A DNA stretch of 64,000 nucleotides from Halothiobacillus sp. Lineage in GTDB: Bacteria > Pseudomonadota > Gammaproteobacteria > JAAZVP01. Both the position numbers and the translations under genes were made by a program. Location: positions 1-64,000 of the forward strand of contig JAAZVP010000004.1 of NCBI GenBank assembly GCA_018623495.1, given 5' to 3'. Of this stretch, positions 1 through 64,000 are shown piece by piece. The notes under the pieces are model-generated. The model did not search any database, was not told where the DNA came from, and saw only the letters and a program-made list of their open reading frames with translations. Numbering within the stretch: position 1 is the first letter of the stretch; the number at the start of each line of letters is the position of its first letter.

Positions 1-255
1 CGTCCGGGCCTGTTTATGGATGGTGGTGCCGCTCAACTGACTTCTCCTCGGCGTTCGGCTCGCAGGGTCTCACCCAGCTCCTGCAATGCGAAGCGGGCCC
101 GGAACAGAGCGTAGCTCCTTGGAGGTACATGATCACTCAGGTCGCAACACATATGGTTGCCGAAAAGCGCGGGGTATTTCCGCCGGCTTTCCCCCGAGAA
201 TATCAAACGCCCCGGTGCCTGGCGTGCGGGACCGGCCCAATCAAGGGTGGCTGCT

Positions 256-1623
<1,368 letters not shown>

Positions 1624-1719
1624 GGCCTGTCGGTCCTTTGACACGCCGCGGCCGGGCGGGCCCCGTCGGCTTCCCGGGGATCGCCTGCAAACCCCTTCGA
1701 GACGCCTTTCCCGAGAAAC

Positions 1720-1735
1720 TGGCCCGGTTCCTGCT
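1720..1735 (+). promoter_or_regulatory. Predicted sigma-54 (RpoN) promoter of the fliE operon
   Basis: TGGCCCGGTTCCTGCT: -24 GG and -12 GC separated by exactly 10 nt, about 40 bp upstream of fliE. Confidence 0.6.
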
Positions 1736-1776
1736 AAAACGGGGTCGGAGCAGAATCTCGTTGGGGGGAATCCGGC

Positions 1777-2130
1777 ATGAGCGACATGAGCGTGGATCAG
1801 ATCCTGTCCCAGATGCGCGCCATGAAGGCCCAGATGGACGCCAGCCGTCCGCTGGAGCCGGGCGCGGGGGCGGCCCAGGGGACCCAGGGGGTGCGTCCGG
1901 CCGACCAGGGGGATTTCTCCAACCTGCTGAAGAATGCCATCGACGGGGTCAACGAGACCCAGAAGACCAGCGGCGACCTGACCAAGGCCTTCGAGGCCGG
2001 CGCACCCGATGTCAGCCTGGCCGAGGTGATGGTGGCCAAGCAGAAGGCCAGCCTGTCCTTCACCGCGATGAGCCAGGTGCGCAACAAGGTCGTCGAGGCC
2101 TACAAGGAAATCATGAACATGCCGGTGTAA
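1777..2130 (+). CDS. fliE: Flagellar hook-basal body complex protein FliE
   Basis: C-terminal signature VMVAKQKASLSFTAMSQVRNKVVEAYKEIMNMPV; synteny with fliF. Confidence 0.95.
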   Translation: MSDMSVDQILSQMRAMKAQMDASRPLEPGAGAAQGTQGVRPADQGDFSNLLKNAIDGVNETQKTSGDLTKAFEAGAPDVSLAEVMVAKQKASLSFTAMSQVRNKVVEAYKEIMNMPV

Positions 2131-2157
2131 CGGCGGACTCGCAGAGGGTGAGCGAAA

Positions 2158-3912
2158 ATGGCGGAAGCACAACGGCAGTTGCAGACGGTGGGCGCGGGCG
2201 CCGGTGAGGGCGGTGCCGCGGCCGGCGGCGCGGACACGGGCTTTTTCAATCGCCTCGAGGCCTTCAGCCGCAGCCAGGCGTTCCGCCAGCTGTCCGCCCT
2301 GGTGGGCCTGGCGGCCGTGGCGGCGGTGATCGGCGCGATGATCCTGTGGTCGCAGAAGCCCTCGATGGCCCCCCTGTATGCCGATCTCGCCGACCAGGAG
2401 GCCGCCGAGGTGACCAAGGCGCTGCGCCAGACCGGCATCCCCTTCGAGATCGATTCCGCCACGGGCCAGGTGATGGTCCCGCGTGACCGGGTGCACGAGG
2501 CCCGCATGCAGCTCGCCGGCCAGGGCCTGCCCAATTCCAGCGGCGGCCCGCTGGGCCTGGAGTTCCTCCAGCAGGAGCAGGCGCTGGGCACCAGCCAGTT
2601 CATGGAGACCAAGCGCTACCAGCATGCCCTGGAGGTGGAGCTGGCCCGCTCGGTGACCAAGCTCTCGCCCGTGGAGAAGAGCCGCGTGCACCTCGCCCTG
2701 CCCGAGGAGTCGGTGTTCGTCCGCGATCGCACGCCGCCGTCGGCCTCGGTGCTGGTGCACCTCTTCCCCGGCCGGACCCTGAGCGACGGCCAGGTGGCCG
2801 CCATCGTCCACCTGGTGTCCTCCAGCATCCCCCACATGACCGCCGAGGGCGTCACCGTGGTCGACCAGCAGGGGCGAATGCTCAGCAACACCGGTGCCGA
2901 CGGCCTGGGCCTCAGCGACCGCCAGTACGACTATCAGCGCAAGGTCGAGGACGACTATGCCAGCAGGATCGAGCGCCTGTTGACACCGGTGGTCGGCCAG
3001 GGCCGCGTGCAGGCCTCGGTTTCGGCCAAGCTGGACTTCTCCCGGCGCGAACAGACCCGCGAGAGCTATGGCCCCGAGGAGGGCGTGGTCCGCAGCGAGC
3101 AGGTTTCCGAGCGCCAGCGTCGGTTCACCGACGTGGCCGGCGGCGTACCGGGCGCACTCTCCAACCAGCCGCCCGGGGCCGGCACTACCCAGCCCCAGGA
3201 CGGCGAGGGCCTCTCCGTCGAGGACATGGAGAAGCTCGCCGAGTTGCCGCCGGCCAATTCCCAGACCGACACGACGCGCAACTACGAGGTGGACCGCACG
3301 CTCAGCCATGTCCAGTCGGCGCGCGGCGAGGTCGAGAAACTGACGGTCGCGGTTGTGGTCGACAACAAGATGGTGCCCAATGACGAGGGTGTGCTCGAGC
3401 CGCAGCCGCTGACGGAGACGGAGATCGAGGAGCTCCGCCAGCTGGTCCGCGAGGCCGTCGGTTTCGACGCCGAGCGAGGGGATCGGATCACCATCACCAA
3501 CACCCCCTTCGTCCGCGAGGAGATCGAGGCGCCGCCGGCCGAGCCCATCTGGAAGCAGGACTGGATCTGGAACGTGGCCAAGCAGGTGCTGGTGGGCCTG
3601 GTGGTGATCTATCTCTTCTTCGCCTACGTTCGCCCGCTGCTCAAGCGCGCCGGCGGCGCGGGCGGCGGCGGCCGGGCCGAGGAGCAGCCCGCCCTGGAGG
3701 GGGCCGGCGGCGCGGGCCCCGGTGGCGAGGGCCTGGCCGAGGACCGCCTGAGCCTGGGCGGCCAGACCCAGCAGCCGCCCTCCGAGGACGAGCAGATCCT
3801 GCGGCTCTCCGAGCAGCCCAACTACGAGCGCAAGCTCACCGAGCTGCGCAAGATGGTCGACCAGGATCCCAAGCGCCTGACCAGCGTGATCAAGAAGTGG
3901 GCGGAGGAGTGA
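2158..3912 (+). CDS. fliF: Flagellar MS-ring protein FliF
   Basis: YADLADQEAAEVTKALRQTGIPFEI, two TM segments, C-terminal FliG-binding tail. Confidence 0.96.
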   Translation: MAEAQRQLQTVGAGAGEGGAAAGGADTGFFNRLEAFSRSQAFRQLSALVGLAAVAAVIGAMILWSQKPSMAPLYADLADQEAAEVTKALRQTGIPFEIDSATGQVMVPRDRVHEARMQLAGQGLPNSSGGPLGLEFLQQEQALGTSQFMETKRYQHALEVELARSVTKLSPVEKSRVHLALPEESVFVRDRTPPSASVLVHLFPGRTLSDGQVAAIVHLVSSSIPHMTAEGVTVVDQQGRMLSNTGADGLGLSDRQYDYQRKVEDDYASRIERLLTPVVGQGRVQASVSAKLDFSRREQTRESYGPEEGVVRSEQVSERQRRFTDVAGGVPGALSNQPPGAGTTQPQDGEGLSVEDMEKLAELPPANSQTDTTRNYEVDRTLSHVQSARGEVEKLTVAVVVDNKMVPNDEGVLEPQPLTETEIEELRQLVREAVGFDAERGDRITITNTPFVREEIEAPPAEPIWKQDWIWNVAKQVLVGLVVIYLFFAYVRPLLKRAGGAGGGGRAEEQPALEGAGGAGPGGEGLAEDRLSLGGQTQQPPSEDEQILRLSEQPNYERKLTELRKMVDQDPKRLTSVIKKWAEE

Positions 3913-3913
3913 C

Positions 3914-4939
3914 ATGGCCGAAGCCGAGAGCGGAAACCTCCCCGAACTGAGCGGTCCCCAGCGTGCGGCAGTGCTGCTGATGGTGCTGGGCGAGGGCAGC
4001 GCGACCAAGATCTTCCAGCAGCTCGACCCGCGCGAGGTGCAGCTGGTGGGCCAGGCGATGTCCTCCATGCCGCGGCTGACCCAGAAGGAGATCGAGACCA
4101 TCGTGGAGAGCTTCATCCACGAGCTCGAGGACGAGAGCGGTCTCTCGCTGGGTGCCTCCGACTACATGCGCAACGTGCTCTCCTCGGCGCTGGGCGCGGA
4201 CAAGGCCGAGGGCATCCTCGAACGCATCACGGCCGGCGAAGAGGGCGCGGACACCCGCAATCTCGCGGCCCTGAAGTGGATGGATGCCCGCGCCGTGGCC
4301 GAGATCGTGCGCCACGAGCACCCCCAGATCATCGCCACCGTCCTCTCTCACCTCGACGGCGACCAGTCCGCCGAGGTCCTCGGCCTGCTGCCCGAGAACA
4401 TGCGTTCCGACATCGTCATGCGCGTGGCCACCCTCGAGCGCATCCCGCCCAGCGCGCTTTCCGAGCTCAACGAGGTGATGGAGCAGCGGGTCGCCGGCGA
4501 CACCACCTTCCAGTCCTCCAAGGTCGGCGGCGTGCAGGTGGCGGCCAACATCCTCGGCAATCTCGAGGGCTCCACCGAGGAGACCATCATGGAGGACATC
4601 CGCGAGAGCGACGAGGAGCTCGGCGACCGCATCGAGGACCTGATGTTCGTCTTCGAGGACCTGCTGGAGGTGGAGGATCGCTCCATGCAGACACTGATGC
4701 GCGAAGTGAACACCGAGACCCTGACCAAGGCGCTCAAGGGCGCGGATACCGAGCTCAAGGAAAAGTTCTTCTCCAACATGTCCTCGCGCGCCGCCGAGAT
4801 GCTGCGCGACGACCTGGAGGCCATGGGCCCGGTGAAGCTCTCCGACGTGGAAGGCGCGCAGAAGGAGATCCTGGCGACCGCCAAGCGCCTGGAGGAGTCC
4901 GGCGAGATCACCCTGGGTGGTGGAGAGGACTATGTCTGA
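3914..4939 (+). CDS. fliG: Flagellar motor switch protein FliG
   Basis: EHPQIIATVLSHLD and MFVFEDLLEVEDRSMQTLMREV motifs. Confidence 0.97.
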   Translation: MAEAESGNLPELSGPQRAAVLLMVLGEGSATKIFQQLDPREVQLVGQAMSSMPRLTQKEIETIVESFIHELEDESGLSLGASDYMRNVLSSALGADKAEGILERITAGEEGADTRNLAALKWMDARAVAEIVRHEHPQIIATVLSHLDGDQSAEVLGLLPENMRSDIVMRVATLERIPPSALSELNEVMEQRVAGDTTFQSSKVGGVQVAANILGNLEGSTEETIMEDIRESDEELGDRIEDLMFVFEDLLEVEDRSMQTLMREVNTETLTKALKGADTELKEKFFSNMSSRAAEMLRDDLEAMGPVKLSDVEGAQKEILATAKRLEESGEITLGGGEDYV

Positions 4940-5594
4940 TCCTGGCAAGATCATCGAGCGGGACCGCGTCGTCGAGCCGGCGCGGTGGCAACAGTCGCTG
5001 GAGGCGGCCGCGCCCGCCGAGGGCGCCGAGGCCGCGGAGGCGGAGCCCGAGCCGGCGCTCCCCCCGGAGGAGTACGAGGCCCTGCGCGAGCAGGCGCGGG
5101 AAGAGGGCCACCGGGCGGGCTACCAGGCCGGCTTCGAGGAAGGCGAGGCGGCCGGTCGCGAGGCCGTCGAGCAGCGCGCCGAGCGGCTCGAGCAGCTGCT
5201 CGGGCACCTGGCCCGACCGCTGGCGGCCGTGGACCGCGAGGTGGAGGACCAGCTCGAGCAGCTGGCCGTGGTGCTCGCCAAGCAGATCGTGCGCCGCGAG
5301 TTGCACATCCAGCCCGACCAGATCGTGGCCACCGTGCGCGAGGCCGTGGGCATGCTCCCCGCCGCCGAGCGACGGATCGAGGTACACGTCCATCCCGAGG
5401 ACGCCGAGCTGCTGCGCACGCAGGCGACCGGCGGCGGGGACGGCGCCTGGGAGATCGTCGAGGATCCGTCGTTGACCCGCGGCGGCTGCCGCGTGGAGTC
5501 CGGGCCGGCGAGCGTGGACGCGACCCTCGAGCGCCAGCTGGGCCAGCTCGCCGCCCGCCTGCTGGGTGACGAGCGCGAGGAGGAAGAGGCATGA
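4932..5594 (+). CDS. fliH: Flagellar assembly protein FliH
   Basis: Overlaps the fliG stop; [26 protein letters not shown]. Confidence 0.92.
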
Positions 5595-6946
5595 GCGTCG
5601 CCGACCCCGAGAGCGCCGGCCGTCGCTGGGCCGAGGCCCTGGCCGGTGCCCGCGAGAAACTGGACAGCGGACCGCTGATGCAGGCCGAGGGCGCGCTCAC
5701 CCGCATGGTGGGCCTGACCCTGGAGGCCGAGGGTTGCCGGGCCGGCATCGGCGACGTCTGCGAGGTCCACCCCCCGGGCGGCGAGGTGATCGAGACCGAG
5801 GTGGTGGGCTTTACCGGCGAGCGGATCTATCTCATGCCCACCGGCGACCCCCGTGGGCTGGTGCCCGGGGCCCGGGTGGTCCCCACCGGCCAGAAGTCGC
5901 GCGTACCGGTGGGCGAGGCCCTGCTGGGCCGGGTGCTGGACGGCGCCGGTCGGCCCCTGGACGGCCGGGGCCCGCTGCGGGCCGCGGGCAAGACCACCAT
6001 GGCGGGGCGCCCGATCAACCCGCTGGAACGTCGCCCGGTGCGCGAGCCCCTCGACGTGGGCGTGCGTTCCATCAACGGCCTGTTGACGGTGGGCCGCGGC
6101 CAGCGCATGGGTCTGTTCGCCGGCTCCGGGGTGGGCAAGAGTGTCCTGCTGGGGATGATGACCCGCTACACCGAGGCCGACGTGATCGTGGTGGGGCTGA
6201 TCGGCGAGCGGGGCCGCGAGGTGCGCGAATTCGTCGCCGACATCCTCGGCGAGGAGGGCCTGGAGCGGGCGGTGGTGGTCGCCGCGCCGGCGGACAACTC
6301 GCCGTTGATGCGCATCCACGGGGCGATGCTCGCCACCCGCCTGGCCGAGTACTACCGCGACCAGGGGCTCAACGTGCTGCTGCTGATGGACTCGCTGACG
6401 CGCTTTTCCCAGGCCCAGCGCGAGATCGCCCTGGCCATCGGCGAGCCGCCCGCCACCAAGGGCTATCCGCCGTCGGTGTTCGCCCGCCTGCCCCAGCTGG
6501 TGGAGCGGGCCGGCAACGCCGAGGCCGAGGGTGGCACCATGACGGCTTTCTACACCGTGTTGGTGGAGGGCGACGACCAGAACGACCCGGTGGCCGATTC
6601 CGCCCGCGCGATCCTCGACGGCCACATCGTCCTCTCGCGGCGGATCGCCGAGCGCGGCCGCTACCCGGCGATCGACGTGGAGGCCTCCATCAGCCGGGTG
6701 ATGACGGGGATCGTGCCGCGCGAGCAGCGCGACCTGGCGATGCAGTTCAAGGAGCTGTTGTCGACCTACAATCAGAACAGGGACCTGATCAGCGTGGGGG
6801 CCTACGAACAGGGCTCCGATCCGGCGGTGGACGAGGCCATCGCCATGCACGACGAACTGGAACGCTATCTCGCCCAGGACATCGAGGAATCCGTGAGCCT
6901 GGACGAGTCGGTGGACGAACTGGCCGCGATCCTGCAGAGGGCATAA
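5591..6946 (+). CDS. fliI: Flagellum-specific ATP synthase FliI
   Basis: Walker [26 protein letters not shown]. Confidence 0.97.
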
Positions 6947-6949
6947 GCC

Positions 6950-7384
6950 ATGAGCCGAGCAAGTCGAATGCAACCGGTCCAGCGCCACGCGCGCCAGCGG
7001 GAGGACCGCGCCGCGCGCGAGATGCGCGAGTCGCAGACACGCCTGGAGCAGCAGGAGCAGCAGCTCGAGCTGCTCCGGCAATACCGCGAGGAGTACCTGC
7101 GCAACTGGCAGGTGACCAGTGGCGCGGGCGTCTCCATGGTGCAGATGCGCAACTACCGGAGCTTCCTGGAACGCATCGGGAGCGCCCTCGAGCAGCAGCA
7201 GGCGGCGGTCCAGGGTGCCCGGGAGGACCTCGAGCGGGCCCGCAACGGCTGGCTCTCCCGGCGTCGGCGCCGGGAGGCGGTGAGCAAGGTGCAGCAGCGA
7301 CTGGGCGAAGAGGAACGCCGCGACTGGCAACGCCGCGAGCAGAAGGAAACCGACGACTGGGTGGCGGCCAACAGTGGCCGCTGA
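6950..7384 (+). CDS. fliJ: Flagellar export chaperone FliJ
   Basis: Coiled-coil 144-aa protein directly after fliI. Confidence 0.88.
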   Translation: MSRASRMQPVQRHARQREDRAAREMRESQTRLEQQEQQLELLRQYREEYLRNWQVTSGAGVSMVQMRNYRSFLERIGSALEQQQAAVQGAREDLERARNGWLSRRRRREAVSKVQQRLGEEERRDWQRREQKETDDWVAANSGR

Positions 7385-7402
7385 ACCCCGGAGGCATGAA
7401 AA

Positions 7403-9367
7403 ATGGCAGAGATCGGCATGAAATCCCTGATGGTCGAGGGCGCCGGCCGCGGCGAGGGTCGTGGCGGGGCCGCCGACAAGGGCGGTGACGCGAAGGGGGA
7501 CGCCTTCGGACGCGTCTTCGCCCGGACCTCCGGCAAGGGCACGGCGGGTGACCGGTCGGACACCGGTGCCGGCGAACCCGGACGCCAGTCGGGACCGCCG
7601 GCCGACCCGGCTCGCGCGCCCGGCGCCGGTGGGGCGTCCGGGAACGGCAAGGGGACCGCGGAGTCGGCGGCGGGCGAACCCGGCGAGGAGAATGCCGGGA
7701 CCGCCGATGCCGGCTCGCGCAAGGGGGATCCCCGGGGCGAGCCGGGAGACGGCCGAGCGACCGGCCTGCCGGCTGTTCTTGCCGAGGCCGAGACCCGGGT
7801 GGCGCGTGGCGAGTCCGCGGCCGGGGGCGCCGGCGAGGGCAAGGCGCGGGGTGCCGACGCGGTCGAGGCCGGCCCGGTGGCCCGGCGGGGCCAGCCGGCC
7901 GAAGGTCGGGCCGACGCGGCACCGGCGCGCGCGACGCAGGCCGAGGTGGCCGCGCGCACGAACCCGGAGGGAGCAGCGTCGTCGCTCCGTGCCGGGGAAT
8001 CCGCCCGCCCGGCCGACCGTGACGGCGTGGTCGAGGCGGCGCTGCGTGCGGCCGCCAACGGCAAGGCCCGGGCAACGGCGGATTCCGCCGCCCAGGCCGG
8101 GCGTCAATCCGCCGACGCCGGCCCGGCCCCGGGCAAACCGGGGGCCGAGGGCGTCGGTGCAGGCCTCGACCGGAAAGGCCTGAACAAGGAGGCTGCCCGG
8201 CAGGCCGCCGCCCAGCGGGCGACGGCCGAGGGCGAGGCCCGCTTGCGGGGACCGGATGCCCCGGCGCTGCAGGCGACCGCGGGCGGTGATCGAGCGGGGC
8301 GTTCACCGGTGGCCGATGCGGTCGGTGCCGTGCTCGAGGCGCGCCAGTCCCCGCGGGGCCCGGGCACCGAAGTGGCGGGCGCGGCCCGCGCTGCCAACGG
8401 AGCCCGTGGCGAGGGCGGCCGCGAGTCGCCTGGGCTCTTCGAGCACTTTAACGGCGCCCTGCGCAGCGGCGAGTCCCCGCGTTCGCCGGTGGCCGATGCG
8501 GTCGGTGCCGTGCTCGAGGCGCGCCAGTCCCCGCGGGGCCCGGGCACCGAAGTGGCGGGCGCGGCCCGCGCTGCCAACGGAGCCCGTGGCGAGGGCGGCC
8601 GCGAGTCGCCGGGGCTCTCCGAGCGCTTCTATGCCGCCCTGCGCAGCGGGGAATCCCCGGCGGCCGGCGGCCCGCAGGGCGAGAAGGGCCCCGACCTGGC
8701 CCAGCTCTTCGGCCAGCGTTCCCCGGCCGCGCCGTCGGCCGAGGCGGCGCGGGCCGCCCTGGCGGCCGAGGCCGGTCGGACACCGCCACCGGCCGATGCC
8801 GGGGCCCGGACCGCGGCCTGGGCGGAGGCCGCGGACGCCGCCGCGGAGACGCGCTCGGCCGAGGGTGGCGGCTTCTGGCGCGATGCGGGTGGCGCCGGCG
8901 GGGCGCGACCGACGGTGCAGGCGACGGTCAACGTGCCCGTGGGCCAGCAGGGCTTCGACCAGGCCGTGGGCCAGAAGGTGGCCTGGGCCATCAACCAGAA
9001 CGCCGGCAGTGCCCAGCTGCAGCTCAACCCGCGTCACCTGGGGCCGCTGGACGTGCAGATCGACACCCAGGGCGAGCAGGCCACCATCCACTTCGCCGCC
9101 CAGAATGCCGGTACCCGCGAGGCCATCGAGGCGAGCCTGCCGCGCCTGCGGGAGATCCTCGCCGACCAGGGCTTCTCCGAGGTGGACGTGCAGGTGGGCC
9201 AGCAGGGTGCCGGCCAGGGCGAGACCGAGGAAGGGGCTGACGAGCAGGCCGGCGGGGGTGCCGGCGTCCCGGCCGGCGGTGCCGAGGGCGAGACCGCCGG
9301 TGACCGGGCCGTCGGCGAGGGGCACTCGGGCGTGATGACCTCGACCGGGGTCGACTACTTCGCCTGA
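7403..9367 (+). CDS. fliK: Flagellar hook-length control protein FliK
   Basis: C-terminal Flg_hook domain (LQLNPRHLGPLDVQIDTQGEQATIHFAAQNAGTREAIEASLPRLREILADQGF); low-complexity N-terminus. Confidence 0.92.
   Translation: MAEIGMKSLMVEGAGRGEGRGGAADKGGDAKGDAFGRVFARTSGKGTAGDRSDTGAGEPGRQSGPPADPARAPGAGGASGNGKGTAESAAGEPGEENAGTADAGSRKGDPRGEPGDGRATGLPAVLAEAETRVARGESAAGGAGEGKARGADAVEAGPVARRGQPAEGRADAAPARATQAEVAARTNPEGAASSLRAGESARPADRDGVVEAALRAAANGKARATADSAAQAGRQSADAGPAPGKPGAEGVGAGLDRKGLNKEAARQAAAQRATAEGEARLRGPDAPALQATAGGDRAGRSPVADAVGAVLEARQSPRGPGTEVAGAARAANGARGEGGRESPGLFEHFNGALRSGESPRSPVADAVGAVLEARQSPRGPGTEVAGAARAANGARGEGGRESPGLSERFYAALRSGESPAAGGPQGEKGPDLAQLFGQRSPAAPSAEAARAALAAEAGRTPPPADAGARTAAWAEAADAAAETRSAEGGGFWRDAGGAGGARPTVQATVNVPVGQQGFDQAVGQKVAWAINQNAGSAQLQLNPRHLGPLDVQIDTQGEQATIHFAAQNAGTREAIEASLPRLREILADQGFSEVDVQVGQQGAGQGETEEGADEQAGGGAGVPAGGAEGETAGDRAVGEGHSGVMTSTGVDYFA
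8302..8660 (+). repeat. 180-bp direct tandem duplication (2 copies) inside fliK
   Basis: Line 8341-8400 is identical to 8521-8580, with near-identical flanks. Confidence 0.95.
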
Positions 9368-9930
9368 GGCGATGGCCGAGGGTCGTCCCCGGGCACGTCG
9401 GTGGCCGGGGCGAAGCCCGGGTCGGTGGCCGCGCGCCAGCTGAAGACGAGCAGTGCCACCAGCCCCCAGGTCAGCCCCAGGACCACCCCGGCATCGACGA
9501 TGCCCCGCCAGGGCTGGGGCAGCAACCGCACCAGCAGCACCAGCGTGATCACCCCGCCGGTGATGCTGGTGGCCACGATCCGTCGCCTGGACGTGGCGTG
9601 GATGAAGCCCATGCAGAACAGCGGGGCGAGCAGCAGGTGATCGGCCCGGGGGTGGCGCGCGAGGTAGCGGGCACGGGCGGCCACCCGCGGCGAAAAGGCC
9701 TTCTGGAAGCCGCGGTAGCCCTCGGCATGGGCCATGAACAGGATCCAGACCGCGGCGAAGACCCCGTGGTACCACTGCCAGGGGCTGGCCAGGGCCTCCA
9801 GCGACAGCGGCGCCAGGCGAAAGACGGCGTAGCCCAGCAGTGCGGCCACGCCGGCCACGCCCCAGGCCGCTCCCAGTTTCCCGCTCATCCTTCTGCCTTC
9901 CCCGGTCATCGTTTTTCCTCCTCCGGTCAT
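9355..9930 (-). CDS. Predicted multi-TM membrane protein of unknown function
   Basis: ORF with several hydrophobic segments; convergent with fliK. Confidence 0.65.
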   Translation of the reverse strand: MTGGGKTMTGEGRRMSGKLGAAWGVAGVAALLGYAVFRLAPLSLEALASPWQWYHGVFAAVWILFMAHAEGYRGFQKAFSPRVAARARYLARHPRADHLLLAPLFCMGFIHATSRRRIVATSITGGVITLVLLVRLLPQPWRGIVDAGVVLGLTWGLVALLVFSWRAATDPGFAPATDVPGDDPRPSPQAK

Positions 9931-10349
9931 CGCGTTCGCACCAGCAGCGTCCTGCTCAGGCGGTCGTGCCAGGCCAGCCGGTCGCGGTCCGCCAGCACCC
10001 AGAGAAAACCCAGCCCCAGCACCAGCCAGGACAGCGCTGCGGTCACCGCCCGCAGCAGGGCCCGGCCCGCGCCCGGACGCCTCCCACGGGCGTCGCGCAC
10101 GGCGATGCCCCAGGCCCGCATGCCCAGGGTCTGCCCCTTGCCGGCCCAGAAACCCGCGAAGAAGAGCAGTGCCCAGGCCGCGAGGTAGGCCTGGTAGAGC
10201 GGCTGCCAGGGGGATTCGGGCCCGATGGCCTGGCCGCCGGTGAGCGGCAGCAGCACCGCGGTGGCCACCACCAGGATCGCCGCCAGCAGCAGCGTGTCGT
10301 AGACGACCGCCCCCAGGCGTCGCAACAGCCCCACGTCGCTGGCCGGCAT
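9927..10349 (-). CDS. RDD family membrane protein
   Basis: RRLGAVVYDTLLLAAILV...GKGQTLGMRAWGIAVRD...WLVLGLGFLW. Confidence 0.88.
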   Translation of the reverse strand: MPASDVGLLRRLGAVVYDTLLLAAILVVATAVLLPLTGGQAIGPESPWQPLYQAYLAAWALLFFAGFWAGKGQTLGMRAWGIAVRDARGRRPGAGRALLRAVTAALSWLVLGLGFLWVLADRDRLAWHDRLSRTLLVRTR

Positions 10350-11101
10350 CAGCTGTCCCCGTCCTCCTGCTCCACGGGGAAGGCCTCGATCAGCAGCCCG
10401 AAGCGGGGGTGGTCGAGGTAGTGGAGCTTTTCGCTGCGCATGCGACGACTCTGGCGCAGGGCGTGATCGCGGACGAAGGGCAGTTGCAGGGTGTAGCCGG
10501 ACTCGGTGATCTCGCGGCGAGCGATGTCGCGAAAGACCAGGTCGGTGTCGACGTGCAGATAGCGGCTCAGTCGCACGGACAGGGTGCCGTCGAGTTCCTC
10601 CACCGGGCCCGCGGGCAGGTCCAGGGCGCCCCGGGCCGCCCAGGGGTGCTCGGACTCGGCCGCCGCCGCCTCCACCCGCGCGCGCAGGTCCTCGCCGCCG
10701 TGCAGGCGGATGCGCGGGGCAGCGGCCTCCGGCACCAGCCGTTGTCGCCAGGCGGCATGCAGGAGGACGCGGTAGTCGCGGCCGCGCTGGAGGCGGGCGG
10801 CGACGCGGTCGAGGCGGTAGTCGTCGCCGCCCAGGGGAATCACCGGGCGCTCGGCGGAGACCGCGGCCTCCTCCAGCGCGTGCACCACCACGCCCGATTC
10901 GTCCTCGCCGGCGGCGGCCGGCCGGCGCAATTCGATGGCCCCGGCCAGCTCGGGGCGGCGCTTCGCCGGGGGTTCGGGGTCGTGGCCGTCGAGGTGTTCG
11001 AAGACGATCACCTCGAGGTCGTAGACCCGCGCCTCCTGGGCGGCCGCCGGCAGGCCGAGGGCGGCGAGGAGGAGGCCGACGAGGACGACCCGGCGCGTCA
11101 C
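10349..11101 (-). CDS. CsiV-like periplasmic protein
   Basis: Signal peptide, YDLEVIVFEHLD, C-terminal YLDHPRFGLLIEAFPVE; GTG start overlaps the mfd stop (GTGA). Confidence 0.75.
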   Translation of the reverse strand: MTRRVVLVGLLLAALGLPAAAQEARVYDLEVIVFEHLDGHDPEPPAKRRPELAGAIELRRPAAAGEDESGVVVHALEEAAVSAERPVIPLGGDDYRLDRVAARLQRGRDYRVLLHAAWRQRLVPEAAAPRIRLHGGEDLRARVEAAAAESEHPWAARGALDLPAGPVEELDGTLSVRLSRYLHVDTDLVFRDIARREITESGYTLQLPFVRDHALRQSRRMRSEKLHYLDHPRFGLLIEAFPVEQEDGDS

Positions 11102-14100
11102 GCGGCCGCCTCCCCGGCCTCGAGGCGTTCGAGGACCGCGGCCACGGTCTCGATGCGGCTTTCGGCGTCCTCCAGGTCCCCGGCGAAGCGCAGGGTGTCG
11201 GAGCCGTTGAAGCGGTAGGTTTCCGGCCAGCGCTGGATCAGCTCGATGATGCGCATGGGCTCCACGGCGGGCTTCTCGGAGAAGACGATGCGCCCGTCGC
11301 GGTCGCCGCAGTCGATCTTGACCACGCCCAGCGGGTTGGCGCGCAGCTTGAGCTCGGTGACCGCGAAGAGGTTCTTGAGGGCATCGGGCAGCAGGCCGAA
11401 GCGGTCGATGAACTCCACCCGCAGCTCGTCGAGGGCCGCCTTGTCGGGAGCGTTGGCGATGCGCTTGTAGAGGATCAGGCGGGTGTGGACGTCGGCGACG
11501 TAGTCCTCCGGGATCAGCGCCGGGATGCGCAGGTCGATCTCGGCACCGTGCTCCAGCGGCTTGTCCAGGTCGAGGTCGCTGCCGGACTTGAGGGTCTTCA
11601 CGGCCCGCTCCAGCAGGTCGGTGTAGAGCGAGAAGCCGATCTCGTGGATCTGCCCGCTTTGGCCCTCGCCCAGCAGGTCGCCGGCCCCGCGGATCTCGAG
11701 GTCGTGGGTGGCCAGGGCGAAGCCGACGCCGAGGTCCTCCAGCGAGCCGATCGCCTCCAGGCGCTTGACCGCGTCGGCGGTCATCACCGCCCTGGGCGGG
11801 GTCAGCAGGTAGGCGTAGGCCCGGTGGTGGGAGCGGCCCACGCGCCCGCGCAGCTGGTGGAGCTGGGCCAGGCCCAGCTTGTCGGCGCGGTTGATCAGGA
11901 TGGTGTTGGCGGTGGGCACGTCGATGCCGGATTCGACGATGGTGGTGCACACCAGCAGGTTGTGGCGGCGGTGGTAGAAGTCCGACATGACCGCCTCGAG
12001 CTCGCGCTCGGGCATCTGCCCGTGGGCCACGCCCACCCGTGCCTCGGGGACGATTTCCTCCACCTGGCGGGCCATGCGCTCGATGGTCTTGACCTCGTTG
12101 TGGAGGAAATAGACCTGGCCGCCGCGCTTGAGCTCGCGCAGGCAGGCCTCGCGGATCAGGCCGGCGTCCCATTCGCCGACGAAGGTCTTGACCGCGTGGC
12201 GCTCGGCCGGGGGGGTAGCGATGATCGACAGGTCGCGGATGCCGGAGAGCGACATGTTGAGCGTGCGCGGGATGGGCGTGGCGGTGAGCGTGAGCATGTC
12301 CACGGCCGCGCGCATGGCCTTGAGTTTCTCCTTGTGGCGCACGCCGAAGCGCTGCTCCTCGTCGACGATCACCAGGCCCAGGTTCCCGAACTTCATCCGG
12401 TTGCCGAGGAGCTTGTGGGTGCCGATGACGATGTCCACCCGGCCCTCGGTGATGTCGGCCAGGGTCTGTTCGACGCGCTTGCTGCCGGAGAAGCGCGAGA
12501 GCATCTCCACGCGCACCGGCCAGTCGGCGAAACGGTCGGCGAAATTGCGGTAGTGCTGCTGGGCGAGCAGGGTGGTGGGCACCAGGACGGCCACCTGGCG
12601 ACCGCCGTTGACCGCGGCGAAGGCCGCGCGCATGGCCACCTCGGTCTTGCCGAAGCCCACGTCGCCGCAGACCACCCGGTCCATGGGCTGAGGCGAGGCC
12701 ATGTCGGCCAGCACGGCGTCGATGGTGGCCTGCTGGTCGGGGGTCTCCTCGAAGGGGAAGTCGGCGGCAAAGCGCGCGTAGTCGTCGGCGGCGACGGCAC
12801 AGGACTGGCCCCGCGCGGCCGCCCTGCGGGCCTGGATGTCGAGGAGCTCGGCGGCGACGTCGTGGATCTTCTCGCGGGCGCGGCGCTTGGCCTTCTCCCA
12901 CTTGTCCGAGCCCAGCTTGTGCAGCGGCGCGCCCTCGTCGCCGGTGCCGGTGTAGCGGCTGATGAGGTGGAGCGAGGAGACCGGCACGTAGAGCTTGTCG
13001 CCGCCGGCGTATTCCAGGGTCAAAAACTCGGTGGCCACGCCGCCGATGTCGAGGGTCTGCAGGCCGCGGTAGCGGCCCACGCCGTGGTCCTCGTGGACCA
13101 CCGGCGCGCCCTCGTCGAGCTCGGTGAGGTCGTTGACGATGGCGGCGGGGTCGCGCCCGGGGCGACGGTTGCCGCGGCGCCGCTGGCGGACCCGCTCGCC
13201 GGCCAGGTCGCCCTCGGTGACCACGGCGATGTCTTCGCGGCGAAAGCCGGTCTCCAGCGGGCCCACGGTGAGCGCGAGGGGCGCGTCGTCCCCGAGGAAG
13301 GCGGCCCAGTCGTCCACCGGTCGCGGGCGCAGGCCGGTCTCGGCCAGCTGCTCGGCGAGTGCCTCGCGCCGGCCGCGGGATTCGGCCACCAGCAGCACGC
13401 GGCCGGGGAAGGAGTCGATGAAGGCCTGCAGGCGGGCGGCCGGCTCCCGGGCGGCGCTGGCCATGGCCACCGCCGGCAGGGCGTCGTCGCTGTCGCCCTC
13501 CGCCTCCCTTGGGTGGATCTCGATCCCGCTGCGCGCGCCCAGGTCGGCGTCCAGGCGCCCGGGGTCGAGGTAGAGGGCGGCCGGGTCCAGCAGGGGGCGT
13601 TCGCGGTCGTGGCGGCGCTGTTCGAAACGCTCCTCCACCTCGTTCCAGAACGCCTGCGCCGCCGCGTCGATGCCGGGCAGCTCGACCACCAGGGCGTCTG
13701 CGGGCAGGTGGTCGAACAGCGTGCCGGTCTGCTCGAAGAACAGCGGCAGGTAGAACTCGATGCCCGGGGGCATGCGCCCCTCGCTGACGTCGCGGTAGAT
13801 GGTGGTGTCGGTGCGCCCGTCGAAGGCGGAACGGAACTGCTTGCGAAAGCGGGTGATGCCCGCCTCGTCGGTGGGGAACTCGCGCGCCGGCAGGAGGCTG
13901 ATGCGGTCCACCCGGTCGACGGTGCGCTGGCTGTCGGGGTCGAAGGTGCGGATGCTGTCGACCTCGTCGTCGAAGAGGTCGATGCGGAAGGGCGCCGCGT
14001 TGCCCATGGGGAAGAGGTCGATGAGCGAGCCGCGGACGGCGAACTCGCCGTGTTCCATCACCTGGGCGACGCGGTTGTAGCCGGCGCGCTCGAGGCGCTC

Positions 14101-14568
14101 GGCGAGGGCCTCGAGATCGAGGGTCTGGCCGGTCTCCAGCACCAGGGCGTGCTGGGCGACGAATTCCGGTGGCGCGATGCGCTGCATGAGCGTCGCCACC
14201 GGGATGACGATGGTGCCCGTGTCCAGCGTCGGCAGGCGATAGAGCGTCGCCAGGCGCTCGGAGACGATGTCCTGGTGGGGCGAGAAGACATCGTAGGGCA
14301 GTGTCTCCCAGTCGGGGAAGGCCAGGCTGTCGTCCGCGGTACCGGCGAAAAAGCCCAGCTCCTCCTGCAGCCGGGTGGCCTCGAGCATGTCCCGCGTGAC
14401 CACGATCACCGGCCCGTCGTGGGCGCGGGCGGCCTCGCTGATCCGCAGGGCCAGGGCGCTGCCCGCGGGCGCGTTCCAGCGCTGTCGGGATGCCTTGTCG
14501 TGGGTGGCTCGGGAAACTGCGGGCATGGCTCGTCGTGGGTTGTGCCGGGAAAGCCGGTATTCTGGCAT
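11098..14568 (-). CDS. mfd: Transcription-repair coupling factor Mfd
   Basis: Helicase motifs GDVGFGKTEVAMRAAF, DEEQRFGV; LVHEDHGVGRYRGL CarD-like RID. Confidence 0.97.
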   Translation of the reverse strand: MPEYRLSRHNPRRAMPAVSRATHDKASRQRWNAPAGSALALRISEAARAHDGPVIVVTRDMLEATRLQEELGFFAGTADDSLAFPDWETLPYDVFSPHQDIVSERLATLYRLPTLDTGTIVIPVATLMQRIAPPEFVAQHALVLETGQTLDLEALAERLERAGYNRVAQVMEHGEFAVRGSLIDLFPMGNAAPFRIDLFDDEVDSIRTFDPDSQRTVDRVDRISLLPAREFPTDEAGITRFRKQFRSAFDGRTDTTIYRDVSEGRMPPGIEFYLPLFFEQTGTLFDHLPADALVVELPGIDAAAQAFWNEVEERFEQRRHDRERPLLDPAALYLDPGRLDADLGARSGIEIHPREAEGDSDDALPAVAMASAAREPAARLQAFIDSFPGRVLLVAESRGRREALAEQLAETGLRPRPVDDWAAFLGDDAPLALTVGPLETGFRREDIAVVTEGDLAGERVRQRRRGNRRPGRDPAAIVNDLTELDEGAPVVHEDHGVGRYRGLQTLDIGGVATEFLTLEYAGGDKLYVPVSSLHLISRYTGTGDEGAPLHKLGSDKWEKAKRRAREKIHDVAAELLDIQARRAAARGQSCAVAADDYARFAADFPFEETPDQQATIDAVLADMASPQPMDRVVCGDVGFGKTEVAMRAAFAAVNGGRQVAVLVPTTLLAQQHYRNFADRFADWPVRVEMLSRFSGSKRVEQTLADITEGRVDIVIGTHKLLGNRMKFGNLGLVIVDEEQRFGVRHKEKLKAMRAAVDMLTLTATPIPRTLNMSLSGIRDLSIIATPPAERHAVKTFVGEWDAGLIREACLRELKRGGQVYFLHNEVKTIERMARQVEEIVPEARVGVAHGQMPERELEAVMSDFYHRRHNLLVCTTIVESGIDVPTANTILINRADKLGLAQLHQLRGRVGRSHHRAYAYLLTPPRAVMTADAVKRLEAIGSLEDLGVGFALATHDLEIRGAGDLLGEGQSGQIHEIGFSLYTDLLERAVKTLKSGSDLDLDKPLEHGAEIDLRIPALIPEDYVADVHTRLILYKRIANAPDKAALDELRVEFIDRFGLLPDALKNLFAVTELKLRANPLGVVKIDCGDRDGRIVFSEKPAVEPMRIIELIQRWPETYRFNGSDTLRFAGDLEDAESRIETVAAVLERLEAGEAAA

Positions 14569-14716
14569 ATTCGACGCCGGCTTGGGCGGTGTCGGTCGAC
14601 CCCGGGAGAGACACCGGCGCGGGCGCCGAGTTCCTTTTCCCGGGTTCGGGGCTTCGTGGTGAGCGCTGGCGGGGCTAGACTGGGCCCGTGGAGCGATTTT
14701 ACCGGACCCCCGAGGT

Positions 14717-16891
14717 GTGGCGGTGACAGACGCACGATCCCGAAAACGCCTGCAGGCCCTGACCCGCGAGCTGGAGGCGGTCGTCCTCCGCGACCTGGGT
14801 GGGCGCCTGGAGGCGATGTTCGCGCATGCCGACGACTGGCTCTTCCGGCACGCCGAGGGAGTGGACGACCCGGACCGCCAGCGCCTCTACTTCGACACCA
14901 TGCGGGCCCTGCGGCTGGACCGGGGGCGCATCATGGAGGCCTTCTCCCGGCAGCTGGGTGCGGCGTTTCGCGCCGACAAGGATCCGGATGCCCTCGCGGG
15001 CATGGCGCTGCAGGCCGATGAACTCCAGCTGGCCGACAGCCGCGAGCTGGAAGAGAACATCGCCCTGTCGGACCTGGTCAGCCGGGCGACCTACCGGCAG
15101 TCGGCCGGACTCGACGTGTTGCGCCGGCGCTTCGGCTGGCTGGCAGAACAGGGCGTGACCGGCGCCTCCGCCGACGCGCTCGCGCCGCGGGCCGTCGCGT
15201 TCGCCTTCCAGGAGGCCCTCCGGCCCCAGGAGCTGGAACGGGATCTGCGGCTGGTCGTCTACCGGCTCTTCGACCGCGAGCTGCTCGCCGGGCTCGGGGA
15301 GCTGCACGCGCAGATCGACCGGCGATTGCAGGCCGCCGGCGTGCTGGCCGATGTGCCCGCCGCCCCCGGGGCGGGGGTCGACGCCCGTGACGCCGCCCGG
15401 GCGCGCCGCGGGGAGGACCGCGAGCCGGGGATCCCCGAATGGGACCGGGCCGCCTTCGTCGCCATCCTCCGGGAAGTCCAGGGGAGTACCCAGGCCGTGG
15501 CCGTGACCGGCCTGCCGAGCGCCCAGCGGGCCACCGCGGAGCTCCTCCAGCGCCTCGCGCTCTTGCAGGGGGCCACCGAGCGCCCGCGTCGTGCCCGCGA
15601 GGAGCACGTCCGGATCGTGCACTCGGTCAACACGCTCTTCTCCCGCCTCTATCTCGACCCGGACCTGCCCGGGGTCGCCTGCGAGGCGATCGCGCTGGTG
15701 CAGATCCCGGTGATGTGCGCCGCGCTCGAGGAACCGGTTCTGCTCGAGGACCCGGCCCATCCGGTCCGGCGGCTGCTGCAGGCGATGGTCGAGCAGGGGC
15801 GCGAGCTCGACAATCCCGGGGCATCGGTGCGGCTGTGGGACGTGGCCGAGCGGGTGGCCGAGGCCGAGGACGTGGTGGCGACCAGTGCCCGGGCACTCGC
15901 CGAGCTGCAGGGCGAGGCGGGCGCCGACGAGCCGGGTATCCAGGGCCAGGAAGCGGCCCGCGAGCGGGCCCGGCGCTACGTGATCAACGAAATGCGGGGC
16001 CGCCTGCGCGGCCGCGTGGTGCCCGAGGAGGCCCGCAGCTTCCTGCTGCAGGGGTGGGGGCCCCGGCTGATGGAGATCGTCCGGCGCGCCGGGCCGGTCT
16101 CGGAGGACTGGCAACGGGCCATCGACCTGCTCGAGCGGTTGGTGGACTGCCTGCAGCCGGAGAGCGGCCCCGCGGGTTGCGGTGGCGAACTGCATGCCGC
16201 GCTGCGCATGGGCCTCGAGCGGGCGGGGTTCTCCCCGGAGCGGATCAACGCCCTGGCCGGACCGCTGGAGGACCGGCTGGCGGCGCAGCCCGCGCGATAT
16301 TCCGGCCCGGCGGGCCCGGCCGGCGGGGTGCGGGTCCCCGAGCCCGACGAGGCCCTGCGCGTGCCCCCGCGCGAGCGGCGCCGCGGGATCATCGACCCCG
16401 AGCCCATCGAGATCCGTTTTCCCGAACCCCCGGCGCCGGCGCGCGAGCCCGAACCGGTCAAGGGCCCGGCAGCCGGGCAGGACGACGGCGAGGTGTCCGC
16501 GGCTCCTGCCGAGGCGCGCCACCACCCCGGGCAAGACGTCGCGGGGTCGCGGGCCGACGGGGACGCGCCCGTCGCGGGGCGCGCCGGTCCGCCGCTGTCG
16601 GCCGACCAGTGGGACTTTCTCGAGGCGGTGTTTCGCCGGGGCGAGTGGTTCGAGGTCCACATGGGCGAGGGCCGCGCGGTACGCCGGCTCAAGGCCCTCG
16701 GCCTCGATCGTGGTCGGGCGCGCGCGATCTTCGCCGACCGGACGATGGTGGCCGTGCTGGAGAAGGAGGCGGCGGGTTTCCTCCGGGACCTTCTGGCCGG
16801 GCGCTCGCGGCCCATCTATGCCGACGGCGAGTATCGGCGTCGCCTCGAGGCCCTGCCGGCCGATCGGGGCGAGTCCGGCGAGGAGGGGTGA
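14717..16891 (+). CDS. DUF1631 family protein (paralogue 1)
   Basis: ADDWLFRHAEG...[16 protein letters not shown] and C-terminal [22 protein letters not shown]. Confidence 0.75.
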   Translation: MAVTDARSRKRLQALTRELEAVVLRDLGGRLEAMFAHADDWLFRHAEGVDDPDRQRLYFDTMRALRLDRGRIMEAFSRQLGAAFRADKDPDALAGMALQADELQLADSRELEENIALSDLVSRATYRQSAGLDVLRRRFGWLAEQGVTGASADALAPRAVAFAFQEALRPQELERDLRLVVYRLFDRELLAGLGELHAQIDRRLQAAGVLADVPAAPGAGVDARDAARARRGEDREPGIPEWDRAAFVAILREVQGSTQAVAVTGLPSAQRATAELLQRLALLQGATERPRRAREEHVRIVHSVNTLFSRLYLDPDLPGVACEAIALVQIPVMCAALEEPVLLEDPAHPVRRLLQAMVEQGRELDNPGASVRLWDVAERVAEAEDVVATSARALAELQGEAGADEPGIQGQEAARERARRYVINEMRGRLRGRVVPEEARSFLLQGWGPRLMEIVRRAGPVSEDWQRAIDLLERLVDCLQPESGPAGCGGELHAALRMGLERAGFSPERINALAGPLEDRLAAQPARYSGPAGPAGGVRVPEPDEALRVPPRERRRGIIDPEPIEIRFPEPPAPAREPEPVKGPAAGQDDGEVSAAPAEARHHPGQDVAGSRADGDAPVAGRAGPPLSADQWDFLEAVFRRGEWFEVHMGEGRAVRRLKALGLDRGRARAIFADRTMVAVLEKEAAGFLRDLLAGRSRPIYADGEYRRRLEALPADRGESGEEG

Positions 16892-17033
16892 TTGCACCCG
16901 CGGCGGCCGGCAGCGACACTAAGGGACCTTTGCACGAATCGTGCAGCATTCGGGTGCCCCCCGGGAGCGGCAACCGGTTCGTTCGACGGTTTCCGGACTG
17001 CGTAAACGCCACTGCGACGAGGCAGCGACGACG

Positions 17034-19619
17034 GTGACAGACAGCCCATCCACGGAGCAGATGAAGACCCTTGCCCGCGAGGTCGAGCGCCGCGGCAGCG
17101 AACGGCTCGACGAGCTGATCGGCGGCATGTTCGAGAATGCCGACGATTGGCTCTTCGCGATGGCGGAAAAGGCCGAGAGCAACCAGCAGCAGAACCTCTA
17201 CTTCGACACCATGCGGGCGCTGCGGCTCGATCGCGACCGCATCGCCGATGCCTTCGACCGGGCGCTCCACGCCAGCTTCTGGAAAGGGCGCGACAGTGGC
17301 GGTCTCGGCTCCATGGAGCTCGACGTCGAGGACCTGCAGCTGGTGGACCAGGACGAGCTCGAGGAAAACGTCGCGGTGACCAACATGGTCACCAAGGCCG
17401 GCCACCTCTACAAGGAGCCCGCCGCGCAGCTCGAGACCCGCTTCGAATGGATGAACGAGCGGGGCCTGGAGTCGCTCTCCCCGGGCGCTCTGAGCCCGCG
17501 CGCGGTCGCCGAGGCCTTCCAGAAGGCCATGCGGCCCGTGGACCTCGACCTCGAACTCCGCCTGATCGTCTACAAGCTCTTCGACCAGCACGTGATCTCC
17601 GAGCTGGAACCGATCTACGTCGAGGCCAATCGCTACCTCGTCGACGCCGGGATCCTCCCCCAGATGCGCGTCGCCGGACACGTGCCGGGTGGCGGTGGAC
17701 CGGCGGCCGCCGCCGGTGGCGGCGAGGCCACCGATGCCGGGGTGGACGAGCCTGCCGCGGAGGCGGCCCCGGTCTGGGGTCGCGACGAGCTCATCGGCGT
17801 GCTGCGCGAGCTCCAGGGCAGCACCCGCGCCACCGCCTCCACCGGCGTGGGCAGCGCTCGCGAGGCCACGGCCGACCTGCTCGCCCGGCTTGCCGGGGTC
17901 CGGGGCCGGGCCGGGGAGCCGGGGCGCGTTCGCGACCGCGAAGAGCGCATCATCGACTCGGTCAACGGGATGTTCTCCGACATCCTCACCGACCCCCACC
18001 TGGCGGACTTCGTCAAGACCGCCATCGCCCGGATCCAGATCCCGGTGGTGCGGGTCGCCCTCGAGGACCCGTCCTTCCTGCGGGATCGGGACCACCCCGC
18101 ACGGCAGCTGATCCGCGAGATGGCGCGCATGGGGGCCGAACTGCACGGCCGAGACGCCCCCGAGTACGCGCGGATGCAGGACGTCGCCGAAATGGTGGTG
18201 GCCGAGTTCGCCGACGACCCGACGCTGTTCTCCGAGGCCCTGGCCGAGCTGCGTGGCGAGTTCGCCGACGAGGTCGAGGAAGAGCGCTTCCTCGAGGAAG
18301 AGCGCGAGGAGATGCGCCTGCGCCGGCGGGCCATCCAGGAGAAGGCCAAGCGTTTCGTGATCCGCGAGATGCGCCGCCATATCCGCGACAAGGTGATCCC
18401 CCGGGAGCTGCGCATCCTGCTGCTCGACGGCTGGGGCCCGCTGATGACGGTCACCTATATCCGCGATGGCGAGGCCTCCGAGGCCTGGGAGCGGGGTGTC
18501 GCCCTGCTGGATCGCCTGGTGGCCTGCCTGCAGCCGCCCGAGGCCGGCCGGGGGCTCCCCGAGGATTGCGACGACGATCTCGTCGACCGCGTGCGGCGGG
18601 CCCTGGCGGACGTGGGTTTTTCCAGCGAGCGAGTGGACGAGCTGGCGGGGCCGGTGGAAGGCCTGCTGGCCGAGCAGCGCGCGCGGCTGGATCGGGGCGA
18701 GTTCGTCGAGGCCGAGGTGGTCGACGGCGAGCCGCTGGAGGAACTGCCCGCGCCCGGCCAGGGGGCACCGGAGCCCGGCACTGCCGAGGGCGAGGCCGAG
18801 CCCCGGCGGGCCCTGGCCCACGCCCCGGAAACGGCCGGGGAGGCGCAAGCCTCGGTGCCCGAACCCGAACCCGAACCCGAACCCGAAGCCGAAGCCGAAG
18901 CCGAAGCCGAAGCCGAACCCGAAGCCGAACCCGAAGCCGAACCCGAAGCCGAACCCGAAGCCGAAGCCGAAGCCGAACCGGAGCCGGAGCCTGAGCCCGA
19001 GGCAGGGCCGGAGCCCGAGGCAGGGCCGGAGCCGGGGCCAGAGCCGGAGCCGGGGCCAGAGCCGGAGCCCGAGGCAGGGTCGGAGCCCGGGGCAGGGCCG
19101 GAGCCCGAGGCCGAGCCAGCGCCCGAACCCGGATCCGGGACCGGGGCAGTGCCCGAGCCGGAGGCAGGGCCCGAACCCGAACCGGAGGCGGAAGCCGAGC
19201 CCGAGGCCGGGCCGGAGTCCCCGTCCGGGGCCGAGACCGGGTTCCCGGAGGTCGAAGCGGCCCCGGGCGGGGCCGCGACGGAGGAGCAGGAACCCGCCGA
19301 GACGGCCGCTTCGGCTCCAGCCGCTGCAGCGGCTTCGCGTCGCTCGCTGTCGGCCGAGGAACTGGCGTTTCTCGGCGAGATCTTCCACCGGGGCGAGTGG
19401 TTCGAGGTGCACATGGGCGAGGGTCGGGCCGTGCGTCGCCTCAAGGCCCTCGCCATCGATCGCGAGCGCAGCATGCTCGCCTTTGCCGACCGCAAGATGG
19501 TCAAGGAGCTGGAAAAGGACGCCCGAGGCTTCCTCCAGGACCTGGTCGCCGGGCGCTCCCAGCCGATCTATGCCGACCGCGACTACGAGCGCCGCCTGCA
19601 GTCCTTTCGCAGCGACTGA
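17034..19619 (+). CDS. DUF1631 family protein (paralogue 2) with a long Pro/Glu/Ala repeat; start GTG 17034 or ATG 16941
   Basis: Same N- and C-terminal blocks as the preceding gene. Confidence 0.75.
18861..19215 (+). repeat. Hexanucleotide-type (GAACCC/GAAGCC, then GAGCCS) low-complexity repeat encoding [12 protein letters not shown]...
   Basis: Direct reading of lines 18841-19220. Confidence 0.9.
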
Positions 19620-19690
19620 GGCGGCCGCGGCCGACGGCCCGGCAGGGCCGGTCGTGAGGGGCCCCAGGGGGCGGCTGCGCCTGCGCTGCT

Positions 19691-20689
19691 TCAGTCCCCG
19701 GCTGGCTGGAGCATGCCCTCGACCAGCGGCAGGCCGAGGACGTGCAGCGCGCCCAGCGGCGTGGTCAGGGCGCGGGCGTCCAGGGAGATCACCTCGCGTT
19801 CGGGGAAGGCGTCGGCGAGGAGCCGTCGGGCCGGTTCGTCGGCGGGATCCGCGAACGCCGGGACGATGACCCGTTCGTTGGTCACCAGGAACTGGGTGTA
19901 GCTGGCCGGCAGGGGCGAGCCGTCGGCCGCGGCCACCGGCCGCTCGGGCCGGGGCAGGGCCAGACGCTGGAAAGGCCGGTCGTCGGGATCGCGCAGCGCG
20001 GCGATCTCCGTGGCCAGCGCCGGGTCATCCACGTGGGCGATGCACTGGCGGCCGACGAAGCGCGCCAGCAGGTCGACCCGCCCGCCGCTGGCATCGCCGG
20101 ACGGCCCGTCGGCTTCCAGCCAGAGCACGTGGCGATGGCGGAAGAAGCTGGTGAGCATGGCCTCCATCGGCCGCGGCGTGCCGATGCGCTCGGGAATCGA
20201 GCCGCGATGCATCAGCAGGCTGTCGTCGCCGTTGGTCTCCACGGCCGCCGGCGAGAGCTCGAAGTTGAGCCGGCTGATGCGGATATCGGGGCGCAGCCGG
20301 CCGCAGCCGTGGAGCTGCTGGCTGAAGTGACGCTCCAGCGGGCTCCACGGGCCGAGCGCCCCCGCCCGTGACTGGAAGGCCAGCAGGTGGGGCTGGTCGC
20401 CCATCAGCACCGTCTGTGGGCCGAACAGGCGCATCAGGCTCGAGCCGACGGGCAGCTCCAGCCATTCCACGTCGGCGGTGGCGCCCAGGGCCCTCTCGGC
20501 ATCCGCGCGCCGTTCGTGGTCGCCGCAGACCAGGAGGACGGGCTGGTCGGCCGCGACCGTCCGGATCAGCTCCGCCATGCTTCGGCGGGCGGCGTCGGTG
20601 TCCTCGAAGCCGGTGCCCGGCCAGACGAAAAGCAGGGCGTCCTGCCGCGCCCAGGTGGCGGGCAGGTGCCCGAGCGAGCGTTGTTTCAT
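19691..20689 (-). CDS. Agmatine deiminase/peptidylarginine deiminase-family homologue, probably catalytically inactive
   Basis: Family-like blocks LPATWARQDALLFVWP, VETNGDDSLL, RVDLLARF, PASYTQFLVTNERVIVPAFADPAD, GALHVLGLPL. Confidence 0.7.
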   Translation of the reverse strand: MKQRSLGHLPATWARQDALLFVWPGTGFEDTDAARRSMAELIRTVAADQPVLLVCGDHERRADAERALGATADVEWLELPVGSSLMRLFGPQTVLMGDQPHLLAFQSRAGALGPWSPLERHFSQQLHGCGRLRPDIRISRLNFELSPAAVETNGDDSLLMHRGSIPERIGTPRPMEAMLTSFFRHRHVLWLEADGPSGDASGGRVDLLARFVGRQCIAHVDDPALATEIAALRDPDDRPFQRLALPRPERPVAAADGSPLPASYTQFLVTNERVIVPAFADPADEPARRLLADAFPEREVISLDARALTTPLGALHVLGLPLVEGMLQPAGD

Positions 20690-20699
20690 GCCTCGGGAA

Positions 20700-21032
20700 T
20701 CAGGGGTCGGACTTGACGGGGTGGTGGCGTACCGCGTGGATGACGCTCCGGTTCTCGAAGTGGACGGTGAAGTCCTCGTAGACCCAGCGCGTGATCGGCG
20801 GGCGGATGGCCGAGTAGCCTCCGACGGCGGGCAGGCGCTCCTGCGGTTCGCCGAATTCCGCCCGGACCGCCTCCATGCTCATGCCCCGGCCGGGCAGGGG
20901 GCTCTCGGGCGTGGATTCGCTCACCAGCGGGCGCTTGTCCGGCATTTCCAGGGTCTCGGCTGCCGCGGGTCCGGCAAGCAGCAGCCAGGAGAGGGCCGCC
21001 GCGAGCGTCAGGGCATGGTCGATTCGGGTCAT
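20700..21032 (-). CDS. Small exported protein of unknown function
   Basis: Signal peptide MTRIDHALTLAAALSWLLLAGPAAA then MSMEAVRAEFGEPQERLPAVGGYSAIRPPITRWVYEDFTVHFE. Confidence 0.65.
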   Translation of the reverse strand: MTRIDHALTLAAALSWLLLAGPAAAETLEMPDKRPLVSESTPESPLPGRGMSMEAVRAEFGEPQERLPAVGGYSAIRPPITRWVYEDFTVHFENRSVIHAVRHHPVKSDP

Positions 21033-21122
21033 GACAGTTCCTTTGATGCGGTACGATGCTCTGCCCACCAAGACTATATCATTCACCCGGCATTGCCACC
21101 GGCTGCCGGTCCCGGATTGGCC

Positions 21123-21830
21123 ATGCACTACCATCCGCCCCTGATCCCGGGTCGCCTGCTGCGTCGCTACAAGCGCTTTCTCGCCGACGTGGCGCTCGCC
21201 GACGGCCGCGAGGTGACCGCCCACTGCGCCAACACCGGGGCCATGACCGGGCTGGCCGAGCCGGGGATGCGCGTCTGGCTGCACGACAGTGGCAACCCGA
21301 AGCGCAAGCACCCGCTGAGCTGGGAGCTGGTCGAGCCGCGTCCCGGCGTGCTGGCCCACGTCAACACCAGCCGCAGCAACGCCCTGGCCGCCGAGGCCCT
21401 GGAGAACGGGCGCATCCCCGAGCTGGCCGGCTACCCGGTGATGCGCCGCGAGGTGCGCACGGGTGCATCGGGCAGCCGGCTGGATTTTCTGCTCGCGGGC
21501 CGGGGCAGGGCGGACTGCTACCTCGAGGTCAAGCACCTCACCCTGCAGACCGGGGCGGGCCACGGCGCGTTCCCGGACGCGGTCACCCGGCGGGGTCGGC
21601 GCCACCTGGAGGAGCTCGCCGGGCGGGTCGCCGGGGGCCAGCGGGCGGTCCTGCTCTTCTGCGTGGCCCGCACGGACGTGGAGTCGGTCGGCCCGGCGCA
21701 CGCGATCGATCCCGATTACGCCCGGGCGTTCGACGACGCCTGGGCCGCCGGCGTCGAGGTGCTGGCCCGGCGCCTGGAGATCGGGAAAAATCGGGTTTTC
21801 CTGTTACGGCCGGTGCCCGTAACGGGTTAG
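21123..21830 (+). CDS. sfsA: SfsA family protein (sugar fermentation stimulation protein)
   Basis: RYKRFLADVALADGREVTAHCANTGAMTGL; YLEVKHLTL; FPDAVTRRGRRHLEEL. Confidence 0.95.
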   Translation: MHYHPPLIPGRLLRRYKRFLADVALADGREVTAHCANTGAMTGLAEPGMRVWLHDSGNPKRKHPLSWELVEPRPGVLAHVNTSRSNALAAEALENGRIPELAGYPVMRREVRTGASGSRLDFLLAGRGRADCYLEVKHLTLQTGAGHGAFPDAVTRRGRRHLEELAGRVAGGQRAVLLFCVARTDVESVGPAHAIDPDYARAFDDAWAAGVEVLARRLEIGKNRVFLLRPVPVTG

Positions 21831-21933
21831 AATGCCCGCTTGCCCTGTGGATGGAATCGGCAGCCTGCCGCCAGCCGGGTGACGCATCCGACCCCCGGGG
21901 TGTCGTCCCGGGCGGTCTGCCAGAGGCGAAGAG

Positions 21934-23181
21934 ATGATCCGACCCTTCGAGCTATTCGTCGGCCTGCGCTACACGCGTGCCAAGCGGCGCAACCACTTCA
22001 TATCGTTCATCTCGGCGACGTCCATGCTGGGCATTACCGTGGGCGTGATGGCCCTGATCACGGTGATCTCGGTGATGAACGGCTTCGAGAAGGAATTGCG
22101 CGAGCGCATCCTCGGCATGGCCTCCCACGTGGTGGTTTCGGCCGGCAACGAGCGCCTCGAGGACTGGCTGGACGTCAGCCGCCGCGTGAATGGCCACGAG
22201 GCAGTGGAGGCCTCCGCCCCCTACGTCCAGGCCGAGGCCATGCTCGCCGCCCAGCCGCGGGTGAGCGGGGCGGTGGTGAGGGGGGTGCTGCCCACCCTGG
22301 AAGCCGGCGTCACCGACGTCGCCGACAACATGGTGGTCGGGCAGATGGACGACCTCCATGCCGGGGGCTACGGCATCGTCCTGGGGCGGGAGCTGGCCGC
22401 CCAGCTCGGGGTGACCCTGGGCGACCCGCTGATGTTGATCACCTCCAACGTCAGCGTCACCCCCATCGGTGCGTTGCTGCGCGAGCGGCGCTTCACCGTG
22501 GTGGGCATCTTCGAGGTGGGGATGTACGAGTACGATCGCGGCACCGCCTTCATCCACATGAGCGATGCCCAGAAGCTCTTCCGCATGGACGACGCGGTGA
22601 CCGGCGTGCGCCTGCGCCTGGACGAACTCTTCTCGGCCCCACGGGTGGCGCGCGAGCTGGGTTCCGAGCTCTCCGCCGAGCACTGGCTGCGCGACTGGAC
22701 CCAGCGCCACGCCAATTTCTTCCGCGCGGTGAAGACCGAGCGCACGGTGATGTTCGTGATCCTGGCGCTGATCGTTGCCGTGGCGGCCTTCAACATCGTC
22801 TCCACCCTGGTGATGGTGGTCACCGACAAGCAGTCCGACATCGCCATCCTGCGCACGCTGGGGGCCTCGCCACGATCGGTGATGGCGATCTTCATGATCC
22901 AGGGCACGCTCATCGGCGTGGTGGGCACGGTCCTGGGGTCGATCGCGGGGGTGACGCTGGCGCTCAACGTGGAGACGCTGGTGCCGGCGCTGGAGCAGCT
23001 GTTGGGCGTGCAGTTCCTCTCGCCGGACGTCTACTACATCTCCGAGCTGCCCTCCGAGCTGCACTGGGGCGACGTGGGCAGGATCGCGCTGCTGTCCTTC
23101 GGCCTTTCGCTGGTGGCCACCCTCTATCCCTCCTGGCGCGCGGCCCGGACCGAACCGGTGGAGGCGTTGCGCTATGAATGA
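21934..23181 (+). CDS. lolC: Lipoprotein-releasing ABC transporter permease (LolC/LolE/LolF)
   Basis: [38 protein letters not shown]; FtsX-type C-terminal domain; followed by lolD. Confidence 0.92.
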
Positions 23182-23905
23182 CACCTATCTCGGCGGGCCG
23201 GTGGTGGAGTGCCGTGCGCTGACCCGCTCGTTCACCGACGCGGGCCACCGGGTCACGGTGCTGCGGGGCGTGAACCTGGCCGTGGCACGCGGCGAGCGCG
23301 TGGCCATCGTGGGCACCTCGGGGGCCGGCAAGAGCAGCCTGCTGCACCTGATGGGCGGGCTCGACACGCCCACCAGCGGGCAGGTGCGGGTGGCCGGGCA
23401 GGATATCAGCCGCCTGTCGGGCGGCGAGCGGGGCCGGCTGCGCAACCGCAGCCTCGGCTTCGTTTACCAGTTCCACCACCTGCTGCCCGAGTTCAGCGTG
23501 GTGGAGAACGTCGCCATGCCCCTGCTGGTCCGCCGCGAGGGGGTCCACCGGGCCCGCCAGAAGGCCACCACGCTGCTCGAGCGGGTGGGGCTGACCTCGC
23601 GCCTGGATCACAAGCCCGGCGAGATCTCCGGCGGCGAGCGCCAGCGGGTGGCCATTGCCCGGGCCCTGGTGAACGACCCCCTGTGCGTGCTCGCCGACGA
23701 GCCCACCGGCAACCTCGACCCGGCCACCGCCGATTCGGTCTACCAGCTGATGATGCGGCTCAACCGCGACCTCGGGACCAGTATCGTCACCGTCACCCAC
23801 GACATGGACCTGGCGCGGCGCATGGACCGGGTACTGCGGATGAGCGGGGGCTACCTGGAGGAACTCAGCCCCGACGACGTTCGCGCCGGGAGCGCAGCTG
23901 GCTGA
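23174..23905 (+). CDS. lolD: Lipoprotein-releasing ABC transporter ATPase LolD
   Basis: Walker [19 protein letters not shown]; signature [25 protein letters not shown]. Confidence 0.95.
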
Positions 23906-24383
23906 TCACCGCCAGCCGCCAGGACAGCCGCACGCCGAAATACCCCGCCAGTGACACCACCGGCGCGATCATCAGCGCTCCCAGCCAGAGCGGCACCCAG
24001 ATCTGGCTGAGCACGGCGATGAACCAGTCGAGGTTCATCCGCTCGGGCATCCCCAGGGGCTCCCAGCCCAGCACCCAGCATCCCAGCCGGTAGGCCGAGT
24101 AGAAGGTCGGCGGCATGGTCAGCGGATTGGTCACCCACACCAGGATGGCCGCCAGCGGCAGGTTCACCCGGAAGATCAGTGCCAGCGTCGCGGCGAACAG
24201 CATCTGCGCCGGCATGGGCAGCATGGCGGTGAACAGGCCGGCGGCGAAGGCCCCGGCCACCGAGCGGCGGTTGAGGTGCCAGAGGGCGGGGTCGTGCAGG
24301 CGGTGGCCGAGCATGCCGAGCAGGCGGTGCTCACGCACGTAGTCGGCCGAGGGGGCCATGCGTCGGAAGAACTTGCGCGGCAT
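23865..24383 (-). CDS. DUF2062 family membrane protein
   Basis: [52 protein letters not shown]. Confidence 0.88.
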
Positions 24384-24533
24384 GTCGCGTGGGAACCTCT
24401 GTACGAACCCCGTGTGCCGGACCGCCGGCGGGTCTAGACTCCGGGGAACCCGGGCCTGCGCCGAGCCGCCGGTTTTCCGCGGCGGTCCCGATGGAATCGG
24501 CTCGCCCCGAGTCTACACGGAGGTTGTGAAGCC

Positions 24534-26813
24534 TTGCTGACACGCGCCCTGGCGATGCTCGTCGGCACCCTGGCAGCCCTCTGGCTGGCACCGTTCAACC
24601 GGGGTGCGGGGTTTTTGCTGGCGCTGCCCCTGTTGCTGATCGGCGCCCGGCGGGGCTCCGTGCCGCTCTCCTGGCTGGCCTTCGGCTGCCTCTGGGCCGG
24701 GCTGGTGGTGGCGATCGCGGGCCCTCGGCCACTGCCGCCCGGGCTCGAGGGACGCGACCTGGCCGTGACCGGGCGCATCGCCACCATTCCCGACGAGCGC
24801 TCCTACGCTAGCCGATTCGTGCTCGAGGTCAACCACGGGCGCACCGCGGTCACGCTCCCCGACCGCCTGCGCCTGAGCTGGTACGGCGAGCCGCCCGTGC
24901 TGCGCGCGGGTGATCGCTGGCGGCTCACGGTGCGCCTCCAGCGCCCCCACGGCTTCGTCAATCCCGCCGGCTTCGACTACGAGCGCTGGCTCTACCGCCA
25001 GGGCATCGGGGCCACCGGCTACGTCCGCGCCTCGCCGGAGAACCGGCGCCTCGACTACGCGGGCTGGCGACTGGTCGCGCTGCGCGGCCGGCTGCTCGAA
25101 GCCCTGCGCGCCGAGCTCCCCGACACCCGCGCGGCGGGCCTGGTGCCCGCCCTGGCCCTCGGTTACCGCGGGGACATCCCCGGGGCGCTGTGGGAGGTCC
25201 TGATCCGCACGGGGACCAATCACCTGGTGGCCATTTCCGGCCTGCACGTGGGCATGGTGTTCGGTGCCGTGTTCTTTCTCGCCCGTGGCCTCTGGGGCGC
25301 GCTGCCGAGGGCGGCGCTGGCCCTGCCGGCCCCCGTGGCGGCGGCGCTCGCGGGCTGGTCGGCCGCGCTCGCCTACGCGGCCCTGGCGGGGTTCGCGGTG
25401 CCCACGCGCCGGGCGCTGGTGATGCTCGGCGTGCTGGTGGCGGTGATCGTCCTCAGGCGCCGGGTGCGGCCGGGTGACGGCCTGGGCATGGCCCTGGCGG
25501 CCGTCCTGCTGGCCGATCCCCCGAGCGTGCTCGATGCCGGCTTCTGGCTTTCCTTCGTCGCCGTGGCCGTGATCCTCTGGGCGGTGGCCGGCCGGCGTCG
25601 CCATGCCCTGGCCGACTGGGGGCGTGTCCAGTGGGCCGCGGCGGCGGGCCTCGGTCCGCTCACCCTGGCGCTCTTCCAGCGGGCCTCGCTGGTGGCACCG
25701 CTGGTCAATGTCGTGGCGGTGCCCGCGGTCGCCTTCGCCGTGTTGCCGCTGGTGCTCCTCGGTACCCTGGCCCTGCTGGTCGCCCCGGCCCTGGCGGGTA
25801 TCCCCCTGGCCCTGGCCGTGCACCTGCTGGAGATCGGCACGGGGCTTCTCCAGGCCGTGGCGGACTGGCCGCTGGCGGCGCATTCCGGTCGTGCCCCCAC
25901 GCTGTGGCTGCTGTTCCCCATGGCCGTCGGCGTGGCGTGGTTACTGGCGCCGCGGGGCGTCCCCGGGCGCGCGCTCGCGCCCCTGTTGGTCGTCCTGCCG
26001 CTGCTGACCGGGCCGCCCCGTCCGGCCGCGGGCACCGCGCGGGTGACCCTGCTGGACGTGGGCCAGGGCATGGCGCTGGTGGTGGAGACGCGGACGCACG
26101 CGCTGCTCTTCGATGCCGGCCCGCGGTTCTCGCCCGCGCTGGATGCCGGCGAGGCGGCGGTGGTCCCCTTCCTGCGCCAGCGCGGCATCCGCCGGCTGGA
26201 CGGGGTGGTGATCAGCAACGGCGACAGCGACCATGCCGGTGGACTGGGGGCCGTGCGCCGCGCGGTGGCCACCGGCTGGTTGCGCAGCGGCGAGCCGTCC
26301 GCGGTGGCCGGTAGCGCCCCCTGTGTCGCCGGCCAGTCCTGGAACTGGGACGGCGTCTCGTTCCGGGTCCTGCACCCTGCGGAGGGGTTCGTGGGTGAGG
26401 CCAACGACCGTTCCTGCGTGTTGCTCGTGGCGGCCGGTGGTCGGCGCCTGCTGGTCACTGGCGACATCGAGGCGGCCGCCGAGAAGGCATTGCTGGCCAG
26501 GGGGGTGGATCTCGGGGCCGGGGTGATCACCATGCCCCACCACGGCAGCCGGAGCTCGTCGACACCGGCGTTTCTCGACCGCGTCTCGCCCTCGCTCGCG
26601 CTGGTGTCGGTGGGCTACCGCAACCGCTATGGCCATCCCGACCCGGCCGTGGTCCGGCGCTACCGGGAGCGGGGCGTGGCGATCCGCCGCACCGACCGCT
26701 GCGGGGCGATCACCCTGACGCTGGGGGCGGACGAGCCGGAGCCGGAATGCGCCCGCTCGCAACGCTACCCCTGGCGCGCCCTCAGCCCGCCTCCAGCGAC
26801 TGGAGCTCGCTGA
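24534..26813 (+). CDS. comEC: DNA internalization-related competence protein ComEC/Rec2
   Basis: TNHLVAISGLHVGMVF; C-terminal MBL domain SNGDSDHAGGL, ITMPHHGSRSSSTPAFL. Confidence 0.93.
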   Translation: MLTRALAMLVGTLAALWLAPFNRGAGFLLALPLLLIGARRGSVPLSWLAFGCLWAGLVVAIAGPRPLPPGLEGRDLAVTGRIATIPDERSYASRFVLEVNHGRTAVTLPDRLRLSWYGEPPVLRAGDRWRLTVRLQRPHGFVNPAGFDYERWLYRQGIGATGYVRASPENRRLDYAGWRLVALRGRLLEALRAELPDTRAAGLVPALALGYRGDIPGALWEVLIRTGTNHLVAISGLHVGMVFGAVFFLARGLWGALPRAALALPAPVAAALAGWSAALAYAALAGFAVPTRRALVMLGVLVAVIVLRRRVRPGDGLGMALAAVLLADPPSVLDAGFWLSFVAVAVILWAVAGRRRHALADWGRVQWAAAAGLGPLTLALFQRASLVAPLVNVVAVPAVAFAVLPLVLLGTLALLVAPALAGIPLALAVHLLEIGTGLLQAVADWPLAAHSGRAPTLWLLFPMAVGVAWLLAPRGVPGRALAPLLVVLPLLTGPPRPAAGTARVTLLDVGQGMALVVETRTHALLFDAGPRFSPALDAGEAAVVPFLRQRGIRRLDGVVISNGDSDHAGGLGAVRRAVATGWLRSGEPSAVAGSAPCVAGQSWNWDGVSFRVLHPAEGFVGEANDRSCVLLVAAGGRRLLVTGDIEAAAEKALLARGVDLGAGVITMPHHGSRSSSTPAFLDRVSPSLALVSVGYRNRYGHPDPAVVRRYRERGVAIRRTDRCGAITLTLGADEPEPECARSQRYPWRALSPPPATGAR

Positions 26814-27318
26814 GCACGTTGCCGAGCAGTTGCCGCTGCCGGCCGCCGATCCCCTCGGCCAGGCGCTCGTGGTCGCGTTCGCCTTCCACCATCCGGATCA
26901 GTCGCTCGCCCAGCGGGTTGTCGCCGGCGCCGTTCTCCAGGCTCGCCGAGATGGCGGCGACGGCCTCGAGCGCCTCGTGCTCGCCCCGGGTGGCCTCGAA
27001 GACCATGGCCGCGATCATCGGTGCCGCCTGCGCGGGATCCGGCGCCGCGTCGGGATCGGGCAGGGTGGCCGGGTCCTCGATCCCGCGCTGCACCGCCGCG
27101 ACGATCACCCGGTCCTCCTCGTCGAGCCGGTCCGTGTCGCCGGCCTCGCCGGCGATCAGCCCGTCCAGGGTTGCCACCAGTGCCTCCCAGCCGTCCTCGG
27201 CCATCTGGTCGAGCGTGTCGCGCACGCCGTCCGCCGAACCCTCCCGGGCCGCTTGGGCGCAGGCACGGATGAGCCCGGCATGGGTGGCGATGATCTGCTT
27301 TTCCAGGTCGGGTTCCAT
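26782..27318 (-). CDS. Hypothetical protein
   Basis: 178-aa ORF downstream of valS on the same strand; 3' end overlaps comEC convergently. Confidence 0.6.
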   Translation of the reverse strand: MEPDLEKQIIATHAGLIRACAQAAREGSADGVRDTLDQMAEDGWEALVATLDGLIAGEAGDTDRLDEEDRVIVAAVQRGIEDPATLPDPDAAPDPAQAAPMIAAMVFEATRGEHEALEAVAAISASLENGAGDNPLGERLIRMVEGERDHERLAEGIGGRQRQLLGNVLSELQSLEAG

Positions 27319-27330
27319 TGCTCCTCCGGA

Positions 27331-27415
27331 GAGCTGGAAGCCGGAAGCTTGAAGACGGGGGAGCCCTCATTCTGTGGCCCTTATTCCAGCTTCGAGCTTC
27401 AAGCTGTCAGCTTGT
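27331..27415. repeat. Inverted arrangement of degenerate GAAGCTT/GAAGCTG heptamers
   Basis: GAGCTGGAAGCCGGAAGCTTGAAGAC ... CCAGCTTCGAGCTTCAAGCTGTCAGCTTG. Confidence 0.6.
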
Positions 27416-27417
27416 TT

Positions 27418-30231
27418 CTACATCGCCTCGATCCTGGCCCGCTGTTCGCGCAGGTTGTCGAGCTGGGTGGTGAAGTCGGCCAGGCGTTCGCGCTCCTGGT
27501 TGACCACGGCTTCCGGGGCCTTGTTGACGAAGTTGTCGTTGCCCAGCTTGCCGTTGCACTTGGCGATTTCCTTTTCCAGCTTGCCGATCTCGCGGTCCAG
27601 GCGCTCGATTTCGGCGTCCTTGTCGATCAGGCCGGCCAGGGGAATATGGACCTTCATCTCGCCGACCAGGGCGATGGCCGATTCGGGGGCCTCGGACTCG
27701 TCCTCCAGCCAGTCGATGGACTCCAGCCGGGCCAGCTGGGTGAGGAAGCCGCGGTTGTTCTCGGCACGCTCGCGGTCATCGAGGGTGCCGCCGGTCAGCA
27801 GCACGGGGACCTGCCTGGCCGGGGCGATGTCCATTTCCGAGCGGATGCGGCGCACGCCCATGATGAACTGCTTGACCCATTCCAGCTCCTCGATAGCGGC
27901 CTCGTCGATGCGCGCGTCGTCGGGCTCGGGGAAGGGCTGGCGCATGATGGTGTCGCCGGACTTGCCGGCCAGGGGCGCCACGGCCTGCCAGAGCTCCTCG
28001 GTGATGAAGGGCATGATCGGATGGGCCAGGCGCAGGATGGTCTCCAGTACGCGCACCAGCGTCCGGCGGGTGCCCCGCTTGGCGGCCTCGGAGGCGGCAT
28101 CGTCGTTGAGTACCGGCTTGGAGAGCTCCAGGTACCAGTCGCAGTACTCGTGCCAGATGAACTCGTAGAGGTCCGAGGCCAGCAGGTCGAGACGGTAGTC
28201 CTGGATGTGGCGGTTCACCTCGGCCTCCACCTGCTGGAGGCGGGCGATGATCCAGCGATCGGCCAGCGACAGCTCGACCGCGTCGCTCTCCACACCCGTG
28301 GCCGCTCCCGGCGTCCCGTCTCCCGCGGCATTCGCACCTCCCGGTGCATCATCCAGTCCCTCGCACTGCATCAGCACGTAGCGCGAGGCGTTCCACAGCT
28401 TGTTGCAGAAGTTGCGGTAGCCCTCGATGCGGCCCATGTCGAAGCGGATGTCGCGGCCGGTGGAGGCCAGTGCGGCGAAGGTGAAGCGCAGGGCGTCGGT
28501 GCCATGGGCCGCGATGCCCTCGGGGAATTCCTTGCGGGTGGCCTTCTCGATCTGCCTGGCCTTCTCGGGCTGCATCATGTTGCGGGTGCGCTTTTCCACC
28601 AGCGATTCCAGGTCGATGCCGTCGATCAGGTCCAGGGGGTCGAGGACGTTGCCCTTGGACTTGGACATCTTGTCGCCGTGGGCGTCGCGCACCAGCCCGT
28701 GGACGTAGACCTCCCGGAAGGGGACGTCGTCCATGAACTTGAGCCCCATCATGATCATCCGGGCGACCCAGAAGAAGATGATGTCGAAGCCGGTGACCAG
28801 CACCGAGGTGGGGTAGAAGGTCTCCAGTTCCGGGGTCTTTTCCGGCCAGCCCAGCGTGGAGAAGGGCCAGAGGGCGGAGGAGAACCAGGTATCCAGCACG
28901 TCCTCGTCCCGGGACAGGGGCGTGTCACCGAGATCGTGCTTTTCCCGGACCTCGTCCTCGGTGCGCCCGACATAGACGTTGCCGTCCTCGTCGTACCAGG
29001 CGGGGATCCGGTGGCCCCACCAGATCTGGCGGGAGATGCACCAGTCCTGGATGTCCTCCATCCAGTTGAAATAGGTCTTGTCCCAGTTGCCGGGGATGAA
29101 GCGGATGCGGCCATCCTTGACCGCCTCGATGGCCGGCTCGGCCAGCGGCCTGGCACGCACGAACCACTGGTCGGTGAGCAGGGGCTCGATGACCGTGCCC
29201 GAGCGGTCGCCGCGGGGCACCTTGTGACGGTGTTCCTCGATTTCCTCCAGCAGGTCCTGTTCCTTCAGGTCGTGGATGATCAGGTCCCGGGCCTCGTAGC
29301 GGTCCATGCCCCGGTATTTTTCCGGCGCGTTCTCGTTGATGCAGGCATCCGGGGTGAGGATGTTGATTTGGGGCAGGTCGTGGCGCAGCCCCATCTCGTA
29401 GTCGTTGAAGTCGTGGGCGGGGGTGATCTTCACGCAGCCGGTGCCGAACTCCATGTCCACGTACTCGTCGGCCACGATGGGGATCTCCCGGCCCACCAGG
29501 GGCAGCAGGATGGTCTTGCCCACCAGGTGCCGGTAGCGCTCGTCCTCGGGGTTCACCGCCACCGCCGTGTCACCCAGCATGGTTTCCGGGCGGGTGGTGG
29601 CCACCACCAGGTGGTCCGAGCCGTCGGCCAGCGGGTAGCGCATGTGCCAGAGGTGGCCGGTCTCTTCCTCGGAGACCACCTCCAGGTCGGAGACCGCGGT
29701 GTGCAGCACGGGATCCCAGTTGACCAGGCGCTTGCCGCGGTAGAGGAGGTCCTCTTCATACAGCCGGACGAAGACTTCCTTGACCGCCTCGGAGAGGCCC
29801 TCGTCCATGGTGAAGCGCTCGCGGCTCCAGTCGGGCGAGGTGCCCATGCGGCGCAGCTGGCGGGTGATGCCGCCGCCGGATTCCTCCTTCCAGTCCCACA
29901 CCCGCTCGACGAACTTTTCCCGGCCCAGGTCGTGGCGCGTCTTGTCCTCGGCCTCGAGCTGGCGCTCCACCACCATCTGGGTGGCGATGCCCGCGTGGTC
30001 GGTACCGGGCTGCCACAGGGTGTTGCGGCCCTTCATCCGCTGGTAGCGGGTCAGCGCGTCCATGATGGTGTCCTGGAAGGCGTGCCCCATGTGCAGTGTG
30101 CCGGTGACATTGGGGGGCGGGATCATGATGCAGAACGGATCGCCCTGGCCGGAGGGCGCGAAATGCCCCCGCTGCTCCCAGAACGGGTACCACTTCTGTT
30201 CGATGCTCTTGGGGTTGTAGGTCTTTTCCAT
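27418..30231 (-). CDS. valS: Valyl-tRNA synthetase
   Basis: [17 protein letters not shown] (HIGH) and [16 protein letters not shown] (KMSKS); Val-tRS arm coiled coil. Confidence 0.98.
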
Positions 30232-30488
30232 GGGAGTCCGGTCTTCGCCCGCTTCGTGTTGTTCGACTCGGCCGGCGGGTCGCCTCCCGGGACGCCGAGC
30301 GGCGGGGAGGTTCCCGGCGGGCCAGCAATCACCGCAAATCGCCGAGTATACCTGATGCGTCCGCCTCTATGGGGGATGGTCGGGGAGGGTGCAGAACCGG
30401 CCGGGACGTGGCATGGTAGGCCCAAAACCGCACTGCCGGGAAGGGAATCCCGCCGACCGAGAACAAGAACCAGCCAGGGGGTGTTCGC

Positions 30489-30908
30489 ATGAGCCGGGAG
30501 CGTCGTCGTTTCGAGCGTCTTGAGGTATTCGCCATCGAGCGGGCCGAGCGCGAGGATCTGCGCGAGTGGTTGCAGGAGATGGAGACCGGCATTCCCGGGC
30601 TGGTGCGCAATTTCTCCTGGGCCGGGCTCGAACTCTGGCTGGAGCGCGAGGCGGAGGTCCCGCCGGCGGGGATGCACATCGACTTCCCGGCCATCGAGGG
30701 ACTCGGCTTCGAGGGCTGCGCGGTGGACGCGCTGCCGGTCTGGCGCGATTTCGTCGACGAGCGCTTCCAGCGCATGGGCTGCGAGCTGGTGGATGTCGAC
30801 GAGCAGGCCATGCGCCCGCTCAAGCACCTGTCCGAGTCGCTGGAGGCGCTCGCCGAGACCCCTTGGCGCCTGTGCGTGCAGGTGACCCCCGCCGAGGGCC
30901 TGGCCTGA
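30489..30908 (+). CDS. Hypothetical protein (139 aa)
   Basis: Complete ORF between valS and recQ; no recognised family. Confidence 0.6.
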   Translation: MSRERRRFERLEVFAIERAEREDLREWLQEMETGIPGLVRNFSWAGLELWLEREAEVPPAGMHIDFPAIEGLGFEGCAVDALPVWRDFVDERFQRMGCELVDVDEQAMRPLKHLSESLEALAETPWRLCVQVTPAEGLA

Positions 30909-30914
30909 GCCGGC

Positions 30915-32701
30915 TCAGCCCGCCGCGGTGCGGATTGCCTCGAGAAACGGCTCGCCGTAACGCTCGAGCTTGTGCTCGCCCACCCCGTAGAGGGCCAGCA
31001 GCCCCTCGGGGGCGTCGGGCTTGTGGCGGGCCATCTCCCGCAGGGTGCGGTCGCCGAAGATGACGTAAGGGGGGACGTCGGCCTCCTCGGCGAGCCGCCG
31101 ACGCAGGTCGCGAAGCCGCCTGAAGAGGCCGGCATCGAAGTCCCCGGCCTCCTCCTCGTGGCGCTTGATCGCGCGCGCGTCGACCCGCGGGCGGGCCAGC
31201 TCCAGCGTCTCCTCGCCCCGCAGCAGGGGACGGGCGGCCTCGGTGAGGCCGAGCACCGAGTAGTTGGCGACGTCCTGCACCAGGTAGCCGCGGTGGATCA
31301 GCTGCCGGAGGATCGATTCCCACACCGGCGCCGAGTGGTGGTCGCCGATGCCGTAGGTGGACAGCCGGTCGTGGCCCAGCCGGCGGATGGCCTGGTTGTC
31401 GGCGCCGCGCAGCACCTCGATGACGTGGCGCATGCCGAAGCGCTGCCCCACCCGGTAGACGCAGGAGAGGGCCTTCTGCGCGTCGACCGTGGCGTCGAAG
31501 CGCTCGGGCGGCGACTCGCAGACGTCGCAATTGCCGCAGTCGGCGTCCGGGTGGTCGCCGAAGTAGCCGAGCAGGGCGCGGCGCCGGCAGGAGAGGCTCT
31601 CGGCGAAGCCCACCATGGCGTTGAGCTTGTGCAGCTCGACGCGCTTGCGTTCCTCGTTCTCCGTGTTGTCGATCAGCAGGCGGGCCGTGGCGATGTCCCG
31701 GGCGCCGAACAGCAGCAGCGCCTCGGCGGGCAGGCCGTCGCGGCCGGCCCGGCCCGTCTCCTGGTAGTAGCTCTCGATGTTCTTGGGCAGGTCGAAGTGC
31801 ACCACGAAGCGGACGTTGGGCTTGTCGATGCCCATGCCGAAGGCCACCGTGGCCACCACCACGCGGATGTCGTCGCGCAGGAAGGCATCCTGGACCCACT
31901 GGCGCTGACGGTCGGAAAGCCCCGCGTGGTAGGCGGCGGCCTTGTGGCCGCGCTCGATCAGCCGCTCGGCCACCGTCTCCACCCGCTTGCGCGACAGGCA
32001 GTAGACGATGCCGGACTGGTCGTCGCGCCCGGCGAGAAAGTCGGCCAGCTGGCGGTAGGGCTTCTGTTTCTCCACCACCGTGTAGCGGATATTGGGCCGG
32101 TCGAAGCCCGTGAGGTAATGGCCGGCGGCCTCCAGCCCCAGGCGGGCGGCGATGTCGGCCCGGGTGTGGGGGTCGGCGGTGGCGGTGAGCGCGATCATGG
32201 GCACGCGGGGAAACTGGGAGCGCAGCTCGCCGAGGCGCACGTATTCCGGCCGGAAGTCGTGGCCCCACTGGGAGACGCAATGGGCCTCGTCGACGGCGAA
32301 CAGGGCCACGTCCACGTGCTCCAGGCGCTGGAGGAAGCCGGGGGCCAGGAGACGCTCGGGAGCCACGTAGAGCACGTCCAGTTCGCCGGCGTGCAGCCGT
32401 CCGAGCACCGCCCGGGCGTCCTCCGGCTCCAACGAGGAGTTGAAATGCGCCGCCGACACGCCGTTGGCCCGCAGGGCATCCACCTGGTCCTTCATCAGCG
32501 AGATCAGCGGCGAGACCACGATGGCCACCCCCGGGCGGTGCAGGGCCGGGATCTGGTAGCACAGCGACTTGCCGCCGCCCGTGGGCATGACCACCAGGGC
32601 GTCGTCGCCGCCCACCACGCGCTCGATGATCTCGCGCTGGTGGGGGCGGAACTCGGCGTAACCGAAGACCCGTTGCAGGGTGTCGTCCAGCGAGGAAATG
32701 G
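30915..32701 (-). CDS. recQ: ATP-dependent DNA helicase RecQ (5' end approximate)
   Basis: FRPHQREIIERVVGGDDALVVMPTGGGKSLCYQIPA; DEAHCVSQWGHDFRPEY; RQC and HRDC domains. Confidence 0.92.
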
Positions 32702-32853
32702 CGGCCTCCGGGGCACTTCGCGAAAGCCCTACAGGATAGCCGAACGGGCGGGGTCGCCGCCATGTGCCGGCTGACGGCCGGTCCCGTTTCCCCGGTGCCC
32801 CTCGGTGGTTGTTATACTCGCGCGCCATCCAGCCACCGACGAGAGCCGCGCCC

Positions 32854-33186
32854 ATGGCCGAGACCACGCTGTACCGCGTCACCTTCCTCAACCGGAACGA
32901 GGTCTACGAGATCTATGCCCGCGAGGTGGGCCAGGCGGGGATGTACGGTTTCGTTGAGGTGGCCGACCCGGTCTTCGGCGAGAAGTCGGAGGTGATCATC
33001 GATCCCACCGAAGAGCGGCTGCGCGCCGAGTTCAAGGGTGTTCGCCGGTTCTACATCCCCGTGCACTCGGTGGTCCGTATCGACCAGGTCGAAAAGCGGG
33101 GACCGGCCCGGGTGACCGCCATGGACGATTCGAAAGGGGGCACGGTCACGCCCTTCAACCCGGGCATGCCGCCGCGCGGTAAGTGA
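32854..33186 (+). CDS. DUF1820 family protein
   Basis: YRVTFLNRNEVYEIYAREV...FIEVADPVFG-type core (here FVEVADPVFG). Confidence 0.85.
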   Translation: MAETTLYRVTFLNRNEVYEIYAREVGQAGMYGFVEVADPVFGEKSEVIIDPTEERLRAEFKGVRRFYIPVHSVVRIDQVEKRGPARVTAMDDSKGGTVTPFNPGMPPRGK

Positions 33187-33413
33187 TGCGGCATTATCGA
33201 GAGGAGTGGGCAGCGTACAAGGGTGGTGGAGTACGGGTTTCGCGCGCCTCGAAGCCGTACTTCTTTTGACCCGCTTTTCCGGCGCGCGAGTATCGAGAAA
33301 ATTTCGGCGCAAATGGTGCGCGAAATCCATAGCGGGTTGCTTACACGCAGCCCCTGTTTCACGCCATGGTGTGATGAACCCGATCATCCGCTGCACCGTT
33401 CCGGGAGCCCGAC

Positions 33414-35063
33414 ATGCAGAACCTTCGGCAGCACCTGCAACGCATCGACGGCAAGGGCTACAAGGCCTACGAGGACATCCGGGGCGAGTACCGCTTTCCC
33501 CGTTTCACCCTGGTCGTGGACCACGTCCAGGCCGACCCTTTCGCCGCACCCTCCCGGCTGCGGGTGCGGGTTCCCCGGGAGGTGGCCGATCTGCCGAGCC
33601 ATGCGCGGCAGGAAGGGCCACGTGCCCGGGCCGCGCGGGATTTCCTGGCCCGGGCCTTTGCCCGTGCCGTCTCGAAGGAACGCTCGGTAGCCATCGACGC
33701 CGGTGCCCAGACCGTGCTGGATCGCACGGCCTGCCTGTTCACGGAAGAGGGCGTGGAACTGCGTTTCACCGTCAGCCTGCCGGCGGCCGGGCGGCGGGTC
33801 CTGGGGCGCAAGGCCCGGGACCTGCTGGTGGAGCGCCTGCCGCAGGCGGTGGCGTCGGCCACCGAGGCCGGTCGCCTCGATCTCGATGCCCTGCGCCGGC
33901 ATTGCGACGCGGTGGAAGACCAGGTGGCCCTGCGCGACCAGCTGGCCGCGCGGGGGCTGGTGGCCTTCGTCGGCGACGGTGCCGTGTTGCCGCGCGCCTC
34001 GGGGATCGACGACCGGCCGCTGGCCGATGCCATCCCTCTCCAATCGCCGGACAGCCTGCGCATCACCCTGGAGGCCCCCAATGCCGGGGCCGTGACCGGC
34101 ATGGGGGTTCCCCGGGGGATCACCCTGGTGGTGGGTGGCGGTTTCCACGGCAAGTCCACGCTGCTGGGGGCGCTGGAGACGGGCGTCTACGACCACCTGC
34201 CGGGCGACGGGCGCGAACGGGTGGTGACCGACCCGGGGGCGGCCAAGATCCGCGCCGAGGACGGTCGCGCGGTGAGCGGCGTGGACCTCTCGCCGTTCAT
34301 CAATCATCTGCCGTTCGGAAAGCCCACCGAGGCCTTTCATACCGACCTGGCCTCCGGCTCCACCAGCCAGGCCGCGGCGTTGCAGGAGGCCCTGGAGGCC
34401 GGTGCCCGAACGCTGCTGGTGGACGAGGATACCTCGGCCACCAACTTCATGATCCGCGACGAGCGGATGCAGGCCCTGGTGGCCAAGGACAGCGAGCCCA
34501 TCACCCCTTTCGTGGATCGCATCCGCGAGCTGCGCGACGCGCTCGGTGTCTCCACCGTGCTGGTCATGGGCGGTTCGGGGGACTACTTCGACTGCGCCGA
34601 CACCGTCATCCAGATGCACGACTACGCGCCGGTGGACGTCACCGAAAAGGCCCGCGCGATCGCCGCCCGCCATGTCACCGGGCGGCGCGAGGAGCGCGAA
34701 TCGGCGCTCTCCGCGCCGCGCCGTCGCGCCCTCGACCCGGCGTCGGTGCAACCGCGAAACCGCAAGGGTCGGCCGAAGGTCTCGGCCCGCGGCCGGGAGA
34801 CCCTGGTCTTCGGCGAGGGGGCCGTGGACCTGCGGGCGGTGGAGCAGATCGTGGATGCCTCCCAGGTGCGGGCCATCGGGCGGTTGCTGGAGGCGGTCGC
34901 GGAGGAACCCGGCCGGGTGGCCGACCCGGTCGCCTGGATCGAGCGGCGCCTCGGGCAGACGCTGGACTCGCTGGCCCGGCGCCCCGACGGCGACCTGGCT
35001 CGCCCAAGGACGCTGGAGGTCATGACCGCCCTGAATCGCCTGCGGGGGGTGCGCCTGGGTTGA
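33414..35063 (+). CDS. ABC-class ATPase (predicted ATPase of the ABC class)
   Basis: GITLVVGGGFHGKSTLLGALETGVYDH P-loop; TLLVDEDTSATNFMIRD Walker B. Confidence 0.88.
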   Translation: MQNLRQHLQRIDGKGYKAYEDIRGEYRFPRFTLVVDHVQADPFAAPSRLRVRVPREVADLPSHARQEGPRARAARDFLARAFARAVSKERSVAIDAGAQTVLDRTACLFTEEGVELRFTVSLPAAGRRVLGRKARDLLVERLPQAVASATEAGRLDLDALRRHCDAVEDQVALRDQLAARGLVAFVGDGAVLPRASGIDDRPLADAIPLQSPDSLRITLEAPNAGAVTGMGVPRGITLVVGGGFHGKSTLLGALETGVYDHLPGDGRERVVTDPGAAKIRAEDGRAVSGVDLSPFINHLPFGKPTEAFHTDLASGSTSQAAALQEALEAGARTLLVDEDTSATNFMIRDERMQALVAKDSEPITPFVDRIRELRDALGVSTVLVMGGSGDYFDCADTVIQMHDYAPVDVTEKARAIAARHVTGRREERESALSAPRRRALDPASVQPRNRKGRPKVSARGRETLVFGEGAVDLRAVEQIVDASQVRAIGRLLEAVAEEPGRVADPVAWIERRLGQTLDSLARRPDGDLARPRTLEVMTALNRLRGVRLG

Positions 35064-35288
35064 GACGCGCGCGGGCACACCATTCGTCGTGTTCTTCCGC
35101 CTGCTGGTCCCGGAACGCCTCGCCGGCGGTCTCCACGTCTACCCCAGGGCCTTCCCGCGGGTACGGCCGCCGGTCCGGATCACCGGTCGCGGGGGGCGAC
35201 CGGGCGGCCAGCCTTCCCTGGAACAGGGTTCGCACCTGCCTTCATGGCCTGCTCGTGATCGGACTCGGGTAAAGCGGGACACACGGGG

Positions 35289-35630
35289 AAGGCCACGGGC
35301 ATCCGGACCAGGCGTGCCGGCGAGGCTCCGTCCCCGCGGGACGGGATGCGCGTGCGGGTGGACCGGGTGCGGCCGCGGGGGGAGCAAGGCCGAGGCCCGG
35401 CTCGACCACGGGTTCCGGGAGCTGGCCCCTCCCGCGAGCTGCGCCCGTGGGTTGTTCACGACCCGGGGAAACGGGACGCCTTCCGCCAGCGGTACCGGGC
35501 CGAGCTCGACGCGATGGCGGACCGGGAGGCGATCGAGACGCTGCGCGAGGCCGCCGACGGTGGCCGGGTCACGCTGGCCCACGGGGCCCGGGAAGAGCGC
35601 TGCAACAACGCGGTGGTGCTCAAGGCGTAG
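35289..35630 (+). pseudogene. DUF488 family gene with two compensating frameshifts
   Basis: Composite IRTRRAGEAPSPRDGMRVRVDRVRPRG / SKAEARLDHGFRELAP / SRELRPWVVHDPGKRDAFRQRYRAELDA...VVLKA across two frames. Confidence 0.7.
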
Positions 35631-35658
35631 CCGGAGGGAAGCGGCCAGGGGAGCGGGA

Positions 35659-35688
35659 AGAAAAAACCGCGCCGGAAAGGCGCGGTCT
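35659..35688 (-). terminator. Rho-independent terminator downstream of nrdJb
   Basis: Minus strand: ACCGCGCC-TTTCC-GGCGCGGT followed by TTTTTTC. Confidence 0.85.
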
Positions 35689-35717
35689 CGGGGGCGGGCC
35701 GTGCTGGAGGGAACGGC

Positions 35718-36437
35718 TCAGCCGCACTTGCTCTCGCCGCAGTTGAGGCAGGTCATGCAGCCGTCCATGCGGACCATGGCCTTGGTGTGGCACTTGTTGC
35801 ACAGCTGGGCGCCCGGGGGATGGGATTCCTCGCTGTCGTCGCAATCGGCCTGGGTCGGCTCCTGGGGCTCGATGGTCTGGGCGTACTCGGCCTTCTTGGC
35901 CTCGATGAAGGCCTTCTGGTGGGCGTCCATTTCCTCGGGCTCGATCATGCCGATCTTCTTGAGGTGGCGCTCGATGACGTCGCCGATCTCGGCCACCAGC
36001 GAGGGCATGAAGCGCCCGCCCTTCTTGAAGTAGCCGCCGCGCGGGTCGAAGACCGACTGGAGCTCTTCGACCAGGAACGTGGAGTCGCCGCCCTTGCGGA
36101 ACACCGCGGAGATGATCCGGGTGAGCGCCACGATCCACTGGAAGTGGTCCATGTTCTTCGAGTTGATGAAGATCTCGAAGGGGCGCCGGGCCTCGTGCTC
36201 GGTGCCGGGATTGAGGATGACGTCGTTGATGGTGACGTAGAGCGCGTGCTCGGAGAGCGGGGTCTTGATCTTGTAGGTGGAGCCCTCCAGCGCCTCGGGG
36301 CGCTCGAGGTTCTCGTGCATCTGCTCGATGGCGTCGCGATCGTCGTTGGAGGCGGCCTCCGGTGCCCAGCTGGAGGCGGTGGCCTCCTCGCTCTTCACCT
36401 CGTAGTCGACGATCTTGTTCTCGATCTTGATGGCCAT
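35718..36437 (-). CDS. nrdJb: Class II (B12-dependent) ribonucleotide reductase, C-terminal/beta subunit NrdJb (TSCPD and Cys-rich tail)
   Basis: TPLSEHALYVTINDVI...PFEIFINSKNMDHFQWIVALTRIISAVFRKGGD; tail CNKCHTKAMVRMDGCMTCLNCGESKCG. Confidence 0.9.
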   Translation of the reverse strand: MAIKIENKIVDYEVKSEEATASSWAPEAASNDDRDAIEQMHENLERPEALEGSTYKIKTPLSEHALYVTINDVILNPGTEHEARRPFEIFINSKNMDHFQWIVALTRIISAVFRKGGDSTFLVEELQSVFDPRGGYFKKGGRFMPSLVAEIGDVIERHLKKIGMIEPEEMDAHQKAFIEAKKAEYAQTIEPQEPTQADCDDSEESHPPGAQLCNKCHTKAMVRMDGCMTCLNCGESKCG

Positions 36438-36520
36438 TGCGTTTCTACCTCGGCTCGCTGCCGTTGGGGCGGGTGGCCGGCACCCGCCGCGTTGGACTCG
36501 GTCGGATTCGCTGGGACGGC

Positions 36521-39500
36521 TCAGAACTTGCCGTAGTAGCCTTCCTTGAGGGCGTCGTAGAGGTTGGCGGCGGTGTGGGTCTCGCCGTCGTACTCGATCT
36601 CCTCGTCGCCCTTGGCCTCGACCACCGTGCCGTCCTCGAGCCTGAAGCGGTAGGTGGTATTGGCCAGGTCCTCGCCCTTGACCAGCACGCCCTGGAAGGC
36701 CTCCGGGTTGAAGCGGAAGGTGGTGCAGCCCTTCAGGCCGTTGTGGTAGGCGTAGGTGTAGATGCCCTTGAAGTCGTCGTAGGGGTATTCCGTGGGCACG
36801 TTGGCGGTCTTGGAGATCGACGAGTCCACCCACTTCTGGGCCGCGGCCTGGATGTCGACGTGCTGCTGCGGGGTGACGTCGTCGGCGGCGATGAAGTAGT
36901 CCGGCAGCGCGCCGTCCTCGCCGCCGGCGCCCGCCGGGAAGGCGTCGCCGTCGATCAGGTGGCGGTAGGCGAGCAGCTCGAAGGAATAGACGTCCACCTT
37001 CTCCTTGGACTTGCGCCCCTCGCGGATCACGTTGCGGAAGTAGTGGTGCGCGAAGCTGGGCTCGATGCCGTTGGAGGCGTTGTTGGCCAGCGACAGCGAG
37101 ATGGTGCCGGTGGGCGCGATGGAGCTGTGGTGGGTGAAGCGGCTGCCGGTTTCCGCCAGTGCCTCCGCCAGTTCCGGGTCCTCGCCGGCCACCTTCTGCA
37201 TGTAGCGGCTGTATTTCGCCCACAGCACGCGGCCCTTGACCGTCTGGCCGGCCCGGTAGCCGTCGCGCTTCATTTCCGGGCGCCGGGCCAGCATTTCCTC
37301 GGTGACCGTGTAGTCCTCGTCCATGATCGGCGCCGGTCCCTTCTCCTCGGCCAGCGCGAGACCCGAGCGCCAGCCCTGCAGGGCCAGCTCCTTGGCCACC
37401 TGTTCGGTGAAGGCCAGCGAGTCGCTCTCGCCGTACTTCATCCGCAGCATGGTCAGGGTGGAGCCCAGCCCGAGAAAGCCCATGCCGTGACGGCGCTTGC
37501 GGTAGATCTCGTCCTGTTGCTCGGGCAGGGGCAGGCCGTTGATCTCCACCACGTTGTCGAGCATGCGGGTGAAGATGTCCACCACCCGGCGGTAGGCGTC
37601 CCAGTCGAAGCGGGCTTTGTCGGTGAAGGGATCGCGGACGAACTTGGTCAGGTTCACCGAGCCCAGCAGGCAGGCGCCATAGGGGGGCAGGGGCTGCTCG
37701 CCGCAGTTGTGGGCGTGCAGGCCGTTGGCATCGAAGGTGTTGATGCCGGGCACCTGGACGTCGAAGACGTCCTCCTCGCCGTCGGCAACGATCTCGGCGA
37801 CCCGTGCGACGAACCGTTCCCGGTTGAGCGAGCGGCGGTAGCCGTTCAGCGCGCTGTGCAGGCGTTCGGCCTTGGTGGTGTCGGCAAAGCCCACGCGTTC
37901 GTTGAAGGTCGCCAGGTTCTCGCCGGTGATGACCAGTTCGTGCTGGGCCCGGATGGGATAGTCGGCGGCGCCGCCCCGGCCATCGGGCAGGCGGGCCGTT
38001 TCCGCCTTGCGGCGATCGCGGTAGATCGTCGAGGCGATGCCCAGGCGCAGCAGCATGCGCTGGACGGCCTCCAGCCGTTCGCTGTCGGATTGTGCCAGGC
38101 GAATGCTGACGCCCTTTTCCGGCGTGCCCTGGACCGAGCCGTCGGCATCGAACAAGCCGCGCAGGAAACCCTCGTAGAACCGGCTGGAGCCCTGTTCCAC
38201 CTGCGCAGTGACCGATTTGGCCCCTGGCTCCATGCCCAGGTCATCGGCCAGGCGGCGCAAGGCGCCCAGGGCCAGGCGGTGCTCGCCGCGATCGGCGACC
38301 TTGTGCCAGCCGGCGAAGTCGCTTCGATGGGGCAGGTTGCGCGCGGCATTCTCCGCTGCGGCCATGATGGCGCGGGCCCCGGCCGACAGCGCGCCCGAAT
38401 CGCCATTGGCCACGGCCGGCGTCTCCCAGACCGAGAGCACGGCCTTGTCCGATTTCAGGGTGCCATCGCCGACGAGCAGGCCGGCGAGGTAGCCTTCGTC
38501 GTGGCCAAAGGCGCCGGACCATTCGGGATGCTCCCGGTGATCGTTGAGCAGGACGCGATCCCCCGGCACCAGGTCGCCGGCAGCGCACCACTCGGTATCG
38601 GTGGTGTAACGCGTGAAGCGGCTGACGCGGCGCACACGGTGGTCGGCGGTGAGGCGCAGCTTGTAGCCCTCGGCCGTCTGCAGGCGCACGACGGGCTTGG
38701 TCGCCGTGCGGAAGAAGCCCTCGGGGCCGCTGGCATGATCACGGCCGTCCACCCGGGCGGCGAACGGCCGGCCGACCAGGTCGCTCACCCGGCGCGGACC
38801 GGCGCCGGTATGGACCCATGTGTCGGCGGTGACGCAGGGGTTGGTGGCGCGGATTTCCTCGCAGAACCAGTTGTTGTTCATCTCGTTGACGCGGTCGATG
38901 AGGATGAACCCGGGCTCGGCGTAGTCGTAGGTGGAGGTCATGATCATGTCCCAGACGCGCTGGGCCTTGACCGTGCGATAGATCCGGCAGGCCACCAGGC
39001 CGTCTTCGCGGGTGACGTACTTGTCCTTGACCGGCCAGTCGCGCCAGATGACCTGTTGGGGGTCGTCGAGGTCGATCCCGTCCACCTCGGCCTCGCGCTC
39101 GGTGAGGGGGAAGGCCAGCGGCCAGTCGGCGCCGTCCTCGACCGCCTGCATGAACTCGTCGGTGATCAGCAGCGAGAGGTTGAACTGGCGCAGCCGGCCG
39201 TCCTCGCGCTTGGCGCGGATGAAGTCCATGACGTCGGGATGGCCCACGTCGAAGGTGGCCATCTGCGCGCCGCGCCGGCCGCCGGCAGAGCTCACCGTGA
39301 AGCACATCTTGTCGTAGATGTCCATGAACGACAGCGGCCCCGAGGTGTAGGCGCCGGCCCCGGAGACGTAGGCCCCCTTGGGACGCAGGGTGGAGAACTC
39401 GTAGCCGATGCCGCAGCCCGCCTTGAGCGTCAGGCCGGCCTCGTGGACCTTCTCCAGGATGTCGTCCATGGAGTCGCCCACCGTCGCCGACACCGTGCAG

Positions 39501-39808
39501 TTGATGGTCGAGGTGGCCGGCTTGTGGTCCCAGGCACCGGCATTGGAGGTGATCCGGCCGGCGGGGATGGCGCCGTGGCGCAAGGCCCAGAGGAACTCCT
39601 CGTACCAGTGCTCGCGCTTGTCCGCTTCCTCCACCTCGGCCAGGGCGCGGGCGACGCGCTGGTAGGTATGGTCGACGCTCTCGTCGATCACCCGGCCGTC
39701 CTTGGCCTTGAGGCGGTATTTCTTGTCCCAGATGTCTTCCGAGGCCGGCTGGATGGGGATCTCGGTGACGGCATTGGGCAGGGTGCGAACCTTGGCGGCG
39801 GTGCTCAT
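36521..39808 (-). CDS. nrdJa: Class II ribonucleotide reductase alpha subunit NrdJa, interrupted by an intein
   Basis: [40 protein letters not shown]; exteins join as [24 protein letters not shown]. Confidence 0.95.
   Translation of the reverse strand: [1095 protein letters not shown]
37706..38836 (-). other. Intein (377 aa) with LAGLIDADG homing endonuclease motifs
   Basis: Starts [18 protein letters not shown] (block B); [12 protein letters not shown] and [11 protein letters not shown]; ends [24 protein letters not shown] followed by Cys. Confidence 0.95.
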
Positions 39809-39866
39809 GTTCCTCTCCCTCGTCAACAGGTCGGGCGGCGGCCGCCGGGGCGCGGCCGCTCGCGGG

Positions 39867-39908
39867 TATCCACGACTTATCCACAGCCCGTGAACAGGTT
39901 TGTCCCCA
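39867..39908 (+). promoter_or_regulatory. Cluster of DnaA-box-like 9-mers upstream of nrdJa
   Basis: GTATCCACG (39867), perfect TTATCCACA (39877), TTGTCCCCA (39900). Confidence 0.4.
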
Positions 39909-40055
39909 CGTGGGCCATAGATGCTGGGGTGTCCGGGGCTCCCGGCAACAAGATATGGGGAAACTAGACCGGTTTCCCCTCGCCGTCAACAGGCAGGAAC
40001 GGCTCCCACGGCGCGGGCCGCATGGTGGCGGGATTCGCTGGGGCGAGCGGGGTGA

Positions 40056-41324
40056 TCAGCCCAGCCGGTAGGCGAACCGCCGCCGGCGCCGGTGGTCGGG
40101 CGAGACGTCGTCGGTCGCCCGCGACCAGTCCTGCACCGCCGCGCGCAGTCGGGCCAGGGTGGCGGCGTGTTCCGGCCGGTCGGCGACGTTGTGGGCCTCC
40201 CAGGGATCGGCCTCGAGGTCGTAGAGCTCTTGTTCGGGCCGGGTCCGGAGGATGCGGGCCTGGGCGTCGTCGAGCCCGCTGCGGCGGGCCACGCGGCGGA
40301 TGGCGCGGGTGCTGGGGGAGGCGTTGACGTCGGCGGGCAGGGCATGGGGTTCGCCGAAGTAGGCGTTGTGGATGTACTTGAAGCGCCGCGTGCGGACCCC
40401 GCGGACGTGGTCGTCCACGTCGTGCCAGTTGCGCTCGATGAAGACCCGCTCGCGGCCGCTGAAGGTCCGCTCCGGGAGGGCAGGCCAGTGGCTCTCGCCG
40501 TGGAGCCTGCCGGGGATGTCCACCCCGGCGGCCTCCAGGGTGGTGGGGCCCAGGTCCAGCAGGCTCACCAGGCCGTGGCGCACGCCGGTGGGCAGGCGGG
40601 CGGGGTGGCGCATCACCAGGGGCACGCGCACGCCGGGGTCGTAGAGCGTGCCCTTGGCGCCGGGGAAGGGCTGGCCGTGGTCGGAGGAAAAGATCACCAG
40701 CGTGTCGTCGGCGAGCCCGGCGGCGTCGAGGAACTCGAGCACCTCGCCCACCTTGGCGTCCAGGCGGGTGATGGCCGTGTAGTAGCGCGCCAGGTCGATG
40801 CGCACGCGCAGGGTGTCGGGCAGGTAGGCCGGCACGCGCACGTCGCGGGGACGGTACTGGGGAATCTGGCCGGTGAACTGGTAGGGCCGGTGGGGCTCGA
40901 GAAAGCCGATGCTGAGAAAGAAGGGGCGTCCCGCGGGCCGCTCGCGCATGAACGCCGGCCAGTCCCGCGGCCAGGGGCGGGCGAAGTGAAAGCGTTCCCG
41001 CGCCGGCTTGCCCAGGTGCAGCTTGCCCACCGCGCCGGTGAAATAGCCGGCCCGGCCCAGCATCTCGGGGATGAAGGGGGCGTCCGCGGGCAGGGCGCTG
41101 TGCAGGTCCTCGGTGCCCGTGGCGTGGGCATACAGGCCGGAGTAGATGCTCGAACGGCTGGGACTGCATTGCGGGGCGGTGACGAAGGCATGGGTGAAAC
41201 GCAGTCCCTCGCCGGCCAGCCGGTCGATGTTGGGCGTGGCGATGCCGGGGTGGCCATAGCAACCGAAGTCCGGCATGCCGGCATCGTCGGCGAACATCCA
41301 GATGATGTTGGGGCGGCGTTGCAT
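40056..41324 (-). CDS. Type I sulfatase family protein
   Basis: RRPNIIWMFADDAG metal site; CSPSR formylglycine motif; GKLHLGK. Confidence 0.92.
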   Translation of the reverse strand: MQRRPNIIWMFADDAGMPDFGCYGHPGIATPNIDRLAGEGLRFTHAFVTAPQCSPSRSSIYSGLYAHATGTEDLHSALPADAPFIPEMLGRAGYFTGAVGKLHLGKPARERFHFARPWPRDWPAFMRERPAGRPFFLSIGFLEPHRPYQFTGQIPQYRPRDVRVPAYLPDTLRVRIDLARYYTAITRLDAKVGEVLEFLDAAGLADDTLVIFSSDHGQPFPGAKGTLYDPGVRVPLVMRHPARLPTGVRHGLVSLLDLGPTTLEAAGVDIPGRLHGESHWPALPERTFSGRERVFIERNWHDVDDHVRGVRTRRFKYIHNAYFGEPHALPADVNASPSTRAIRRVARRSGLDDAQARILRTRPEQELYDLEADPWEAHNVADRPEHAATLARLRAAVQDWSRATDDVSPDHRRRRRFAYRLG

Positions 41325-41395
41325 GACTGGCCTTCCGGGTCGCTGGGTGTCGCTTCGAGCGGCTGCTCCCAGGCTAGCATTCGCGCAGTAGTTCC

Positions 41396-43087
41396 TTATC
41401 GGGCCGCCACGATCCGCGGCCGTCCGGCATCGACCCGCAGGCGTTGGTTGCGTTCCTCCAGGACCCGGTAGTCGGTGCGCTTGACGCTGTCGACGAAGAC
41501 CCATTCGCTCTCCACGGACGCGGGCGTGACGGTGACCGTCATGTAGCCGCGGTGCTCGGTGTCGGCGTAGGCCAGGGGTTCGATGAGCCGGACCAGGCCC
41601 GCGGCCACGGCGTCCGGGTCTTCCTCGGGGAAGTATTCCTCCAGGCCCGGCGAGGAGACCGAGCTGGTGGCGAACTCCACGCCCACCGGGTTGCCGTCGA
41701 TGTCGGCGAGGTCGCTGGCCCAGGCGTTGTGGGTGTCGCCGGCGAGGACGACCAGGTTTTTTTCCAGGGCGCGGGCCGTGCCCAGCAGGTTCTCGCGGGC
41801 AACGGGGTAGCCGTCCCAGGCATCGAGGTTGTAGGGGATGGCCGGCTGGGCGAGAACGGCCTGCTCGTCCGGGGTCAGGCTCTGCGGCGCGGTGGCCGCC
41901 TTCTGCAGCAGCGCGCTGTAGTCGGCAAAGCCCACCTGGCCGGTGACCAGCGGGGCGGGGATCTCCATGCGGCCCATCAGCACCTGCTGGCCCAGCAGTT
42001 GCCAGGTGGCCGTGGAGGCCGCCATGCGGCCCTGCAGCCATGCCATCTGCTCGGCCCCCAGCAGTTCGCGGGCGGGATCGGAGAGGGCGGCGGTGAAGGC
42101 CGCGGCGTCCAGCGTGCCGGTGGCCGGGTCGATGAACTCGGCGTAGTCCAGCTGTCGGTCGCGGGCGATCACGCGGGTGTCGAGCATGTAGAGCGAGGCC
42201 AGGTCGCCGAACTCGAAGCTGCGGTAGACGGCCTCGCGGCGTCCGTCGACGGGTTCGCGTACCGGCAGCCACTCGTAGTAGGCCCGGAGGGCCGCCGAGC
42301 GGCGGGCCGGGAAGGCGCCCTCGTCGGCGTCGTGGTTCTCGGCGCCGGCCGCCCAGGTGTCGTTGGCGATCTCGTGGTCGTCCCAGACGAGGATGAACGG
42401 CAGGGCGGCATGGATGGCCTGCAGGTCGGGGTCCCCGCGATACTGGGCGTAGCGGCGGCGGTAGTCCTCCAGCGTGAACAGTTCGCCGGCGGGCTCGGAG
42501 ACCCGGCCCATGGCCTCGGCATCGGCCGAGGCATAGCCGCCGACGCCGTACTCGTAGATGTAGTCGCCCAGGTGGATGGCGGCGTCCAGGTCGTCGCGAC
42601 GGGCGGCCTCGGCGTAGACGTGGAAGTGGCCCGCCGGGTAGTTGGAGCAGGAGAAGACGGCGAACCGCAGCGCCTCCACCCGGCCCACCGGCAGGGTCCG
42701 GGTGCGGCCGACGGGCGAGTGCCGGCCGCGGTGGCCGAAGCGGTAGTAGTAGCGCGTGCCGGGCAGCAGGCCGCTGACGTCGATCTTGACCGTGTAGTCC
42801 CGGGCGCGGCCGGTCACCGTGGTGCCCGAGGCGAGCACGTCGGTGAATCCGGCATCGGCCGCGATTTCCCAGTCGATGGCCACGTCCGCTTCCCGCGAGG
42901 GGGTGGCCCGCGTCCAGATCACCACGCCCTCGGCCCCGGGGTCGCCGCTGGCCACGCCGTGGTCGAACGTCACCTCGGCGGCGTCGTCACCCCCGCAGCC
43001 GGTCAGCGAGAGGCCGGTAGCGACGGCGGCGGTACCGATGGCGACGCCACGGATGAAGCGTCGGCGGGAGGGATCGTGGGCATGCAT
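41396..43087 (-). CDS. PhoD-like alkaline phosphatase, Tat-exported
   Basis: SRRRFIRGVAIGTAAVATGLSLTGC Tat/lipobox; FDHGVASGDPGAEGVVIWTRATP; HLGDYIYEYGVG; VLAGDTHNAW. Confidence 0.93.
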   Translation of the reverse strand: MHAHDPSRRRFIRGVAIGTAAVATGLSLTGCGGDDAAEVTFDHGVASGDPGAEGVVIWTRATPSREADVAIDWEIAADAGFTDVLASGTTVTGRARDYTVKIDVSGLLPGTRYYYRFGHRGRHSPVGRTRTLPVGRVEALRFAVFSCSNYPAGHFHVYAEAARRDDLDAAIHLGDYIYEYGVGGYASADAEAMGRVSEPAGELFTLEDYRRRYAQYRGDPDLQAIHAALPFILVWDDHEIANDTWAAGAENHDADEGAFPARRSAALRAYYEWLPVREPVDGRREAVYRSFEFGDLASLYMLDTRVIARDRQLDYAEFIDPATGTLDAAAFTAALSDPARELLGAEQMAWLQGRMAASTATWQLLGQQVLMGRMEIPAPLVTGQVGFADYSALLQKAATAPQSLTPDEQAVLAQPAIPYNLDAWDGYPVARENLLGTARALEKNLVVLAGDTHNAWASDLADIDGNPVGVEFATSSVSSPGLEEYFPEEDPDAVAAGLVRLIEPLAYADTEHRGYMTVTVTPASVESEWVFVDSVKRTDYRVLEERNQRLRVDAGRPRIVAAR

Positions 43088-43196
43088 GGCGCGTTCCTCG
43101 CTGCGGGATGGGGGATCGGGATGATCCGGGTATCCCATCAGCCGAATGCGGCAACGCCGTTGCAGGGCGGTTACGGGTCCGTGACAGTCGCCGGGT

Positions 43197-43931
43197 TCAG
43201 GGCGGGAACGCGTTGCCCTCGAAGTCGAAGCGGCCGCCGGAGTCCCCGGCTCCCAGCCCGTCGATCACGGCGAACAGCCGCTCGGCGGTGAACGCGGGGG
43301 TTTGCAGCTGGCCGGCCGGCAGGCGCGCCTGGAAGGGGCGGGAGAGGGCCGTGTCGGTGGTGCCGGGCTGGAGGCCGGCCACGATCACCGCCGAGCGGTT
43401 CATCGTCAGCTCGATGGCGAAGTTCTTGAGCAGCATGTTCAGCGCGGCCTTGCTGGCCCGGTAGCTGTGCCAGCCGCCGGAGCGGTTGTCGGTGATCGAT
43501 CCCAGCCTGGCCGAGAGCACGCCGATCCGGGTGGGGTGCTTGCGGTCGATACGATCGAGAAGCCGCGCCAGGAACAGGGCGGGCCCTACGGCATTGAGGC
43601 GATAGGCCGTCACCAGGTGCTCGGCCTCCAGCTCGCGGTAGCGTTTCTCCGGCCGGTGGGTCGGGTCGTGGAGCCAGCCGGTCGCCAGCAATGCGTGGTC
43701 CAGGGCCAGGTCCCGGGGCAGGCCCTCCAGGGCGAGGTCGATGCTTTCCGGGGCGGTGAGATCCAGGATCCCGCGGAGCTCGCCGTGGCGGGCCGGCGGA
43801 AGGCCCTCGGGATCGCGCCCCAGGGCGTGCACGCGCCAGCCGGGACGGACCCGGCGGAGGTGGTCGAAGTAGGCGCGGCCGATGCCGCCGCCGACCCCCA
43901 GGATCAGCGCGTTGCCGCCGGATTCGCTCAC
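43197..43931 (-). CDS. Short-chain dehydrogenase/reductase
   Basis: ILGVGGGIGRAYFDHL; YRASKAALNMLLKN. Confidence 0.9.
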   Translation of the reverse strand: MSESGGNALILGVGGGIGRAYFDHLRRVRPGWRVHALGRDPEGLPPARHGELRGILDLTAPESIDLALEGLPRDLALDHALLATGWLHDPTHRPEKRYRELEAEHLVTAYRLNAVGPALFLARLLDRIDRKHPTRIGVLSARLGSITDNRSGGWHSYRASKAALNMLLKNFAIELTMNRSAVIVAGLQPGTTDTALSRPFQARLPAGQLQTPAFTAERLFAVIDGLGAGDSGGRFDFEGNAFPP

Positions 43932-43956
43932 AGGGCTGTCTCCGTCGGGGAAGGCT

Positions 43957-44511
43957 TCAGGCGCGCGAGCGCAGGACCAGCGAGCTCAGGTCGCGGGCGC
44001 CCGAGCTGCGGATATGGCGTTCCAGCAGCGCCAGGGCCGGCTGGAAACGGCGCTCGTCGTCGAAACCGCTGTCGCGCTCGGCCGCGCGCATCTCGGCGTA
44101 GAGTCGTTCCCACTGCTCGATCAGGTCGCGCTGCGGGAGGAAGCGGGCCGAGGTGTAGCCGACGATGCCGCCGTCGCCGCGGATGGGCGCGAAGCGTGCC
44201 AGCACCCAGTAGTGGTCCCCGTTCTTGGCGCGGTTCTTGGTGAAGCCGTAGAACTCGTCCCCCGCCTGCAGGTGTTTCCACATGCTGTAATAGATGCTGT
44301 CGGGCATGTCCGGGTGGCGCAGGATGTTGTGTGGCTGGCCGACGAGTTCCTCGCGCGAGAAACCGGAGATCTCGGCCAGCGAGCGGCTTGCCTGGGTGAT
44401 GAAGCCCGCGAGGTCGGTCTTGGACTGGATGGCCCGCCGGCCGCTGATTTCCACTTCGCGGCCGGTGACGCGGGTCACGTCCACGGGCGGGGTGTGTCCG
44501 CTGGTGAGCAC
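43957..44511 (-). CDS. PAS-domain-only protein (Aer-like PAS)
   Basis: FITQASRSLAEISGFSREELVGQPHNILRHPDMPDSIYYSMWKHLQAGDEFYGFTKNRAKNGDHYWVLARFAPI. Confidence 0.85.
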   Translation of the reverse strand: MLTSGHTPPVDVTRVTGREVEISGRRAIQSKTDLAGFITQASRSLAEISGFSREELVGQPHNILRHPDMPDSIYYSMWKHLQAGDEFYGFTKNRAKNGDHYWVLARFAPIRGDGGIVGYTSARFLPQRDLIEQWERLYAEMRAAERDSGFDDERRFQPALALLERHIRSSGARDLSSLVLRSRA

Positions 44512-44618
44512 CTGAGTCCCTCCAGGTCGAAGAATGGATTCACCCCATGATAAAAGGGTTTCGGTGGGGGTTAAAGCGCCGGGCCGGTTCAGGGCGATCG
44601 TTGCAGGGGAACGGCGAT

Positions 44619-44911
44619 GAGCGAACCTGCTGGTACTACTCGGTGACCTCGACCCGGACCGGCCCCTGGAGGTGGAGTTGGCGCGGCGGGTGGAGGCGGA
44701 TGTCGCGATCCGCTGGGTCGCCGGCAACCCCGACACCGAGACCGAGGCCTGCGTCGATCATCTCTTCGGCTCGGCGCTGGCCGAGGGCAACCCCGACGGC
44801 CGGGTCGAGACCCTCGCGGGGTTGCGTGTTGCCGGGCCGGGCGGGGTGTTTCGCGGGGGGCATCCGCGTGGACGGCCTGGGGCAGGCGGGCTCGCGGTGG
44901 CTGGCGGCCTG
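44619..44911 (+). pseudogene. Remnant of a metallophosphoesterase gene
   Basis: LLVLLGDLDPDRPLEVELARRVEADVAIRWVAGNPDTETEACVDHLFGSALAEGNPDGRVETLAGLRVAGPGGVFRGG; GNHD-like motif reads GNPD; in-frame stop at the 5' side. Confidence 0.55.
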
Positions 44912-44960
44912 ATTCCCGGCCCGAGGCGCTACACTACCGGGAAAACACCGGAGTGCCCGC

Positions 44961-45713
44961 ATGAATCGACGAATGCTCCTGCTCGCCCTGCCGCTGGCCT
45001 GGGCCTGCGCGTCGGCCGAGGCCGGCTGGCGGGACTGGCTGGATTCCGCCCGTGACACCCTGGACGGCAGCGGGGACAGCGGCGATCCGGCGGCAGCCGG
45101 GATCACCGATGCCGAGGTGGCCGACGGCCTGCGGGCGGCCCTGGTCCAGGGGGCGGAGCGCGCCGTGGACACCCTGGGGCGGGAAGGCGGTTTCCTCGAC
45201 GACCCCCGGGTGCGCATCGGCATCCCCGAGCCGCTGACCCCGGTGGCCCGCACCTTGCGGGCCGTGGGCCAGGGGGAGCGGGTGGAAGCCTTCGAGCGGC
45301 GACTCAACCGGGCCGCGGAAGCGGCCGTGCCTGCCGCCCGCGAGGTGGTGGTGGCAGGCATCCGCGGGATGACCCTCGCCGATGCCCGGGGCATCCTCCA
45401 GGGCGGCGACACGGCCGCCACCGACTACCTGCGGCGCACCGGCGGTGACCGCATCCGGGAAAGGATGCGCCCGCTGGTGGAAGAGGCCACCCGCGAAGCG
45501 GAAGTGACCCGCTACTACAAGGCGGTCCACGAGCAGGCCGAGAAGTTCGCCGGTGGCGTGGTGGACCTGGAGGGCCTGGACATCGACGCCCATGTCACCG
45601 AGCAGGCCACCGAGGCGCTTTTCCGGCTGATCGCCGAGGAAGAACGACGGATCCGCGAGGATCCCGTGGCGCGGGGCAGCGAGCTGCTGCAGCGTGTCTT
45701 CGGTGGCGGCTGA
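44961..45713 (+). CDS. DUF4197 family exported protein
   Basis: Signal peptide; GLRAALVQGAERAVDTLGREGGFLDDPRVRIGIPEPL. Confidence 0.88.
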   Translation: MNRRMLLLALPLAWACASAEAGWRDWLDSARDTLDGSGDSGDPAAAGITDAEVADGLRAALVQGAERAVDTLGREGGFLDDPRVRIGIPEPLTPVARTLRAVGQGERVEAFERRLNRAAEAAVPAAREVVVAGIRGMTLADARGILQGGDTAATDYLRRTGGDRIRERMRPLVEEATREAEVTRYYKAVHEQAEKFAGGVVDLEGLDIDAHVTEQATEALFRLIAEEERRIREDPVARGSELLQRVFGGG

Positions 45714-45762
45714 ACCCTGCCGCTGCCCGGTCTTTCAATCGACTGCGAAGGGGAGAGGACGG

Positions 45763-46014
45763 ATGGGGCTGTTTTCCTGGATCATCCTGGGCCTGCTGGC
45801 CGGTTTCCTGGCCCGCCGGCTCCTCCCGGGGATCGCCTCGGGCGGGTTGTTGACCACCCTGGTCCTGGGGGTGGTGGGGGCCCTGGTTGGCGGTTACCTC
45901 GGCACGCTGATCGGCTTCGGAGAGGTCGCCGGTCTCGACCCGGTCAGCCTGTTGCTGGCCGTGTTCGGCGCGGTGCTGGTACTGGCCGGCTACAAGCTCA
46001 TTCGCCGGATCTAG
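45763..46014 (+). CDS. GlsB/YeaQ/YmgE-type small membrane protein
   Basis: SWIILGLLAGFLARRLLPG...LLTTLVLGVVGALVGGYLG. Confidence 0.82.
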   Translation: MGLFSWIILGLLAGFLARRLLPGIASGGLLTTLVLGVVGALVGGYLGTLIGFGEVAGLDPVSLLLAVFGAVLVLAGYKLIRRI

Positions 46015-46015
46015 A

Positions 46016-46714
46016 ATGAACGGCGGGCAGACAGGGGACGAGAAAAGGCCGGGCACGGGCCCGCTCCAGGTGCTCGCCATCGTGCTGGTCACGGTTCTGG
46101 TGACCGTGGCGGGCACCTGGTGGGTGCTCGAGACCTATGTCTTCGTCAGCGAATTCGAGCCGGTGGAGCTGCAGGCGGAGGAGCGCCGTGTCCTGGACGG
46201 CAAGCTGCGCGCCCTGGGGATTCGGCCCGAAGACGGCCCCCGGGACCGCTTGGCGCCGTCCGCCGAGGCATTCGACGAACAGGGGCGGCTCCAACCCCGG
46301 CCCTACAGCGAGGCCGGCGCGCCGCGCGAGGTGCGTTTCGACGAGCGCGAGCTCAACGCCCTGCTGGCCAACAACACCGACCTGGCCCGCAGGATGGCCG
46401 TCGACCTCTCCGATGACCTGGTCAGCGTCAGGCTGCTGGTGCCGGTGGATCCCGCCTTCCCCGTGCTGGGTGGCCGGACCCTGCGGGTCGATGCCGGCGT
46501 CGAGGTCCGTTACACCGGCGAGCGGCCCGCGGTGATGGTGCGTGGCGTGAGCCTGATGGGCGTGCCGTTGCCCGCGGCCTGGCTGGGCGGGCTGAAGAAC
46601 GTCGACCTGGTGGAGCAGTACGGCGCCCGCCCGGGTTTCTGGCAGTCCTTTTCCGCGGGCGTGGAGGATGTCGTCGTGGAAGAGGGCAGGCTGACGGTGA
46701 AGCTGCGCGAGTAG
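46016..46714 (+). CDS. Membrane-anchored hypothetical protein
   Basis: N-terminal TM segment; complete ORF directly after the GlsB-like gene. Confidence 0.7.
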   Translation: MNGGQTGDEKRPGTGPLQVLAIVLVTVLVTVAGTWWVLETYVFVSEFEPVELQAEERRVLDGKLRALGIRPEDGPRDRLAPSAEAFDEQGRLQPRPYSEAGAPREVRFDERELNALLANNTDLARRMAVDLSDDLVSVRLLVPVDPAFPVLGGRTLRVDAGVEVRYTGERPAVMVRGVSLMGVPLPAAWLGGLKNVDLVEQYGARPGFWQSFSAGVEDVVVEEGRLTVKLRE

Positions 46715-46724
46715 GGCGTTCCGG

Positions 46725-48347
46725 TCAGGTCTTGAACTCGCGGGCGATGCCGTCGAGCCGCTCGGCCAGCGCGGCGACCTCCTGGGTGGCCGTGGCCGAG
46801 TCCCCGGCGCCCGCGGCGGTCTGGCGGGTGATCTCGCGGATGGTCTCGATATTCTCGTTCACCCGGGTCATCAGGCCCGACTGGCGCTCGGCGTCGGCGA
46901 GGATGTGCTCGTTGCGCCGGGCGATGGCGTCGACCGCCTCGCGGATCGCGTCCAGGGCCTGTGCCGCCCGCCGGGACTCCGCGACGCTGGTCCGGGCCTG
47001 CTCGGTGCCCTCGCTCATGGCCCGGCGGGCGTTCTCGGAGAGCTGCTCCAGGCGCTCGAGGGTGTCGCGGATGGCGTGGGTGGACTCCTGGGTCCGCTGC
47101 GACAGGCTGCGCACCTCCTCGGCGACCACCGCGAAGCCGCGGCCTTCCTCGCCGGCGCGGGCGGCCTCGATGGCGGCGTTCAGCGCCAGCAGGTTGGTCT
47201 GCTCGGCGATGTCGGTGATCGAGGCGAGGATGCCGCCGATCTTCTCCACCCCGCCGGCGAGTTCGCCCACGGCGTGGTCCGCTCCTTCCACCCGCTCGGC
47301 GAGCCCGGAGATCCCCTCGGCCACCTGGCTCACCTGTCGCTGGCCGGTGTCGGTCTGGCCACGGGCCTCGATCGCCTCCTGGCTGGCCTCGCGGGCATTG
47401 TCCGTGGTCGTGCGCGTCGCCTCCGAGACCGCTCCCATCCGTTCCACCAGCTGGCCGGTGTCGCCTTCCTGTGACTGCATCCCCTGGCGGGTCTGGTCGA
47501 CGATCCGTTGCAGGTCGTGGGCGGTGTGGGTGACATCGCCGGTGGCCCGCATGAGGTCGCCGAGGATGGCCTGGAAGTGGTCGAGCATGTGGTCCACGGC
47601 ATCCCCCACGCCCTGGAACTCGTCCCGGGTCTCGAGGTGGACCCGGGGGCGGAGGTCGGTGTTCTCGTCGACGGCGGTCATGGTGCCCTGGAGATGGCGC
47701 AGCGGCCGGATCACCACGCGGTAGAGCACCCAGCCCACCAGTACCAGCCCCACGGCGAAGATCGCCAGGTTGATGCCCGCGGCGGTCCACAGCTGGCGGC
47801 GCATCTCGGCGTCGCGCCCGGCCAGCGAGAAGTCGAGCCGCGCCGCACCCAGGACCGCGCCCTCGGGCGCCGTGTGGCAGGTGGTGCAGTCGGTGCCCTT
47901 GTAGTCCTTGCTGTTGACGAAGGGCTGGACGAGGGTGAGCACCCGCTCGCCGTCGCGGCGATCCCAGCGCACGATCGATTCGCCGTCCAGGCCGCGGCGG
48001 TCGAGGTTGTCCTGCGGCCGTTCGCTGGGCAGGCCGGGGCCGAAGCTCTCGCTGACCGCCTCGCTGCGCAGCATGCGCAGATCGAGGATCTCCTCGCGCC
48101 GGAGCAGCTTTTCGCGCGGCACCTCGCGCTGGCTCATGGTGCCCGTGTACATCATGGCATTGAGGCCGTCGAGGTAGCTGCTGACGATGTCGCGCGCCTG
48201 GCTCTCGGCGGTCTCCACCGCCTGCTGCTTCTGTTGGTGGGCGGAGTAGAGCAGCGCCAGGCCGATGGCGGCGAGAAAGATCAGCGCCACCGGCGCCAGG
48301 ATCTTGAGCTGGACGGAGATGAAGCGGGTGCCTGTTTTTCCGGACAT
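46725..48347 (-). CDS. Methyl-accepting chemotaxis protein with CxxCH sensor domain
   Basis: Signalling tip [43 protein letters not shown] (first residues approximate); HAMP; periplasmic [23 protein letters not shown]. Confidence 0.94.
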
Positions 48348-48422
48348 GGATCGGCCGCGTGGTTGACTGTCTGTCCCGTTATCGGCGGGAGGCAGCGATC
48401 CCTGAGCCTCCGGGGCGTTTCG

Positions 48423-49772
48423 TCAGTCGCCGCTGCCCGGGGGCCGGCGCAGGAGCTGGCGCACCATCCAGGCCAGTATCGACAGCCCGCCGAGCAGGAC
48501 CCCCCAGAGCACCACCCGGGACCAGGGAAAGGGCGCTCGGGGCGGTTGCAGCCGCCCGGCACCGCCCAGGGCGAAGGGTTCGCCCGCGGTGGCGGGGCCG
48601 GCGAGTCGCTCGCGCTCGCCGCCGTCGAGACCGGCCAGCAGCCCCGCGGCCGGCCGGTGGTGGCGCGTCGATTCGTGGCTGCCCCAGGCGAGGGTGTAGG
48701 GCCCGGGTCCCTCGGCCACGAAGGTCAGCCGATGGGCCACCCAGCCCAGGGCGAGTACCGGGGGCCGGCCGGGGTCCGGTTCCAGTGCCAGGCGCCACTG
48801 CCGGTCGCCGTTGGGCGGGAAGGCCAGCGGGTCGCTTTCCAGCACCAGGCCGTCATGCGCCAGCCGGTGGGCGCCGCCCCGTGCCCGCGGCTGCCACGGC
48901 GCCGCGGCCGTCGGCCGCGACTCCAGGCGCAGCTGGCGGACGAAGTTGCGGGCGTCGCTCTCCAGCCGCGCCCGGTCCACGGGGAATCGGCCGCCGATGT
49001 CCAGCCGGTAGCCGTCGGCCGGGTCGGCTGCACGTCGCGGCGCCGGTCTCAGCCAGTTGCGGGGCCGCGGGGCCTGGCGGGGCTCGAAGCCGGCCTCGAC
49101 GCCTTCGAGGGTGACTTCGGCGAGCGCCGTCGGCCAGTCGATGCGCAGGTAGCGGGCCTCGGTCGGCGGGAGGTCGATGCGCCGCCGAACCAGCCGCGTC
49201 CCGTCGGCCGCGAGGTCGGCCACCGCCGCCCTCGCCACCAGCTTCCGCCAGTCGGCGAGGTCGTCGCCGGCGAATACCGCCAGCCGGCCGGCGAAGCCCG
49301 CGTCGGTCGGCCGCTGCCACTGCAGGGTGATCCGGGTGGGTGGCGACTCCAGACCGCCGAGGTCCACCACCCAGGCGGTGACCCGGTCGCGGGTGGCGGA
49401 TTCGTCGTCGCTGCGGATCAGGGTGCCGTCGTCCCGGGTGATGATCTCCAGCCGCCGGCTCCCGGACTGCCCCTGCACGCGCAGCGGGAAGGCCGGCAGT
49501 TCCACGGCCGCCGGCGCCGTCCCGGGCCGCGTTCGGGGGTGGGTCAGGCGCAATGGAACCGGCTGGCCGTCGGCGTTGAATACCGCCAGATCGTCCAGCC
49601 GGGGACTGACCGCGTCGCGGTAGACCGCCGTCGGCACCTCCAGCGAGCGGATCGGCGCGCTGCCCGGGGTCGCGAGCTCGGCACCGAAGGCGAAGTCCGT
49701 GGGCTCGATGGCCGCGGCCGGGCCGGCAGCGAGGAGGACGGCCAGGGCGAGCAGGGCGTCAATCCGGGACAT
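48423..49772 (-). CDS. DUF3999 family protein
   Basis: Signal peptide, EPTDFAFGAELATPGSAPIRSLEVPTAVYRDAVSPRLDDLAVFNADGQPVP; next to the DUF2339 gene. Confidence 0.85.
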   Translation of the reverse strand: MSRIDALLALAVLLAAGPAAAIEPTDFAFGAELATPGSAPIRSLEVPTAVYRDAVSPRLDDLAVFNADGQPVPLRLTHPRTRPGTAPAAVELPAFPLRVQGQSGSRRLEIITRDDGTLIRSDDESATRDRVTAWVVDLGGLESPPTRITLQWQRPTDAGFAGRLAVFAGDDLADWRKLVARAAVADLAADGTRLVRRRIDLPPTEARYLRIDWPTALAEVTLEGVEAGFEPRQAPRPRNWLRPAPRRAADPADGYRLDIGGRFPVDRARLESDARNFVRQLRLESRPTAAAPWQPRARGGAHRLAHDGLVLESDPLAFPPNGDRQWRLALEPDPGRPPVLALGWVAHRLTFVAEGPGPYTLAWGSHESTRHHRPAAGLLAGLDGGERERLAGPATAGEPFALGGAGRLQPPRAPFPWSRVVLWGVLLGGLSILAWMVRQLLRRPPGSGD

Positions 49773-52458
49773 GGGCGTCTGCTCCTCGGGAATGGCGCGG
49801 CGGCAGGGGCGCGAGATAGCCCATCAGCAGGGTCAGGCTGCCCACGGCGATGAAGGAGACGATGCGGGCCACGGTGTCCGCCCCGGCCAGGTCCACCAGG
49901 AACAGCTTGGCGATCACCGCGCCCAGCAGCCCGGCGCCGGTCATCCAGGCGATCCGCCAGCCGCGGCGGGTGGCGGCCAACAGGAGCACCAGCGCGACCA
50001 GGCTCCAGGTGATGGAGGCGGCCGCCTGGAACACGGCGCTGTCCCACAGCGCCCCGGCATCGTGGGGCACCCCGGCATGGAAGTGCACCGCGCGGGCCAC
50101 CATGCCGTTGATCACGGCGAAACCGATGGCCGCCACCACGCCCCACTCGCGCCCGCTCATGTCGGGTCGGTCGGGGTCCCCGCGGCGCCAGCCGAGAAAG
50201 GCGATCAGCGCCAGCAGCTGGGTGATTTCCAGCGGGTTGAGCAGCGGCAGGTAGGGCAGCGGCGCGGGATCGCCGCGGGTGACGGTCAGCAGCAGCACCC
50301 CGGCGAGGGCGAATATCGCCACCGGCCGCAGCATTGTGCGCCCGTAGAGCGTGGGAAAACGGCCCACCGGCCAGGCGAGCCGGTCCGCCAGGCGCGGCAC
50401 CCCGGCCAGCATGGCGGCGGCCGCGAGCGGCCAGAGGATGGCCTCCCAGGTGGGGGACAGGCCATCGACCGCGTGCACCCACCAGCGCATCTCCCGGACC
50501 AGCAGTACCGCCAGGGACCAGCCGGTCAGGACGTGCCAGGCGCGCAGCAGGCTCGGCCCTCCCGGCCAGTGGTCCTCGAGTCGATGAAGGACCCGGTACT
50601 GGAGCGCGAAGGCCAGCAGCCAGGCGGGCAGGCCGGCGCGGGCCAGGGGGTGCTGGGCGCCGAGGGCGAACCACGTGGCCAGCAGGGCGACCAGGATCGC
50701 CGGCAGCAGGGCCACCACCGCGCCGTGGATCGGCGGCCAGGCCAGGCGCCTCCCCAGCTGCAGGGCGAGGCCGGCGCTGGCCGCGGCCAGTGCCAGCAGG
50801 CCGTGATGGCGGTCCGGGGCGTCCAGGTGGCTCCAGAGCTCGTTGATGGCGCCCCCGAACCACCAGGCCAGTCCCCAGAGAAGCAACAGGTCTTCCAGTC
50901 CCCGCTCGTTGCGGTGCAGGCGGTCCCGGTGCCGCCAGAGCACGAGCGCGGAGAACAGGCCCGCGATCGCCGTGAGCAGTGTCCCGAGATAGAGGCCGTT
51001 GACCACCGGCAGGGCCCCGGCGGTGCTGCCGGCCTCGCCCAGCAGGGAGAGGCCCGCGGCGAGTTGCACGGCCAGGCCCGAGAGCCGCGCCAGCAGGCGC
51101 TGCTGGCGCAGCCCGATCCAGAGCAGGGCGGCCCCCTCCAGCGCCCAGGCCGAGCCCGTCCACTGCGGGTCCAGGGCCAGCGGCACGGCCAGCGTGCCGA
51201 AGGCCACGGCGAGGCCGACGAACGCCTCGACCAGCAGGCCCAGGGCGGGGTCCCCCCTGCGGCCGATCGCGGTAGCCAGGCCGGCGTAGAACAGGGCCGC
51301 GCCCAGGGCGCTGTAGGCAGGCCCGAAGGCCAAGTCGCGCACCAGCCCGTACTGCAGGCCGAAGGCCACCAGCGGCAGCCCGAATACCAGCGTGCCGTCG
51401 ACGAAGCCGCGCAGGCGTGGCGGTCCTCGCCGGGCGTAGAGCACGGGCAGCGCGGCGAAGATCAGGAAGAAGGCGAGCAGGAACGGCTCGGTGGAGGCGA
51501 AATGCTCGGGGCGGTAGGCGGTGATGCCCCAGGCGGCGCCGATGATGAAGGTGAAGGCGAAGCCGAGCAGGTTGAGCGCCCGCCAGCCACGGAACCAGGC
51601 GATGGCGAGGATGCCGAGGTCGAGCACCAGGTAGTAGCTGAACAGGGCCACGTGACTGCCTTTTTCGCCCAGGAGCACGGGCGCGAGGAAGCCGCCCACG
51701 ATGGCCAGTGCCGCCAGGCTGCGGGCGTCCTGGAGCACGGCCAGGGCACTGGTGCAGGCCACCATCGCCACCATCAGCGCCAGGGCGGGTGCCTCGGCCA
51801 GCAATGCGTAGCGCGAGGCGGCGGCGAAGACCGCCAGGTAGACGATGCCCATGCCGGTGCCCTGGAGCACCAGGCCGTAGCCCCGCCGGCGCGAACGCAG
51901 CCGCCAGCCGCCGGTGGTGAGCGCCAGGCCGGCCACGACCGCGCCCACCAGGCGCAGCTCCACCGGCAGCCAGCCGGCCTCGATGGAATGCTTGAGCAGA
52001 AAGCCCACGCCGAAAAAGAGCACCACGGCGCCCACCCGGGCGAGGGTATTGCCGCCCAGCAGCCAGCCGCGAATCCGCTGCCAGGCGCGGTCGAGGGAGG
52101 TCTCGCGGGAGGGTGGCGGCCCTGGCTCGGGCTCGGGCGGGGGTTGCTCGCCGGTGGTGGTCGCTGCGGTCTCGGGCCCGGGTTCGGTGCCGGGGCCGGG
52201 CACGGGGAGGACCACCCCGGGAGGCGGGGGTGCCGGCTCGGCGGCGGTCGGCGCCCGGGTCTCGGTGGTCCCCGGCGCCGTCGCAGGCTTGGCCTCGGCC
52301 GGAGGCCGTTCGCCGACCGCGGCCGGCGCCGGGCCGCGCTCGAGTTCGGCGATGCGTTCCTCGAGGCGGCGCATGCGGCCAGCCATGCCGGCGAGGATGA
52401 AGGGCAGGGCGATGAAGAACAGCGCCCCGATCAGCAGGAACAGGTAGATGAGCCCCAA
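49759..52458 (-). CDS. DUF2339 family polytopic membrane protein
   Basis: WLLGGNTLARVGAVVLFFGVGFLLKHSIEAGWLPVELRL; >20 TM segments. Confidence 0.88.
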   Translation of the reverse strand: MGLIYLFLLIGALFFIALPFILAGMAGRMRRLEERIAELERGPAPAAVGERPPAEAKPATAPGTTETRAPTAAEPAPPPPGVVLPVPGPGTEPGPETAATTTGEQPPPEPEPGPPPSRETSLDRAWQRIRGWLLGGNTLARVGAVVLFFGVGFLLKHSIEAGWLPVELRLVGAVVAGLALTTGGWRLRSRRRGYGLVLQGTGMGIVYLAVFAAASRYALLAEAPALALMVAMVACTSALAVLQDARSLAALAIVGGFLAPVLLGEKGSHVALFSYYLVLDLGILAIAWFRGWRALNLLGFAFTFIIGAAWGITAYRPEHFASTEPFLLAFFLIFAALPVLYARRGPPRLRGFVDGTLVFGLPLVAFGLQYGLVRDLAFGPAYSALGAALFYAGLATAIGRRGDPALGLLVEAFVGLAVAFGTLAVPLALDPQWTGSAWALEGAALLWIGLRQQRLLARLSGLAVQLAAGLSLLGEAGSTAGALPVVNGLYLGTLLTAIAGLFSALVLWRHRDRLHRNERGLEDLLLLWGLAWWFGGAINELWSHLDAPDRHHGLLALAAASAGLALQLGRRLAWPPIHGAVVALLPAILVALLATWFALGAQHPLARAGLPAWLLAFALQYRVLHRLEDHWPGGPSLLRAWHVLTGWSLAVLLVREMRWWVHAVDGLSPTWEAILWPLAAAAMLAGVPRLADRLAWPVGRFPTLYGRTMLRPVAIFALAGVLLLTVTRGDPAPLPYLPLLNPLEITQLLALIAFLGWRRGDPDRPDMSGREWGVVAAIGFAVINGMVARAVHFHAGVPHDAGALWDSAVFQAAASITWSLVALVLLLAATRRGWRIAWMTGAGLLGAVIAKLFLVDLAGADTVARIVSFIAVGSLTLLMGYLAPLPPRHSRGADAHVPD

Positions 52459-52518
52459 TTGCGTCTCCCTGGCAAATCGTCCTTGGGCCCCACTATAGCC
52501 GATGGCCGCCGGGAGGGG

Positions 52519-53511
52519 TCAGGACCGGTCGAGCATTGCATCCAGCGCCCGGCCGAAGGCCCGGGGGGCCTCCACCCAGGGGAAATGGCCGCAGTCGTCG
52601 AGCAGCTGCACGCTGGCGAAATCGATCTCGCCGCGCATGGCGTCGAGCTGCTCGGGCATGAACAGGTCCTGGCGGCAGGAGAGGAAATGGATCGGCAGCC
52701 CCCAGCCGCGGATCTCGGCAGGGCGCACCGGCCGGCGCTCGTAGGCCTGCCAGCCGCGGATGTTGAGTTCGACGTCGAAGTCGTCCGGCGAGAACTGCCG
52801 GCCGATGGCCCGGTCGTGGAAATAGGCGGGCAGGACGCGCTCGATCTGTCGGCGGGCCTGTCCCTCGGCGTCCGTGCCCTCGCGGTTGGTGTTGTCCCAG
52901 GCGGCCGGGTCGTCCCAGCCCGGCACGTCCCCGCGCCGCTCGGCGATCTCGGTGGTGATGTGGCGCATGGATGCCAGGCCCGGGTCCACCGGGTTGAGCA
53001 GCAGCAGGCGGGCGACCCGTTCCGGGTGGGCACGGGTGTAGAGCAGGGCCATCAGCGCGCCCCAGGAGTGGCCCGCCAGCTCGACCGGGGAGTGCCCGAG
53101 CGCCCGGCGCACGGTCTCCACCTGGCGGATCCAGGCATCCAGCAGGTCGCCGTCCACGGGGCCCTCGTTCTCGCCCACGCCCAGCATGTCCATGAGTACC
53201 ACCCGGCGGCCGCTCGCCGCGGCCCGCGCCTGGACGGGCTGGAGGTTCCAGCTGGAGAATCCCGGCCCGCCGCCGAGCAGGATCAGTACCGGCCCGTCGG
53301 CCGGGCCCTGGACGTGGTAGCGAAGGGTCCGCTCGCCCATGGCGACGGTCCTCGCCGGCGTGTCGAAGCCCGCCGGGGCGGCGGGCGGTGCGGCGAGGAG
53401 CAACAGGCAGGCGAGCACTGCCAGCCGGCGGCCAGCGGACGGGGTTCGTGAAACGGGGCGCCGGCCGGTTTTTTCGCCGGGTCGGTCGATGCGGTACTGT
53501 CTCGGGCTCAC
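52519..53511 (-). CDS. Alpha/beta hydrolase (proline iminopeptidase-like), exported; start uncertain
   Basis: LLGGGPGFSSWN oxyanion; GHSWGALMALLY nucleophile elbow; signal-like N-terminus. Confidence 0.82.
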   Translation of the reverse strand: MSPRQYRIDRPGEKTGRRPVSRTPSAGRRLAVLACLLLLAAPPAAPAGFDTPARTVAMGERTLRYHVQGPADGPVLILLGGGPGFSSWNLQPVQARAAASGRRVVLMDMLGVGENEGPVDGDLLDAWIRQVETVRRALGHSPVELAGHSWGALMALLYTRAHPERVARLLLLNPVDPGLASMRHITTEIAERRGDVPGWDDPAAWDNTNREGTDAEGQARRQIERVLPAYFHDRAIGRQFSPDDFDVELNIRGWQAYERRPVRPAEIRGWGLPIHFLSCRQDLFMPEQLDAMRGEIDFASVQLLDDCGHFPWVEAPRAFGRALDAMLDRS

Positions 53512-53556
53512 CCCCGTGATTCTGCTCGGCCCATTTCCCGCGAACAAGGAGATTGC

Positions 53557-54117
53557 ATGGAAATCAAGGCGGCGATCTTCGCCTACCTGTTGTCCATCCC
53601 GCTCTGGATTGCCAGCTGGTACTCGGCGACCGGCTTCAGGCTCATGCGCCACAACCGGCTGCTGATGCTGCCCTTCGGCCTCAGCCTGGTCTACCTGGCC
53701 GGCAACGCGATCCTGGTGGGCGCCTTCGCCGAGGTCAGCGGCCCGGCCCAGGAGGAGGCCCGCATCGCCATCATCGCCGAGCGGTCGCTGATCGCCGTCC
53801 AGGCCACCGCGAGCGTGCTGATCGTGGCCACCATCGTCTACGGCCTGAGCATCCGCCGGGTACCGCTGCACTTCATCCGCTTCATGGTCTACGCCTTCGT
53901 GGCGATCCTCGGGATCATGGCCCCGATCCTCTGGATCCCCGCCCAGGAGGCGTCGCTGTTCTTCGTCCTGCGCCATATCCAGGCCATCGCGCTGAACTTC
54001 GGCCTGTTCTTCTGCGTGGCCGGTATCGTGATCCTGCTCCAGGACCTGCTGACCCACGGCGACGCCCGGGTGAGCCTGGTCGGTGCCGAGACGATGGCGG
54101 AGGACGAGCGGGACTGA
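53557..54117 (+). CDS. Polytopic membrane protein of unknown function
   Basis: 186-aa ORF with about 6 hydrophobic segments. Confidence 0.65.
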   Translation: MEIKAAIFAYLLSIPLWIASWYSATGFRLMRHNRLLMLPFGLSLVYLAGNAILVGAFAEVSGPAQEEARIAIIAERSLIAVQATASVLIVATIVYGLSIRRVPLHFIRFMVYAFVAILGIMAPILWIPAQEASLFFVLRHIQAIALNFGLFFCVAGIVILLQDLLTHGDARVSLVGAETMAEDERD

Positions 54118-54487
54118 CTGCCACCCCGGGGCACCGCGCTGGCGTGAATCCCGCCCCGGATGGCCGCTCGGCAGGACCGGCGACCCCGCCCCGGTGAGAG
54201 ACGGGAACGCGACGAACAGCCCGCCAGGGACGCCGGGTCGAGGCCGGATTTCGGCCCGAACGGTACGCGAGATCCCCGTCACGTCGCTTGGATGCCCCCT
54301 GTTTCACGGCAAAATGCAAAGACCTTTTTCATCATCGCCTGCAACCGCCGCCGGCACGGCCTGCACGACATCCTCGCCGGTTGCCCGGGCATCGAACCCT
54401 GATTCGACATCGCCGGGCCGTTTCGGTAGGTTCGTCGGTTTTGCCGGGGCGTGTGCCTCCCCCGGACACGTTGGCATGGGCGGCTGA

Positions 54488-56368
54488 ATGCGGTCTGGAT
54501 GGGTCGGCAACCTGGGGGTGATGCTTATCGTCGGTCTCGGCTACTTCGCCGGGGCCTGGCTGGGCGTGACCCAGACCATCACCCCCGAGGGCATCGCCAT
54601 CCTCTGGCCGCCCAACGCCGTGGCCCTGGCGGCCCTGCTGATCCTGCCCGTGCGCCGGTGGCCCTGGGTGGTGCCGGCGGTGCTGGCCGCCGAGTTCGTC
54701 GCCGACGTGCCCGCCTTCCCGCCCTGGGCGGCCATCGCCTTCGGCCTGGTGAATCTCCTCGAGGTCTTCCTGGCGGCCGCGCTGATCCGTGGATCGAGCG
54801 CCGGGTCCTTCGATTTCGATCGCCTGTCCCGGGCGGCGCGTTTCGTGCTCTACGCGCCGGTGCTGGCCTCGGCGCTGGCGGCCGTTCTGGGTGCCGGTGT
54901 CTACCTGCTGCTGGGGCGCGGCGAGACGGGGTTCCTCTTTCTCTGGCGCACGTGGTGGTTCGGTGACGCCCTGGGCCTGTTGTTGCTCACCCCGCCGCTG
55001 GTGGTCTTCTGGCGGTGGCTGGAGGGCGGTCGGCGTGACCGGCAGGGGTCCCGGTTCGCCGAGCTGGCGCTGGTCTGGGCCGCGATCGTCGGCCTGGGCC
55101 TGCTGGCCTTCTCGGCACCCGACCCCTACCTGCTCACCGTGCAGCTCTCGCCGGTGGTGCTGCTGCCCTTCGTGATCTGGGCGGCAGTGCGTTTCGGCGT
55201 GCCGGGGGCGGCGGCCACCGTGGTGCTGGTGGCGGCGCTGGCCATCTTCGAGATGGTGCATGGCCACGCCCCCTTCGGTGACCTGCCGGCCAACTACGCC
55301 GTCTGGGTCGTGCAGGAATACCTGGCGGTGGTGGCCTTGCTCGGCACCGGGCTGGCGATCCTGCTCCACGAGATCGAGCAACAGCGACTGCAGTTGCGCC
55401 TCCAGGGGCGGGCGATGCGCGACACCAACGATGCCATCGTGATCGCCGACGCCCGCCGGCCGGACCGGCCCATCACCTGGGTGAACGCCCAGTTCGAGGC
55501 ACTCTTCGGCTACACCGCCGAGGAGGCCGTGGGCCGCAACTGCCGTTTTCTCAATGCCCCCGAGCCGGACCAGCCCGGCCTGGACACGGTGCGCGAGGCC
55601 CTGGCCGAGGACCGGGCCTGCCGCGCGGTGGTGCGCAATTACCGCAAGTCCGGCGAGCCGTTGTGGATCGAGCTGAGCATCGCCCCGGTGACCGGCCAGC
55701 GGGGCGAGATCACCCACTTCGTGGGGGTGCAGCACGATCTCACCGAGCAAAAGCGTATCGAGGACGAGCTGCGCGAGGCCCACGCGGCCCTCACGCGCCA
55801 GAACGCCGAGCTCGAGGAGCGGGTGAGCGAGCGCACCCGGGCCCTGCGAGAGGCCAATGCCCGCCTCGAGGAGCTGGCCTCCACCGACCGGCTCACCGGG
55901 ATCGCCAACCGCTGGCACTTCCTGGAGCTCGCCGAGCGGGAGCTGGACCGGCGGCGGGCCTCGGGTGAACCCCTGGCGCTGGTGATGCTCGACCTGGACC
56001 ACTTCAAGGGGGTCAACGACCGCTATGGCCACCTGGCCGGGGACCGGGCGCTGGCGGCGCTGGCCGAATGCGTCCGGGCCACCATACGGCCACTGGATCT
56101 CTGCGGGCGTTTCGGCGGCGAGGAGTTCCTGGTGCTCCTGCCGGGGATCGATGCAGAGGGGGCGCTGCACATCGCCGAGCGCCTGCGCAGCGCCATCGCC
56201 GCCACCCCGGTCGAATTCGACGGCCAGGCCATCCCCATCGCCGCCAGCCTCGGCGTGGCCGCCTGGGACGGCCGGTCCGGCATCGACGACCTCATCCGCC
56301 GTGCCGACGAGGCCCTCTACCGGGCCAAGGCGGCGGGGCGCAACCGGGTGGTCGCGACGGTTTCTTGA
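54488..56368 (+). CDS. MASE1-LOV/PAS-GGDEF diguanylate cyclase
   Basis: MASE1 (GIAILWPPNAVALAALL), LOV-type GRNCRFLN, NYRKSGEPLW, FVGVQHDLTE, catalytic GGEEF with I-site RPLD five residues upstream. Confidence 0.92.
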   Translation: MRSGWVGNLGVMLIVGLGYFAGAWLGVTQTITPEGIAILWPPNAVALAALLILPVRRWPWVVPAVLAAEFVADVPAFPPWAAIAFGLVNLLEVFLAAALIRGSSAGSFDFDRLSRAARFVLYAPVLASALAAVLGAGVYLLLGRGETGFLFLWRTWWFGDALGLLLLTPPLVVFWRWLEGGRRDRQGSRFAELALVWAAIVGLGLLAFSAPDPYLLTVQLSPVVLLPFVIWAAVRFGVPGAAATVVLVAALAIFEMVHGHAPFGDLPANYAVWVVQEYLAVVALLGTGLAILLHEIEQQRLQLRLQGRAMRDTNDAIVIADARRPDRPITWVNAQFEALFGYTAEEAVGRNCRFLNAPEPDQPGLDTVREALAEDRACRAVVRNYRKSGEPLWIELSIAPVTGQRGEITHFVGVQHDLTEQKRIEDELREAHAALTRQNAELEERVSERTRALREANARLEELASTDRLTGIANRWHFLELAERELDRRRASGEPLALVMLDLDHFKGVNDRYGHLAGDRALAALAECVRATIRPLDLCGRFGGEEFLVLLPGIDAEGALHIAERLRSAIAATPVEFDGQAIPIAASLGVAAWDGRSGIDDLIRRADEALYRAKAAGRNRVVATVS

Positions 56369-56498
56369 AGGTTTCAGAAAGGCCGTCCAGGATGGACCGG
56401 CCGGTGGCATCCCGCCGGCAGGCTCCGGCGCGGCAAGGGAGGGCCCGGGAAAGCGGGGTGCCGGAGATTTCAGCCCAGATCGTGCATCGATGCCTCCC

Positions 56499-57329
56499 AT
56501 GTCCCAACGCGTCCGCAACCGCTGTTTCGTCGTCGGCGCCTCGCGCTCCGGTACCACGCTCGTCCAGCGCACCCTCGCCGCCCACGAGCGCGTCCATACC
56601 TTTCCCGAGACGGGGGTCTTCCTCAAGGCCCTGGGCATGCGCCGGCCCGCGCCCTGGGCGTGGTTCGGCTGGAGCTCCGGCCGGGAAATCCGCCAGCTGC
56701 GGAACCTGGCCCGCACGCTGGGGCAAGACGCCCCGCTGCCAGCGGCCCGGCCGAGACCGCTGGGACGGGCCGCCGCTCATGTCCAGGCGGCACTGGATGC
56801 CTGGGCGGAGGCGGCCGGGGCCGACTGCTGGCTGGAAAAGACGCCCCGGCATTTCATCCACGCGGGCCGCATCACGCGGCTGGTGGAAGGGGCGAGGATG
56901 GTGCACGTGGTGCGCGACGGGCGCGAGGTGGTGGCCTCCATCGTCGATCGCGCCCGGCGCTATCCCCACCGCTTTCCGCGCCAGCGCGATCCGGGCTATG
57001 CCGTACGCCTGTGGAACCGCGCGGTACGCCACCACCGGGCCTGCCTGGGCCGGCCCGGCCACCGGCTGGTGCACTACGAGGCCCTGGTGGACGACCCGGA
57101 AGGCGTGGTCCGTTCGCTGTGCGAATGGCTGGACCTGGAGTTCTGCCCGTCGATGCTCGACCCCCGTTCCACCGCGGGCTTCGTCCGCGAGGGCGAGGCC
57201 TGGAAAGCGGGTGCCGGGCGGCCCATCCACCCCCCGCAGGGCAAGTTCGACCGGCTCTTCGACCCGGCGAGCCGGGCCCGGATCGAGCGGGCCCTGGACT
57301 GGCGCAGCTACGCCCGCCTGTCACGGTGA
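56499..57329 (+). CDS. Sulfotransferase family protein
   Basis: FVVGASRSGTTLVQRTLAAH PAPS loop; WLEKTPRHFIHA; VVRDGREVVASI. Confidence 0.9.
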   Translation: MSQRVRNRCFVVGASRSGTTLVQRTLAAHERVHTFPETGVFLKALGMRRPAPWAWFGWSSGREIRQLRNLARTLGQDAPLPAARPRPLGRAAAHVQAALDAWAEAAGADCWLEKTPRHFIHAGRITRLVEGARMVHVVRDGREVVASIVDRARRYPHRFPRQRDPGYAVRLWNRAVRHHRACLGRPGHRLVHYEALVDDPEGVVRSLCEWLDLEFCPSMLDPRSTAGFVREGEAWKAGAGRPIHPPQGKFDRLFDPASRARIERALDWRSYARLSR

Positions 57330-57459
57330 GCCGGGGGCGCGGGAGGCGGGTTGTTGCCGGAAGGCGCCCGGCGTGGACAAAATACCCCGGTCAAGGTAGG
57401 GCAAAGACCCCGCTTTGAGTACACTGTAGAAAAAGAACGAGCGCCAATGGAGGACGAGC

Positions 57460-57921
57460 ATGGAGGAGCACGGCAACCAGAAGGGCAGCCAGGGCACGGT
57501 GCTGGTGGAGCGCGACCGGGCGAGCATGGCCACCATCGACGTGCCCAAGGACGAGCCGGTGGACCTGGACGAGCCCGCGCTGGTGGGCGTGAGTGGTGAT
57601 TTTCGTGACCAGCGGTTTCGTCTCGGGCCGGGCAAGACCACCATCGGTCGGCGACCGGACAGCGATATCGTCCTGCCCGATGACAGCGTCTCTTCCCTGC
57701 ATGCCTGGATCATCAAGGACAAGAGCGGCTACCGGGTGATGAACATCCTCTCCACCAACGGCACCTTCGTGAACGACCGCAAGATCACCGAGGAGGTCGT
57801 GGAACAGGGCGACCGGATCCGGTTCGGCGGGGTGGAGCTGGTATTGCACACCGGCCTGGACGCCGGAGGCGGCACGGCCGCCGCGCCGCGGGCTGGGCGC
57901 GGTGGCTGGCCGGGTTGGTGA
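57460..57921 (+). CDS. FHA domain protein (possible C-terminal TM in an alternative frame to 57968)
   Basis: TTIGRRPDSDIVLPDDSVSSLHAWIIKDKSGYRVMNILSTNGTFVNDRKI. Confidence 0.9.
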   Translation: MEEHGNQKGSQGTVLVERDRASMATIDVPKDEPVDLDEPALVGVSGDFRDQRFRLGPGKTTIGRRPDSDIVLPDDSVSSLHAWIIKDKSGYRVMNILSTNGTFVNDRKITEEVVEQGDRIRFGGVELVLHTGLDAGGGTAAAPRAGRGGWPGW

Positions 57922-58017
57922 TCGTGGCCGCCCTGGGGGCCGGCGCGTGGTTGTGGCTGGCACCATGAGCCGGGCTCGACCGGCGGTTCCCGCCCCGACG
58001 CAAGGGCATCGGAGGCA

Positions 58018-59829
58018 ATGATGGCCAGGCGTTTCGGGCGCTACGAGCTGCGCGAGGAACTCGGCCGCGGGGCAATGGCGATCATCTACCGCGCGATCGA
58101 TCCCCGGATCGGCCGCCCGGTGGCGATCAAGACCCTGCGGGACGAGTTCGCCTCGCGGCCGGAATACCGTCGCCGGTTCCTGCAGGAGGCCCGGGCGGCG
58201 GGCACCCTGAGCCATCCGAGCATCGTCACCATCTTCGACGTCGGCGAGATCGATGGCTGCCCGTTCATCGCCATGGAGCTGCTCGAGCACGTCACGCTCG
58301 ACCGCTTCGTCCAGGAGCAGGGCGGGCGCCTGGAGTTGCCGCTGCTGCTGCGCATCGCCATCCAGGTGGCCGACGCCCTGGATTTCGCCCACCGCCGGGG
58401 CATCGTCCACCAGGACATCAAGCCGGAAAACATCGCCATCACCAGCGCCAACGGCGACATCAAGGTGATGGACTTCGGCATCGCCCGCATCCTCAGCCAG
58501 GACGAGTGGCAGGAGCACACCAGCAACAGCGAATACCTCTCGGGGACCCCGCAGTACATGTCGCCCGAGCAGATCACCGACTCCACCATCGACGGGCGCA
58601 GTGACCTCTACGCCCTGGGGGTGATGCTCTTCGAGCTGCTCGCCGGCCACGCGCCCTACGAGGACGACGACCACTGGTCGCTGTGGCGCCGGGTGCTCAA
58701 CGAGCCCTTGCCCCGGTTGCGTCCGCGGGACAAGGACACCCCCGAAACGCTGGTGGAGCTGGTGCTGACCCTGCTCGCCAAGCGCCCCGAGGACCGTTAC
58801 CAGTCCGCCTCGGGCGTGCTCGCCGACCTGCATTCCGTCCAGCAGGAGCTCGCCGAGCGCAACAGCAACTGGTGGATGCGCCAGATCATCCCCCTGGGGG
58901 TGCGCTGGTCGCTCTTGATGGGCGTGGTGATGACGGTGGTCATGGTCATCGGCCTGCTGGTGGTCTCCCAGCGCCAGAACGACGCGATCTCCGAGATGGC
59001 CTTCGACTACGGCTTCTCGCTTTCCGAGTGGGTGGCCACCCAGACCGCCGAGGACCTGCTGCTGCAGGACCGGCTCGCGCTGCAGGCCTGGGTGTCCAGC
59101 ATGGGCAACAACGCCAAGATCGTGTTCATGGAGATCCGCGGGCCGGAAGGCGGGATCGTCGCGCGCAGCTACGGTGCGGGGGTCGACGGCACGGTGGCCG
59201 AGCAGTTGCGGGCGGACCGGGTGGTGGCCACCCGCGGCGAACAGAAGGTCTACGAGGTGCGCACCGACGAGGGCCGGGCCTTCGACGTCTTCGAGATGCC
59301 CATCGCCTACCAGGGACACCGGATCGGCCGCCTGCACGTGGGCCTGACCACCGATTCGCTGGCCGCGGCCAACCGGACCATGTGGATCACGCTGGTGCTC
59401 TGGATCGTGGGCATCCTGGTGGTGGTCGTGGTGGGGACCTACTGGCTGGGCTGGCGGATGCGCGTGCCCCTCAAGGTGCTCGACAATGCCCTCGACCAGA
59501 TCAAGGAGGGCCACCTCGAGCACCGGATCCCCCAGCATCGCCGGGACGAATTCGAGGAAACCTTCGCCAGCTTCAACACCATGGCCGACGCCATCGAGGC
59601 CCGGGCCCTGCGGGCCGCCGGTCGCAGCAGGATGGCGGGGGACGGCGAGGGCGTGGCCCGCGCCGGCGACGGCACGGTCTGCCTGGAAAAACCGGAAGGG
59701 GAGGCCGCCGGGGAGGACCCGGCGGCGCAGGACAGCGTCAGCCCCACGGTCATCGAGGATCCCGGCAACATCCGCCGGGAACGGGAAGGCGAGTCCGGGG
59801 AAGGTCCGCGCCGGCGGATCGGTGGCTGA
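58018..59829 (+). CDS. Ser/Thr protein kinase with C-terminal TM-sensor-TM-HAMP
   Basis: GRGAMAIIYRA, VAIKTL, VHQDIKPENI, DFGIA, GTPQYMSPEQ; two TM segments then HAMP-like RMRVPLKVLDNALDQIKEGHLEHRIP. Confidence 0.95.
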   Translation: MMARRFGRYELREELGRGAMAIIYRAIDPRIGRPVAIKTLRDEFASRPEYRRRFLQEARAAGTLSHPSIVTIFDVGEIDGCPFIAMELLEHVTLDRFVQEQGGRLELPLLLRIAIQVADALDFAHRRGIVHQDIKPENIAITSANGDIKVMDFGIARILSQDEWQEHTSNSEYLSGTPQYMSPEQITDSTIDGRSDLYALGVMLFELLAGHAPYEDDDHWSLWRRVLNEPLPRLRPRDKDTPETLVELVLTLLAKRPEDRYQSASGVLADLHSVQQELAERNSNWWMRQIIPLGVRWSLLMGVVMTVVMVIGLLVVSQRQNDAISEMAFDYGFSLSEWVATQTAEDLLLQDRLALQAWVSSMGNNAKIVFMEIRGPEGGIVARSYGAGVDGTVAEQLRADRVVATRGEQKVYEVRTDEGRAFDVFEMPIAYQGHRIGRLHVGLTTDSLAAANRTMWITLVLWIVGILVVVVVGTYWLGWRMRVPLKVLDNALDQIKEGHLEHRIPQHRRDEFEETFASFNTMADAIEARALRAAGRSRMAGDGEGVARAGDGTVCLEKPEGEAAGEDPAAQDSVSPTVIEDPGNIRREREGESGEGPRRRIGG

Positions 59830-59867
59830 AGGCGGTCGGGGCCGGGCCCTGACCCCCGCCGCCGTGT

Positions 59868-60773
59868 TCAGTCGCCGCGTTCGTCCAGCTGCTGGAGGCG
59901 ACGGCGGAGTTCCATGGCCCGGGCGCGGTAGCCCAGCGCCGCCTGGTAGTCGGGGGCGATCTCCAGGGCCCGGTTCCACAGATCGATCGCACGGTCCAGG
60001 TCATGCGCCTGGTAGGCGGCCAGTGCGCGCTCGTGGTAGCGGGTGGCGATCTGCCGGGCCAGCGCCTGCATGTGGCGTTTCGCCGGTTGCAACGTCGGTT
60101 CGATGGCCACCGCGCGCTTGAATGCCAGGTAGGCGGTCTTGTCCTCGCCCCGTTCCAGCGCCTCCAGCCCGGTCGCCTGGTGATCCAGCGCGGCTGGCGC
60201 GTATTCCGGCGCACCCCCCGCCGGCGCCTCGGCCGTTTTTTCATCGCGTCCGGCGTCTTCGGATCTCGGCATCTTTTCGGTTTTCTCGCCGTGGTCGCTC
60301 GCCGGCAGCTTGATCACCTGGCCCACGCGCAGGTTGCGGCTCACGTCGATCCCGTTGTAGCGCGCGAGGATTACGAATTTCATCGGGTTGCCCAGGTGCT
60401 CGGCGGCCAGTGCCCCCAGCGTGTCGCCCTCGCGGATGGCGTATTCGCGTGCCGGGGGGCCGAGGGCCTCGCGCGGGTCGGCCTCGAGCTGCGCCAGCAG
60501 GCTCTCGGCGGTGGGCGAGTCCGGGTGCACGTGCAGGTACCACTGGAGCACGCGGCGGCCCTTTTCCAGCTTGCCCTGCTCCAGCATGTCGATGATCGCG
60601 CCGATCTCCGGGGGCTCGGGGGGCGGTTCCGGCTCGGCGGGCTTCGCCGGCTCGGGCGCCGGGGCCGGCGGAGCCTCGGGCGGGGGCCCCTCCTGCTTGA
60701 CGCCCAGCTGGTTGCAGCCCGCCACGACGGGCAGTAGCAGGAACAGCGGGATCAGTTGACGGCGAATCGGCAT
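59868..60773 (-). CDS. LysM and TPR lipoprotein
   Basis: Lipobox VAGC; LysM YAIREGDTLGALAAEHLGNPMKFVILARYNGIDVSRNLRVGQVIKLP; TPR-like C-terminus. Confidence 0.88.
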   Translation of the reverse strand: MPIRRQLIPLFLLLPVVAGCNQLGVKQEGPPPEAPPAPAPEPAKPAEPEPPPEPPEIGAIIDMLEQGKLEKGRRVLQWYLHVHPDSPTAESLLAQLEADPREALGPPAREYAIREGDTLGALAAEHLGNPMKFVILARYNGIDVSRNLRVGQVIKLPASDHGEKTEKMPRSEDAGRDEKTAEAPAGGAPEYAPAALDHQATGLEALERGEDKTAYLAFKRAVAIEPTLQPAKRHMQALARQIATRYHERALAAYQAHDLDRAIDLWNRALEIAPDYQAALGYRARAMELRRRLQQLDERGD

Positions 60774-60797
60774 TGGGTTGCTGCGGTTCTCTGCGAT

Positions 60798-61619
60798 TTA
60801 CGTGGGACAACGGCCTATCGGCAGGGGAAGCCTGCCCAGCCAGCCGGACGGCCGGGAGCGCCAGACGGCGAGGCCGATGTTGTCCCCCTTCGGCCCGCCG
60901 CGGTGCGCCGCCTCGGCCACCCAGCCCGAGACACTCGTCGGCAGGTGGCGGGCGTCGAGCATGTCGGCGAGGGCCTCGCGGGGTTCAATGGTATCCCAGA
61001 AACCGTCGGAGCACAGGAAAAAGGCCATGCACGGCGCCACCGACATCTGCCCCTGGGCCGGCTGCACCTCGTCCTCCATCCCCAGCACCCGCAACAGCTG
61101 GTTGCGTTGCGCGTGGACGCGGACCTCGTCCTCGCCGATCCGGCCCTGGTCCACCAGCGCCTGGACCAGCGAATGGTCGCGGGTGCGGTGGACCAGCCGG
61201 CCGTTGCGAAAGCAGTAGAGCCGGCTGTCGCCCACGTGCAGCCAGTAGGCCCGCCGGGGCGTGACCAGCAGCGCGACGAGGGTGGAGAAACCCTGGCCGC
61301 CGTGGCCGGCGGAACGCTCGCGGATGGCCTCGTTGGACTGCCGGCAGAGGTCGCGGAGAAAGCCGGCCGGGTCGCTGGGGACCGTCTCCAGGTCGGCGAA
61401 GCACTCGCCCGCCAGCTCCACGATCGTCTGCGCCGCCAGCGCGCCGCCCCGGTGGCCGCCCACGCCGTCGGCGACCACCAGCAGCCGCATCGAGCCATCC
61501 GCCGACGTGCGGCAGAGCACACGGTCCTGCTGGCTGGCGCGACCGCCGATGTGGCTGTCGCAACCGATGGCATCCTTGAAACCGCCGCGTCTACCCAGGA
61601 TCACTCCCTGCTTCCCCAA
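60798..61619 (-). CDS. PP2C-family Ser/Thr protein phosphatase
   Basis: LLVVADGVGGHRGG, LHVGDSRLYCFRNGRLVHRTRDHSLVQALV, LCSDGFWDT, KGDNIGLAV. Confidence 0.93.
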   Translation of the reverse strand: MGKQGVILGRRGGFKDAIGCDSHIGGRASQQDRVLCRTSADGSMRLLVVADGVGGHRGGALAAQTIVELAGECFADLETVPSDPAGFLRDLCRQSNEAIRERSAGHGGQGFSTLVALLVTPRRAYWLHVGDSRLYCFRNGRLVHRTRDHSLVQALVDQGRIGEDEVRVHAQRNQLLRVLGMEDEVQPAQGQMSVAPCMAFFLCSDGFWDTIEPREALADMLDARHLPTSVSGWVAEAAHRGGPKGDNIGLAVWRSRPSGWLGRLPLPIGRCPT

Positions 61620-61793
61620 CCGGGCGCCGGCGGCCGGGCCGCCTCGGGCGCGAAGATCTCCCGTGATGCTAGCACGGATGGCGCCCGCGCCGTCGCCGCG
61701 GGCGCCTGCGGGCGGCGGGGATCGGCCACTTGCACCGCTCGCCTGGTTTGGCGCAACAGTGGCGGTCGGCCTGGATCGGTGGGGCCGCCGTCC

Positions 61794-63044
61794 TTATCCC
61801 GCCGTGCTGAAATGCCGCCGGAAGCGGGCCATGGCCACCAGGAAGACGGCCAGGCCGATGGCGGCCATCATGACGAGTTCGTCTTTCACGATGGCCAGAT
61901 CCGCGTCGCGGAAGAGCACGGCCATGGAGAAGTCCACGTAGTAGCGCAGCGGGGAGATGGCCATCAGGTCCCGCAGCCAGCCGGGCATGGATTCGGCGGG
62001 GGTGAACACCCCGGAGAGAAAGACCATGGGCGTGACCACCAGCATCAGTACCAGCACGAACTGCGCCACGGTGCGCACCAGGGTGGCCAGCACCATGCCG
62101 ATGGCGGTGGCGGAGAACTGGTAGACCAGGGTCCCCAGCAGGAACAGCGGTGTAGAACCGGGGATGGGAGTGGCCAGCACGTTGCCGATGATGATCCACA
62201 GTGACAGAGTGGCCCCGACCTGCACCACCAGGGCATTCGACCCGATCTTGGCCAGCATGATCTCCGCCGGGGTCAGGGGCATGACCAGCAGGTGCTCGAT
62301 GGTGCCGTGTTCCTGCTCGCGGATCAGGGCGGCGGCGGGGAGCATGATGGAGAGCACGGTGACCATCAGCAGCAGCTCCGCCACGCCCAGAAACCAGGTG
62401 GCTTCGGCGTTGGCGTTGTACTGGATGCGGACCACGGCATCGATCGGCGGGGCCCGCTCGCTGGATTGCAGAAAGCGGCGGGTCTCGTCCTCGATGATGC
62501 GCTGGATGTAGACCGCGCCGGTGAAGGCCTGGCCCACGGCCGTGGCGTCCACGTTGAGCTGCACGGTGGGCGATTGGCCCGCCACCAGGTCGGCCTGGAA
62601 GTCCGGCGGGATGTCCAACACGAAGGTGTAGCGGCCGGAATCCAGAGCCTCGTCGATGGCGTCGACCGAAATGCGTTCCGGCGGCTGGAACTCGGGTTCC
62701 TGGAAGCCGGCCACGATCCGCTGGGCCACCGTGGAGCGATCCTCGTCGACCACTGCCACGGCGGCGTTTTTCACCTGCACCGCCTGGTCGGTGGCGGTGA
62801 TGATGTCCAGGGAGAAGGCATAGACCACGAACAGCAGCAGGATCGGGTCGTGGCGCAGGCTGGCCAGTTCCTTGATGCCGAGGTGAAAGATCCGCAAACA
62901 CCCCGAGAGAACTGCTGCGCCACCCGATGGCTGCGTTGGGAGGTGCTCGCTTCCTCGCCTATCTGCTTGATATGTCTCGGGCGCTGCGCGCCTTCCGCCT
63001 TGCCCTCGGGTCGCTCGCGACGCTCTCTCAGGGTGTTTGTTCAT
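61794..63044 (-). CDS. ABC-2 type transporter permease; first ~50 residues encoded by a palindromic repeat
   Basis: IREQEHGTIEHLLVMPLTPAEIMLAKI; 6-TM ABC-2 architecture. Confidence 0.88.
   Translation of the reverse strand: MNKHPERASRATRGQGGRRAAPETYQADRRGSEHLPTQPSGGAAVLSGCLRIFHLGIKELASLRHDPILLLFVVYAFSLDIITATDQAVQVKNAAVAVVDEDRSTVAQRIVAGFQEPEFQPPERISVDAIDEALDSGRYTFVLDIPPDFQADLVAGQSPTVQLNVDATAVGQAFTGAVYIQRIIEDETRRFLQSSERAPPIDAVVRIQYNANAEATWFLGVAELLLMVTVLSIMLPAAALIREQEHGTIEHLLVMPLTPAEIMLAKIGSNALVVQVGATLSLWIIIGNVLATPIPGSTPLFLLGTLVYQFSATAIGMVLATLVRTVAQFVLVLMLVVTPMVFLSGVFTPAESMPGWLRDLMAISPLRYYVDFSMAVLFRDADLAIVKDELVMMAAIGLAVFLVAMARFRRHFSTAG
62895..63039. repeat. Palindromic / MITE-like element with 16-bp imperfect terminal inverted repeats
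   Basis: CAAACACCCCGAGAGA (62895-62910) and TCTCTCAGGGTGTTTG (63024-63039); 15/16 complementary. Confidence 0.8.
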
Positions 63045-63045
63045 C

Positions 63046-64000
63046 TCAGCGCTCCCGCTTGCGCAGCAGCAGGGTGCTGGCCGCCGTGATCACCGCGAAG
63101 AAGATCACCAGGGCCGCGTAGTCGTCCAGCAGCGGGGCGATCCCCAGGTCCTTGGTGAAGGTGCCCACCGAGATGTTGAGGAAGTAGGTGGTGGGGAACA
63201 GGTTGCCGAACAGCCAGGATCCGCCCTCCAGGCTGGAGACGGGTGAGAGCAGCCCCGAGTACTGGAAGGAGGGGATCATGGTCAGGATCAGGGTGACGAA
63301 CGAGGCGGCCACCTGGGTGCGGGTGAAGATCGAGATCAGCAGCCCGATGCTGGTGGCCGCGAAGGCGAAGGGGATGGCCCCCAGCACCAGGGCGGTGATG
63401 CTGCCGCCGATGGGCACGTCGAACAGCAACACCGTCAGCCCGGCCAGGATGACGAAATTGAGGAAGGTGATCACCGCATAGGGCAGCTGCTTGCCCCACA
63501 AGAACTCCAGCTTGCGGGTGGGCGTGGCGTAGAAGTTGGTGATCGAGCCCAGCTCGCGCTCGCGGACCACGGCCACCGCGGTGAGCATGGCCGGGATCAG
63601 CACCAGGATGGCGGCGATCAGCCCGGGGACGAAGGCGTTTTTCGAGAGCAGGGCCTGGTTGTACCAGTAGCGGGTGGCCACGTTCACGTCGGCCGCCAGC
63701 AGGGCCTCCAGGCCACGATCCCGGGCCAGGCGCTCGACATGATCGGCATGCACCCCCAGGGCATAACCCCGGGCGGTCTCGGCCCGGTAGGGCATGGTGC
63801 CCTCGATGCGCAGGGCCACCTCGGTGGGCCGCCCCGAGCGCAGGTCGGCACCGAAATCCGGAGGGATCTCGATGCCCAGGCGCGTCTGTCCCTGCTGGAA
63901 GCTCTTTTCCATGGCCGCCTGGCTGTCCACGGTCACGATCTTCTCGAAGTAGGGCGAGGCCGCAAAGGCCTGCACGTACTCCCGGCTTTCGGGGCTCCGG
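63046..64000 (-). CDS. ABC-2 type transporter permease, 5'-truncated by the window end
   Basis: VVRERELGSITNFYATPTRKLEFLWGKQLPY; frame open through the window edge. Confidence 0.85.
   Translation of the reverse strand, partial: RSPESREYVQAFAASPYFEKIVTVDSQAAMEKSFQQGQTRLGIEIPPDFGADLRSGRPTEVALRIEGTMPYRAETARGYALGVHADHVERLARDRGLEALLAADVNVATRYWYNQALLSKNAFVPGLIAAILVLIPAMLTAVAVVRERELGSITNFYATPTRKLEFLWGKQLPYAVITFLNFVILAGLTVLLFDVPIGGSITALVLGAIPFAFAATSIGLLISIFTRTQVAASFVTLILTMIPSFQYSGLLSPVSSLEGGSWLFGNLFPTTYFLNISVGTFTKDLGIAPLLDDYAALVIFFAVITAASTLLLRKRER

Follow-up and report, generated by a model that had tools for sequence, protein, structure and literature searches.

The window analysed here is a 64,000-nucleotide stretch of a Halothiobacillus sp. 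contig, and on its minus strand, at positions 19691-20689, it carries an uninterrupted open reading frame whose ATG is at 20689 and whose stop is at 19691; it encodes 332 amino acids with no internal stops. The source genome is a 2.46 Mb draft of 110 contigs with a completeness of 98.97%. The gene and its surroundings are as follows.

16941..19619, plus strand: DUF1631 gene, convergent, where aguB would be expected
19691..20689, minus strand: PF04371 (agmatine-deiminase family) gene, 332 aa, catalytic residues gone (open reading frame, Pfam and alignment)
20700..21032, minus strand: 110-aa protein whose start resembles a signal peptide; immediately precedes the pseudo-aguA in the same direction (open reading frame; 10-bp gap, GAGG before ATG)
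21108..21830, plus strand: presumably an sfsA-like gene, named by recognition and not by a Pfam run; divergent neighbour, start approximate, adjoins aguA in several relatives too
21934..23905, plus strand: lolC/E-like permease and lolD-like ATPase genes, a flank common to many aguA loci

Searched against Pfam-A, the 332-aa protein matches PF04371 (PAD_porph, Porphyromonas-type deiminase) at 5e-39 with 134.9 bits (cut-off 25) over profile positions 2-315 of 321, a full-length match that makes it a member of the family by descent. The initial annotation, made from the letters alone, had described an intact, full-length deiminase-family frame and proposed a profile alignment as a check, and both the frame and the alignment bear it out. 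A phmmer search of PDB sequences matched agmatine deiminases and putative peptidyl-arginine deiminases. The score against TIGR03380, the NCBIfam AguA equivalog, is below the cut-off (70.6 against 381.8 bits); since intact relatives also fall under it (L052, 173.5; L066, 154.2), this score does not discriminate.

An AlphaFold2 model was run on a five-row alignment and is hence of moderate confidence (pLDDT 64.9, pTM 0.72). Its best Foldseek matches are the agmatine deiminases 1xkn (E = 9.7e-21, TM 0.71), 1zbr, 2cmu and 6b10, with TM of about 0.7, followed by PPAD and DDAH. At the level that such a model can show, the pentein alpha/beta-propeller fold appears to be retained; its weak stretches are residues 96-145 and 311-332, so that the EGG neighbourhood and the Cys-to-Val site are both affected, and the state of the pocket is unreadable from it.

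Catalytic and pocket residues

In Medicago agmatine iminohydrolase (MtAIH), the catalytic triad is Cys366-Asp226-His224, residue 94 is also at the guanidine, Asp220 and Asp89 are at the terminal amine, and Trp91 and Trp125 line the channel (PMC6447857). We mapped these residues to codons of the window gene by motif, the equivalence of Trp125 and codon 110 being the least certain, and compared the protein with 147 AguA-like relatives, all of them complete and sampled within its own class. The positions concerned, all on the minus strand and all read from the alignment, are listed with the source of the residue's role where one applies.

20441..20443, minus: codon 83, first Asp of NDxWxRD (MtAIH Asp89) to Ser (TCG); role PMC6447857, motif mapping
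20435..20437, minus: codon 85, channel Trp (MtAIH Trp91) to Leu; role PMC6447857, motif mapping
20426..20428, minus: codon 88, guanidine-binding Asp (MtAIH residue 94) to Leu, three nucleotide changes; PMC6447857
20360..20362, minus: codon 110, FNxWGG Trp (probably MtAIH Trp125) to Gly; PMC6447857
20246..20254, minus: codons 146-148, Glu-Gly-Gly (EGG motif) to Ser-Pro-Ala
20090..20092, minus: codon 200, Asp of GDDTDGH (MtAIH Asp220, amine contact) to Ala; PMC6447857
20078..20080, minus: codon 204, general-acid His (MtAIH His224) to Arg (CGG); PMC6447857
20072..20074, minus: codon 206, Asp of H-x-D (MtAIH Asp226), sole catalytic residue retained
19892..19894, minus: codon 266, invariant Asn (YANF) to Gln
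19739..19741, minus: codon 317, nucleophilic Cys (MtAIH Cys366) to Val (GTC); role PMC6447857

The protein reads GSSLMRLFGP for NDxWxRDxGP, ELSPAAVETNG for LEGGxIExDG, GRVDLLARF for GHIDxLARF and GALHVLGLPL for GSLHCxTMQL. These four altered motifs had been read in the initial annotation, and the alignment with relatives confirms them with one refinement: in the HVD motif the His is indeed replaced, but the Asp of H-x-D (D206) is retained. Where the relatives have D, D, E, H, D and C at the core positions, the window protein has S, L, S, R, D and V, and both channel Trp are lost as well. D83, D88, E146, H204, D206 and C317 are all intact in every one of the 147 relatives, and the only other departures among the PF04371 sequences compared are the truncated L029 and the divergent L030, which retains H-x-D and Cys. 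L030 (G015), which has a signal-peptide-like start, and L033 (G014) are divergent PF04371 proteins with H-x-D and Cys motifs, in a subfamily separate from AguA. In the AguA of the nearest relative (L052, G096), GDSTHRH replaces GDDTDGH and the core catalytic residues are all retained.

We also looked for catalytic residues that had merely been shifted, which the initial annotation had named as a way in which it could be wrong, and found none. Conserved in-frame residues flank each loss (R87/G90/P91, L145, D206/R210 and G313/H316), and no deiminase motif occurs in either of the remaining minus-strand frames, which also disposes of compensated frameshifts. The Cys-His-Asp triad and acidic guanidine clamp of a functional AguA are thus missing, with S83, L88, S146, R204 and V317 in their places and only D206 kept. 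Catalysis appears to have been lost on an intact deiminase fold, a conclusion as well supported as sequence permits, and we infer that the window protein would have no deiminase activity.

Gene order, ancestry and the arginine-to-putrescine route

The usual gene order in relatives is LolD-LolC-(SfsA), then a small secreted protein, aguA and aguB (for example L074, L075, L077, L081 and L083), and DUF2062 is also kept at L083 and L074. By this order the window gene is the positional orthologue of aguA, from which aguB has been lost, with the convergent DUF1631 gene there instead. The 110-aa protein gave no match in Pfam and NCBIfam searches; about half of the loci examined in relatives have a homologue of it immediately before aguA, and it is an uncharacterised conserved neighbour of agmatine deiminase genes. 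On the other side, two DUF1631 genes stand in tandem at 14717-19619 (plus strand), the second with a long Pro-Glu-Ala repeat stretch (about 18900-19250).

The tree joins the window gene to the AguAs from family f97 (IQ-TREE 99/92; FastTree 88, 148 rows), whose copies are intact and followed by aguB; the window gene forms the longest end branch, so its precise position is uncertain. The family and order of the source genome are represented in the sample by that genome alone, and searches for close orthologues returned only distant homologues in genome contigs and one distant homologue in viral contigs. An agmatine-deiminase homologue on an IMG/VR contig classed as viral (L084, 3300046703_000336) may be host DNA.

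That no N-carbamoylputrescine amidase gene is adjacent had already been noted, and at profile threshold this extends to the whole genome. Genome-wide profile searches found no AguB over the cut-off (best 83 bits against 410), no SpeA over the cut-off (best 51 against 624), and no OKR-type (fold-I) decarboxylase, agmatinase/arginase or SpeD over threshold, and the co-occurrence with aguB and an arginine decarboxylase that marks a functional AguA is therefore not seen. Candidates for the missing steps were rejected one after another: L064, the 83-bit AguB candidate, follows a YhdP-like gene and is regarded as an ordinary Nit-type amidase, L065 (as SpeA) reads as LysA, and L187 (as ornithine decarboxylase) is TIGR03099. 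The two PF02784 proteins of the genome are one LysA-like protein and one exosortase-associated decarboxylase, TIGR03099. A second, active AguA elsewhere was likewise dismissed, given that 19691-20689 is the only PF04371 gene found. On the basis of these profile searches, and in a draft genome, which can hide a gene, the arginine-to-putrescine route is taken to be absent; neither this nor the positional orthology with aguA had been recognised in the initial annotation.

Constraint, rival explanations and a possible role

Neutral mutation was simulated at mutational GC of 0.45-0.92, starting from the family consensus encoded with the neighbouring genes' codon usage and ending once the number of altered conserved residues equalled that of the window protein; indels, which would lower survival further, were ignored. 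The window gene has GC1/2/3 of 0.774/0.506/0.922 and a codon choice like that of its neighbours. A difference between GC3 and GC2 of at least the observed 0.416 arose in 0 of 1,800 neutral runs (mutational GC 0.72-0.92), and none of 1,200 (mutational GC 0.45-0.72) combined a GC3 of 0.922 with a stop-free frame. Stops arose often across the simulated GC range. The simulated probability of no stop was 0.06-0.12 at a mutational GC of 0.72 and up to 0.43 at 0.92; stops are rare in GC-rich DNA, so the open frame alone is weak evidence. Conserved columns are kept at 57%, the lowest among all sequences compared, which would suit a partly relaxed gene as well. The losses fall preferentially on the active site, for which 1 of 8 literature-defined columns is kept against 37 of 57 other conserved columns (Fisher p = 0.007), a bias that loses significance at the 98% conservation cut, the strictest (p = 0.12). 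Most of the divergence accrued while the gene was under coding constraint, and a very recent loss of constraint is possible. Elsewhere in the class, a PF04371 match with two in-frame stops (L031, G049:C4:397256-398143) may show an ordinary decaying copy.

That the gene is maintained by selection and is not decaying is supported indirectly, by the neutral-decay simulations and the active-site bias. The initial annotation had favoured a retained role over decay, and this survives in part: codon-position composition, codon choice, the lack of stops and the preferential loss of active-site columns speak for it, the intact orthologues against it. Orthologues that keep the catalytic residues had been named as a sign of local decay; all others in the class sample do keep them, and the change is confined to this lineage.

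The gene could accordingly be a relic that lost its function along with the pathway and is drifting, by luck so far without a stop or frameshift. Such decay fits the catalytic residues kept in all other orthologues, the vanished putrescine pathway and an open frame that is weak evidence by itself where stops are rare, as well as the 43% of conserved columns altered on the longest tree branch. We nevertheless regard it as unlikely, given that the gene has the codon-position contrast and codon choice expected of a working one, that no neutral run reproduced the contrast, that active-site columns are preferentially changed, and that the indels left out of the simulations would make survival rarer still. 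A pentein rebuilt for another reaction without the Cys-His-acid machinery would account for many changes being radical and clustered in the pocket, and penteins can switch chemistry, as in NnhA, which hydrolyses 2-nitroimidazole on this fold (PMC11659421). However, NnhA retained its Cys, His and Glu, and mutation of Cys357 or His260 abolished its activity (PMC11659421), whereas nucleophile, general acid and clamp are all absent from the window protein and no neighbouring gene points to a pathway; we hold a new enzyme to be distinctly improbable.

Misassembly, contamination, compensated frameshifts or sequencing errors might also disguise an intact aguA, and the genome is, after all, a 110-contig draft. 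Yet conserved in-frame residues flank all losses, composition and codon use match the neighbours, and the neighbouring genes are those of aguA in relatives. Most core losses also require two to three nucleotide changes each, so base-calling errors are no explanation. An artefact is largely refuted and scarcely credible.

We conclude that the window gene is best read as a constrained, non-catalytic AguA orthologue, with a probability of roughly two in three. The fuller account, for which we see even odds, is that of an orphan pseudoenzyme: a metabolic enzyme present in a single copy and inherited vertically would, once its pathway was lost, have been exapted where it stood to serve as a non-catalytic pentein, with neither a duplication nor an active partner. 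On our best reading aguA was inherited vertically in this bacterium, and loss of the rest of the arginine-agmatine-putrescine route from the lineage would have freed the protein from catalysis. The pentein body, a five-bladed alpha/beta-propeller, would have been retained together with the start of the protein and the position of its gene downstream of the small secreted-protein gene, while nucleophile, general acid, acidic guanidine clamp and aromatic substrate channel were given up. Its present role would most likely be in binding or scaffolding, as a stand-alone, non-catalytic protein whose pocket is closed and in which R204, the former His, may lie against the remaining acidic D206 and fill the place of the substrate guanidinium; this filled-pocket detail is tentative and, in our view, somewhat doubtful. 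Prozyme-like regulation of an active AguA paralogue was rejected, since the genome has no other PF04371 gene and the protein thus cannot regulate one.

The interest of the locus lies chiefly in an unduplicated orthologue that outlived its pathway. If true, it would be a clean case of exaptation without duplication, in which a single-copy orthologue lost its active site in place under coding constraint, and it would show that the agmatine-deiminase body can have its own use. An automated pipeline would name the product an agmatine deiminase family protein, and a polyamine step absent from the organism could thereby be attributed to it in error.

Compared with AguA itself (PF04371; C. jejuni 6b10, H. 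pylori 3hvm, Medicago 6nib), the window protein matches the profile over its full length, is encoded in the neighbourhood seen in class relatives and has kept the fold, the H-x-D Asp and many structural residues, but it lacks the Cys, the His, both Asp of NDxWxRD, the EGG Glu, the amine-contact Asp and both channel Trp, and its genome lacks aguB and speA at threshold. Pseudoenzymes and non-catalytic penteins are already known; an orphan pseudoenzyme without an active partner is unusual. Among understood pseudoenzymes, most go back to a duplication and have a living sister enzyme as their target. Prozyme and other catalytically dead paralogues of polyamine metabolism (trypanosomatid AdoMetDC and deoxyhypusine synthase; PMC5201418, PMC3663545) are likewise dead members of polyamine-pathway families that are apparently kept, but they are paralogues that activate a living partner, whereas the window copy is the only copy and a positional orthologue. 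We found no agmatine-deiminase or pentein pseudoenzyme in the literature within reach of our search, outside which most subscription papers lay. The role of eIF6 is non-catalytic, showing that a pentein fold can serve without catalysis. eIF6 belongs to the same pentein/GME superfamily (PMC11659421), but it is an ancient, separate family that gives only a weak fold match to the window model (1g61, E = 0.039). NnhA (2-nitroimidazole hydrolase, GME superfamily) resembles the window protein as a pentein with a remodelled substrate pocket and a new function, and differs from it in having retained Cys-His-Glu catalysis (PMC11659421).
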